From assembly GCA_023954795.1 (NCBI GenBank), contig JAGSHA010000002.1, forward strand, positions 1 through 45,957: a stretch of 45,957 bases of DNA, in the 5' to 3' direction. Position 1 is the first letter of the stretch. The number at the start of each line of letters is the position of its first letter. This DNA is from Oceanospirillaceae bacterium (GTDB lineage: Bacteria; Pseudomonadota; Gammaproteobacteria; Pseudomonadales; Balneatricaceae). Shown here piece after piece: positions 1 through 45,957 of the stretch. The notes under the pieces were generated by a model. That model was not told the DNA's origin. It saw nothing but the letters and a program-made list of their open reading frames with translations, and ran no database searches. Both the position numbers and the translations under genes were made by a program.

Positions 1-75
1 CTAAGGCGTTTCACGTTAGCGCCTTTCCTCCGACTTCAAGCAAAGGCTCTTGTCATTGAAGCAAACCGCGATTTT

Positions 76-108
76 CGGGCGCCCGTCAGGGTAGCCCGTT
101 TTTTTTTG
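76..108 (+). terminator. putative intrinsic terminator of an element upstream of the window
   Basis: CGGGC...GCCCG inverted repeat followed by a run of T. Confidence 0.5.
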
Positions 109-250
109 TCTGAAAACCAGAGAGGTAGATACAAGAGTTTGAGCGCATCAGCCGTGATGATCGATGCTGAATGACATCTTGCTAGGCGGAGATTTACTGA
201 CTGCTTTGTCTTGCTGTAGGAGAAGGGCGAAGATTATAGATGTAAATAGA

Positions 251-298
251 AGGGTGATTTGCAGTCTATAACTGACAGATCACCCTCTATTTTTTATC
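251..298. terminator. putative terminator downstream of trpB (possibly bidirectional)
   Basis: AGGGTGAT (251-258) / ATCACCCT (279-286) with inner CAGT/ACTG pairing, followed by CTATTTTTT. Confidence 0.5.
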
Positions 299-312
299 GG
301 AGGTCTTAGGTC

Positions 313-1515
313 TTACAGACCCAGCTTATCAGCTACGTAGTCGGCGTCTTTATCGCCACGACCAGACAGGTTCACCAGAATCATTTGATCCGATGGCAGC
401 TCTGGGGCTTTACGCATAGCCCAAGCGACGGCATGAGAGCTTTCCAGCGCAGGAATGATGCCCTCAACGCGAGACAGTGTCATGAATGCGTTCAGACACT
501 CTTCATCGGTCACTGAATCATAGTCTACACGCCCTAAATCTTTCAGGTAGCTATGCTGTGGGCCCACACCCGGATAATCCAGGCCAGAGGCGATGGAGTG
601 AACTGGCATCGGTTCACCGTCTTCAGTTTCTAAGACATAACACTTCATACCATGAAGTTCGCTTGGTTTGCCCAGTGTTAGCGTGGCAGAGTGGTCTTTG
701 GTGTCGAGACCTTTACCTGCAGGTTCTACACCAACCAGTTTGACGTCTTTGTCATCCAGGAAGGCCGTGAATGCGCCCATCGCATTTGAGCCACCACCCA
801 CACAAGCGGTGATGTAGTTTGGCAGTTTGCCATGCGCGGTCATGAACTGTTCGCGAGCCTCGGTGCCGATAATGCTCTGGAAGTCACGTACCATTTTCGG
901 GAAAGGATGTGGGCCTACCACAGAACCAATCGCGTAGATGAAGTTCACCGGATCTTTCAGATACTCTTCGAACGCACTATCGACGGCATCCTTCAGCGTT
1001 GCCGTACCGCGGGTTACGGGTACCAGTTTACAGCCTAAGATTTTCATCTTAGTTACGTTCGGGTGTTCTTTTTCGATATCTACCTGGCCCATATGGATTT
1101 CACATGGGATACCCACCAAGGCACAGGCGGTTGCCAACGCGACACCGTGCTGACCCGCTCCGGTTTCAGCGATCACTTTGGTTTTACCCATGTATTTCGC
1201 CAGCAGGGCTTCACCCAGGCAGTGATTAATTTTGTGCGCGCCGGTGTGGTTCAGGTCTTCACGTTTCAGATAGATCTGAGCTCCGCCCAATTGAGCACTC
1301 AAGCGGCTGGCATGATAGACCGGGCTAGGACGACCTACATAGTCAGCGAACAGCGAGTCGAGTTCTTCCTGAAACTCAGGGGTCTGACGAATCTCTTCGT
1401 AGGCACCGTCGATCTCATCCATAATCTCTTTAAGTTCAGGTGGGATGATCTGGCCACCGTACTCACCAAAATAACCGTTGGCATCCGGCATTGCCGCAAA
1501 ATCGAACTTACTCAT
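313..1515 (-). CDS. trpB: tryptophan synthase beta chain (stand-alone, no trpA adjacent)
   Basis: TrpB motifs: [10 protein letters not shown] (PLP lysine), [30 protein letters not shown]. Start set at the MSKFDF Met rather than the longer 1590 start. Confidence 0.9.
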
Positions 1516-1560
1516 GTTACCTCGCTGTAAATCTTTTTGATCTTTTTGTATCGCAAAAAA

Positions 1561-1592
1561 GAATATAAAGCGGTTGGCAGGGCCTGCCAACC
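1561..1592 (-). terminator. putative terminator after MCP gene
   Basis: GGTTGGCAGG-G-CCTGCCAACC palindrome at 1572-1592; on the minus strand followed by GCTTTATATTCTTTTTT. Confidence 0.45.
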
Positions 1593-1618
1593 ATTCAGAT
1601 CAAATATTTGTGCCGGTC

Positions 1619-3271
1619 TTAGCTTTTGGCAGGCCAGTATCCAACGCGGAATCCGCCCCAATGACGCCCGTTGACGAAAATCGGTACAGATAGGTCGTGC
1701 ATGATTTCGCCCGTGTCGCGCTTATAGGTTTGCAGAAGCATACGTTCAGTATGGCATCCGCAGCGTGCACCGGTGCGGTCATTAAAGAGACGTTTGCTGC
1801 GGCTTTTGACGAGGTCGGTTTTATAGTCTCCGGTTGGAGGGTGGGCAAACTGGTTGTTGTGAGTTGGCACGTAGCCGTTGGGGTCAGTAACAATGGCGTA
1901 GACAAGATCGCTGTTGTCATTCAATGCGGCTTCTTGCACCGATGGTAAAGCACGATCGGTATATTGATCGAAACGGGTGGTGTATTTCTGCGGATTAGTG
2001 CCATCAACGGGCTGATAATCGCGATCAAACAGGTCCGCTTCGCTAAGAGAGCCAGAACGAATTTCATTTTCAAAAACTTCGGAAATTTTGTCAGCGCAAC
2101 GACGGGCTGCTTCATAGAAACTCTTGTGGAAGTTTGTTTCGGTATGCTCCGCCAGCACTGCGCTTGAAACTTCGGCAACCTCCATCAGCGATGAAGCCTG
2201 ATTGGCCAAGACACGTACTTCATCATCACTGGATATAATTTCAGATCGAATCTTCTGAATCGACGTAGAGATCATTTCCAGGTTGTCCTGATTGTTTGAG
2301 GCGCCGCCGGCAATAATCGAAATCTGCTCTTCGACCGCTGCGGATTGGGAGGAGATCCCGCCAAGTTGCTGGCTGACTTCCGACATAATACGGCTACTGT
2401 CTTCAACATTGCCGGAAAGGGTTGTAATGCGTGACACCACCTGACGCGTTTCTAATTGTATCTCGTCGACGATGGTTTCCACTTCACCGGTTGCACCTGC
2501 TGTACGTGCAGCCAATTGGCGAACTTCATCGGCTACGACGGCAAATCCCCGGCCGTGATCACCGGCACGGGCTGCTTCGATTGCCGCATTCAGTGCCAGC
2601 AAGTTTGTTTGCTCCGCGATCTCTTCAATGACTTTAGTGACGCTCTGGATTTGATTAGATTTTTCGTTTAGCTGTTCAATCAGCCGAAGCGTTTCACCAC
2701 TTTGTTCGTTTAATTGATCAATTTTGTACAGCGCTTGCTCCAGCGATGTTTGTCCCTGCTCGCAGGTATCTTTGGCGTGTTTAGCCAGTTCTGCTGCCCG
2801 AGAGGCCTGATCGGCAGATTGTTGCACGGTTTCTGTCATGTTCTGAGAGTTGTCGGCAATCTGTGCGATCTCTCGTACCTGTACATCCAGTTTGGCGCGC
2901 AGATTATCCGCTGAAAATGATACTTCGGCAGCCGCAATGGCGTTGGAGTTTGTTTTTGCAGAGAGCAGGTCGCTGATGGTTCGGCCGCGCTGAAATCCCA
3001 ACACCAGTGACTGCAGGGCCGGCAGAGAATAACTGTCTTCAGCTGTTCGACGTCCTTCGGCGGCATCGGTTGTCTGATTGAGGAAGGGCGCTACAACCGT
3101 GCGATGAATTACGAGCTGAGTGATTGCACAGCTAATAAAAGCGACAACGATGATGAGTACAATAACGGAGATAGGGACATCCACTACAAATGCTGCCAGG
3201 GCAGCCAGTGCGGCAAGTCCAAAGACAATACTAAAACTTTTGAGATAATTGCCGGATACAGTGTTGTTCAT
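1619..3271 (-). CDS. methyl-accepting chemotaxis protein with C-terminal extra domain
   Basis: Two N-terminal hydrophobic segments; canonical MCP hairpin [50 protein letters not shown]; ~170-aa C-terminal extension. Confidence 0.92.
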
Positions 3272-3375
3272 CTATGGAACCCATGCATATTGTTTTTATG
3301 GGGGGACATAGAGGGAAGAATAACACCACAAAAAATAATGCCATTCGGACTTTAGTAGTATTTTCTGGCTGGAAC

Positions 3376-3720
3376 TTAGTTGAAATCGAAGCCGAGTTGA
3401 ATTTCATCTCGTTTAGCCGGACGAAATCCGCGTTGTTTCTGCTCGCGATTGATCTCTTTGAGTAAATTTCTGCCGGCTTGGTATGAACGTGCAACGGTAT
3501 GTGTGACTGTGCCGTCGTTACAGGTACTATCTCCCCAGCACTGAGTGACAATCCAGTCACCGATCAGATCCTGATAGAGGCGCACGATGTAATATTCTTG
3601 CTCTTTTCGCCAGCGTACGATCAACTGAGTGTTACCGTTTAATGAACTGCAGCAATGTGGAAATAATAAGTCGGCGCATTGAGCCTGAATCTTGTGAATT
3701 TGTAAAGCCTGAAAGCCCAT
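3376..3720 (-). CDS. WGR-domain-like small protein
   Basis: YYIVRLYQDLIGDWIVTQCWGDSTC...SYQAGRNLLKEINREQKQRGFRP resembles the WGR domain pattern. Confidence 0.6.
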   Translation of the reverse strand: MGFQALQIHKIQAQCADLLFPHCCSSLNGNTQLIVRWRKEQEYYIVRLYQDLIGDWIVTQCWGDSTCNDGTVTHTVARSYQAGRNLLKEINREQKQRGFRPAKRDEIQLGFDFN

Positions 3721-3753
3721 TTACAGGCGCTTTTGAGCGAATTGGTAGGGTAA

Positions 3754-4905
3754 ATGAAGTTAAACATCGTAGCTGATGAAAATATGCCTTTGGTTGAGGA
3801 AATATTCTCTGAATTTGGCAATGTAACGCGTGTAGCAGGGCGGAACATGAGTTCCGCTGATGTATGTGATGCGGATTTACTGTTGGTTCGCTCGGTCACT
3901 CAGGTGAATGAAACGTTACTGACGAAGGCATCTCCAAAGTTTATCGGCACTGCAACAATTGGCACCGACCATATTGATTCTGAGTATCTGCAGCAGCAGG
4001 GCATCGCTTTCAGCAGTGCCCCGGGTTGTAATGCAGATGCGGTGGTGGAGTATGTCCTCAGTGCGATCTTTCATCTGGCCCAGACGCAGGGCTTTGATCC
4101 CGCGGAACGTACCTGGGGCATTATTGGTGTGGGTAATGTTGGCGGGCGACTGCAGAGACGCTTACTGGGCTTGGGATACAATGTGCTGATCAATGATCCG
4201 CCGCGGGAAGCAAACGGGGATACTGGCTTTGTGGCGTTGGATCAGGTGTTGAGTGAAGCGGATGTGGTTTGTATGCATACGCCACTGACGCGCGAAGGAG
4301 ATCATCCCAGTTATCATCTGCTGGCTGAGCCAGAGCTGCAACGACTCAAACCGAACACGATCTTGCTCAATGCGGGGCGTGGTCCGGTTATCAACAATGC
4401 TGATTTATTGAAGCTAAAAAGCCAAAGAGATGACCTGACACTGATCCTGGATGTCTGGGAGCACGAGCCAGTCGTTAATCCCGCATTAGCCGCAGTGACC
4501 GAGATTGCGACACCTCATATCGCAGGTTACAGTCATGACGGTAAAATTCGTGGCACCTTTATGTTGTACGAAGCCTGTTGTCAGGCGCTTGGGATAAAAC
4601 AGACGAAAACTCTGGAAGATTTTCTGCCAGAGCCTGCGATTAAACAGGTTGTGGTTAATGGTGATGTGACTGCACTGGATCTGATTCGTCTACGCTACGA
4701 CCCGTATCGGGACGACCGTGATCTTCGTCGCACATTACATGAAGACGCGGAAACGCGTGCCTTGTCATTTGATCGTTTGCGTAAGCAGTATCCGCAGCGA
4801 AGGGAATTCAGCTCGTTACAGGTTATCGGAGAGATGAACGAAACCCTTCGACAGCAAGCGCGTGCGCTTGGATTTAAAGTCGCAGCAAATTCGAAAATCC
4901 CTTAA
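3754..4905 (+). CDS. pdxB: 4-phosphoerythronate dehydrogenase
   Basis: MKLNIVADENMPLVEEIFSEFG start; D-2-hydroxyacid dehydrogenase Rossmann motif GIIGVGNVGGRL; PdxB-like C-terminal region. Confidence 0.93.
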   Translation: MKLNIVADENMPLVEEIFSEFGNVTRVAGRNMSSADVCDADLLLVRSVTQVNETLLTKASPKFIGTATIGTDHIDSEYLQQQGIAFSSAPGCNADAVVEYVLSAIFHLAQTQGFDPAERTWGIIGVGNVGGRLQRRLLGLGYNVLINDPPREANGDTGFVALDQVLSEADVVCMHTPLTREGDHPSYHLLAEPELQRLKPNTILLNAGRGPVINNADLLKLKSQRDDLTLILDVWEHEPVVNPALAAVTEIATPHIAGYSHDGKIRGTFMLYEACCQALGIKQTKTLEDFLPEPAIKQVVVNGDVTALDLIRLRYDPYRDDRDLRRTLHEDAETRALSFDRLRKQYPQRREFSSLQVIGEMNETLRQQARALGFKVAANSKIP

Positions 4906-4947
4906 GCTAGTTGGCCTTTTGTTCACCCTCTGAGTATTAGACTGACA

Positions 4948-5664
4948 TTGATGAAAGAAGCGCTGAAAAAGCTTCCGGACAGCCCTACATTGGCTGAGCT
5001 GAAACCTCAGGTTGGAGAGAAAATCCAGCTAGAGTTACGTTCACCAACCGGGCGGATTAGCTCACGCCTTTTGGGGTTTAAAGAGGGTGCAAGTTTGATG
5101 GTGACGGCGGTCTCTACCAGCGGACGTGTGCCGATGGTTAAAGAAGGCCAGCGCCTGAATGCGCGTATGATCAGCGGAAACTACATCGCGGCCTTCAGTA
5201 CGCGCATCCTGAAAATCCAAAATACCCCGTTTACCTATTGGCACCTGGAATATCCGCAGCAGTTGGAAGTACGCCGGATTCGCAAACACACACGTGTGCC
5301 TGTCAGCCTCAAAGTATCCATGGACGAATATGAAGAGGGCCGCTCTACGGTGGGTATTTGGCCTTGCAGTGGCTTCTGTACCGATATTTCGCTGGTGGGA
5401 GCCTGTATCGAGGTTTCGTCTCCCCTGGGGAAAATAGGTGATCAGCTCTACCTGACGCTTAGGGTATCGGTGGCTGATATTGATCAGGTCATTCTGGCGC
5501 CGATTGTCATTCGTAATATAAATCAGATCGAAACAGACCCAGTGAACGTATACCGTCATGGGGTTGAGTTTCTTGAATTAGATGAAGATACCCGTCTGAT
5601 TCTGGCAAGTTTTGTTTATCAGCAATTCCTGGTTGAAACCGGGAGTCTTGATGAACTGGGATAG
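4948..5664 (+). CDS. PilZ domain protein, YcgR-type flagellar brake family
   Basis: RRIRKHTR arginine motif followed by DISLVG (D/NxSxxG) typical of c-di-GMP-binding PilZ domains; N-terminal YcgR-like domain. Confidence 0.82.
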   Translation: MMKEALKKLPDSPTLAELKPQVGEKIQLELRSPTGRISSRLLGFKEGASLMVTAVSTSGRVPMVKEGQRLNARMISGNYIAAFSTRILKIQNTPFTYWHLEYPQQLEVRRIRKHTRVPVSLKVSMDEYEEGRSTVGIWPCSGFCTDISLVGACIEVSSPLGKIGDQLYLTLRVSVADIDQVILAPIVIRNINQIETDPVNVYRHGVEFLELDEDTRLILASFVYQQFLVETGSLDELG

Positions 5665-5675
5665 AGGTAGGTTAC

Positions 5676-6788
5676 GTGTTTAGACTGGGCTTGATTGTTA
5701 ATCCACTGGCAGGTGTTGGTGGCAGCGTTGCACTAAAAGGCAGTGATGGTGAAGAGACGGCGCGCAAAGCGCTGGAGCTGGGTGCAGAACCTAAAGCGAA
5801 TCTGCGTACCTTGCAGGCGTTGGACGTGCTCAAAGGGCTGGACCTGAAAATTGTCACCTATCCGGCGGAGATGGGTGAGCAGGTGGCGCGTGATGCGGGG
5901 TTTGAGCCTGAGGTGATTGGCAGTATTAGCAGTGGCGTAACGTCTTCTGAGGACACTGAGCGAGCCGCGAAAGAGATCGTAGAGCATGGCGTTGACCTGA
6001 TCCTGTTTGCGGGAGGTGATGGTACTGCGCGGAATATTTGTAACTCTCTGAACGATAGCTTTCCGGTGTTAGGCATTCCGGCGGGCGTTAAGATTCATTC
6101 CGGTGTGTATGCGGTGACACCTAAGGCAGCAGGCGAAATTGTTGCGATGTTGGTCCGGGGTGAGTTGGTGACGTTGGGTGACCAGGAAGTGCGAGATATT
6201 GACGAAGCTGCATTCAGGACCGGTGTTGTGCGCGCCAAGTATTATGGTGAGTTACAGGTACCACAAGAGCATCGTTATCTGCAGCATGTCAAAAACGGCG
6301 CTAAAGAAAGTGAAGAGCTGGTGCTGGATGATATCGCTGCGGATTTCGTTGAAAGCATGGAAGATGATGTGCGCTACATCATGGGATCAGGCACCACTGT
6401 ACAGGCGTTGATGGACGAACTGGGCTTAGGCAATACTTTGCTGGGTGTTGATCTGATCGAGAATGGTGAAGTGATTGCTGCCGACTGTACGGCTGAGCAG
6501 TTGCTTGAACTCACCGAAGGCGTTGAGAGTCGATTGGTTATCACCGTCATCGGTGGACAAGGGCATATTATCGGGCGTGGTAATCAGCAGTTAAGCCCCG
6601 AGTTATTAACACGCCTGGGTAAAGAGAGCGTCATCGTCGTCGCGACAAAAACCAAATTACGCGAACTGGATGGTCGTCCGCTCATCGTTGATAGCGGTGA
6701 TACAGACGTCAATAAGCAATTGTCAGGCGTGATTCCGGTGCGCACCGGGTACCACGATTCAGTGCTCTACCGTGTGGCGGATATCTGA
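5676..6788 (+). CDS. ATP-NAD kinase family protein (COG3199-like)
   Basis: GTG start; GLIVNPLAGVGGSVALKGSDG and LILFAGGDGTARNI motifs. Confidence 0.85.
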   Translation: MFRLGLIVNPLAGVGGSVALKGSDGEETARKALELGAEPKANLRTLQALDVLKGLDLKIVTYPAEMGEQVARDAGFEPEVIGSISSGVTSSEDTERAAKEIVEHGVDLILFAGGDGTARNICNSLNDSFPVLGIPAGVKIHSGVYAVTPKAAGEIVAMLVRGELVTLGDQEVRDIDEAAFRTGVVRAKYYGELQVPQEHRYLQHVKNGAKESEELVLDDIAADFVESMEDDVRYIMGSGTTVQALMDELGLGNTLLGVDLIENGEVIAADCTAEQLLELTEGVESRLVITVIGGQGHIIGRGNQQLSPELLTRLGKESVIVVATKTKLRELDGRPLIVDSGDTDVNKQLSGVIPVRTGYHDSVLYRVADI

Positions 6789-6832
6789 TCCGCCCGCTAA
6801 GCTGAAATAGGCATCTGTGGCGGAGGGCTGAC

Positions 6833-7084
6833 ATGCTATTTCATTGGTTGCGATTTTTAATTTTGCTGATGGCGCCTGTCTGGATGCATGATCGTACACC
6901 TGATGAAAGGCATTTCTTTCGCCGCCGCTTTACCCTTAAACATTATAAAAAGCGTAAGAAAGTACGTTACATCTGGTTATCCGCAATTTCTGTGTGGCTG
7001 ATTAATCCTACCTTGCCGATGATGATCTTCGTCTGTTTGTTATCAACATTTCTGTCCTTCAGTTTACTGGACGAATCTTCCTGA
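6833..7084 (+). CDS. small hypothetical membrane protein
   Basis: ORF of 83 aa with hydrophobic segments, collinear with neighbours. Confidence 0.45.
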   Translation: MLFHWLRFLILLMAPVWMHDRTPDERHFFRRRFTLKHYKKRKKVRYIWLSAISVWLINPTLPMMIFVCLLSTFLSFSLLDESS

Positions 7085-7153
7085 AACTTTTCTGTCATAA
7101 GCGCGCTGTACAGTCTCCGCAAAGTTTATCGTACTGACTTCAAGAGGCTTGAG

Positions 7154-7720
7154 ATGAAAAAACTGATTGCTGGTGCCATGATTGCAGGTGCCCTGATGAG
7201 CGTTTACGGCTGCCAGTCTACAGCGACTAAAGAGACGGCTAAGCCGGTTGCTGAAGCTCCAACACTGAACAACGATGACCTGTATGAAGTGGTTCAGGAA
7301 GGTCGTTACTATGTATTTGATGATTTTAAAACGTACCAGTCTTTCCTGACAGTTGGTGAAACGTCTTACCGAAAAGTGTTTATCGGTGGCGGCCCACACG
7401 GTGAAACCCTGGTGCATGGCCTGATGGGTAAGGATAAGAAAAAGCTGTCTGGTATCGCGGGTGTAGAGATGTTCGCGGGTAAGATGGAAGCGGCTGAAGA
7501 CTTCTACGGCGAAATGCGCGGCGAAGATGGCCGTCTATATGTCTTCAACAGCCTGAAAGATATGGAAGATCTGCGTAAGGTTGGCGAAGCACCCTATCGC
7601 TTCACTCAGATTGGTGCAGGCCCTCAGGGGCAGACGGTTGTATTCGTGCTGAACAAAGGCAACAAGAAAAAAGAACCCGTTGCACTGGTTAGCCGTTTTA
7701 AGGCGATGAACAGCCTGTAA
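7154..7720 (+). CDS. putative lipoprotein, unknown function
   Basis: MKKLIAGAMIAGALMSVYGC lipobox; two internally similar segments (YYVFDDFKTYQSFLTVGETSYRKVFIGGGPHGETLV and LYVFNSLKDMEDLRKVGEAPYRFTQIGAGPQGQTVV). Confidence 0.75.
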   Translation: MKKLIAGAMIAGALMSVYGCQSTATKETAKPVAEAPTLNNDDLYEVVQEGRYYVFDDFKTYQSFLTVGETSYRKVFIGGGPHGETLVHGLMGKDKKKLSGIAGVEMFAGKMEAAEDFYGEMRGEDGRLYVFNSLKDMEDLRKVGEAPYRFTQIGAGPQGQTVVFVLNKGNKKKEPVALVSRFKAMNSL

Positions 7721-7742
7721 GCCGCATCCTCTGTTGATACTG

Positions 7743-7772
7743 AAAAAGGGCCATCGTCAGGCCCTTTTTTTG
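7743..7772. terminator. intrinsic terminator
   Basis: AAAAAGGGCC-ATCGTCA-GGCCCTTTTTTT. Confidence 0.85.
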
Positions 7773-7802
7773 TTTCTGTCTTTCCGTGCGAAAACATCTG
7801 TA

Positions 7803-8210
7803 TCAGCGAACTTCCAATCTCGCATCTACGCTACTGTCTGCCATTAGGGTGAGTAAGGCGGTCATTGGCTTCTCAGAGATGTTCTCTCCTGCAGGTACAA
7901 CAAACGGAGCTGTTTCATGTGCAATGCCGTTTTGTACCCAAGACACGGTGACAGGGTTACCTTCGTATTCCCGTACCGGGAAGCGCGTTGAACATTGGGT
8001 ACCTGCCAGAATCGTCCCGCAATAAAACTTCCCACCAAAAGCTTCTACCAGGATCGTCACCTCGTGTGCGGTTGCATTGCTGTTGTTGGCCAGTACTACG
8101 GTGTTTATCTGAGGTTTCGGTTGAAATAGGGAGGTCGCACATCCCGTTAGAACCATCGCGGCAAGTACTAAAGCCAGCAGGCTTTTGCTGCGGATTAAGA
8201 GCTTTTTCAT
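7803..8210 (-). CDS. putative lipoprotein, unknown function
   Basis: MKKLLIRSKSLLALVLAAMVLTGCATS lipobox. Confidence 0.7.
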   Translation of the reverse strand: MKKLLIRSKSLLALVLAAMVLTGCATSLFQPKPQINTVVLANNSNATAHEVTILVEAFGGKFYCGTILAGTQCSTRFPVREYEGNPVTVSWVQNGIAHETAPFVVPAGENISEKPMTALLTLMADSSVDARLEVR

Positions 8211-8314
8211 CTGATCTCCATGATGATCTGGGAAAGAAATTAGATCGAGTAACAAGGGTAGGGACCACGAAGTGGGTCTGATGTTGCACTGTGATGAGAA
8301 GAATATACTCTGAA

Positions 8315-8671
8315 TTAATTCTCCGGGGGAATCATCCGAATCGGTTGTTGGCTGATGTCTTCCTGTGCGGAGTAATATTCTGCAATGTCTTCAATTTGCT
8401 GGTCAGTGAGTTTGAAGGTCACTTTCGACATCATACTGTCGGGAACGATCTGTTCGCGATGGCCTTTGAGTTTGCTGACAATTTGCTGCTTGGTCATCGT
8501 ATTGAGTGGGGGCCAGCCGGGAATGGCGGCATTGCCGGTACGCTGGTGGCATTGGCTGCAAGCGTTCAATACATCGGGAGGAGTGTCGTCTTCTCCTCCG
8601 ATAGCCATGGATGTCATCAAAAACAGGCTTGAGAAAAGCGAAACGGTTTTAATGTATTTGAAGTTGGCCAT
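8315..8671 (-). CDS. c-type cytochrome, small periplasmic
   Basis: Signal peptide and CSQCH haem motif; distal MMSKVTFKLTDQQIEDIAEYYS. Confidence 0.85.
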   Translation of the reverse strand: MANFKYIKTVSLFSSLFLMTSMAIGGEDDTPPDVLNACSQCHQRTGNAAIPGWPPLNTMTKQQIVSKLKGHREQIVPDSMMSKVTFKLTDQQIEDIAEYYSAQEDISQQPIRMIPPEN

Positions 8672-8752
8672 CGGTCTGATCCCTTTTAAAGGGAGTATAG
8701 ACAGCAATAGCTATGGCGGATGACGTTGTTTGTAAGATTGTGGATCTGTATC

Positions 8753-8783
8753 AAAAAAGGGCCTGAACTCAGGCCCTTTTTTT
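8753..8783. terminator. bidirectional intrinsic terminator
   Basis: AAAAAAGGGCCTGA-AC-TCAGGCCCTTTTTTT. Confidence 0.88.
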
Positions 8784-8793
8784 ACGTTGGAAC

Positions 8794-9669
8794 TTAACCG
8801 CGTTTTTGCAGTGCTGCAATACGATCATCCAGAGGAGGGTGGCTTGCCAGCAGACTCATAAAGCCGCTTTTCAGGTGGCTGCTGATGCCGAAAGCGGTCA
8901 TTGAATCAGGCATCTGATCGGGCATTTCGGATTCTGCTTTCAGGCGCTGCAGGGCACCGATCATCGCATGATTGCTCGACAGGTTTGCACCTGCCTCGTC
9001 AGCACGATACTCGCGGTAGCGTGAGAACCAGGAAACCACAATGGATGCCAGAATGCCGAACAGGATCTCAAACACAATCACGGTGATGAAATAACCGATA
9101 CCGTGACCGCTTTCCCCTTCCTCTTCATCACTGCTCAGGAAGTTATCAACGACGGATGCCGCGATACGGGCAAAGAACATAACAAAGGTGTTTACTACGC
9201 CCTGTACCAACGATAGCGTGACCATGTCGCCGTTAGCAACGTGGCCGATTTCGTGAGCCAGTACGGCGCGAACTTCTTCCGGGCGGAAGCGTTGTAGGAG
9301 GCCGAGGCTGACCGCAACCAACGCGTCATTTTTATTCCAGCCTGTTGCAAATGCGTTTGCCTGCTGCGCTGGGAAAATGCCAACTTCAGGCATCTTGATA
9401 CCTGCCTGCTGAGACAGTTCTGCCACAGTATCCAGCAGCCATTGTTCGTCGGCGTTGCTGGCCTGTTCGATAATCTGAGTTCCGGTTGATTTTTTTGCCA
9501 TCCATTTCGAGATGAACAGCGAAATCATTGAACCGCCAAAACCGAACATCGCACACATAATCAGCAGGCCGGACAGGCTGTTGGTATTCACACCCAGCAG
9601 GCTCATGGTGATACTGGCTACGATCAGAATGGCTATGTTTGTCGCTAGAAAAAGCGCTATCCGCATCAT
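8794..9669 (-). CDS. htpX: protease HtpX
   Basis: [16 protein letters not shown] start, [18 protein letters not shown] zinc metalloprotease motif, [13 protein letters not shown]. Confidence 0.95.
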
Positions 9670-9838
9670 GGTATTTAAGGTTTCCAGTTGTTGGGTTATC
9701 TGGTTATTGGAAGTTATAGACCAGTTAGATATAGGCATTGGCAACAAGTTTCAAGTTTTACCGTGCAGGTTTTGACTATCGGACTGGTGGTCGCTTAATA
9801 CGCGCACTATAATCGCCACTTTTTGTGGCACGATTCCC

Positions 9839-10744
9839 ATGCAGCGCATATTAGACTCTATACAGCATCAGTTAACCGACGCAGGTTCAGAAACGCGTCG
9901 ATTGTTTCATGGCCGTGGTCATTGCTACGAAGGCTTAGAGGATCTGGTCATCGATTGGCTGCCGCCTTATGCCGTCATTCGGTTGTATAAAGCCGTGGAT
10001 GAAGAGTGGCTAAACCAGTTGTGTGAAGCGATGCGCCAGTTTGAGGTGATCACTGGTTTAGTTGTTCAGCAGCGTGGTCGAGGTTCTGATGCTATGAACC
10101 ATGTTGTATGGGGGGACGTGCCAGAGCAGTCAGAAGTGACTGAGCTGGGCGTGAAATATCACATTAAACCGTCTCGCAATCAGAACAGTGGATTGTTCCT
10201 TGATATGCGTGAAGGTCGACGTTGGGTTCAGCAAAATACGCAAGGGCAACGTATACTTAACTTGTTTGCTTACACCTGCGGTTTTTCTGTAGCGGCTATT
10301 TCTGGTGGTGCAGAGCATGTGGTAAACGTCGACATGTCGCGCAGTGCGATTGATACAGGTCGGGAAAATCATCGTCTTAATGATTTTTCTAAAGAGGCCG
10401 TTACATTCCTGTCCTATGACCTGTTCCGTTCATGGAAGCGTATACGTCAACTTGGTCCGTATGATCTGATTGTCATTGATCCGCCAAGTTTTCAGAAGGG
10501 TAGCTTCATCGCAGAGAAGGACTACCGGAAGGTGATTCGCCGTCTGCCAGAGTTAGCTGCCGAAAATGGTCAGGTAATGGCCTGTCATAATGACCCGAAG
10601 CTGGGGACCGACTTTCTGAAAGGTTTAATGTTGGAGGAGTGTCCGGATTTTTACTTTGTTGAAAGGTTGAAAAATCCGGCTGATTTCCCGGAAGCGGAGC
10701 CGGAAAAGGGACTTAAGGTGCTGTTGTATAAGAGGGAAGGTTGA
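9839..10744 (+). CDS. class I SAM-dependent methyltransferase (RlmI/RlmK-like rRNA methyltransferase family)
   Basis: YHIKPSRNQNSGLFLDMREGRRWV, ILNLFAYTCGFSVAA, DLIVIDPPSFQKGSF. Confidence 0.85.
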   Translation: MQRILDSIQHQLTDAGSETRRLFHGRGHCYEGLEDLVIDWLPPYAVIRLYKAVDEEWLNQLCEAMRQFEVITGLVVQQRGRGSDAMNHVVWGDVPEQSEVTELGVKYHIKPSRNQNSGLFLDMREGRRWVQQNTQGQRILNLFAYTCGFSVAAISGGAEHVVNVDMSRSAIDTGRENHRLNDFSKEAVTFLSYDLFRSWKRIRQLGPYDLIVIDPPSFQKGSFIAEKDYRKVIRRLPELAAENGQVMACHNDPKLGTDFLKGLMLEECPDFYFVERLKNPADFPEAEPEKGLKVLLYKREG

Positions 10745-11236
10745 GTGGACATAATTTATATGGATCTGGAGGCCAGCGGGCTGGGTGCTGAGTCTTACCC
10801 GATTGAAGTTGCTTGGAAATGTCCTGCGACAGGCCTGAGTGATAACTTCTTTATTAACCCTGACAGCATTTCTCATTGGCGTTACTGGGATGAGTTTGCC
10901 GAAGAACTGCATGGTCTCGACCGCGAGCGATTGGTGACAGAAGGCATCAGTGCAGAGGCTGCGTGTCAGCGATTGAACGAAGCGTTGAAGGGTAAAACGC
11001 TGATCAGCGATGCGTTGGAGTTTGATTCTTTTTGGATGCGCCGCTTGTTTAAAGCCGTAGGGGTATCTTCAGAATTTACCATGGCCGGGCTGGACGCTAT
11101 TCTGAGTGCCGAAAGGCTCATTCAGTACCGGTTTATCGCGCGTAGCCAGTTTCGTCGACACCGGGCAATGCAGGATGTTGATGATCTGATTCTTGCCGTT
11201 GAGGCGGTTAGTGTTGAGCAGGCGGATGATTCCTGA
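10745..11236 (+). CDS. 3'-5' exonuclease-like (DEDD fold) protein
   Basis: GTG start immediately after upstream TGA; MDIIYMDLEASGLGAESYPIEVAW; RFIARSQFRRHRAMQDVDDLI. Confidence 0.65.
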   Translation: MDIIYMDLEASGLGAESYPIEVAWKCPATGLSDNFFINPDSISHWRYWDEFAEELHGLDRERLVTEGISAEAACQRLNEALKGKTLISDALEFDSFWMRRLFKAVGVSSEFTMAGLDAILSAERLIQYRFIARSQFRRHRAMQDVDDLILAVEAVSVEQADDS

Positions 11237-11254
11237 TTGGATAACGATATTTGA

Positions 11255-11296
11255 GACACAAAAAAGGCAGCTTAATTTAGCTGCCTTTTTTGTGTC
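11255..11296. terminator. bidirectional intrinsic terminator (convergent genes)
   Basis: GACACAAAAAAGGCAGCT-TAATTT-AGCTGCCTTTTTTGTGTC, perfect 18-bp inverted repeat. Confidence 0.92.
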
Positions 11297-11308
11297 TGTA
11301 GGAAGCGA

Positions 11309-12136
11309 TTACTCGTTCAGGCCTTCGAGGCCTGATTCCAACGCCAACGCCTCGCTAAGCTCAGAGAGAATGCTGCTGGAAAGGCCCGCGATCTCTGCCA
11401 CGTCCATGGGAAAGAAATCCCGAAGTTCAGCAATATCCGTTTTATTTCGACGTGCGGCGTTAATCACGCATGCTAGGTTAACCACGGCTGCGAGGGCAGA
11501 CGGGTCTTCAAATTCAGTTGGTTTTTTGTGTTGTAAAACAGCTTCGCCGAGTTCTGCCGGGAAAGACCACATGTTCAATAAAGCCTGGCCAGCCTGCGGT
11601 GTTACAAAATTGAGGCGCTCCATCTCCGCCTCGGAGCGGCTACAGCCGGTTTCATCAACCCGTGTCTGGATAGCTTGCGCTAATTTCGGTTTGGAAATGT
11701 GGAGCAAGAGGCGGCCAATGTTGTGAATCAAACCCACGGTAAAGGCCATATCAGCATCGGCTTTATCTGATTTTTCAGCGAAGAAACGTGCGGCAGTTGC
11801 AACGAAAAAAGCTTCAGACCAGAACTGCTTCAGGTCCAGGCCGTCTACGGACTTCACCGAGCCAACAACACCTGATGCAATCACCATTGTTTTGAGTCGT
11901 GCCATGCCCAGCATGATCACAGCTTCATCGATGGAAGATACTTTGCGGGATAAACCAAAATGGGCGGAGTTAACTAAGCGGAGGATTTTCAGGGAAAGTG
12001 TCTGATCCTTAGCAACCTTCTCTGCAATTTCGTCGTATTTGGCACCGGGATTGTTGAGTTGTTGAATCAGTTCTTTAACAACATCAGGTACATTTGGCAG
12101 CTTATTTGTTTGTTCCAGCAGTTCACGAATTTCCAT
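11309..12136 (-). CDS. HDOD domain protein
   Basis: LPNVPDVVKELIQQLNNPGAKYDEIAEKVAKDQTLSLKILRLVNSAHFGLSRKVSSIDEAVIMLGMARLKTMV. Confidence 0.92.
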   Translation of the reverse strand: MEIRELLEQTNKLPNVPDVVKELIQQLNNPGAKYDEIAEKVAKDQTLSLKILRLVNSAHFGLSRKVSSIDEAVIMLGMARLKTMVIASGVVGSVKSVDGLDLKQFWSEAFFVATAARFFAEKSDKADADMAFTVGLIHNIGRLLLHISKPKLAQAIQTRVDETGCSRSEAEMERLNFVTPQAGQALLNMWSFPAELGEAVLQHKKPTEFEDPSALAAVVNLACVINAARRNKTDIAELRDFFPMDVAEIAGLSSSILSELSEALALESGLEGLNE

Positions 12137-12253
12137 ATTGGCTCCTTAGAATACATCTTCCTGCTACGGGTAAATCTCTGATTAAAACAGGTGTATAGAT
12201 ACTAGGTTTAAGCCGAATATGAATATTTTTCAAATAATTGGATAAATTAAGAT

Positions 12254-12283
12254 AAAAATCAGCAGCCGGTGAGTCCGGCTGCT
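12254..12283 (-). terminator. intrinsic terminator
   Basis: AGCAGCCGG-TGAGT-CCGGCTGCT; minus-strand tail GATTTTTATC. Confidence 0.75.
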
Positions 12284-12303
12284 ACTTGGTGGGATACTAT
12301 CGG

Positions 12304-12672
12304 TTACTGGTTGAGCACTAGATTTTCGATCTGTTCACGCAGAGCGTCGTACTGGCCCATCTCTTCAGGCATGAAGTAGAGCTTGTAATAGCAGCGATCC
12401 ACCAGGCGGCCTTTGGCCCCGCGCACAGATTCTTTATAAGACCCAAACAGGTAGCTCATTTGAACATGGATAACGCGAGTATTTACCGGCACGGTTAGCT
12501 CGTGATGTTCCAGATCGAACCGGGTTTTGCTTTCTTTTATCGTGTAGAAAGAGACCTCGGCGACGTGATTCAGGTTGATCAGGAAGTTTGAAGTCACTGG
12601 CACCAGATGGCGTTGCTCCAGTCCGTTGTGTTCCATATAGATGCCGCAGTTTTTTCTGATCTTGATAAACAT
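12304..12672 (-). CDS. hypothetical protein
   Basis: ORF, likely start at MFIKIRKNCG (longer ORF to 12753), followed by terminator. Confidence 0.6.
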   Translation of the reverse strand: MFIKIRKNCGIYMEHNGLEQRHLVPVTSNFLINLNHVAEVSFYTIKESKTRFDLEHHELTVPVNTRVIHVQMSYLFGSYKESVRGAKGRLVDRCYYKLYFMPEEMGQYDALREQIENLVLNQ

Positions 12673-12885
12673 TGCTAATTCCTGAGAGCAATAAAGTTGA
12701 TATCGATTGAGCACTATTCTATTGCGGTTGTATGACGGATATCTTACAACCAAACGGCTCTATGACACTTTAGTCGCTCTGGCGTTAAGAGCCAGAAAAT
12801 CAGCAAAAAAGAAAATAATTCGGGTATGAGAAGTGGGAGGGGGAAGAAGGCAGATGACGGTTTGTCACCTGCCGGATGAGCTGTC

Positions 12886-14100
12886 TTACTGCTGGTATGA
12901 GCGTAGGAAGGTATCTATACGTTCGATTGCATCGGTTAAGTCATCTTCTCGAGGGAGAAAGACCAGACGAAAATGCTGGGTGTCAGGCATGTTAAAGCCA
13001 CTGCCCTGAACAATGAGAACCTTCTGCTGCTGTAGCAGATCCAGCGCCATTTTCTCATCATTTTTGATCGCGTACTTTTTGGCGTCCAGTTTAGGGAACA
13101 AGTACAACGCACCTTTAGGTTTTGTGCAGCTAACACCGGGAATATCGTTGAGCATTTCCCATGCAAGGTTACGCTGTTCATACAGGCGCCCCGTCGGGCA
13201 TGTCAGCTCATTGATACTCTGGTAGCCACCCAAAGATGTCTGAATTGCGTGTTGGGTCGGTACGTTGGAGCACAGTCGCATACTTGCCAGCATATCGAGG
13301 CCTTCGATGTAGTCTCGTGCCTGATGTTTCGGCCCGCTGACGATCATCCAGCCGGAACGAAAGCCTGCTGCACGGTAGGTCTTAGAGAGGCCATTAAAGG
13401 TAATGCACAGAACATCGTCGGCAAGGGATGCAATTGAAGTATGTTCAGCTTCGTCGTATAAAATCTTATCGTAGATTTCATCGGCGAAGATGATCAGGTT
13501 CTTTTCGCGTGCCAAATCGATAAGCTGCTGCAGAACCTCTTTTGGATAGACCGCACCCGTTGGGTTGTTCGGATTGATGATGACGAGTCCACGGGTACGC
13601 TCGGTGATCTTGCTACGGATATCTTCGACATCCGGTGCCCAATCAGACTGCTCATCACAGCGATAGTGGATTGGGTTACCGCCACTCAGACTGACAGCAG
13701 CGGTCCACAGCGGATAATCCGGCGCAGGGATCAGCATCTCATCGGTATCGTTCAGTAAGCCCTGCATTGCCATAACAATCAGCTCTGAAACGCCATTGCC
13801 GATGTATACGTCTTCAATGCCAACATTGCGAATCCCTTTGCGCTGGGACTCTTGCATGACGGCTTTACGGGCGGAAAACAAGCCTTTGGAATCGCAATAA
13901 CCCTGAGAGGCGGGCAGGTTGTAGATCACATCCTGTATGACCTCTTCCGGTGCATCAAAGCCCCACGGTGCCGGGTTGCCGATATTAAGTTTCAGAATGC
14001 GCTGGCCTTCTTCTTCCAGGCGCTTGGCTTCCTGCAACACGGGTCCACGGATATCGTAACAGACGTTGATCAGCTTGTTGGATTTGCGGATTACTGGCAT
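12886..14100 (-). CDS. alaA: pyridoxal phosphate aminotransferase, alanine transaminase AlaA-like
   Basis: Start MPVIRKSNKLINVCYDIRGPVLQEAKRLEEEGQRILKLNIGNPAPWGF; PLP lysine region FNGLSKTYRAAGFRSGWM. Confidence 0.88.
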   Translation of the reverse strand: MPVIRKSNKLINVCYDIRGPVLQEAKRLEEEGQRILKLNIGNPAPWGFDAPEEVIQDVIYNLPASQGYCDSKGLFSARKAVMQESQRKGIRNVGIEDVYIGNGVSELIVMAMQGLLNDTDEMLIPAPDYPLWTAAVSLSGGNPIHYRCDEQSDWAPDVEDIRSKITERTRGLVIINPNNPTGAVYPKEVLQQLIDLAREKNLIIFADEIYDKILYDEAEHTSIASLADDVLCITFNGLSKTYRAAGFRSGWMIVSGPKHQARDYIEGLDMLASMRLCSNVPTQHAIQTSLGGYQSINELTCPTGRLYEQRNLAWEMLNDIPGVSCTKPKGALYLFPKLDAKKYAIKNDEKMALDLLQQQKVLIVQGSGFNMPDTQHFRLVFLPREDDLTDAIERIDTFLRSYQQ

Positions 14101-14540
14101 CTTGTTGTCCTGAATAGCTTGCGTATCAGCACTAACTGAACGCAACCTACTGTTATCACTCAAATAAAAGATGCGTAATAATACGCGCTTTAACAGGCTA
14201 AAAACAGTCCAAAGGGCGCATGAACCGGCGATTTTGCCTTGGTTGGAAAGGTGCGTTTGAGTGATGGCCCAAAAAAACTGAACAATCTGAAGTGTCTGCA
14301 TATACAACGGTACTATCGTATTCGTTTGATATTTGTAGAGGTAATGATGCTTCACCGGCCTTTGGCAAAACACGATAAGCATTATGTCAGAGACTGTTGA
14401 GCATTATGGCGAGTGAATTTATGGATTGGTCCAGCTTGCCGAACACACCATAATCAGCGGTTATAAAGGCGTTATCGCGTCCATTCATCCTCCCTGAACT
14501 TTGAGCATGTAGGGAGTAACCAGAAGGATAATCAGTCTTC

Positions 14541-15209
14541 ATGAAGTCGTTCAAATGGATCTATGAGCATGTCCAGACCCATCTTTCAGGACAAGATATA
14601 GAAGCCTTGTTGCCCAACCCTCTGACCGTAGCTCAATTGTCTGAGGTACCAGACGATCGTTTGTTTTCTGATATGACGCGGCGCGTATTTCGTGCCGGGC
14701 TTAAGCACTCGCTGGTGGATAGTAAATGGCCTGAGTTTGAAAAAGCGTTTTTTGGCTTTGATCCCGTGAAAATTAGTTTGATGAGCGATGAACAGCTTGA
14801 AAACCTTATGCAGAATGACAAGTTGATCCGTCATTGGGGGAAAATAAAAGCGGCAAGGGTGAATGCTTTTATGGTGAGCAGTATTGCTGAAAAAGAGGGT
14901 AGTTTTGCTCGCTTTATCGCAAACTGGCCGTCTGACGATATTATTTCACTGTGGGCTTTTTTGAAAAAAGAAGGTGCTCAGCTAGGCGGAAACTCGGGGG
15001 CCTCTTTCTTACGCATGGTTGGCAAAGATACGTTCTTGCTGTCCGATGACGTTGTGGCCGCATTAAAAGCGCAAGGTCTTGTTGATAAAAAGCCGACCGC
15101 AAAGCGTGACTTATTGATCGTTCAGGATGCGTTTAATCAGTGGCAGCAAGAGTCGGGTCGGCCTCTGTGTCAAATCAGCCGCTTATTATCGTATACCGTT
15201 GGCTGGTAA
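14541..15209 (+). CDS. tag: DNA-3-methyladenine glycosylase I family protein
   Basis: SDDRLFSDMTRRVFRAGLKHSLVDSKWPEFEKAFFGFDP...RHWGKIKAARVNA; HhH-GPD-like. Confidence 0.7.
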   Translation: MKSFKWIYEHVQTHLSGQDIEALLPNPLTVAQLSEVPDDRLFSDMTRRVFRAGLKHSLVDSKWPEFEKAFFGFDPVKISLMSDEQLENLMQNDKLIRHWGKIKAARVNAFMVSSIAEKEGSFARFIANWPSDDIISLWAFLKKEGAQLGGNSGASFLRMVGKDTFLLSDDVVAALKAQGLVDKKPTAKRDLLIVQDAFNQWQQESGRPLCQISRLLSYTVGW

Positions 15210-15239
15210 CGCCTGAATGTGACGTGTCGAGACGTGTTG

Positions 15240-15275
15240 ATAAAAAGGGCCGCTGGGTAGTCAGCGGCCTTTGGC
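15240..15275 (-). terminator. intrinsic terminator downstream of YajG-like gene
   Basis: GGCCGCTG-GGTAGT-CAGCGGCC; minus-strand tail CTTTTTATC. Confidence 0.75.
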
Positions 15276-15285
15276 TATGAAGTCG

Positions 15286-15852
15286 TTACCTGAATAACAG
15301 GAAGTCCATCAGTTTCCTGTCAGCAAACGCACGGCTTAGTGTTTCACCGACCAGTGTGTTGAACAATTCTTCGTTGTCGGCCGGAGTGGGTGTGTTTACA
15401 AACGGTTTAGTCGTGTCAGTTTTGTATTTTCCGGTGTAATGCTGACCATTTTTTTCCACTTTAATCCGTAGCGTTGTTTGGGCGCTGACTTCCTGAAGTA
15501 GGTTCTTCATTTTGGCGTTGTAGGTCAGTTCATCCAGGTATACGGTCATGGTGAATTCGCCCGGTTGGAACTGTTTAACGCCCATGTCCTCCAGTGCATG
15601 TTCAACAGCATGTTCGAGCTGTTCTTGTGCATCGATAAGCGACAGCGGAGCGGTGTTTTTCAGGCGGTCAATGCGTTGCCCGATCAGCGCTGAGTTACGT
15701 GTGTCCTCAGCCTTAACATGGATCATCGTATCGGCTGGAAGTTTCTGAGACGCGTTGATTTTGGGGTGCAAGTCCAGATTTTGCGCCGGTAAACCGGAGC
15801 AGCCACTTAGTATGGCAGCAGCGAGCAAAGTAGCAGAAAGCGCTTTAATCAT
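15286..15852 (-). CDS. YajG family lipoprotein
   Basis: LSATLLAAAILSGCSG lipobox; DTRNSALIGQR. Confidence 0.75.
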   Translation of the reverse strand: MIKALSATLLAAAILSGCSGLPAQNLDLHPKINASQKLPADTMIHVKAEDTRNSALIGQRIDRLKNTAPLSLIDAQEQLEHAVEHALEDMGVKQFQPGEFTMTVYLDELTYNAKMKNLLQEVSAQTTLRIKVEKNGQHYTGKYKTDTTKPFVNTPTPADNEELFNTLVGETLSRAFADRKLMDFLLFR

Positions 15853-15856
15853 TGGG

Positions 15857-16432
15857 TTACTCCATGTCAGGAATCATTGATGGTTCCAGTGTATCTATAT
15901 AGTCGGCAAGAGTGTCGGCAAGCTTACGCAGAGGCTTTTTACCGGGCTGTTCTAATAAAATTTCACCTGATTCATTATCAATACTGAGGAAATAATCGCC
16001 ATCAGGTTCCGTGCACGCAAAGAAAAATGTTAGAGGACGTTTTTGTTTACGGGTTGCCAGTGCATGCCCGATCAAATTGCTTCTCAGGCGCTCCAGATCA
16101 TCATTATTCCAGACCTGCAGCAAACTGAGCTCTCCGTCTTCTGATTTTGCTGGTAGCGGGTCAGACCAATAACGGCTATAGAATTCGATCAGATCAGGGT
16201 GTACTTCCACTTCCAGTGCTTCGCCCAGTCGATTAAACATGGACAGTTCTTCCGTTTGTTTCGTCGGCCGCCATGCAACTTTGTCCCCATCCTTTAAGCT
16301 GTCCAGAGTATCTCCGGTGTAACAGACTGATTGCCATTCTGATTCATAGATCGCTATCGGTGGCTGGGGTTGTAGGGCTTGTTGCTTCTCAATAAAGCGA
16401 TCCAGCGCGGCAGAAACAGATTTATCAGTCAT
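15857..16432 (-). CDS. syd: SecY-interacting protein Syd
   Basis: MTDKSVSAALDRFIEKQQA; PDLIEFYSRYWSDPLPAKSEDGELSLLQVWNNDDLERLRSNLIGHALATRKQKRPLTFFFACTEPDGDYFLSIDNESGEILLEQPGKKPLRKLADTLADYIDTL. Confidence 0.9.
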   Translation of the reverse strand: MTDKSVSAALDRFIEKQQALQPQPPIAIYESEWQSVCYTGDTLDSLKDGDKVAWRPTKQTEELSMFNRLGEALEVEVHPDLIEFYSRYWSDPLPAKSEDGELSLLQVWNNDDLERLRSNLIGHALATRKQKRPLTFFFACTEPDGDYFLSIDNESGEILLEQPGKKPLRKLADTLADYIDTLEPSMIPDME

Positions 16433-16839
16433 TCTCTTCTCGGTCAGTTTTGCAATGAGAGTGGGGTATGTGGGTACTCTATATGGTTCAAATTCACCAG
16501 TTCAAGCGTTTGCTCAAAACAGGCAAAATTAGTTTCACATGGGTGTAGCGGTTCAACCGCATATGGATAGCCTGATTCTTGACCAAGAAAATATGGGCGT
16601 TCGCGGGCTGGTAAGAGATCAGCGCGGGAGTTGGGCTTAAGTCTATAGCGGGTTTATAGAGAAAAAGGCCGGTGAGTTGATGGCAAAATAACCAGAATTG
16701 AACAGCTTTTAAGCATTTGGGAATAAAAGAAATTTTTTTCAATTAAGTGTTTGACAAGCAAATCAAATTCCGTAAAATTCGCACTCCGTTCAGGGCACTA
16801 AACCTTGAGCGACACGATTGGCGACAATCTGAAACATCT

Positions 16840-16916
16840 GGAGCGGTAGTTCAGTTGGTTAGAATACCTGCCTGTCACGCAGGGGGTCGCGGGTTCGAGT
16901 CCCGTCCGTTCCGCCA
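16840..16916 (+). tRNA. tRNA-Asp (anticodon GTC)
   Basis: GGAGCGGTAGTTCAGTTGGTTAGAATACCTGCCTGTCACGCAGGGGGTCGCGGGTTCGAGTCCCGTCCGTTCCGCCA; cloverleaf and CCA encoded. Confidence 0.98.
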
Positions 16917-16985
16917 CTCTTAATCTTCGGGTTAAGGACTTCTTCACAATGTGCCGTGAAGATTTTAATATGGTCAGCCTTTAGT

Positions 16986-17061
<76 letters not shown>

Positions 17062-17253
17062 CTAATTTCCTTCTCTTGCTCATCATTAAATTCCCCTCGT
17101 AGAAACATCCATATAGCAACCATTCTTCGGTTGTGGTTTTGATTTATTCACAGTAGTCTCGATATTCCTGTACTTGTTGGTATGCCACATTCTAGAGTGG
17201 CGAGCCTTATCGGCAAGGCTTGTGACGTGGCGTGCTCTTTGGTGTTTTAGATC

Positions 17254-18177
17254 ATGAAAAAGATTGATAGTCGTACTCTCGTTAATTTATGCCCTGATCC
17301 CATCATTGGTGTAGATGCCAAAGGTCTAATTAATCTGTTTAATGCAGCGGCGCAAAGGCTGTTGGGGTATAGCAGCGAAGATGTCGTTGGGCGTCTGCAT
17401 ATCTCAGAGATCTACACCAGTCTTGATCACGCTAAAGAGATCAAACGGCTAATCCAGAGTGATGATTTTGGTGAGCGTGGTTTCGTAGAGGGGTATGAAA
17501 CCGTCTTAAAAAGCGCGCTCGGTCAGGAAATCCCTATTCGACTGTCGGCATCATTGCTCGAAGAGCGTGACGGTGGTGGAAGTGTTGGATTCTTCCATGA
17601 TCTCAGCGAACGAAAACGCCTGGAAGAGAAGCTGAAGAAGCAGTCGATTACCGATGAGCTAACCGGTTTATACAATCAACGCCATTTCTACGGCGTGTTA
17701 TCGGTAGAGATGGATCGGGCTGAGCGCTATCAGTCTCCGTTAAGCCTAATCTGTGTGGATTTGGACAATCTAAAACAAGTGAATGATCAGCTCGGACATC
17801 TCGAAGGCGATCGCATTTTGAGAGATGTCAGTCGTGCGCTTCAGGAATGCAGTCGCAGTGTGGACGCGTGTTTTCGTTATGGCGGAGACGAGTTTATGAT
17901 TTTGGCGCCACAAACAGACTGTATTGAGTCAGCGCAACTGGCTGAGCGGATTCGTATGCGGTTTAACGAAATCTGTCGTTACAGCGCAGATCTGGGTAAT
18001 ACTGTTGTGATTAATGCATCATTGAGTCTGGGGGTGACAGATACGTTGGCGCTCGAAGATGTAGATCACTTTATCCAGCGTGCGGATTTGGCGATGTATG
18101 AGGCAAAGAATGCTGGTGGGAATCGGACGATGATGATTAAGCGGCAGGTTGCAGATAAAGTCGAGGCAGAGGTGTAA
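17254..18177 (+). CDS. PAS-GGDEF diguanylate cyclase
   Basis: PAS N-terminus (LVNLCPDPIIGVDAKGLINLFNAAAQRLLGYSSEDVVGR); RYGGDEF active site; RSVD five residues upstream = canonical RxxD I-site. Confidence 0.93.
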   Translation: MKKIDSRTLVNLCPDPIIGVDAKGLINLFNAAAQRLLGYSSEDVVGRLHISEIYTSLDHAKEIKRLIQSDDFGERGFVEGYETVLKSALGQEIPIRLSASLLEERDGGGSVGFFHDLSERKRLEEKLKKQSITDELTGLYNQRHFYGVLSVEMDRAERYQSPLSLICVDLDNLKQVNDQLGHLEGDRILRDVSRALQECSRSVDACFRYGGDEFMILAPQTDCIESAQLAERIRMRFNEICRYSADLGNTVVINASLSLGVTDTLALEDVDHFIQRADLAMYEAKNAGGNRTMMIKRQVADKVEAEV

Positions 18178-18185
18178 CGCAAAGG

Positions 18186-18272
18186 TTACATCTCTGTAGC
18201 GTCATCGAAAAAGTCATCATCGTCATAGTCTTCGTTCAGCAGTTCCAGTAGCTCTTCAGTGTAGTCTTCCAT
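18186..18272 (-). CDS. candidate acidic microprotein (28 aa) MEDYTEELLELLNEDYDDDDFFDDATEM
   Basis: Short ORF on minus strand not in ORF track; purine-rich AAAGGGA upstream of ATG; strongly acidic composition. Confidence 0.45.
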   Translation of the reverse strand: MEDYTEELLELLNEDYDDDDFFDDATEM

Positions 18273-18372
18273 TGTTTTTCCCTTTCGTGTTTGATTTTGC
18301 ATAACAGTATGAGTTTAAGGTTACAGCTGTGTGACGTTGAGCTGCGTATACCGTTGTTTTGGGCTTCTTTCC

Positions 18373-19299
18373 ATGTCTTATATTGATCCTATACAGTCAA
18401 TGCGTCTTGATCAGCTGGATCTTCCGGTGTGTGCCGAACAGGGCGTCTCTCTTTATCTGCTCCGTATGGATTCAATCCACCCGCAGGTAAGTGGTAATAA
18501 GTGGTTTAAGTTGCGTTATAACCTGTTGGATGCCAAAACGTCAGGCTGTGATCGTGTGATCAGCTTTGGTGGTGCGTATTCCAATCATTTGCATGCTCTG
18601 GCCTGGGCGGGCTGTGAAATGGGTATTCAGACGTTGGGTATCGTACGCGGAGAGCCTGAATACGCGAACAATCCAACCCTGCGTGACGCGCAACGCTGGG
18701 GCATGACGCTGAAGTTTGTCAGTCGAAGTGAATACCGTCTACGGGAGGATATGCTCTACCACAAAGCACTATGTTCAACTTACCCCGGTTCTAGCATAGT
18801 CCCCGAGGGTGGCAGTAATGCGCTGGCGGTAAGAGGTTTTGCAGATCTGTTTAATCATGACTGTTGGCGTGTGCTACCTGAACCTGATCTGCTGGTGTCG
18901 GCATGTGGTACCGGTGGTACCTTAGCCGGACTCATTGCAGCTAAACCCGCAGTGACTGGAGTTTTGGGGATCCCGGTGCTTAAAGGGGGGGCGTTTCTGA
19001 AGCGTGATATTCAGTCTCTGCTGGCGGAGGTCGGAGCTGGTTCTGTCTCAAACTGGCAGTTGGATCTCGACGGTCATGAGGGGGGATATGCCAAACTCAG
19101 TGCAGAGCTCATTGAATTTATGCGTCAATTTGAAATGCAGACAAAAATTGAGCTAGATCCTGTTTACACCGGTAAGATGATGTTTCGCTTACATAAACTG
19201 ATTGCTCAAGGTAAATTCAGCCGCGGAACTAAAATCGTTGCAATTCATACGGGTGGATTGCAGGGGCGACGAGGTTTTCTTGAGCGTGGTCTTTTATAA
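18373..19299 (+). CDS. 1-aminocyclopropane-1-carboxylate deaminase / D-cysteine desulfhydrase family PLP enzyme
   Basis: SGNKWFKLRYNLLDAKTSGCDRVISFGGAYSNHLHALAWAG; VSACGTGGTLAGL. Confidence 0.85.
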   Translation: MSYIDPIQSMRLDQLDLPVCAEQGVSLYLLRMDSIHPQVSGNKWFKLRYNLLDAKTSGCDRVISFGGAYSNHLHALAWAGCEMGIQTLGIVRGEPEYANNPTLRDAQRWGMTLKFVSRSEYRLREDMLYHKALCSTYPGSSIVPEGGSNALAVRGFADLFNHDCWRVLPEPDLLVSACGTGGTLAGLIAAKPAVTGVLGIPVLKGGAFLKRDIQSLLAEVGAGSVSNWQLDLDGHEGGYAKLSAELIEFMRQFEMQTKIELDPVYTGKMMFRLHKLIAQGKFSRGTKIVAIHTGGLQGRRGFLERGLL

Positions 19300-19342
19300 T
19301 AGCGTCTGTGGGCATCTATAACGGGACAACATTGGAGAACAA

Positions 19343-20224
19343 ATGGATTACTTTCGTAATGTCGGTCTGATCGGGCGTCTGGGTAGCAAACAGGTGATCG
19401 ATACCATGAAGCACCTGATTCGCTTTCTGGGCGACCGCGGAATTACCTGTGTTCTGGATCAAAAAATTGCTGAGGTGATGCCAGGTCACGGCCAGCAGGT
19501 GAGCAAACAGAAGATGATGGGGGAGATATGTGACCTCGTGATCGTTGTGGGTGGCGACGGCAGCTTATTGGGTGCAGCGCGCTCATTAGCGTTGTCTCAC
19601 ATCCCTGTTCTGGGTGTAAACCGCGGTAATCTGGGCTTCCTGACCGATATTGCTCCGCAGGAGATCGAAGAGAAGGTCGGCGAAGTATTAGAAGGTAAAT
19701 ATACCGTCGAAAGCCGCTTTTTGATCGATGTTACCGTGAAACGCGATGGTGTTCCTGTGGGAGAAGCGACAGCGCTGAACGACTGTGTGCTGCACCCAGG
19801 TAAGGCTGCGCGTATGATCCAGTTCGAGCTTTATATCGAAGGGCAGTTTGTCTATACCCAGCGTTCTGACGGCATTATTGTGTCTACGCCGACAGGTTCG
19901 ACAGCGTACGCGCTCTCGGGTGGCGGTCCTATCATGCATCCGAAGCTGGACGCGTTGGTGTTGGTGCCGATGTTCCCGCATACCTTGTCCAGTCGTCCGA
20001 TTGTGGTGGATGGGAACAGTGAACTGAAGATGGTGATCGGTGAGCAGAACGAAACTTATCCGACAATCTCTTGTGATGGCCAAAATCATATTAACTGTGC
20101 GCCAGGCGATACAATTACCATTCATAAGAAGCCTCATAAACTCAAGCTTATCCACCCGCTGAACTACGATTTCTATAGCACCTGCCGTGAAAAGCTCGGG
20201 TGGGGTACGAAGCTGGGAGACTGA
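19343..20224 (+). CDS. nadK: NAD kinase
   Basis: VVGGDGSLLGAAR, GVNRGNLGFLTDI, RSDGIIVSTPTGSTAYALSGGGPIMHP. Confidence 0.96.
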   Translation: MDYFRNVGLIGRLGSKQVIDTMKHLIRFLGDRGITCVLDQKIAEVMPGHGQQVSKQKMMGEICDLVIVVGGDGSLLGAARSLALSHIPVLGVNRGNLGFLTDIAPQEIEEKVGEVLEGKYTVESRFLIDVTVKRDGVPVGEATALNDCVLHPGKAARMIQFELYIEGQFVYTQRSDGIIVSTPTGSTAYALSGGGPIMHPKLDALVLVPMFPHTLSSRPIVVDGNSELKMVIGEQNETYPTISCDGQNHINCAPGDTITIHKKPHKLKLIHPLNYDFYSTCREKLGWGTKLGD

Positions 20225-20225
20225 T

Positions 20226-21194
20226 GTGACGGAGCAGTGGCGAGGATATGATCTGATTGGCGACGTGCATGGATGTGCATTGAGCCTGCAGATGTTGTTG
20301 GAAAAACTTGGCTACAGCAAGCAAGGAGGCGTATATCGTCATCCTGAGAGAAAAGTGATTTTTCTTGGGGATATTGTGGACCGCGGACCGCGCATCCGTG
20401 AATCATTGCACATTGTGCGTGATATGGTTGATGCTGGCAGTGCCCATATCGTGATGGGTAATCATGAATATAACTATCTCTGTTATCTGACGCCGGGGCG
20501 GCCGGGGTCGGGGATGCCGTACCTGCGTGAACATACCGCGCGCCATCGGCGTATTCTCAATGAGACATTGGAGCAGTTTGCGAACTACTCGCAGGAGCAA
20601 GCAGAGTTCTTGCAGTGGATGCGAGAAATGCCTTTGTTTATGGAATTTGATTCCTTCAGAGTGGTTCATGCGTGCTGGCACCAGCCGCTGATCGATCGTT
20701 TTCTGGAACAGTACCCCGATCAGGTTTTGACGGATAATTTCATGCATCGTTCTGCCCAGCAGGGCAGTATGGAATGGACGTTGATGGACCGTTTACTGCG
20801 TGGCACTCATCTTCGCATGCCGAATGATGAGGTGATGATCAGCAAGGATGGATTTAAACGGAGTTTCTTCCGCACTAAATTCTGGGCGCAAAGTCCGTAT
20901 TATTATGCAGATGTGGTGTTTCAACCCGATCCACTGCCGACCCATGTTGCGCGAATGATACTCAATGAGCAGGATCATGATGATCTGATGCACTATAGTC
21001 TGGATGAGAAACCATTATTTATCGGTCACTACTGGCGTGATGGCGAACCTGCTCCCATTACCAGCAATATCGCATGCTTGGATTACAGTGCGGTGAAGTT
21101 TGGTAAATTGGTTGCCTACCGATACGATGGCGAAGCAGAATTACGCAAAGATAAATTTATCTGGGTTGATGTACGCAAGGAAATCTTCGAATAG
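20226..21194 (+). CDS. calcineurin-like metallophosphoesterase
   Basis: YDLIGDVHGCALSL, VIFLGDIVDRGPR, IVMGNHEYN; probable GTG start. Confidence 0.88.
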   Translation: MTEQWRGYDLIGDVHGCALSLQMLLEKLGYSKQGGVYRHPERKVIFLGDIVDRGPRIRESLHIVRDMVDAGSAHIVMGNHEYNYLCYLTPGRPGSGMPYLREHTARHRRILNETLEQFANYSQEQAEFLQWMREMPLFMEFDSFRVVHACWHQPLIDRFLEQYPDQVLTDNFMHRSAQQGSMEWTLMDRLLRGTHLRMPNDEVMISKDGFKRSFFRTKFWAQSPYYYADVVFQPDPLPTHVARMILNEQDHDDLMHYSLDEKPLFIGHYWRDGEPAPITSNIACLDYSAVKFGKLVAYRYDGEAELRKDKFIWVDVRKEIFE

Positions 21195-21228
21195 GGGGAC
21201 CTGCCATCAGTCCCCTGAAGAGGTCGCT

Positions 21229-22089
21229 ATGATAAAAGTGCTAGAGGTCCCGTTGTCTGAGGACCTCTCTGAGTTCGCCGAATTCCTTTGGATGAACGAA
21301 ATCCCCCATCGTATTCTTGAGCATGATAAGCAACAGCAGTTGTGGGTCGCACCCAGTATTGATCCTGAAAAAATTGCTGCACTGTTCCAGATGTGGCAAG
21401 AGGGCGCAGACCTGCGCACAATCAAAGTCAGTCATGCCCGACCTACAAACGGTCTTTCAGCGGTAGGTTTGCCGCAGATTTGGCTAACGGTCTCCCTAAT
21501 TTTGGCCAGCTTGGGTATCACCTTCCTGATCGGTATGGGGGAAAACTTCGAATATTTCCGCCTGTTTACCATGACTGATATTGTCGAAAGGAATGGCGAA
21601 GTATTCACCACGAGTCTGACGCATACATTCACCAACGGAGAGCTATGGAGGCTGTTCACGCCAGTTTTTCTCCACTTCAGCCTTTTGCATATCATCTTTA
21701 ATTTGCTTTGGGTTTGGATTGTTGGCAGTAAAATCGAGTACTTTCAGGGGCGTTGGGCCCTTGCAGGGCTGGTTTTGTTCTCTGGTATTTCGTCGAACCT
21801 CGCGCAGTTCTATATCAGCGGCCCGCTGTTTGGTGGTATGTCCGGCGTTGTATTTGCACTGCTGGGGTATGCTTGGCTCTGGGATAGACGCAATCCTGCG
21901 AAGGCGGTCGGGTTACCTCCGGCATTATTCGGCTTCATGATCGTGTGGCTGGTTCTGGGTTACAGCGGCCTGCTTGAGGGAATGGGGCTTGGCGCAATTG
22001 CGAATACGGCCCACTTGGCAGGTTTGATTGCAGGTCTTATGTTTGTGCCCATCGGCGAATGGGTGGTCCGCGCTAGGCGGGGATCCTGA
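21229..22089 (+). CDS. rhomboid family intramembrane serine protease (GlpG-like)
   Basis: HFSLLHIIFNLLWVWIVGSKIE, GGMSGVVFALLGYAW (GxSG), NTAHLAGLIAGLMF catalytic His. Confidence 0.93.
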   Translation: MIKVLEVPLSEDLSEFAEFLWMNEIPHRILEHDKQQQLWVAPSIDPEKIAALFQMWQEGADLRTIKVSHARPTNGLSAVGLPQIWLTVSLILASLGITFLIGMGENFEYFRLFTMTDIVERNGEVFTTSLTHTFTNGELWRLFTPVFLHFSLLHIIFNLLWVWIVGSKIEYFQGRWALAGLVLFSGISSNLAQFYISGPLFGGMSGVVFALLGYAWLWDRRNPAKAVGLPPALFGFMIVWLVLGYSGLLEGMGLGAIANTAHLAGLIAGLMFVPIGEWVVRARRGS

Positions 22090-22160
22090 CTTGAGCTCAG
22101 TTAAGTGACAATGAGTGGGATATGGTAAACTGCGCCCATTGGCAACAGGAGTATCATTAG

Positions 22161-22430
22161 ATGACCTATGAAGAACTGATTGCAGCGATGACACCGGAGA
22201 TGCATGTATCGCTGAAACAGGCAGTAGAGTTGGGTAAGTGGCCTGATGGTCGCCGCCTGAGTGGTGAGCAGCGCGACATCTGCATGCGTGCAGTCATCGC
22301 TTATGATATGGAAAAGCTTCCACCGGAAGCGCGTACGGGGTTTATTGACCGTACAAAGAAAGACGGTTCTCAGCACGGTGCTGATCCACTGGAACCACAA
22401 ACGCTAAAAATCCTTTCTGACGCGGATTGA
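22161..22430 (+). CDS. YeaC family protein (DUF1315)
   Basis: KQAVELGKWPDGRRLSGEQRDICMRAVIAYDMEKLPPEARTGFI. Confidence 0.85.
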   Translation: MTYEELIAAMTPEMHVSLKQAVELGKWPDGRRLSGEQRDICMRAVIAYDMEKLPPEARTGFIDRTKKDGSQHGADPLEPQTLKILSDAD

Positions 22431-22439
22431 TCCCTTCTT

Positions 22440-23267
22440 ATGCAAGAACTGGCACGTGGCATTTTGCAAAAAATGCGCACTGAACTGGCCGACACAGTGC
22501 AGTACCGTTTGCCATTGGGTGATGAAGAAGTCCCAATGAACGAACTGATCGGTAAACCGATCTCACTGCAATATCTGGGTGCAATCAATTGCACCCATTG
22601 TGGCCGGAAAACAAAAAAAAGCTTCAGTCAGGGATACTGCTATCCCTGTTTTACCAAACTTCCGCAATGTGACCGCTGTATGGTCAGCCCGGAAACCTGT
22701 CACTTTTACGAAGGTACTTGCCGAGATCCTGCTTGGGGTGAACGTACCTGTTTTGCTGATCACTACGTGTATCTGGCGAACTCTTCGGGTGTGAAGGTTG
22801 GGATCACTCGGGGTACCCAGGTACCTACGCGTTGGCTTGATCAGGGTGCCATTCAGGCGTTACCCATTATGAAAGTGGCAACCCGCCAGCAATCTGGTTT
22901 TGTTGAGCGTTTGCTGGGTGAGCATGTTGCCGATAAAACCAATTGGCGGGCGATGCTCAAAGGGCAGGTTGATCCACTTGATCTGAGCGTTGAACGCGAC
23001 AAGTTATTTGAACTCTGCGCTGAAGGGTTGTCAGAGCTCGAGCAGAAATATGGTATCCAGGCGATACAGCGTTTACCTGAGGCTGACCAGGTCGAGATCA
23101 ACTATCCGGTTATGAACTATCCTCAGAAGGTATCGACCTTCAACTTTGATAAAACGCCTGAGGTGAGCGGAGTGCTCCAAGGCATCAAGGGGCAATACCT
23201 GATCCTTGATGGCGGTGTTATCAATATTCGCAAATTCACAGCCTATCAGGTTGCGTTTAGTGCCTGA
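22440..23267 (+). CDS. DUF2797 domain-containing protein
   Basis: INCTHCGRKTKKSFSQGYCYPCFTKLPQCDRCMVSPETCHF...VKVGITRGTQVPTRWLDQGA. Confidence 0.85.
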   Translation: MQELARGILQKMRTELADTVQYRLPLGDEEVPMNELIGKPISLQYLGAINCTHCGRKTKKSFSQGYCYPCFTKLPQCDRCMVSPETCHFYEGTCRDPAWGERTCFADHYVYLANSSGVKVGITRGTQVPTRWLDQGAIQALPIMKVATRQQSGFVERLLGEHVADKTNWRAMLKGQVDPLDLSVERDKLFELCAEGLSELEQKYGIQAIQRLPEADQVEINYPVMNYPQKVSTFNFDKTPEVSGVLQGIKGQYLILDGGVINIRKFTAYQVAFSA

Positions 23268-23283
23268 TAATGGAAGTCAGAAG

Positions 23284-25911
23284 ATGTCTCAGCAACCTAA
23301 TGAAATTTTTCTCAAAGACTATCAGGCACCTGATTACCTGATTGAAAGCACTGATATGCACTTTGAGCTGCATGAGCAGGATACGCTTGTCCGTACCCGG
23401 ATGCAGGTAATGGCCAACGTCGCAGACAGTGCAGCGGCAACGTTTGAGTTATTTGGTCATGAGGATGTGGAGCTATGCCGCATCGCTATCAATGATCAGG
23501 TGTTGTCGGAGAAGGATTATCAGCGAGAAGGTGAAAAGCTGATTATCAAAAACGTTCCGGCCTCCTTTCTATGTGAAACCCTGACCCGTATTCAGCCACA
23601 GGACAATACTGCCCTGGAGGGCTTGTATAAGTCGGACGGGATGTTCTGCACTCAGTGTGAAGCCGAAGGCTTCCGTCGGATTACGTTTTACCCGGACCGT
23701 CCCGACGTGATGTCGGTGTTCCGTACTACCGTCGAAGCGGATAAAGCGCTGTATCCAGTGTTGCTGTCGAATGGTAATCCGGTTGAGCAGGGTGAGAGTG
23801 ATGATGGTCGCCACTGGATCACGTGGGAAGACCCATTCCCTAAGCCAGCGTATTTGTTTGCGTTGGTCGCGGGTGATCTGGAGTACATCGAAGACAGCTA
23901 CACCACGATGTCTGATCGTGATGTAAAGCTGCTGATCTACGGTGAGCAGAAAGATCTCGATAAGCTCGAGTACGCGATGACCTCTTTGAAGAACGCAATG
24001 CGTTGGGATGAAGAGGTGTACGGGCGCGAATACGATCTCGATATCTATATGATAGTGGCAGTCGATTTCTTCAATATGGGGGCGATGGAGAACAAAGGGC
24101 TTAATATCTTCAATACGTCCTGTGTCCTGGCGCATCCGAAAACGACGACCGATGCGGGTTTTCAGCGGGTCGAAGGTGTTGTTGCACATGAATACTTTCA
24201 CAACTGGTCTGGCAACCGTGTGACCTGTCGTGACTGGTTTCAGCTGAGCTTGAAAGAAGGCTTTACGGTCTTCCGTGACGCTGAATTCTCCGCGGATATG
24301 AACTCCCGTACAGTCAAGCGTGTTGAAGATGTCGCCTTGTTGCGTACTGCTCAGTTTGCAGAAGATGCGGGGCCGATGGCTCATCCGATCCGTCCGGCTT
24401 CTTTTATCGAGATTTCTAACTTCTATACCCTGACAATTTATGAAAAAGGGGCGGAAGTGGTACGGATGATCCACACCCTGCTGGGGGAAGATCAATTCCG
24501 AGCCGGTACTGATCTCTACTTTGAACGCCACGATGGTCAGGCCGTAACGACGGATGATTTTGTGGCTGCGATGGAAGATGCGTCAGGCCGTGATCTAAGT
24601 CAGTTCCGTCTTTGGTACAGTCAGGCGGGAACGCCTGAACTGAAGATCAGTGATGAATATGACGCTCAGGCAAATCGCTATGTACTGCATGTGCAACAAA
24701 GCTGTCCGGCAAGCCCTGGGCAAGCGATCAAAGAGCCGATGCATATTCCGCTGGCGATGGGGCTGCTGGATCAGCAGGGCCGTGATTTAACGCTGGCAAA
24801 TGGTGAGACAACACTGGTATTGGATGTGATCGAAGCTGAGCAAAGCTTCACGTTCGAAAATATCCAGTCCCGCCCAGTTCCGTCGCTACTGCGCGGTTTC
24901 TCTGCACCGGTTAAATCGCATTACCCGTACCAGCGTGATGAGCTGGTGTTCCTGATGGCGAATGACAGCGATGGTTTCGCGCGTTGGGATGCGGCGCAGA
25001 AGCTGGCTGTAGATATTATGCAGTCATTGATTCAGGATTATCAGAATGGGATAGAGCTGACGCTGGACCTGCGTCTGGTTGACGCGTTCCGTGCGATTCT
25101 GGAAAACAGTGCACTGGATAAAGCGATGGTGGCGAAGGTTTTGACGTTGCCAACTGAAGCGTATCTGAGTGAGCTGGCAACCGAGATCGATGTGGATGCG
25201 ATTCATCATGTTCGTAACTTTGTGCGTAAAGCGTTAGCACAAGAGTTAGAGTCTCTGTTGCTGTCTGTTTATGAAGCGAGTGAGTTGGCAGGTGAGTATT
25301 CACCTGATGCCACCTCGATTGCTCGCCGTAGCCTGAAAAACCTCTGCCTGTCGTATCTGATGGCCACTGAAGAGGCACGTTACCTGGCGTTGGCGGAAGA
25401 ACAGTATGTTAACGCAGATAACATGACCGATCAGTCAGCTGCGTTGGCAATGGTTGCACATTCCCGGTTTAAGCAGGCCGCACACAAGTTGCTTGAGCGT
25501 TTTTACCAGCAGTGGCAGGATGAAGCGCTAGTGGTTAACCAGTGGTTTGCGATCCAGGCAACGAATCCGGAACCCGGAACATTGGCTGATGTCGAAGCTC
25601 TGATGCAGCATCCTGCTTTTGATATGAAAAATCCGAATAAACTTCGTTCATTACTGGGTGGATTCTGCGGCCAGAATGCGATTAACTTCCATATGGCGGA
25701 TGGCAGTGGTTACCGTTTCTTAGGTGACCGTATTCTTGAACTGAATAAGCAAAATCCGCAGGTGGCATCGCGGATGCTGACACCGCTGACGCGCTGGAAG
25801 AAATATGGTGAAGCGCGACAGCAACAGATGAAGGCTCAACTTCAGCGTATTCTTGATAGCGATGGGCTGTCTAAGGATGTTTATGAAGTGGTGAGCAAAA
25901 GTTTGGCATAA
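23284..25911 (+). CDS. pepN: aminopeptidase N (M1 family)
   Basis: GAMENKGLNIFN, VVAHEYFHNWSGNRVTCRDWFQLSLKEGFTVFRD (HExxH); PepN C-terminus. Start at MSQQPNEIFLKDY. Confidence 0.96.
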   Translation: MSQQPNEIFLKDYQAPDYLIESTDMHFELHEQDTLVRTRMQVMANVADSAAATFELFGHEDVELCRIAINDQVLSEKDYQREGEKLIIKNVPASFLCETLTRIQPQDNTALEGLYKSDGMFCTQCEAEGFRRITFYPDRPDVMSVFRTTVEADKALYPVLLSNGNPVEQGESDDGRHWITWEDPFPKPAYLFALVAGDLEYIEDSYTTMSDRDVKLLIYGEQKDLDKLEYAMTSLKNAMRWDEEVYGREYDLDIYMIVAVDFFNMGAMENKGLNIFNTSCVLAHPKTTTDAGFQRVEGVVAHEYFHNWSGNRVTCRDWFQLSLKEGFTVFRDAEFSADMNSRTVKRVEDVALLRTAQFAEDAGPMAHPIRPASFIEISNFYTLTIYEKGAEVVRMIHTLLGEDQFRAGTDLYFERHDGQAVTTDDFVAAMEDASGRDLSQFRLWYSQAGTPELKISDEYDAQANRYVLHVQQSCPASPGQAIKEPMHIPLAMGLLDQQGRDLTLANGETTLVLDVIEAEQSFTFENIQSRPVPSLLRGFSAPVKSHYPYQRDELVFLMANDSDGFARWDAAQKLAVDIMQSLIQDYQNGIELTLDLRLVDAFRAILENSALDKAMVAKVLTLPTEAYLSELATEIDVDAIHHVRNFVRKALAQELESLLLSVYEASELAGEYSPDATSIARRSLKNLCLSYLMATEEARYLALAEEQYVNADNMTDQSAALAMVAHSRFKQAAHKLLERFYQQWQDEALVVNQWFAIQATNPEPGTLADVEALMQHPAFDMKNPNKLRSLLGGFCGQNAINFHMADGSGYRFLGDRILELNKQNPQVASRMLTPLTRWKKYGEARQQQMKAQLQRILDSDGLSKDVYEVVSKSLA

Positions 25912-25996
25912 CTGAAACCTTACTTTAGTCGGGAAGACGCTACTTCCCAGCTTGGTTATACTCAATTTAAAACAATTACATTCGCAAGGATGGACA

Positions 25997-26383
25997 ATGG
26001 AACACACTCTTTCGGCGTCAGATAAGTACGAAATCCAACAGAATTTTCGTCGTTATATTCGTTTAAAAGAGCGCTTCGACACAGCTCGTGGTGCTTACGT
26101 AACATCCCGTGCCAGCAAGGTGTGGGTCGCTGGTGTTGTGGCTTTACTTTTTGCACTGGCGTCTAACTTCTTCTTGGGCGTTGCGACGGGTTTATTTGCT
26201 GTGTACTTCTACTCAATGGTACGTAGCTGGATGCAAATTAATGAATCAGAAGAAGGCGTTGAAGAGCTGGATCGTTGGTTCTCTGGCAAAAAACTGAAGT
26301 TTGAAGGCAGCATCCTGTACTTCAGCAATGATCAGTTGCTGGAAAATCCTCTCGATCCTTTCGATGAAGATTGCTATCAGTAA
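25997..26383 (+). CDS. hypothetical membrane protein
   Basis: MEHTLSASDKYEIQQNFRRYIRLKERFDTARGAYV with one hydrophobic hairpin. Confidence 0.65.
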   Translation: MEHTLSASDKYEIQQNFRRYIRLKERFDTARGAYVTSRASKVWVAGVVALLFALASNFFLGVATGLFAVYFYSMVRSWMQINESEEGVEELDRWFSGKKLKFEGSILYFSNDQLLENPLDPFDEDCYQ

Positions 26384-26395
26384 ATAAGTACTGGT

Positions 26396-26463
26396 AGAGC
26401 CTGTCTGTCAGGAGGCTCTGCATGCACAGGCACACTAAACCCGGTATTCAGAAAGAATACCGG
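26396..26463 (+). promoter_or_regulatory. paired hairpins flanking the start codon of the AlbA_2-domain gene
   Basis: AGAGCC (26396-26401) / GGCTCT (26414-26419) overlapping the AGGAGG Shine-Dalgarno; CCGGTATTC (26441-26449) / GAATACCGG (26455-26463) just after ATG 26422. Confidence 0.4.
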
Positions 26464-27252
26464 GGACTCAGTCGGCGTACCTTGTCTCTGTTGCAGGTTT
26501 CAGAGGGCATGAACGTCGACTTTAAACGCGATGTCAGTGGCATAAAAAGCCGTGATCTTGTGGCCTTTGCCAATACGCCGCTGGGCGGCACTATTCTGGT
26601 CGGTGTAGACGAATATACTGACGTGGAAGGTGTTCAGCGTGGCGAGGTTGTGGGTTGTGAGGTCGATGACAATGCGCGACTGGTTATTGTAAACAAAGCA
26701 ACCGACTGCTTTCCGACGGTAGAGTTGGGTATTTTCGTGGAGAATATTGCCCGAAAACCGATTCTGCGTATCGAAATCCCCCCCGGACATTACAAGCCCT
26801 ACTGCACCCAGAGGGGCGAATACTGTATTCGCTCAGATGCGCGTGTGCGTGCATTATTCCCCGATGAATTGCTGGCGATCTTTATGGATCGTGAAGGTGA
26901 ACAGTTTATCTCCCGCTTTCATGATGCCGTACATCAACTGGAACAGCAGGTTGGCTCTATCCGTCATGTGTTAAGTGCAGGTATGCTGGATGTCAGTGAC
27001 CATATTCATGATCTGGATGACCAGCTGCGCAGGACACTGAATCGTATTGGTCGTTTAACTGACAGCAATAAGAAGCGCTCGCGGGATCTGTTACAGGTAT
27101 TGAAAGAAAGTCGCGACAGTCTGATGACACTGGAGCAGCTGATACTCTCGGGTAAAGCCAACGGAGAGCGTTTGGATATGCTTGAGGAGATTCATAGTAA
27201 CCTTGGTATGCTGGTTGATAATCTTGATATAGAAAACAACGAGGATACTTGA
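26422..27252 (+). CDS. putative ATP/nucleic-acid-binding protein with AlbA_2 (Schlafen-like) domain
   Basis: MNVDFKRDVSGIKSRDLVAFANTPLGGTILVGVDE...IPPGHYKPYCTQRGEYCIRSDARVRALFPDELLAIF. Confidence 0.8.
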   Translation: MHRHTKPGIQKEYRGLSRRTLSLLQVSEGMNVDFKRDVSGIKSRDLVAFANTPLGGTILVGVDEYTDVEGVQRGEVVGCEVDDNARLVIVNKATDCFPTVELGIFVENIARKPILRIEIPPGHYKPYCTQRGEYCIRSDARVRALFPDELLAIFMDREGEQFISRFHDAVHQLEQQVGSIRHVLSAGMLDVSDHIHDLDDQLRRTLNRIGRLTDSNKKRSRDLLQVLKESRDSLMTLEQLILSGKANGERLDMLEEIHSNLGMLVDNLDIENNEDT

Positions 27253-27253
27253 C

Positions 27254-27853
27254 GTGTTATCACTGTCAGATCGCAGGGCCTGGATCTTTGATCTTGATGG
27301 CACCCTGACGCAACCGGTACATGATTTTCTACATATCAGACAGGAGCTGGGTATCGCGCCAGATCAGGATATTCTGGCGACCATTGCAGCCTGTCCATCC
27401 TCTGAGCGAGAGGAGATGATGGTGCGGCTGGATGAGCTTGAGCATCTCTATGCCGCCCGGGCAAAGCCAGCCCCTGGTGTTCTTGAATTGCTGGAGTTTT
27501 TGGCGGTTAATCAGTGTAATTTAGGCATTCTTACGCGTAATACTCAGAGTATTGCCATTGCATCATTGGCGGCGATTGGGGCGGAACATTTTTTTAATCA
27601 TGACCGGATTATCGGACGTGATGAAGCACGACCAAAACCCGATACGCAGGGTATTAGGTTGCTATTGAATCGCTGGCAACGAATGCCGGATGAAGCTGTG
27701 ATGGTTGGTGATTTTCGCTATGATCTGGAAACGGGTCGTGCGGCCGGCACGTTTACCATTCATGTTGATGATCGTGATCGTCACTGGCCAGAACTTACCG
27801 ATCTGCGTGTACCGTCCCTTCAGGCACTGACTCACCATCTGAAAAACGCTTAG
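27254..27853 (+). CDS. HAD family hydrolase (phosphoglycolate-phosphatase-like)
   Basis: WIFDLDGTLTQPVHDF, LGILTRNTQ, MVGDFRYDLETGRAAG. Confidence 0.9.
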   Translation: MLSLSDRRAWIFDLDGTLTQPVHDFLHIRQELGIAPDQDILATIAACPSSEREEMMVRLDELEHLYAARAKPAPGVLELLEFLAVNQCNLGILTRNTQSIAIASLAAIGAEHFFNHDRIIGRDEARPKPDTQGIRLLLNRWQRMPDEAVMVGDFRYDLETGRAAGTFTIHVDDRDRHWPELTDLRVPSLQALTHHLKNA

Positions 27854-28086
27854 ATCGAGGCTTTGGGAATATTTCCCGGTTCTCAATTCCTATTTTCCCA
27901 GAATTTTTACCTCCTATCGTATACGTGTGCTTTGGTATTGATGCTAAAGCGTCATTCATATACTGCTGACCGTAGAAATGTTAACCGGCGGCGTCTTCGG
28001 CAAACTTATTTCATGACATTTTTATTGCAGCTGTGTCCGATCCGTTGCAATCAGAGTTAAAACAATAAGAGCCGGAGAACGCTTCT

Positions 28087-30375
28087 ATGAAACGCACACT
28101 TTTGGTGGTGCCAGTACTGAGCATACTGACTGCACTCAATGCCCATGCCGCAGTGACTGAGCTGGAGGGTGTCACTGTTGTCGGTCAGACACCAATACAT
28201 GGTACAGGGATTGAGAAAAGCAAACTGGCAGCCTCCGTGCAAAGCGCCAATTCTGATGCAATTCAGCAGAGCCAGTCACGCAGCCTAAGTGACTACATGC
28301 GTCTTAACTTTAGTGGCATTTCCATTAATGAAGCGCAGAACAATCCTTATCAGCCAGACGTTCAATACCGTGGTTTCACAGCATCCCCTCTGTTGGGCTT
28401 GCCACAAGGTATGTCGGTATACGTCAACGGTATCCGCTTTAACGAGCCGTTTGGTGATACGGTGAACTGGGATCTGTTGCCGCAAGGTGCGATTGATTCC
28501 GTCAATCTCTTTGCTGGTTCTAACCCTGTATTTGGTCAGAACACCTTAGGTGGTGCGCTCTCTTTACGCCTTAAAAATGGCTTTGATCATCAAGGTAACG
28601 AAGTGGAGGCGTTGGTCAGTGAGCATGGACGCCGTAACGTGCAGTTCAGCAGCGCGGGCAATGACGGTCGTTTCGGTTACTTCGTGATTGGTAATTATGA
28701 TGAAGAAGATGGCTGGCGTGATTTTTCTCCGTCTGATGTGAGGCAGCTGTTGTCTACACTGAGCTGGCGTGGGGAGGACAGCAGCCTGGATCTGACATTG
28801 GCGGCGAATGACAACAAGCTCCTGGGTAACGGTGCTTCTCCAATCGACCTGTTAGATCAGTTTGGTCGTGAGCAAGTGTTTACCCATCCCGATCAGACCG
28901 AAACAAAGCTGAAACTGCTCGCGCTGAGTGGTGACCGATGGCTGGATGATAATACTCAGTTGGCCGGAAATCTTTATTACCGTAAAAACGAAGTCGCGAC
29001 CTTTAACGGGGATGATACTGACTTTGAAGCCTGTGAAGATGCAGCTAATGCAGGATTCCTCTGTGAGGAAGACGGTGCTGAAGAAGAGATCGTTGAAGAT
29101 CTGAATGGCAACAATGTCACCGCAACGATCAATGGTGAGGGGCCTGAAGCCACGAATAACCGCAGCAATACCGATACGGATGCCTTTGGTGGTGCGTTGC
29201 AGTTAGCGCTGGAAAATGAGCTTGCCGGTTTAGACAATCAGCTGATTGTGGGTTTCAGCTACGACAGTGCCCAATCTGATTTCGCTGCGGATACCGAACT
29301 GGCTGAGCTGACCAATACCCGAGGGACTGAAGGACTGGGTGTATACGTTGATGAGGCGCGGGTGCGTCTGCACTCCGAAGTTGAGCATTACGGTCTGTTT
29401 CTGACGGATACGGTTGATCTGACCGATCGCCTCTCTGCCACGCTATCGGGTCGTTACAATTACAGCCGTATCGTGATGGAGGATAACTACGGTACTGAGC
29501 TGAACGGTGTACATAGCTTCAGCCGCTTCAATCCTGCGGCGGGTTTGGCGTATGCGCTGGACGACGGCATGAGCGTTTATGGTAGCTATTCTGAAAGTTC
29601 ACGTGCACCCACGCCGGTAGAGTTGAGCTGTGCTGACCCGGATGATCCATGTAAGCTGCCAAATGCCTTTATTTCTGATCCACCGCTGTACCAAGTGGTC
29701 GCTAAGAGCTATGAAATGGGTATTCGTGGAGAGTCGTCCGACCTGAACTGGAATCTGGGGCTGTTTCACACCACCAACCATGACGATATCTTGTTCATTA
29801 ACGGCGGCTCTCTGACCAGCGAGGGCTACTTTGACAATGTAGGACGTACCCGTCGTCAGGGGATCGAAGCAGCGTTTGCCAAATCGATGGGAGATTGGCA
29901 GTTTAGCGGTAGCTATACCTATTTAGATGCGACTTTCCAAACAGGATTTATCGCCAATAGCCCGAACAATCCGCAGGCTAATGCGAATGGTCAGATTGCA
30001 GTCGAGAAGGGTGATCGTATTCCAAGTTTGCCTCGTCACAACATCAAACTGGCGGCAGACTGGAACGCTACTCAGGCACTGGCGCTCGGTATGGATGTTC
30101 AGTTCAACAGCAGCCAATACTATCGCGGTGACGAAGCCAACCTGAACGAACAAGTGGATGGCTATACGTTGGCAAATCTGCGGGCAACGTATAAGGCGAA
30201 TCCATCGGTTGAGTTGTTTGCACGGCTTGAGAACGTATTTGATAGTGAATACGAGACCTTCGGTGTGTACGGTGAATCGGATGAGGTGTTGGGCGCTCAA
30301 GGGATCGATGATGACCGCTTCGTTGCACCAGGCAAACCGCGCACCGCCACCGTTGGCATTCGCGCCCGGTTCTGA
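28087..30375 (+). CDS. TonB-dependent receptor
   Basis: Signal peptide, plug (YMRLNFSGISINEAQNNPYQPDVQYRGFTASPLLGLPQGMSVYVNGIRFNEPFGDTVNWDLLP), beta-barrel ending in ...ATVGIRARF. Confidence 0.94.
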   Translation: MKRTLLVVPVLSILTALNAHAAVTELEGVTVVGQTPIHGTGIEKSKLAASVQSANSDAIQQSQSRSLSDYMRLNFSGISINEAQNNPYQPDVQYRGFTASPLLGLPQGMSVYVNGIRFNEPFGDTVNWDLLPQGAIDSVNLFAGSNPVFGQNTLGGALSLRLKNGFDHQGNEVEALVSEHGRRNVQFSSAGNDGRFGYFVIGNYDEEDGWRDFSPSDVRQLLSTLSWRGEDSSLDLTLAANDNKLLGNGASPIDLLDQFGREQVFTHPDQTETKLKLLALSGDRWLDDNTQLAGNLYYRKNEVATFNGDDTDFEACEDAANAGFLCEEDGAEEEIVEDLNGNNVTATINGEGPEATNNRSNTDTDAFGGALQLALENELAGLDNQLIVGFSYDSAQSDFAADTELAELTNTRGTEGLGVYVDEARVRLHSEVEHYGLFLTDTVDLTDRLSATLSGRYNYSRIVMEDNYGTELNGVHSFSRFNPAAGLAYALDDGMSVYGSYSESSRAPTPVELSCADPDDPCKLPNAFISDPPLYQVVAKSYEMGIRGESSDLNWNLGLFHTTNHDDILFINGGSLTSEGYFDNVGRTRRQGIEAAFAKSMGDWQFSGSYTYLDATFQTGFIANSPNNPQANANGQIAVEKGDRIPSLPRHNIKLAADWNATQALALGMDVQFNSSQYYRGDEANLNEQVDGYTLANLRATYKANPSVELFARLENVFDSEYETFGVYGESDEVLGAQGIDDDRFVAPGKPRTATVGIRARF

Positions 30376-30411
30376 CTGGTGTCAGCCCTTCGATAAAGGG
30401 CTCGTATCCCG

Positions 30412-31299
30412 ATGTTACCGTATGATTCTGTAAGGCCGCTTTGCGCTGCGGCTTCATTCTCTATTCTGGCCCACCTGAGCTTTGCGCTGGGGTGGGCCAG
30501 CTCGTCTCCGGAACTCTCAGTAGGAGAGGTTTCCACTGGGCAGCCTGCTACACGGGTTGTACATCAAGTGATGTTAGCTTCTGGCCCTCAATTCCAACAA
30601 GACCAGCCAGCGACGGAAGTGATTCCTGAGATCGATATCTCACCCGCCCCTGATCCTACAACACAACCCCACGAAAAAAAGAAGCTTGAAGCGGAACCGA
30701 AAGCGGATGTCAGTCTCAAGCAGGATGTGCCGTCTTCGGAGATTGCCACCAAGGAAAGTGTTCAGCAAGCTCTGCCAAAGCCAAAGCCAAAGCCAAAGCC
30801 AAAGCCAAAGCCAAAGCCAAAGCCAAAGCCAAAGCCAAAGCCAAAGCCAAAGCCAAAGCCAAAGCCAAAGCCAATTAAGTCGTTGAAACCGGTTGAGAAA
30901 GTCGTCTCAGAGCAGGGAGAGGCCTCTCGTCATACGGTTGATCCCATCGAAGCCTCGCCAGTATCAGCTTCGCGCTCTATTGTCGCGGAGCACGGTGTGG
31001 GAGAGCCAGACGCTGACCCGGTTCGAGTGGTCAAAGCGAAGTATCGAGAGGTGCCTCGGCCTCCAAAGTATCCGCGTAAAGCCAAGCGTAAGAAACAGCA
31101 GGGGGAAGTGTTGCTGCATGCTTTAGTTGATCCCCGTGGTGTGACGCTGGAAATAAAAGTTGTACACGGTAGTGGATTTGAACTGCTCGATAAAGCCGCA
31201 TTAAAAGCGGCAAAGCGCTGGTTATTCGAACCTGCGAAGGAAGGTGGTGTGGCTATAGAATCCTGGGTCTCGATTCCGGTTACATTTAAACTGAACTGA
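30412..31299 (+). CDS. TonB family energy transducer
   Basis: N-terminal TM anchor, Pro/Lys-rich spacer, C-terminal TonB domain YPRKAKRKKQQGEVLLHALVDPRGVTLEIKVVHGSGFELLDKAALKAAKRWLFEPA. Confidence 0.92.
   Translation: MLPYDSVRPLCAAASFSILAHLSFALGWASSSPELSVGEVSTGQPATRVVHQVMLASGPQFQQDQPATEVIPEIDISPAPDPTTQPHEKKKLEAEPKADVSLKQDVPSSEIATKESVQQALPKPKPKPKPKPKPKPKPKPKPKPKPKPKPKPKPIKSLKPVEKVVSEQGEASRHTVDPIEASPVSASRSIVAEHGVGEPDADPVRVVKAKYREVPRPPKYPRKAKRKKQQGEVLLHALVDPRGVTLEIKVVHGSGFELLDKAALKAAKRWLFEPAKEGGVAIESWVSIPVTFKLN
30775..30870 (+). repeat. perfect hexanucleotide tandem repeat (CCAAAG)x16 encoding (Pro-Lys)16
   Basis: Direct count of 16 perfect CCAAAG units. Confidence 0.97.
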
Positions 31300-31383
31300 G
31301 CAGGGGGTAAAATCAGTTTAGTGTTCCTGTGATTCTGGCGGACTGTTGTGCAAAGTAACATCAAGTATTGATCAAAAAACATT

Positions 31384-31402
31384 CACATTGTTAATCAATG
31401 TG
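31384..31402. promoter_or_regulatory. inverted repeat CACATTG-TTAAT-CAATGTG
   Basis: Perfect 7-bp arms in AT-rich intergenic region. Confidence 0.35.
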
Positions 31403-31477
31403 TTAGCCAAAAAATAGAATTTTTTCACATTTTTTCGGAACTAATTGCATTTAGCAGGTACTAACCAAACAGTGAAT

Positions 31478-31586
31478 TTGACTTTCCTTTGCCCGGCACC
31501 CCCTTCAGCTGGGTAAATTGTGCGGACCAGTTTGTCCGCACTGTGTTCTAAACCGTCGATTTGGCCCGCCTTGTGCGGGCATTTTT
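31478..31586 (+). ncRNA. candidate small RNA with two hairpins, second an intrinsic terminator
   Basis: GTGCGGAC-CAGTTT-GTCCGCAC (31520-31541) then GCCCGC-CTTGT-GCGGGC-ATTTTT (31564-31586); no CDS in between. 5' end unknown. Confidence 0.35.
31564..31586 (+). terminator. intrinsic terminator
   Basis: GCCCGC-CTTGT-GCGGGC followed by ATTTTTC. Confidence 0.75.
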
Positions 31587-31643
31587 CTGCCTGAAATTCC
31601 GCCTACACTATAAGACAGACAAGTCATAAGAGATGAATAGTGT

Positions 31644-32429
31644 GTGATCAAAGCGGTACTCATTGATCTTGATGGTGTCATTTATCAGGCAGATCAACCA
31701 ATTCCAGACGCTCAACGTACGCTCGACTGGCTCAATGCCCGGAGAATCCCGTACCTGTTTGTTACAAATACGACTTCGCGCCCGAGGGACGCCGTTGTTG
31801 AGAAACTGCGTCTTATGGGTATTCAGGTCAAACCTCAGCATATTCTTACACCAGCTGTTGCCGTATCCGGTTGGCTTAATGCTCAGAGGGCCGTAACGAT
31901 CGCCTCATTTTTACCAAAAGCCACCCAGAAAGACCTGAGCCAGTTTACCCAATTGACAGATACAGACGATGTGAGTGTTTCTGCGGTCATTGTCGGGGAC
32001 CTGGCGCAGGATTGGAGCTTTGCGGAATTGAATCGAGCCTTTCGGCTGTTGATGTCCAACCCAGGTTGCCCGTTGCTTGCGTTAGGGCTGAGTCGTTACT
32101 GGCGTTCTGCACAGGGCTTACAGTTGGATGTAGGACCTTTTGTTAAAGCATTGGAGTTTGCGACGGGGCGCACCGCGATTGTTTTCGGAAAGCCTTCCCG
32201 TGACTTTTTCCAACAGGCGTTGACTATGCTCGATGCTAAAGCCAGTGAGACTCTGATGATCGGAGATGATATTCACGGTGATGTGGGGGGCGCTCAGTCG
32301 GCAGGTCTGAAAGCCGCGCTAGTGAAAACAGGCAAGTTCCAGCAGACGGATCTCTCCGGTGATATAGTGCCGGACGGGATTTTGACGTCGTTTGCAGAGC
32401 TGCCGGCGTACTGGAAATCATTGGAATGA
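31644..32429 (+). CDS. HAD hydrolase, NagD/LHPP-like (class IIA)
   Basis: GTG start; IKAVLIDLDGVIYQ, YLFVTNTTSRPR, FGKPSRDFFQQAL, MIGDDIHGDVGGAQSAGLKAALVKTGKF. Confidence 0.9.
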   Translation: MIKAVLIDLDGVIYQADQPIPDAQRTLDWLNARRIPYLFVTNTTSRPRDAVVEKLRLMGIQVKPQHILTPAVAVSGWLNAQRAVTIASFLPKATQKDLSQFTQLTDTDDVSVSAVIVGDLAQDWSFAELNRAFRLLMSNPGCPLLALGLSRYWRSAQGLQLDVGPFVKALEFATGRTAIVFGKPSRDFFQQALTMLDAKASETLMIGDDIHGDVGGAQSAGLKAALVKTGKFQQTDLSGDIVPDGILTSFAELPAYWKSLE

Positions 32430-32450
32430 TCTGAAACTGGAGTAGCCCTG

Positions 32451-33044
32451 ATGCTGAACTTTTCTGAAGCCTGTGAGCGTAACAAAGACGTTATCCTGCC
32501 TATGCTACAACGCTATCTTGAGAGCCATCGCTGTATTCTGGAGGTTGGGAGCGGATCAGGTCAGCACGCACTGTATTTTTCTCAAGCGATGTCATCCCTG
32601 AAATGGTTGCCGAGTGACCTGTCCTTTAATCTTCCCGCGTTGCAGGAGAATCTGCAGAATTCGCCGTGTGAGAATATCCTTCCACCGTTGGCTCTGGATG
32701 TCAGTGTTCAGCCTTGGCAGATCCCCCATCAGCCAGATGCAATCTTTACCGCGAATACTCTGCATATTATGGATGAAAACTCGGTCCAGGCATTTTTTGA
32801 AGGTGCTGGGGAGTTGTTGACGTGTGGAGGTAAGGTGTGTGTCTATGGACCCTTTAGATATAACGGTGAATACACCAGCGCCAGCAATGCTAATTTTGAT
32901 CTCTGGTTGAAAGATCGTGATCCGCGCAGTGGTATTCGGGACTTTGAGACGGTTGATGGCTGGGCACGAAACAACGGCATGCAGTTACATCAAGATCACG
33001 CGATGCCCGCAAATAATCAATTTGTTATCTGGGAAAAGAGCTAG
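32451..33044 (+). CDS. DUF938 family SAM-dependent methyltransferase
   Basis: FSEACERNKDVILPMLQRYL...ILEVGSGSGQHALYFSQAM...ANTLHIMDENSVQAFFEGAGELL. Confidence 0.9.
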   Translation: MLNFSEACERNKDVILPMLQRYLESHRCILEVGSGSGQHALYFSQAMSSLKWLPSDLSFNLPALQENLQNSPCENILPPLALDVSVQPWQIPHQPDAIFTANTLHIMDENSVQAFFEGAGELLTCGGKVCVYGPFRYNGEYTSASNANFDLWLKDRDPRSGIRDFETVDGWARNNGMQLHQDHAMPANNQFVIWEKS

Positions 33045-33182
33045 GCGTGTGCTGCTTCAGAGTGCACTCATCATCGGTGGCTGATCGATTGTTGTTCGCT
33101 AGGCGGCTTTGGCTAGGAAGCAGGGTAGCGGTATGTTTATTAGTGTATCTGGATGGTTTGTATAAGAGCCGAAAGTGTGGAA

Positions 33183-33210
33183 CTGATGCTGCCAGAGCAG
33201 GCAGCATCAG
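33183..33210. other. 11-bp perfect stem-loop
   Basis: CTGATGCTGCC-AGAGCA-GGCAGCATCAG, no U-tract on either side. Confidence 0.55.
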
Positions 33211-33255
33211 GGTAAAAAGTGATCATCCCTGATACCCTCGTAACGTTATTGCTAT

Positions 33256-33598
33256 CACACAGGATCTTCAGTCTGACGACTTAGATGTAGACCACGGATG
33301 CTATATCGGCCCGACAACAAACTGTTTACCACAGACGACAACTATCTGTCCGACTACTCAGGAACAGTGCACAGACGACGGCTTAACTGTCTGACTACTT
33401 AGCGCTATTCCACAGACGACTACATACTGTCTGACTACTTAGGTGTTCAGTTACGGGTAACCGGAATACATCCGACTACTTAGGTTCTACATCACAGACT
33501 TTCGGATCCTGAGAAGAGCATTCCCCTCCCAGTATCCCCATCAACGTTACTAAACCATCCGATCACATCCTGACTGCATACCGACTACAAACTACCAG
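33256..33598. repeat. degenerate ~40-bp tandem repeat array in gene-poor island
   Basis: Units starting 33256, 33293, 33330, 33370, 33411, 33452, 33493 (and 33564, weaker); core CACAGACGAC-N5/6-ACTGTCTGACTACTTAG. Confidence 0.7.
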
Positions 33599-34228
33599 TA
33601 TCAGGAGACAGCAGAATCGTGATGGTTTGGCCATGGTTCCCATTTGACATCATCCGACAGCATAACTGGATACAAATGACTTCTGGAACAGGCGGACATT
33701 CTGTTTTAGATCTTATGTGCGATAAACATACAGTTGTTCGCTTTTGGATCAGGGTTGTCATCATACAGAAATTAATTGGAAAAACTACGGGGTAGATACG
33801 TAAATTTTTAGTGTTGTTTGAAAAAGGGGTGTTTCTATTGATTTCCCTCAATAAGACATTTGTGACTTGTTTATCATTTGTGTCGTAAAACTACATAACA
33901 TATGGGATATCAACGTGGATTGTATGGAAAGTCGAAGAAATCGTTTTGATATGTAGGCTTCATACATTGTTTTTGTGCGTTTATTCAAGTTAAGAATTGT
34001 TAAGTATCTAAGTTTTAAACGTTTGTTTAACTTCGGTAGGGGCTTAGTGCAAGTTATGCTTATAGGCTCATTCTGCATGCGAGTGCGATTTCGTCAGGTT
34101 TAAATGAGCGTTTCTAGCGCTTGGGGTCTAGTGCGATAAATCTGAACGAAAACGCCCCCCTTGCCTGTGAGAGTGACGGGAATGCGCAGAGATAGGAATG
34201 GGAGTGGAAAGCCAGCTGACGCGATCAG

Positions 34229-34756
34229 CTAGCGACGCAGACGCAAGGTATCGCCTTTCTGCACCATTTCCAGATGCTTCATAAAGCTCATGCCCAGCAA
34301 CACGGTATTACCTTCCATATACGGATTAATATGTGCCCGCATGTCGTTGAGTGTAATGCTTCCTAAAGAGACGCTGTCCAGACGAACGTTGTGCACGGTA
34401 ATGGAGCCATTTGCGGTGTTAACCATACTGCTGCCACGTTGCCGCAACTGCATTGTATCGGCCACCGATTTGGGAATGCTGATTGAGGTTGCGCCAGTAT
34501 CCAGCATAAAAATGACGGGTACATCGTTAATCAGACCCGGTGCGACATAGTGCCCATAAGCATTGCGCTTCAGAACGACCTCAGGTGAAGGTTGGCCTGT
34601 TGGATTGGCCAGATGAAGGTTGGGGTTGTGTTTCTTTTCCAGCAGACCACCAAAGTAGACAGTCAGACCGGCCAGCAAAATAATCCAGAAGCCATAGGTC
34701 ATAAGGCGGGCCATAAGACGGCGGTTGTGGTCGGGATCTTTCTGGACAACGGGCAT
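34229..34756 (-). CDS. retropepsin-like aspartic protease (TIGR02281/clan AA type), membrane-anchored
   Basis: N-terminal TM; FMLDTGATSISIPKSVAD catalytic motif; NTVLLGMSFMKHLEMVQKGDTLRLRR. Confidence 0.9.
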   Translation of the reverse strand: MPVVQKDPDHNRRLMARLMTYGFWIILLAGLTVYFGGLLEKKHNPNLHLANPTGQPSPEVVLKRNAYGHYVAPGLINDVPVIFMLDTGATSISIPKSVADTMQLRQRGSSMVNTANGSITVHNVRLDSVSLGSITLNDMRAHINPYMEGNTVLLGMSFMKHLEMVQKGDTLRLRR

Positions 34757-34797
34757 AAAAGCTATCTTTCTTAGGGACTCGCGACAGTGGTGATTCT

Positions 34798-35940
34798 TTA
34801 TCCACTGGTTAAGTTGTAATTAATTTTGTACATCAGCATGTCTTTGTCGACAGGCTTCATCATGACCTCGTTTATCCCCATCTTAACAGCTTCCATGACT
34901 TTGTCTTTATCCCCTTGTTTGGCCAGTGCCATGATTTTCGTATTCTGCAGTTTAGGGTGGTTCTGAATACGCGAGATGACGTGGAGCGCGCTCATATCGG
35001 GCAGTGTCAAATCAACCAGTACAATGCGTGGTTGCCACTGCTCTATCATCTTAAGGGCATGGGTTGCATGGGTGGATATATTGGGAGAATATCCGGTCTC
35101 TTCCAGATAGGTCGCCAGCCTCATCAGTTCCTGTTCTTCATCTTCTATAATCATGATGCTGACGGCAGAAGGTTGGTTCTGCTTTATTTCATTCTGCAGG
35201 CTGGATTTGTTGTTTTCGGTTTGGGTCACCAGATCACTCACCAATGAATTAACGCTTTCACTCGCGTTGTGCTTCTCTCCCTGAAGCTGAGGCATCAGTG
35301 TGTTAGCCGCGTGGTCATCGATGATAGCGTTGACCGCCTGAGCACAGATATTAGGGTTATTGGGTTGTTCGCTGCGCATACGTTCTTTCATCGATTCCAT
35401 CGAGAACGTCACAGTCGCCATCAGGCGCTCCAATGACTCCTGATTAAGGTTCATTAGATCCTGACCGGAGGTCGCGACCTGATCAAAGTAGCTGCACATT
35501 TCATCCACCGACATGGATTTACTTTGCTTCAGACTGTTGGTGGACAATAGGCGTCGCAGAGTGCGCAGGCGCAGCAGAATATGATGTGGGTCGTAGAGTG
35601 GTTTTACGATGAAGTAGTCGTTGAAGATATCTTTGTTGCAGATATTAAACGCATTCTGTACCTGCTCTTTGCTGCAGAGTACCATAGTCGACGATATCTT
35701 ATCTTCGATGGTCCGATCATTTCGAATCATATGAAGGAAGCAGACCTCTGCTTCCTGAACGTCACCGTAGCCGAACAGCACGACATCAATACCTTTGCTG
35801 TTTATGACTTCCACCGCTTGCTCTGGACTGCAGGCCAGGTAGAAACAGCTAAAGTGCCGTTTTATCAGACGAATGATGGTTTCTAGCGGGCCTTTGTTGT
35901 CCGTGATGAGCAAGACTGAGAACTTGTTCTGACGACTCAT
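34798..35940 (-). CDS. response regulator with degenerate N-terminal and canonical C-terminal receiver domains
   Basis: C-terminal REC: IMIIEDEEQE...IVLVDLTLPDMSAL...KIMALAKQGD...MKPVDKDML; N-terminal REC-like VLLITDNKG...IDVVLFGYGDV. Start at MSRQNKFSVLL. Confidence 0.85.
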   Translation of the reverse strand: MSRQNKFSVLLITDNKGPLETIIRLIKRHFSCFYLACSPEQAVEVINSKGIDVVLFGYGDVQEAEVCFLHMIRNDRTIEDKISSTMVLCSKEQVQNAFNICNKDIFNDYFIVKPLYDPHHILLRLRTLRRLLSTNSLKQSKSMSVDEMCSYFDQVATSGQDLMNLNQESLERLMATVTFSMESMKERMRSEQPNNPNICAQAVNAIIDDHAANTLMPQLQGEKHNASESVNSLVSDLVTQTENNKSSLQNEIKQNQPSAVSIMIIEDEEQELMRLATYLEETGYSPNISTHATHALKMIEQWQPRIVLVDLTLPDMSALHVISRIQNHPKLQNTKIMALAKQGDKDKVMEAVKMGINEVMMKPVDKDMLMYKINYNLTSG

Positions 35941-36241
35941 GGATTCCTTCTCCGGTGTATCATCCGGTGGCACATGAGATTTTTTGGGGACCAGAATGGT
36001 CCAAAAAATCGTTACGGCAGCTCCTCCCTGAATCTGCGACAACAATGTGGCAGCATCCTGCTATTGGTCGGGAGCACTCGTTTCTGCTAAAAATGGGAAT
36101 TCTGAAACTGTTCGAACCACATAATATAAGTTATTGAATATGCACTCATATTTAGTGTATTTATTGTTTGTCCAATAAAGGTAGTTCATGCACACATTTT
36201 TTCAATGAAATTATGTAGTTGAACTGATAATCGGTAGAGAT

Positions 36242-36691
36242 ATGCAGATTTGGGTTGATGCGGATGCGTGTCCGCGTGTGATTAAAGATATTTTATTCCG
36301 TGCTGCTGAACGGACGGAAACCCGGTTAACACTGGTTGCAAACCAGTTTCTGGCAACACCTCCGTCTCCTATGATCAATTCGATCCAGGTGCCGGCCGGA
36401 TTTGATGTGGCAGACAACACCATTGTACAGAAACTGGAGGCAGGAGATCTGGTGATCACCGCTGATATTCCTCTTGCCGCCGAGGTCATTGAAAAGGGTG
36501 GTCATGCCCTGAATCCGCGTGGTGAAATGTACAGTAAAGAGAATATTCGCCAACGTCTGTCGATGCGTGATTTTATGGATACGCTGAGAAGTTCCGGTAT
36601 TGATACCGGGGGGCCTCCTGCACTCAATCAGAATGATCGTCAGATGTTCGCGAATAAACTGGATCGTTTTCTGGTAAAAGCGGGTAAATAA
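36242..36691 (+). CDS. YaiI/YqxD family protein (DUF188)
   Basis: [25 protein letters not shown]...[41 protein letters not shown]. Confidence 0.95.
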
Positions 36692-36808
36692 ACGCTCAGG
36701 TGTGACGCGGAAGGGTGTCTGCGCTAGGATTAGTAGTTATACACGACATTAACAGAATCATGAACGTTGGGTGTCTGGCTTGATGAAAGTTGGATTGAGG
36801 AGTACTGC

Positions 36809-37201
36809 ATGGGCAGAATGATTTATCTCGTTGTGGGGCTGATCTGCTTGCTGGCTGGATTCATCGGTATTTTTTTGCCGTTGTTGCCGACCACACCGTT
36901 TGTACTTCTTGCGGCGTACTGTTTCTCGCGTAGCTCTGAGCGCTTACACCAGAAGTTGCTGAGCCACCGATTGTTTGGTCCGATTATTGACGAGTGGGAG
37001 CGCCACGGTGTGATCCCGCTTAAAGTGAAGTGTTTCTCCAGCACCATGATGCTTGTCATGGTGAGTTATCCGCTGATCTTTCGTGAGTTTGATCTTTGGC
37101 TGAAGATGTTAGCGGGCGTGGTGGTAATCGTCGCGCTCGTGTATGTCTGGAGCAGACCCTCCTATCCCGCAACGGCACCCGCGGTGGTCAAGTCTGATTG
37201 A
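36809..37201 (+). CDS. YbaN family protein (DUF454)
   Basis: IYLVVGLICLLAGFIGIFLPLLPTTPFVLLAAYCFSRSSERLHQKLLSHRLFGPIIDEWE. Confidence 0.92.
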   Translation: MGRMIYLVVGLICLLAGFIGIFLPLLPTTPFVLLAAYCFSRSSERLHQKLLSHRLFGPIIDEWERHGVIPLKVKCFSSTMMLVMVSYPLIFREFDLWLKMLAGVVVIVALVYVWSRPSYPATAPAVVKSD

Positions 37202-37207
37202 AGCAAA

Positions 37208-37240
37208 ACGAAAACAGGCCCGTTAATACAGGCCTGTTCG
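37208..37240 (-). terminator. intrinsic terminator downstream of MOSC gene
   Basis: AACAGGCC / GGCCTGTT arms; minus-strand tail TTTTCGTTTT. Confidence 0.7.
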
Positions 37241-37257
37241 TCTGAAGTACCCGCTAG

Positions 37258-38058
37258 TTATCCAATCAGTTCGATCTGATCACCCAGCTGAATAATGCCT
37301 TCATTTCTTGGGATGATGTTCTGCCCAAATTCAACTTCACCTTTGTCGTTGCGACGGTAGCTGGCCAGTGTTTTTAGCGGTTCACTTTTTGGCATACGTT
37401 CCAGTGTATCTGGGTGATAAGTGGTCATCACGCAACGGGTACAGGGTTTTACCACGTCAAAAATAACTTCACCGATCTTGATGCTACTCCAGCTGTCTTC
37501 AGCAAAGGGGCTGCAACCGTTGACGACAATGTTGGGACGGAACTGGCGCATATCGAACTGCTTGTCGGCCCGTTGGCTAAGATCATCCAATGAGGCTTCG
37601 GAGATCAGTAGTAAGGGATAACCGTCGGCAAAAGACACCGGCTTTTCAGGGAAACGCGGGGTCCCCCGCTCGGACTGCTCACCAAAATAGAGTAGCTGGC
37701 ATTCCACATCCAGCTTGTTGCTGAACCACTCATCAAACTGCATCCCGCATAGCTGAGCATTAATCTCAGTGCCCCAGACATTAACCTGACGGTAGTTCTG
37801 GAAAAACTCCGGAATATGGATAGCGATGCTATCGCCATCAGGGGCTATCACGTAGAGACCATCCGGTAGCAGGGCGGTGCGAAAGTGCAGCATTTGCGGG
37901 TATTTTCGGGCGGAGATAAAGTCTCCTGCCGGGTCAGACAGAATAAAACGGCGATCAAAACTCAGACCACTCGTCTCAACATAACTGCGATCCAGCGCAA
38001 TACCGGCGGTGGACTTGATAGGGTAAACGTTGATCGCACTGAGGTTTATATCTGACAC
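37258..38058 (-). CDS. MOSC domain protein (YcbX-like)
   Basis: INVYPIKSTAGIALDRSYVETSGLSFDRRFIL; FRPNIVVNG; VVKPCTRCVMTTYHPDT. Confidence 0.92.
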   Translation of the reverse strand: MSDINLSAINVYPIKSTAGIALDRSYVETSGLSFDRRFILSDPAGDFISARKYPQMLHFRTALLPDGLYVIAPDGDSIAIHIPEFFQNYRQVNVWGTEINAQLCGMQFDEWFSNKLDVECQLLYFGEQSERGTPRFPEKPVSFADGYPLLLISEASLDDLSQRADKQFDMRQFRPNIVVNGCSPFAEDSWSSIKIGEVIFDVVKPCTRCVMTTYHPDTLERMPKSEPLKTLASYRRNDKGEVEFGQNIIPRNEGIIQLGDQIELIG

Positions 38059-38083
38059 GGTGTGTACTCTTCCTGATGAGCGG

Positions 38084-38317
38084 TTAGTAGGGTAACGTGC
38101 TGGTGATCATATCAAGGCGGATTCGAAACTTCTTCCCTTCGCGGTTTTCCGCGATCAGGTGCTCTTCCTTGTTGCTGCACTCCAGATCGAGAAAGCGTAG
38201 TTGTTCGGTGTAGGGTTCGCCATCTTGTTGCCAGCTGACTTCGTGGATCGCGTTGCGCATACACGCCAATTCATAGCCATCGTGCACTTCACAGTTGATA
38301 TGGGAGTACTCTTTCAT
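38084..38317 (-). CDS. rof: Rho-binding antiterminator (Rof/YaeO) family protein
   Basis: INCEVHDGYELACMRNAIHEVSWQQDGEPYTEQLRFLDLECSNKEEHLIAENREGKKFRIRLDMITS; size and motif match to Rof family by eye. Confidence 0.72.
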   Translation of the reverse strand: MKEYSHINCEVHDGYELACMRNAIHEVSWQQDGEPYTEQLRFLDLECSNKEEHLIAENREGKKFRIRLDMITSTLPY

Positions 38318-38585
38318 AACGCGGCTCCTGATTCTTTCTTTGCCCGCTATGAGACTGTTGCTTCGGCTAATCGGTTCCCCTCAATGTCACTATTATTACG
38401 TAGTATCTCTGGCACGGAGTCTGGATTGGCGATGCAGAGGCAGGGAGCGCTAGGTTGACGATGGGGGAGGCTTGGGGGAGATGTGGATCGCGTATCGCGT
38501 TAATCAGTAAGAAAGCAGAATTAGAGGGGAGGGCCAGCCTCCCCGGGAATCTGAAGGCAGGCTGGCGAAAAGACGAAGTAGTTGC

Positions 38586-39380
38586 TTAGATGTTCGCTTT
38601 AAGGTGCTTGGCAATCACCGGCCACGCGTCACGTCCGCGGGTGTTCAGGTCTGTCAGGAGGCCCGGGTCAAAGTCCTCACTAACCGCTTTCTGGAAAGAG
38701 GGGCGTTCGGTGATGCGTTCTAACCACGCACTGACCGCAGGGAATCCTTCCAGCATGCTTAGCCAGTCAAACTGAATCAAAGTCTGGAAGTAGGGCGCTG
38801 TCGCACAATCACTGATTCCGAATTCCTGCCCGCTCAACCAAGGTTGTTGTTGCAGTGTATTTTCCATCTGGACGATGGTGTCGTGGTAGACCTTGACGGC
38901 ACCCGCAACATCAGGCGCTTCCAGACCCTGTGCCAGCAACCGGCGCTGACGTTCACGGCGAGGTGCTTCTGGAATTTGATCAATCAGCCGCTGTTGTTCC
39001 TCTTCGCTTTTTGCCATTAGTCCCGGGCGCATGACCAGCGGCCACTGCAACGCGCCACAAGAGGGGTGCAGCTTGTTGTCGATATGTTTCAGCCAAACAC
39101 GCATGCGAGCGACCTGCGCGGGGTCAGCGGGACGTAGAGCGGGTTGAGGAAAAGCATCTTCCAGATATTCACAGATCACAGAAGATTCAATGACCGGCTG
39201 ATCGTTATGCACCAGCGTTGGTACAACACCTAGCGGGTTGAGCGCCAGATACCAGCTCTGCAGGTTTTCTTTGTTGGGCAGGTCGATAGGGTGAGCGGTC
39301 CAGGGCAGGTCCTTTTCTGCCAGAACAATGCGCACCTTTTGTGCACAGGGCGACATAATGTGAGTGTATAAGGTGATCAT
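38586..39380 (-). CDS. glutathione S-transferase family protein
   Basis: MITLYTHIMSPCAQKVRIVLAEKDLPW...NPLGVVPTLVHNDQPVIESSVICEYLEDAFP. Confidence 0.92.
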   Translation of the reverse strand: MITLYTHIMSPCAQKVRIVLAEKDLPWTAHPIDLPNKENLQSWYLALNPLGVVPTLVHNDQPVIESSVICEYLEDAFPQPALRPADPAQVARMRVWLKHIDNKLHPSCGALQWPLVMRPGLMAKSEEEQQRLIDQIPEAPRRERQRRLLAQGLEAPDVAGAVKVYHDTIVQMENTLQQQPWLSGQEFGISDCATAPYFQTLIQFDWLSMLEGFPAVSAWLERITERPSFQKAVSEDFDPGLLTDLNTRGRDAWPVIAKHLKANI

Positions 39381-39447
39381 GGGTGGACCTCAATCGCTGA
39401 ATGACGGCGTCATGTTATTGGAATGATTCCAGTGTAGAGCTGTAAAA

Positions 39448-39498
39448 ATGCAGTTAAAATGCATATAGATGCAGTTTTGGTATGCAATATTGCAGTTT
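39448..39498. promoter_or_regulatory. phased ATGCA/TTGCA operator-like repeats in divergent GST/LysR intergenic region
   Basis: ATGCAGTT 39448, ATGCAT 39459, ATGCAGTT 39469, ATGCAATATTGCAGTT 39482-39497. Confidence 0.5.
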
Positions 39499-39531
39499 TA
39501 TTCTCACTATACGTGTAAATCTGAGACGCAA

Positions 39532-40437
39532 ATGAACTGGAATGATCTTAAGTACCTGTTAGCCCTCAGTCGGTTAGGGACGTTGAGCGCTGTCGCAAAA
39601 GAAACCGGTGTCGATATGACCACGGTCTCGCGTCGGCTTAAAGCGTTGGAGAGTGCACTAGGTGCTCAGTTGTTTCAGCGCATCGATAACCGCTATGTGC
39701 CAACCGATGCGCTGCAGAAGGTATTGATACGCGCAGAGCAGGTGGAGCTGGAGGTTGGTCGTCTGCAGAGTGATCTGCTGGGGCAGGATGAAGACCTGCG
39801 TGGGCGGGTACGCATCACCTCGGTCCATACCTTTATCAACAGTTACCTGTTGCAGCGCTTACCGGATTTCTACGAGCGTTATCCTGATATAGAGCTGGAA
39901 ATTATTGCCGATAGCAGTCAGCTGGATTTAGGGCGACATGAGGCCGATCTGGCGCTGCGTATGGGGCGTCCGGATCAGAGCAGCATAGTGACCCGCCGGA
40001 TGGCCGATCTGAACTATGCCGTGTATAGCCACGAATCGCTGGTGGACGACAACCGGAAGATTGGTGATCTGCCCTGGATCTTATTTGAAGACCGCTATCA
40101 CAACTTGCCGGAAGCACTCTGGCAGCAACAGTATTACCCGGATGTCCAAGCGCGACTGTTCTGCAACGTCGGACCAGCGATGTTGACGGCCGCCAGCAAC
40201 GGTTTAGGTGTCGCGTGTTTACCCTGTTATATGGCTGAACCTGTGAGCGAGTTAGTCGCGTTAACTGAGGCGTTTCCGCTGCGTGCACTGTGGTTGTTAA
40301 TGCATCCGGAAAAGCGTAATCTGGCGCGCATTCGGGTGTTTGTGGATTGGCTGGAGCAGCAGCTGGATAGGGATACATTGCTGTTTCAGGGACCGCACTT
40401 AACCCCCGGCGATGCCCATAAAAATTCAGCTCAATGA
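39532..40437 (+). CDS. LysR family transcriptional regulator
   Basis: MNWNDLKYLLALSRLGTLSAVAKETGVDMTTVSRRLKALESALGAQLFQRI HTH. Confidence 0.94.
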   Translation: MNWNDLKYLLALSRLGTLSAVAKETGVDMTTVSRRLKALESALGAQLFQRIDNRYVPTDALQKVLIRAEQVELEVGRLQSDLLGQDEDLRGRVRITSVHTFINSYLLQRLPDFYERYPDIELEIIADSSQLDLGRHEADLALRMGRPDQSSIVTRRMADLNYAVYSHESLVDDNRKIGDLPWILFEDRYHNLPEALWQQQYYPDVQARLFCNVGPAMLTAASNGLGVACLPCYMAEPVSELVALTEAFPLRALWLLMHPEKRNLARIRVFVDWLEQQLDRDTLLFQGPHLTPGDAHKNSAQ

Positions 40438-40461
40438 GTTCAGCAGAGATAGAGTAACGGT

Positions 40462-40680
40462 ATGGATCTGAATCCGCAGATGTTAAAAAAAATGGCCCGC
40501 ATGAAGATGCCGTTTGGTAAATATCAGGGGCGGGTGCTGATGGATCTGCCAGAATCGTATCTGCTGTGGTTTGCGCGTGAAGGCTTTCCGAAAGGCGAGT
40601 TAGGCCTGTTGTTGGGGTTGTTGCTGGAAATCCGAATCAACGGTCTGGAATCACTGTTACAGCCGTTACGAGAGCGATAG
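40462..40680 (+). CDS. DUF3820 family protein
   Basis: MARMKMPFGKYQGRVLMDLPESYLLWFAREGFPKGELGLLLGLLLEIRINGLESLL. Confidence 0.88.
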   Translation: MDLNPQMLKKMARMKMPFGKYQGRVLMDLPESYLLWFAREGFPKGELGLLLGLLLEIRINGLESLLQPLRER

Positions 40681-40719
40681 TATCCCTCGACGTTTGACCT
40701 TTCCTACTGATTTTGACCG

Positions 40720-40735
40720 CTTGATACCCATCAAG
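40720..40735. promoter_or_regulatory. FNR box upstream of ubiU
   Basis: CTTGAT-ACCC-ATCAAG, perfect match to TTGAT-N4-ATCAA. Confidence 0.85.
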
Positions 40736-40796
40736 TATTTATCCTGACTGCATTGATACGCTGCCGCACTGTTATCCGATTTTACTGGAGGTAGTG

Positions 40797-41789
40797 ATGG
40801 AGCTGGTCTGTCCGGCAGGCAGTTTTCCTGCGTTAAAAGCGGCGGTTGATAATGGTGCCGACGCGGTTTATTTCGGGTTCAGGGACGCAACCAATGCTCG
40901 TCACTTTGCCGGTCTGAACTTTGACCGGCGCAAAGCCGAGAAAGGGATCGAATACGCCCGCAGCCGTGGCGTCAAAGTGCTGTGTGCAATCAATACCTAT
41001 CCTCAGCCTCAGGGCTGGCAGATCTGGCAGCAGGCCGTAGATATGGCCGCTGACCTGGGGGTGAACGCACTCATCGCAGCGGATATGGGGGTGCTGGGCT
41101 ATGCCGCCGATCGTCACCCTGATCTTAACCTGCATCTGTCGGTACAAGGCTCCGCTACCAACTACGAAGCGCTAAGTTACTACCAGCAACAATTTAATAT
41201 TAAGCGTGCAGTGCTGCCGCGTGTGCTTTCACTGGCACAGGTCGAGCACTTATCCAAACACAGCCCGGTGGAACTTGAGGTGTTTGCCTTCGGTAGCCTC
41301 TGCATCATGGTGGAAGGGCGCTGTTATCTATCCTCTTACCTGACCGACGAATCCCCCAATACGCGCGGAGCCTGCTCGCCCGCTAAAGCGGTACGTTGGG
41401 AGGAAACGGATCAGGGGTTGGAGTCTCGCCTGAATGAAGTGTTAATCGACCGCTATGGTGAAGGCGAAAAGGCTGGATACCCAACGCTGTGTAAGGGGCG
41501 TTTTGATGTGGAGGGAAACGTTTATCATGCGATGGAAGAACCCACCAGTCTTAACACCCTTGATCTCATTCCAGAGCTGGAATCGATCGGCATAAGTGCG
41601 GTCAAAATCGAGGGCCGTCAGCGCAGTCCTGCCTATGTGGCACAAGTCGTTAATATTTGGCGCAGCGCGCTGGATCGCGCCAAAGCCTCGGGTGCCTATG
41701 CCGTGCAGCCGGAGTGGAACAAAGGGCTGACCGATCTTTCTGAAGGCTCAACCACCACCATCGGTGCATACCACCGCAGCTGGCAGTAG
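40797..41789 (+). CDS. ubiU: ubiquinone anaerobic biosynthesis protein UbiU (peptidase U32 family)
   Basis: [81 protein letters not shown] Fe-S cysteine region. Confidence 0.94.
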
Positions 41790-41799
41790 GAGACGGCTC

Positions 41800-42702
41800 A
41801 TGGATAATCAGATGCAACTGACACTGGGGCCGATGCTGTATTTCTGGCCAAAGCAGGACGTTTTTAACTTCTACGCTGAAATGGCTGAATCGCCGGTTGA
41901 TACCATCTATCTGGGGGAAACTGTCTGTTCTAAGCGTCGTCAGCTGAAACTGGATGACTGGCTGGGCTTGGCGCGCGAACTGCAGGAATGTGGCAAACAG
42001 GTCGTACTATCGGGGCTTGCGCTACTGGAAGCCGAATCGGAACTCAAAGCGCTGCGCAGAATCTGCAACAACGGTGACTATCAGGTGGAAGCCAATGATA
42101 TGGCCGCGGTGCAGATGTTGAGTCAGCAGGGCGTGCCGTTCATCACCGGACCTTCGATCAATATCTACAATGTTCAGGTGCTGAAACGACTGTATCAAAG
42201 TGGTATGCGACGCTGGGTCATGCCGGTGGAACTGGGTGCTGAGACTCTGACCACACTGCTGCATCAGGCAGAACAGGATGGTTCGATGCCCGATCTGGAA
42301 ACCGAAGTGTTTGCCTACGGCTGTTTACCGCTGGCATATGCGGCGCGCTGTTTTACGGCCCGTTATCGCAATGTGCCCAAGGATAACTGCGAATTCTGTT
42401 GTATCGAATATCCGGACGGTTTGATGATGCGCTCACAGGAAGGTAAAGCGCTATTCACCATGAACGGTATCCAAACCTTGTCGGCCGAGCACTATAATCT
42501 GGAACACGAGCTGGATCGGATGCAGGCGATAGGTGTCAACAAAGTGCGTATCAGCCCCCAGCGTGAAGGTTTAGGAGAGGTGATTGAGCGCTTTGCGGCA
42601 CGCCTGCAAGGGGAATCTATCTCAGATACTATCCACATGATCAGTCAGGACCAATGCAACGGCTACTGGTATGGTGAGCCGGGGATTCAGTGGGTGGAGT
42701 GA
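41800..42702 (+). CDS. ubiV: ubiquinone anaerobic biosynthesis protein UbiV (peptidase U32 family)
   Basis: [74 protein letters not shown]. Confidence 0.94.
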
Positions 42703-42734
42703 TGCGCCGATAGGAGCAAGAACAGGGACAAGAT

Positions 42735-42771
42735 AAGCCAGTCATTCCCCTGCGGATGGCTGGCTTTTTTG
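42735..42771 (+). terminator. intrinsic terminator after ubiV
   Basis: AGCCAGTCATTCC-CCTGC-GGATGGCTGGCT followed by TTTTT. Confidence 0.75.
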
Positions 42772-42890
42772 TATTTGAATGTGGGATCGATCGCGGGCCT
42801 AAACGCTAAAGGCGCCAGCTTTTAACTGTGAATGTAACGGGTAGATAGACACCCATAGACCCGGAACAGCGGGGTATTGCCTTAGACGTC

Positions 42891-44099
42891 TTATACCTGA
42901 TGGGGGAACCGGCGCTGCCATGTTAGGCACCGACTCTCATCACGCTCTTCATACAGGGCGATCGCTGATGGAAGGTCCATCTTAAAGCGGCGTTCACCGT
43001 TGTTGCCTATGGCTGATAAGCGCATCGTATACCACGCGGTAATCCCGCCTGCAGGTGGAGCCTCAAACGTTGGAAAAGCTGGATCATCCCCGGTATTCGC
43101 TAACCAATCATTCGCAAGTTCTGGATTGAGCACCATCGCTCTTGCCAACCCCACCGTATCAGCAGCGCCACTGGTTAGTGATTCCAACGCATCGATGCGC
43201 GTTTTGATTCCGCCTGTTACCTGTAACGGCACATCGGTCACTTGCTTCGCCCGGTGGGAAAACTCAACAAAGTACGGCCCCCCACCTGAAGCATCGGAGC
43301 TTGCTTTTGAGCCAGGAAAGTAGGTGCCACCACTTAACTCAATTAGATCAATCGAAGTACGATCCAGAATACGAATAGCCTCTAGAGCATCGTCCTGTGT
43401 TAAGCCTCCTTCGAGCTGGTCAGAGGAATTGATCTTAATCCCCACCGGGAATTGTGGTCCGACGGCCCGCCGAACCTTATCAATCACCTCGACGATAATG
43501 CGGCAGCGCGCTTCAATGGAACCACCGTATTGATCATTGCGACGATTGAACAATGGCGACAGAAACTGGCTGAGTAAAAAACCATGACCGGCGTGGATCT
43601 GAACGCCCGTGAATCCGACATCTTTAGCCCGTCGCGCGGTTCTGGCATACATATCAGGTAACTGCTCCACCTCTGCCCTGGACATACCCGCGCATTTAAA
43701 ACTTCCAATCTCAAGCGCTGATGGCCCTGCAGGCTGGCTGATCGGTAGGTGAGACAATGCACCGGCATGGCCGATCTGAGGCCATATATGTGCCCCCTGA
43801 ATTGTCGCTCGGGTAGCCAATGAGTTCAGCATTTGAAGATTAGAGTGGGGGCCTAAAACCAGGTTGCCAGGTTTCTCTGGAAAGCGGGGATCTCCCTGAA
43901 CTTCACCAATTATCGACAGTGCAACTCCGCCTGTTGCCCATCTTTCATAGAGCCGAATCTGAGCGTCGGTCGGATTGCCTCCGCCGTCTGCAAGCGAATC
44001 AGACATGGCTGACTTTACTAACCGGTTTTTTAAAACGGCACCGCAAGGAAGTTCCAATGAACGGCTTAGTAGATGATGAGTGCCTGTCGCTTTAATCAT
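42891..44099 (-). CDS. NADH:flavin oxidoreductase / old yellow enzyme family
   Basis: LKNRLVKSAMSDSLADGGGNPTDAQIRLYERWATGGVALSIIGEVQ; GVQIHAGHGFLLSQFLSPLFNRRNDQYGGSIEARCRIIVEVI. Confidence 0.93.
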   Translation of the reverse strand: MIKATGTHHLLSRSLELPCGAVLKNRLVKSAMSDSLADGGGNPTDAQIRLYERWATGGVALSIIGEVQGDPRFPEKPGNLVLGPHSNLQMLNSLATRATIQGAHIWPQIGHAGALSHLPISQPAGPSALEIGSFKCAGMSRAEVEQLPDMYARTARRAKDVGFTGVQIHAGHGFLLSQFLSPLFNRRNDQYGGSIEARCRIIVEVIDKVRRAVGPQFPVGIKINSSDQLEGGLTQDDALEAIRILDRTSIDLIELSGGTYFPGSKASSDASGGGPYFVEFSHRAKQVTDVPLQVTGGIKTRIDALESLTSGAADTVGLARAMVLNPELANDWLANTGDDPAFPTFEAPPAGGITAWYTMRLSAIGNNGERRFKMDLPSAIALYEERDESRCLTWQRRFPHQV

Positions 44100-44311
44100 G
44101 CCAGCTCCTTTAAAAAAGGCGTTTTAGTCATGTGTTCATTGCAGCTCACACAATGATCATCGAACTCTGGCAACGACGTATGCCTGTATCAGGCAGGATC
44201 TAACATGTACTTCTGTTGGTCAGTTACCGAATGAGTGAAGGACATTATTGATCTTCTTTAATAAACTAAAAACATAGCAATCATGTAAATACTATTAAGT
44301 AAAAGTTAATA

Positions 44312-45214
44312 ATGAATACGTCAGACCTTAATCTGTTTATTCGGATCGCGGAAACCGGCAGCATCACCGAGTCTGCGAAACAGCAGGGAATCTCGACTGC
44401 GGCTGCCAGTTCTGCCCTCAAACGATTGGAAAAGCAGCTCGATATCCAGCTGTTTATCAGAACGACAAGACAGTTGCGGATTACATCGCAAGGGGAGCAA
44501 TTTCTGTTTCATTGCCGTCAGGCTCTGGAGTCACTGGATCAGGGACGCATATCGGCCCAACAGATGATAGGGCGGGTTGGCGGAGAGCTGCGGCTTTCAG
44601 TGTCCTCAGATTTAGGGCGTAATCTGGTGCTACCCTGGATCGACGAGTTGATGGAGGCGCATCCTTCTTTGTCGATCGACTTGAACGTAGGAGACTCCAT
44701 CTCCAATTTTTTTATGGACAAGGTTGATGTCGCACTACGTTATGGAAAGCCAGAAGATTCGACGATGGTTGCGTTTCATATTGCGACCATTGATAGAATC
44801 ACCTGTGTATCGCCAGGCTATCTATCCAAATTTGGAGAGCCCTCTCATCCAGAGGAGTTAAGAGATCACAATTGCTTGTTGTACCGGCTTGATGGTCATC
44901 TTTTCAACCATTGGGAATATGCAGACACATCAGGCAGTTACGAGATAAAAGTAAGCAGCAACAGAGTCAGCAATGATACGGATGTTGTGAGACGTTGGGC
45001 TGTTGCAGGAAAGGGGATCGCTTATCGATCCCAGATAGATATCTCTGCAGATCTGAAGCGCGGAGAGCTGGTACAAATACTATCCGGTTATCAATCGCCT
45101 TCAGCACAGCTTTACCTGCTTTGTCCTAGCCGAAAGCAAGTAACCCCCGCGGTGATCGCGTTCAGAGAGATGCTGAGAGAAAAGTGCGCACATCTGGGTA
45201 TACGGGCTAATTGA
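44312..45214 (+). CDS. LysR family transcriptional regulator
   Basis: MNTSDLNLFIRIAETGSITESAKQQGISTAAASSALKRLEKQLDIQLFIRTTRQLRIT HTH. Confidence 0.94.
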   Translation: MNTSDLNLFIRIAETGSITESAKQQGISTAAASSALKRLEKQLDIQLFIRTTRQLRITSQGEQFLFHCRQALESLDQGRISAQQMIGRVGGELRLSVSSDLGRNLVLPWIDELMEAHPSLSIDLNVGDSISNFFMDKVDVALRYGKPEDSTMVAFHIATIDRITCVSPGYLSKFGEPSHPEELRDHNCLLYRLDGHLFNHWEYADTSGSYEIKVSSNRVSNDTDVVRRWAVAGKGIAYRSQIDISADLKRGELVQILSGYQSPSAQLYLLCPSRKQVTPAVIAFREMLREKCAHLGIRAN

Positions 45215-45369
45215 CCATAGCTGGCCGTGCTCTGCTGTCTTTGCGAGGAGCCGACAAAGAACATGGCGTGCAGCTTTATATATCTATGATCTCTGCGCGT
45301 TAAGGTACATCGCCTTGCACACGTTTTACCTTAACGACCACAGACTATTTTTATCGCGTTGATGGTGTC

Positions 45370-45858
45370 TTACAGAGGTAATCGACTCGCAAGCTCTATC
45401 CCTTTACGCATGGCGCTGGGCATCTCATCCCAATCCACACTATCCAGTAGATTCTTCACCGCCAGCCCCAGCTCTGTGTTTCCCTCAATCAATAAACGAC
45501 GCTGGAAGAAGAGGGTATCCGGGTCTTGTTCGCGGTTAGCAAGGATCAGGAAATCACGCGCTTCCCCTTTTATCCAGGCATCGGCGGTGTCACTGGCACA
45601 CACAATCAATTGTTCATCTTCACAACTGATCACTACGCGTATTGCCAGGTCAGTGACCTCAAGGCCTAGCTGTTGCCCTTCTAAGAAATAGAACTCATCG
45701 TCTTCCAGAGGCTGTTTAAACGCTTGATTGAGCGCCTTTTCCAGCAAGTTTTTCTTCAGCTTAAATGGCAGAACCGATTCGGTTTTACTGATCACCCGGC
45801 TCACCAACGTAGAGGTATCAGGGCGGGGAAAGGGCAAGCGGGCGGTGAGAAGTGACAT
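45370..45858 (-). CDS. ubiT: ubiquinone anaerobic biosynthesis accessory factor UbiT (SCP2 domain, YhbT-like)
   Basis: FKLKKNLLEKALNQAFKQPLEDDEFYFLEGQQLGLEV...NREQDPDTLFFQRRLLIEGNTELGLAVKNLLDSVDWDEMPSAMRKG. Confidence 0.9.
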   Translation of the reverse strand: MSLLTARLPFPRPDTSTLVSRVISKTESVLPFKLKKNLLEKALNQAFKQPLEDDEFYFLEGQQLGLEVTDLAIRVVISCEDEQLIVCASDTADAWIKGEARDFLILANREQDPDTLFFQRRLLIEGNTELGLAVKNLLDSVDWDEMPSAMRKGIELASRLPL

Positions 45859-45910
45859 CAGATTACTCCTGTTTAGTGGCCGTTATGATAAGCGAAATTT
45901 AATTTTACCC

Positions 45911-45928
45911 CCTTGATATCAATCAAGG
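45911..45928. promoter_or_regulatory. FNR box upstream of ubiT
   Basis: CCTTGAT-ATCA-ATCAAGG; on the minus strand a TATCAT -10-like element (45890..45885) puts the box centre about 41.5 bp from a predicted start near 45878. Confidence 0.88.
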
Positions 45929-45957
45929 CTGACTTGTGCCTGTGTTCTGCAAAATGC

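Follow-up and report, generated by a model that had tools for sequence, protein, structure and literature searches.

A conserved acidic microprotein gene with a predicted Pho-box promoter in Pseudomonadales

Does an open reading frame of 28 codons, lying tail to tail with a diguanylate cyclase gene, encode a protein, and if so, what controls it and what might the product do? The frame is on the minus strand of the window, by which the whole 45,957-nt stretch of DNA under analysis is meant; the genome assembly it belongs to comprises 3.5 Mb in 504 contigs. Translation from 18272 to 18186 gives MEDYTEELLELLNEDYDDDDFFDDATEM*, exactly the 28-aa acidic product proposed in the first-pass annotation, and orthologues match it in start, length and acidic pattern. 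Two further details of that annotation were found in place: the AAAGGGA sequence ahead of the ATG (18285-18279, 6 nt away) and the 8-bp gap to the convergent gene, with the stop of the micro-ORF ending at 18186 and that of the PAS-GGDEF gene at 18177. The features of the locus are collected in Table 1.

Table 1. Coordinates of the microprotein gene, its predicted control elements and its neighbours in the window
Feature	Position	Strand	Basis or remark
28-aa acidic microprotein CDS	18186..18272	-	Stop included; translation, homologues, purifying selection
Ribosome-binding site AAAGGGA	18279..18285	-	6 nt before ATG; AGGAG-like in most homologues
-10-like hexamer TACTGT	18304..18309	-	10 nt after the Pho box; positions 27-29 of the de novo motif
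Pho-box-like element ACGTCACACAGCTGTAAC	18320..18337	-	Paired 7-bp direct repeats at an 11-bp period; position and register match those of the strong orthologue boxes
Convergent PAS-GGDEF protein	17254..18177	+	Pfam; context only
Divergent PLP-dependent enzyme (PF00291)	18373..19299	+	Syntenic in Nitrincolaceae; context only
tRNA-Asp(GTC) and tRNA-Val(TAC)	16840..17061	+	Recurring neighbours of the microprotein gene

Reading frame, homologues and selection

The first-pass annotation had left the ORF to be judged by its conservation in relatives and by its codon substitutions. On the first count, six-frame and profile searches found homologues across Pseudomonadales. The six-frame search of relatives recovered orthologues both within the genus and beyond it, each next to an oppositely oriented PF00291 gene and preceded by an AGGAG-like site. 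With profiles built from these orthologues, homologues were then detected in many more families of the order. Homologues are 25–37 aa long and share the consensus MxDYxEELL, followed by a variable acidic middle and DD.xE[LMQ]. Genomes with a match nearly always carry one copy.

A 38-aa form, starting at an upstream in-frame ATG, was considered and rejected. In the Pontibacterium relatives G002 and G003 a stop codon interrupts the frame upstream, and the internal ATG, at which every other homologue starts, is therefore taken as the true start.

In the window's family, Nitrincolaceae, to which we take its genus Pontibacterium to belong, 28 of 98 good genomes had a homologue, one of them at E 0.94 and probably by chance. 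The corresponding figures were 154 of 190 genomes for Pseudomonadaceae and 54 of 94 for the Marinobacter family, both family names being inferred from the matching sequences. Named carriers include many species of Pseudomonas as well as Marinobacter, Hahella, Saccharophagus, Cellvibrio, Gilvimarinus, Thalassolituus, Oceanobacter, Halopseudomonas, Vreelandella, Neptuniibacter and Pontibacterium. Class-wide sampling outside Pseudomonadales gave one plausible match (L104, MDDYIEELLLQHEAESDWLELPEDAEEM, E = 8e-4), and a 150-genome sample of the phylum gave matches inside the order only. Pattern-scan matches in Lachnospiraceae, other Clostridia, Coriobacteriaceae and DPANN were rejected as unrelated ORF sequence, mostly much longer. 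A search for plasmid carriage of the gene found none. Two loci of one genus (L098 and L099; genus g71, family f36) encode a longer, Gln-rich form of 37 aa, MEDYVEELLEQQQQTEDWFELAEQHEAPVDDPLDYEE.

Searches of Pfam, NCBIfam, PHROGs and the PDB found no relative of the family. In the open-access literature, no published description was found with fragments of the sequence, nor by searching for Pho boxes with small ORFs or for small proteins of phosphate starvation. No description of the peptide was found in the main text of a study on small proteins of P. stutzeri (PMC10433244). Its earlier detection as a hypothetical protein is possible. The microprotein is rated as a new family within the known class of stress-induced microproteins.

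As to codon substitutions, purifying selection was found to act on the frame of the micro-ORF. In six lineages (Pontibacterium, Pseudomonas, Neptuniibacter, a third Nitrincolaceae genus, Thalassolituus and Marinobacter) pN/pS was 0.16–0.24 by the uncorrected Nei-Gojobori method. Per-site differences at codon positions 1, 2 and 3 were 0.11, 0.11 and 0.43 in Pseudomonas, with 0.70 in the upstream sequence, and 0.12, 0.09 and 0.43 in Pontibacterium, with 0.49 upstream. Third positions thus vary at roughly four times the rate of the other two, the pattern that marks translated sequence, and the micro-ORF is almost certainly protein-coding on these grounds. The frame is very short, and its length is like that of many random ORFs in the region, as might be expected of a chance ORF with skewed composition. 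Conservation in many genera, a conserved ribosome-binding site and selection at the codon level leave that explanation a negligible probability, and the selection results already refute it.

The upstream Pho box

When the regions upstream of the microprotein genes were compared side by side, TGTCA repeats were apparent. A Pho-box matrix made from seven E. coli boxes was applied to 121 upstreams, which scored on average 2.8 SD above their own dinucleotide shuffles; 70% of them were reached by at most 3 of 60 shuffles. De novo motif discovery in 85 non-redundant upstreams, with no prior, returned TGTCAT-N5-TGTCAT-N10-TAG with a log-likelihood of 614, compared with 163–172 for shuffled sets (mononucleotide shuffles, run with 30 restarts against 150 for the real set). 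The motif consists of a pair of 7-bp direct repeats spaced at an 11-bp period, followed by a -10 TA at motif positions 27–28, and by its sequence is a PhoB Pho box followed by a -10 element. A PhoB site is made of two 7-bp direct repeats, and in E. coli the box usually replaces the sigma-70 -35 (PMC4971064); the repeat layout and -35 substitution of the family agree with such published PhoB promoters (PMC4971064).

In a held-out test, a matrix from families other than Nitrincolaceae was applied to 30 Nitrincolaceae upstreams. The median score was 13.2 bits, compared with -5.3 in 1,032 control stretches, and 24 of the 30 lay beyond the 99th percentile of the controls (p = 3e-19, an optimistic value in that the sequences are related). 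With this matrix a few Neptuniibacter species scored at background. In members of the Oceanobacter and Thalassolituus type the box is farther upstream, at -174 to -265. No clear Pho box was found within 360 nt of the 37-aa form (L098, L099), and its regulation may therefore differ.

The microprotein gene resembles the Pho regulon genes pstS and phoB in its paired 7-bp repeats (11-bp period) and in a -10 located about 10 nt further on, and one matrix finds boxes before both pstS and the microprotein gene. In each of the nine Nitrincolaceae genomes tested, the matrix finds boxes of this geometry ahead of pstS, at 13.9 bits in the window's own genome, and in most of the nine a weaker box precedes phoB. 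PhoB is encoded in 17 of 17 genomes tested, above the curated cut-off.

The window's own box, at -65, is in register with those of its relatives. Taken alone it is weak: at 6.0 bits it ranks 19th among the window's 91,844 positions, and with the E. coli matrix it was reached by 5 of 60 shuffles. The phoB box of the same genome, ACGTCATATTAGTGTAAC, likewise scores 6.0 bits, and an unusual TGTAAC half-site is common to the two. Among the Pontibacterium relatives the boxes score 13.1 bits in G002 and 16.7 bits in G003, and only 2.9 in the closest species, G004. No sigma-70 -35/-10 pair was found in the region of the window's micro-ORF. The main text of a P. aeruginosa PhoB ChIP-seq paper makes no mention of the microprotein locus. 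On this promoter evidence, control of the microprotein gene by PhoB is very likely.

Pho-box-like sites were also seen elsewhere in the window. The strongest is at 7081-7116 on the plus strand (CTGAAACTTTTCTGTCATAAGCGCGCTGTACAGTCT, 17.7 bits). It precedes by about 38 bp the ATG of a gene (7154-7720, plus strand) that encodes a putative lipoprotein of 188 aa, has no Pfam match and is a candidate for Pho regulation. The second, at 12749 on the minus strand (TTGTAAGATATCCGTCATACAACCGCAATAGAATAG, 13.1 bits), is near the start of an uncharacterised ORF (12304-12753, minus strand), also without a Pfam match.

Neighbouring genes

In the window the PF00291 enzyme gene is followed by nadK, and the tRNA-Asp(GTC) and tRNA-Val(TAC) genes are on the far side of the GGDEF gene. 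The first-pass annotation read the ORF as a possible regulatory microprotein and stressed its proximity to the diguanylate cyclase, having missed the Pho box upstream. The first part of this reading is supported and the second is not. GGDEF was seen as the convergent neighbour in Nitrincolaceae; in Pseudomonas, Marinobacter, Thalassolituus and Halopseudomonas an AraC-type regulator (PF12625 + HTH_18) takes its place. A functional link to the diguanylate cyclase was rejected because the convergent neighbour differs in this way between lineages, and the GGDEF gene is regarded as incidental.

The convergent gene is 3–50 bp downstream in most homologues. Such short stop-to-stop gaps, and the finding of no minus-strand terminator at the window's micro-ORF, would suit an RNA as the functional product, namely a Pho-induced antisense transcript directed at the 3' end of whichever gene converges on it (GGDEF in the window, AraC in other lineages), the ORF being incidental. 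This is very improbable given that the convergent genes are unrelated between lineages and that the constraint is at the protein level.

A second possibility concerns the opposite side of the locus. In the window the Pho box sits between two divergent starts and might serve the PLP-enzyme gene, the microprotein promoter being something else. The repeat and the -10 are, however, oriented towards the micro-ORF, and the box is kept in Marinobacter, Pseudomonas and Thalassolituus, where a tRNA or some different gene lies upstream; the proposal is hardly credible on these counts. The PF00291 gene turns up again near the microprotein gene in Cellvibrionaceae. At four loci of this family (L128, L133, L139 and L169) the next gene after that of the microprotein encodes a coiled-coil-looking protein of about 440 aa, and the PF00291 gene comes after it; in L128 this protein has no Pfam match, and its gene is about 180–1510 bp downstream of the ORF.

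A tRNA-Asp/Val cluster lies about 80–700 bp ahead of the microprotein gene, on the same strand, in Marinobacter, Thalassolituus, Oceanobacter, Cellvibrionaceae and part of Pseudomonas, the Pseudomonas arrangement presumably corresponding to PA3092-PA3095 of PAO1. In Nitrincolaceae the cluster is 1.1–1.5 kb off, on the other side of the GGDEF gene and facing it. In P. nitroreducens (L152) an intrinsic terminator comes after tRNA-Asp, so that the microprotein gene there forms its own transcription unit. Co-transcription with tRNA-Asp was accordingly rejected as a key feature, given the intrinsic terminator between the two in Pseudomonas and the inverted order in Nitrincolaceae. The tpr ORF of the E. 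coli tyrT operon is a tiny basic ORF just downstream of a tRNA gene, with which it is co-transcribed. The microprotein gene is likewise a tiny ORF near tRNA genes, but its product is acidic, it has a predicted Pho promoter of its own, and in L152 the terminator splits it from tRNA-Asp. Since the convergent gene and the tRNA arrangement vary and the gene is its own transcription unit in P. nitroreducens, its neighbours do not explain the microprotein.

The number of tRNA copies beside the locus ranges from one to nine among relatives. Neptuniibacter sp. PT1 (L154) has at least nine alternating tRNA-Val(TAC) and tRNA-Asp(GTC) genes in one array.

Peptide properties and proposed function

Among 98 distinct proteins the median net charge is -12 (range -9 to -18), and Lys and Arg are almost absent from the family. 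An AlphaFold2 model of a 33-aa homologue has a helix at residues 2–16 and an unstructured tail (mean pLDDT 69, pTM 0.29), with a pLDDT of 84 over the first ten residues. Y4 and L8 are invariant in alignment A4, and the helix has further hydrophobic positions. The conserved parts of the peptide are DYxEELL in the helix and the C-terminal DD.xE; in Pseudomonas a Pro-containing sequence stands in place of the Asp run.

The best explanation, to which we assign a probability of about three in four, is a phosphate-starvation microprotein activated by PhoB, whose acidic helix and disordered tail bind a protein partner. The gene would be a single-copy, monocistronic member of the Pho regulon, with a soluble, strongly acidic product of 25–37 aa and a net charge of about -12. 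When phosphate is short, PhoB phosphorylated by PhoR would occupy the box that replaces the -35 and switch the gene on. The N-terminal helix DYxEELL could then dock through a stripe of Y4, L8 and L11/12 on a conserved cytosolic partner, while the disordered Asp/Glu tail might fill a basic or phosphate-binding surface and damp the partner during phosphate scarcity. A docking helix with a damping polyanionic tail is considered the likeliest mode, and is put forward less firmly than activation by PhoB. The likeliest partners would be PhoR or PhoU, in feedback, or a protein that binds nucleic acid or polyphosphate.

Among bacterial responses the Pho regulon is one of the most thoroughly studied, and the growth and virulence programmes of Pseudomonas and marine bacteria are shaped by a limited phosphate supply. 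Known members of the regulon are transporters, phosphatases and regulators, among which none of this microprotein family was found described. A Pho-box gene that some 80% of the Pseudomonadaceae sampled possess, and for which Pfam, NCBIfam and PHROGs have no model, would fill a gap in the regulon and would be open to immediate knock-out in laboratory strains. It is suggested, tentatively, that the family is an undescribed order-wide regulator of phosphate starvation, a PhoB-induced polyanionic microprotein that, in Pseudomonas and the related carriers, acts post-transcriptionally on a core cytosolic protein to which it binds. Conservation of a promoter alone can in this way give a 28-codon gene a testable function.

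One special case of the preferred reading is a feedback modulator of Pho signalling, which would bind PhoR, PhoU or PhoB and tune or shut off the response. Pho-box control implies induction while the system is active, as such a role would have it, and the unrelated DUF1127 small proteins (YjiS and Agrobacterium homologues) offer a precedent in binding PhoR and restraining phosphate uptake (PMC12501420). The resemblance is that of small proteins in phosphate control: Pfam and NCBIfam searches gave no sequence link to DUF1127, the microprotein has the opposite charge, and it is predicted to be controlled by PhoB rather than to act on it. None of the loci examined has the gene beside phoBR, pst or phoU, and this narrower role is considered unlikely. 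IraP, the RssB/RpoS anti-adaptor of E. coli, is an 86-aa protein controlled by ppGpp and not by a Pho box. It too is a small cytosolic protein tied to phosphate starvation (PMC4415409), and was compared with the microprotein by description.

The strong negative charge, near absence of Lys and Arg and Asp-rich tail would also fit another special case, the nucleic-acid mimic suggested in the first-pass annotation, which would block a DNA- or RNA-binding protein in phosphate starvation. Conservation falls, however, on DYxEELL and DD.xE, while Pseudomonas exchanges the Asp run for its Pro-containing sequence, and the mimic is regarded as quite unlikely. Known DNA mimics are larger folded proteins in which the charges copy the phosphate backbone. 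Strong negative charge is common to the microprotein and to mimics of the Ocr and HI1450 type, but the microprotein is far shorter, and the model of its 33-aa homologue, at a pTM of 0.29, predicts no folded core.
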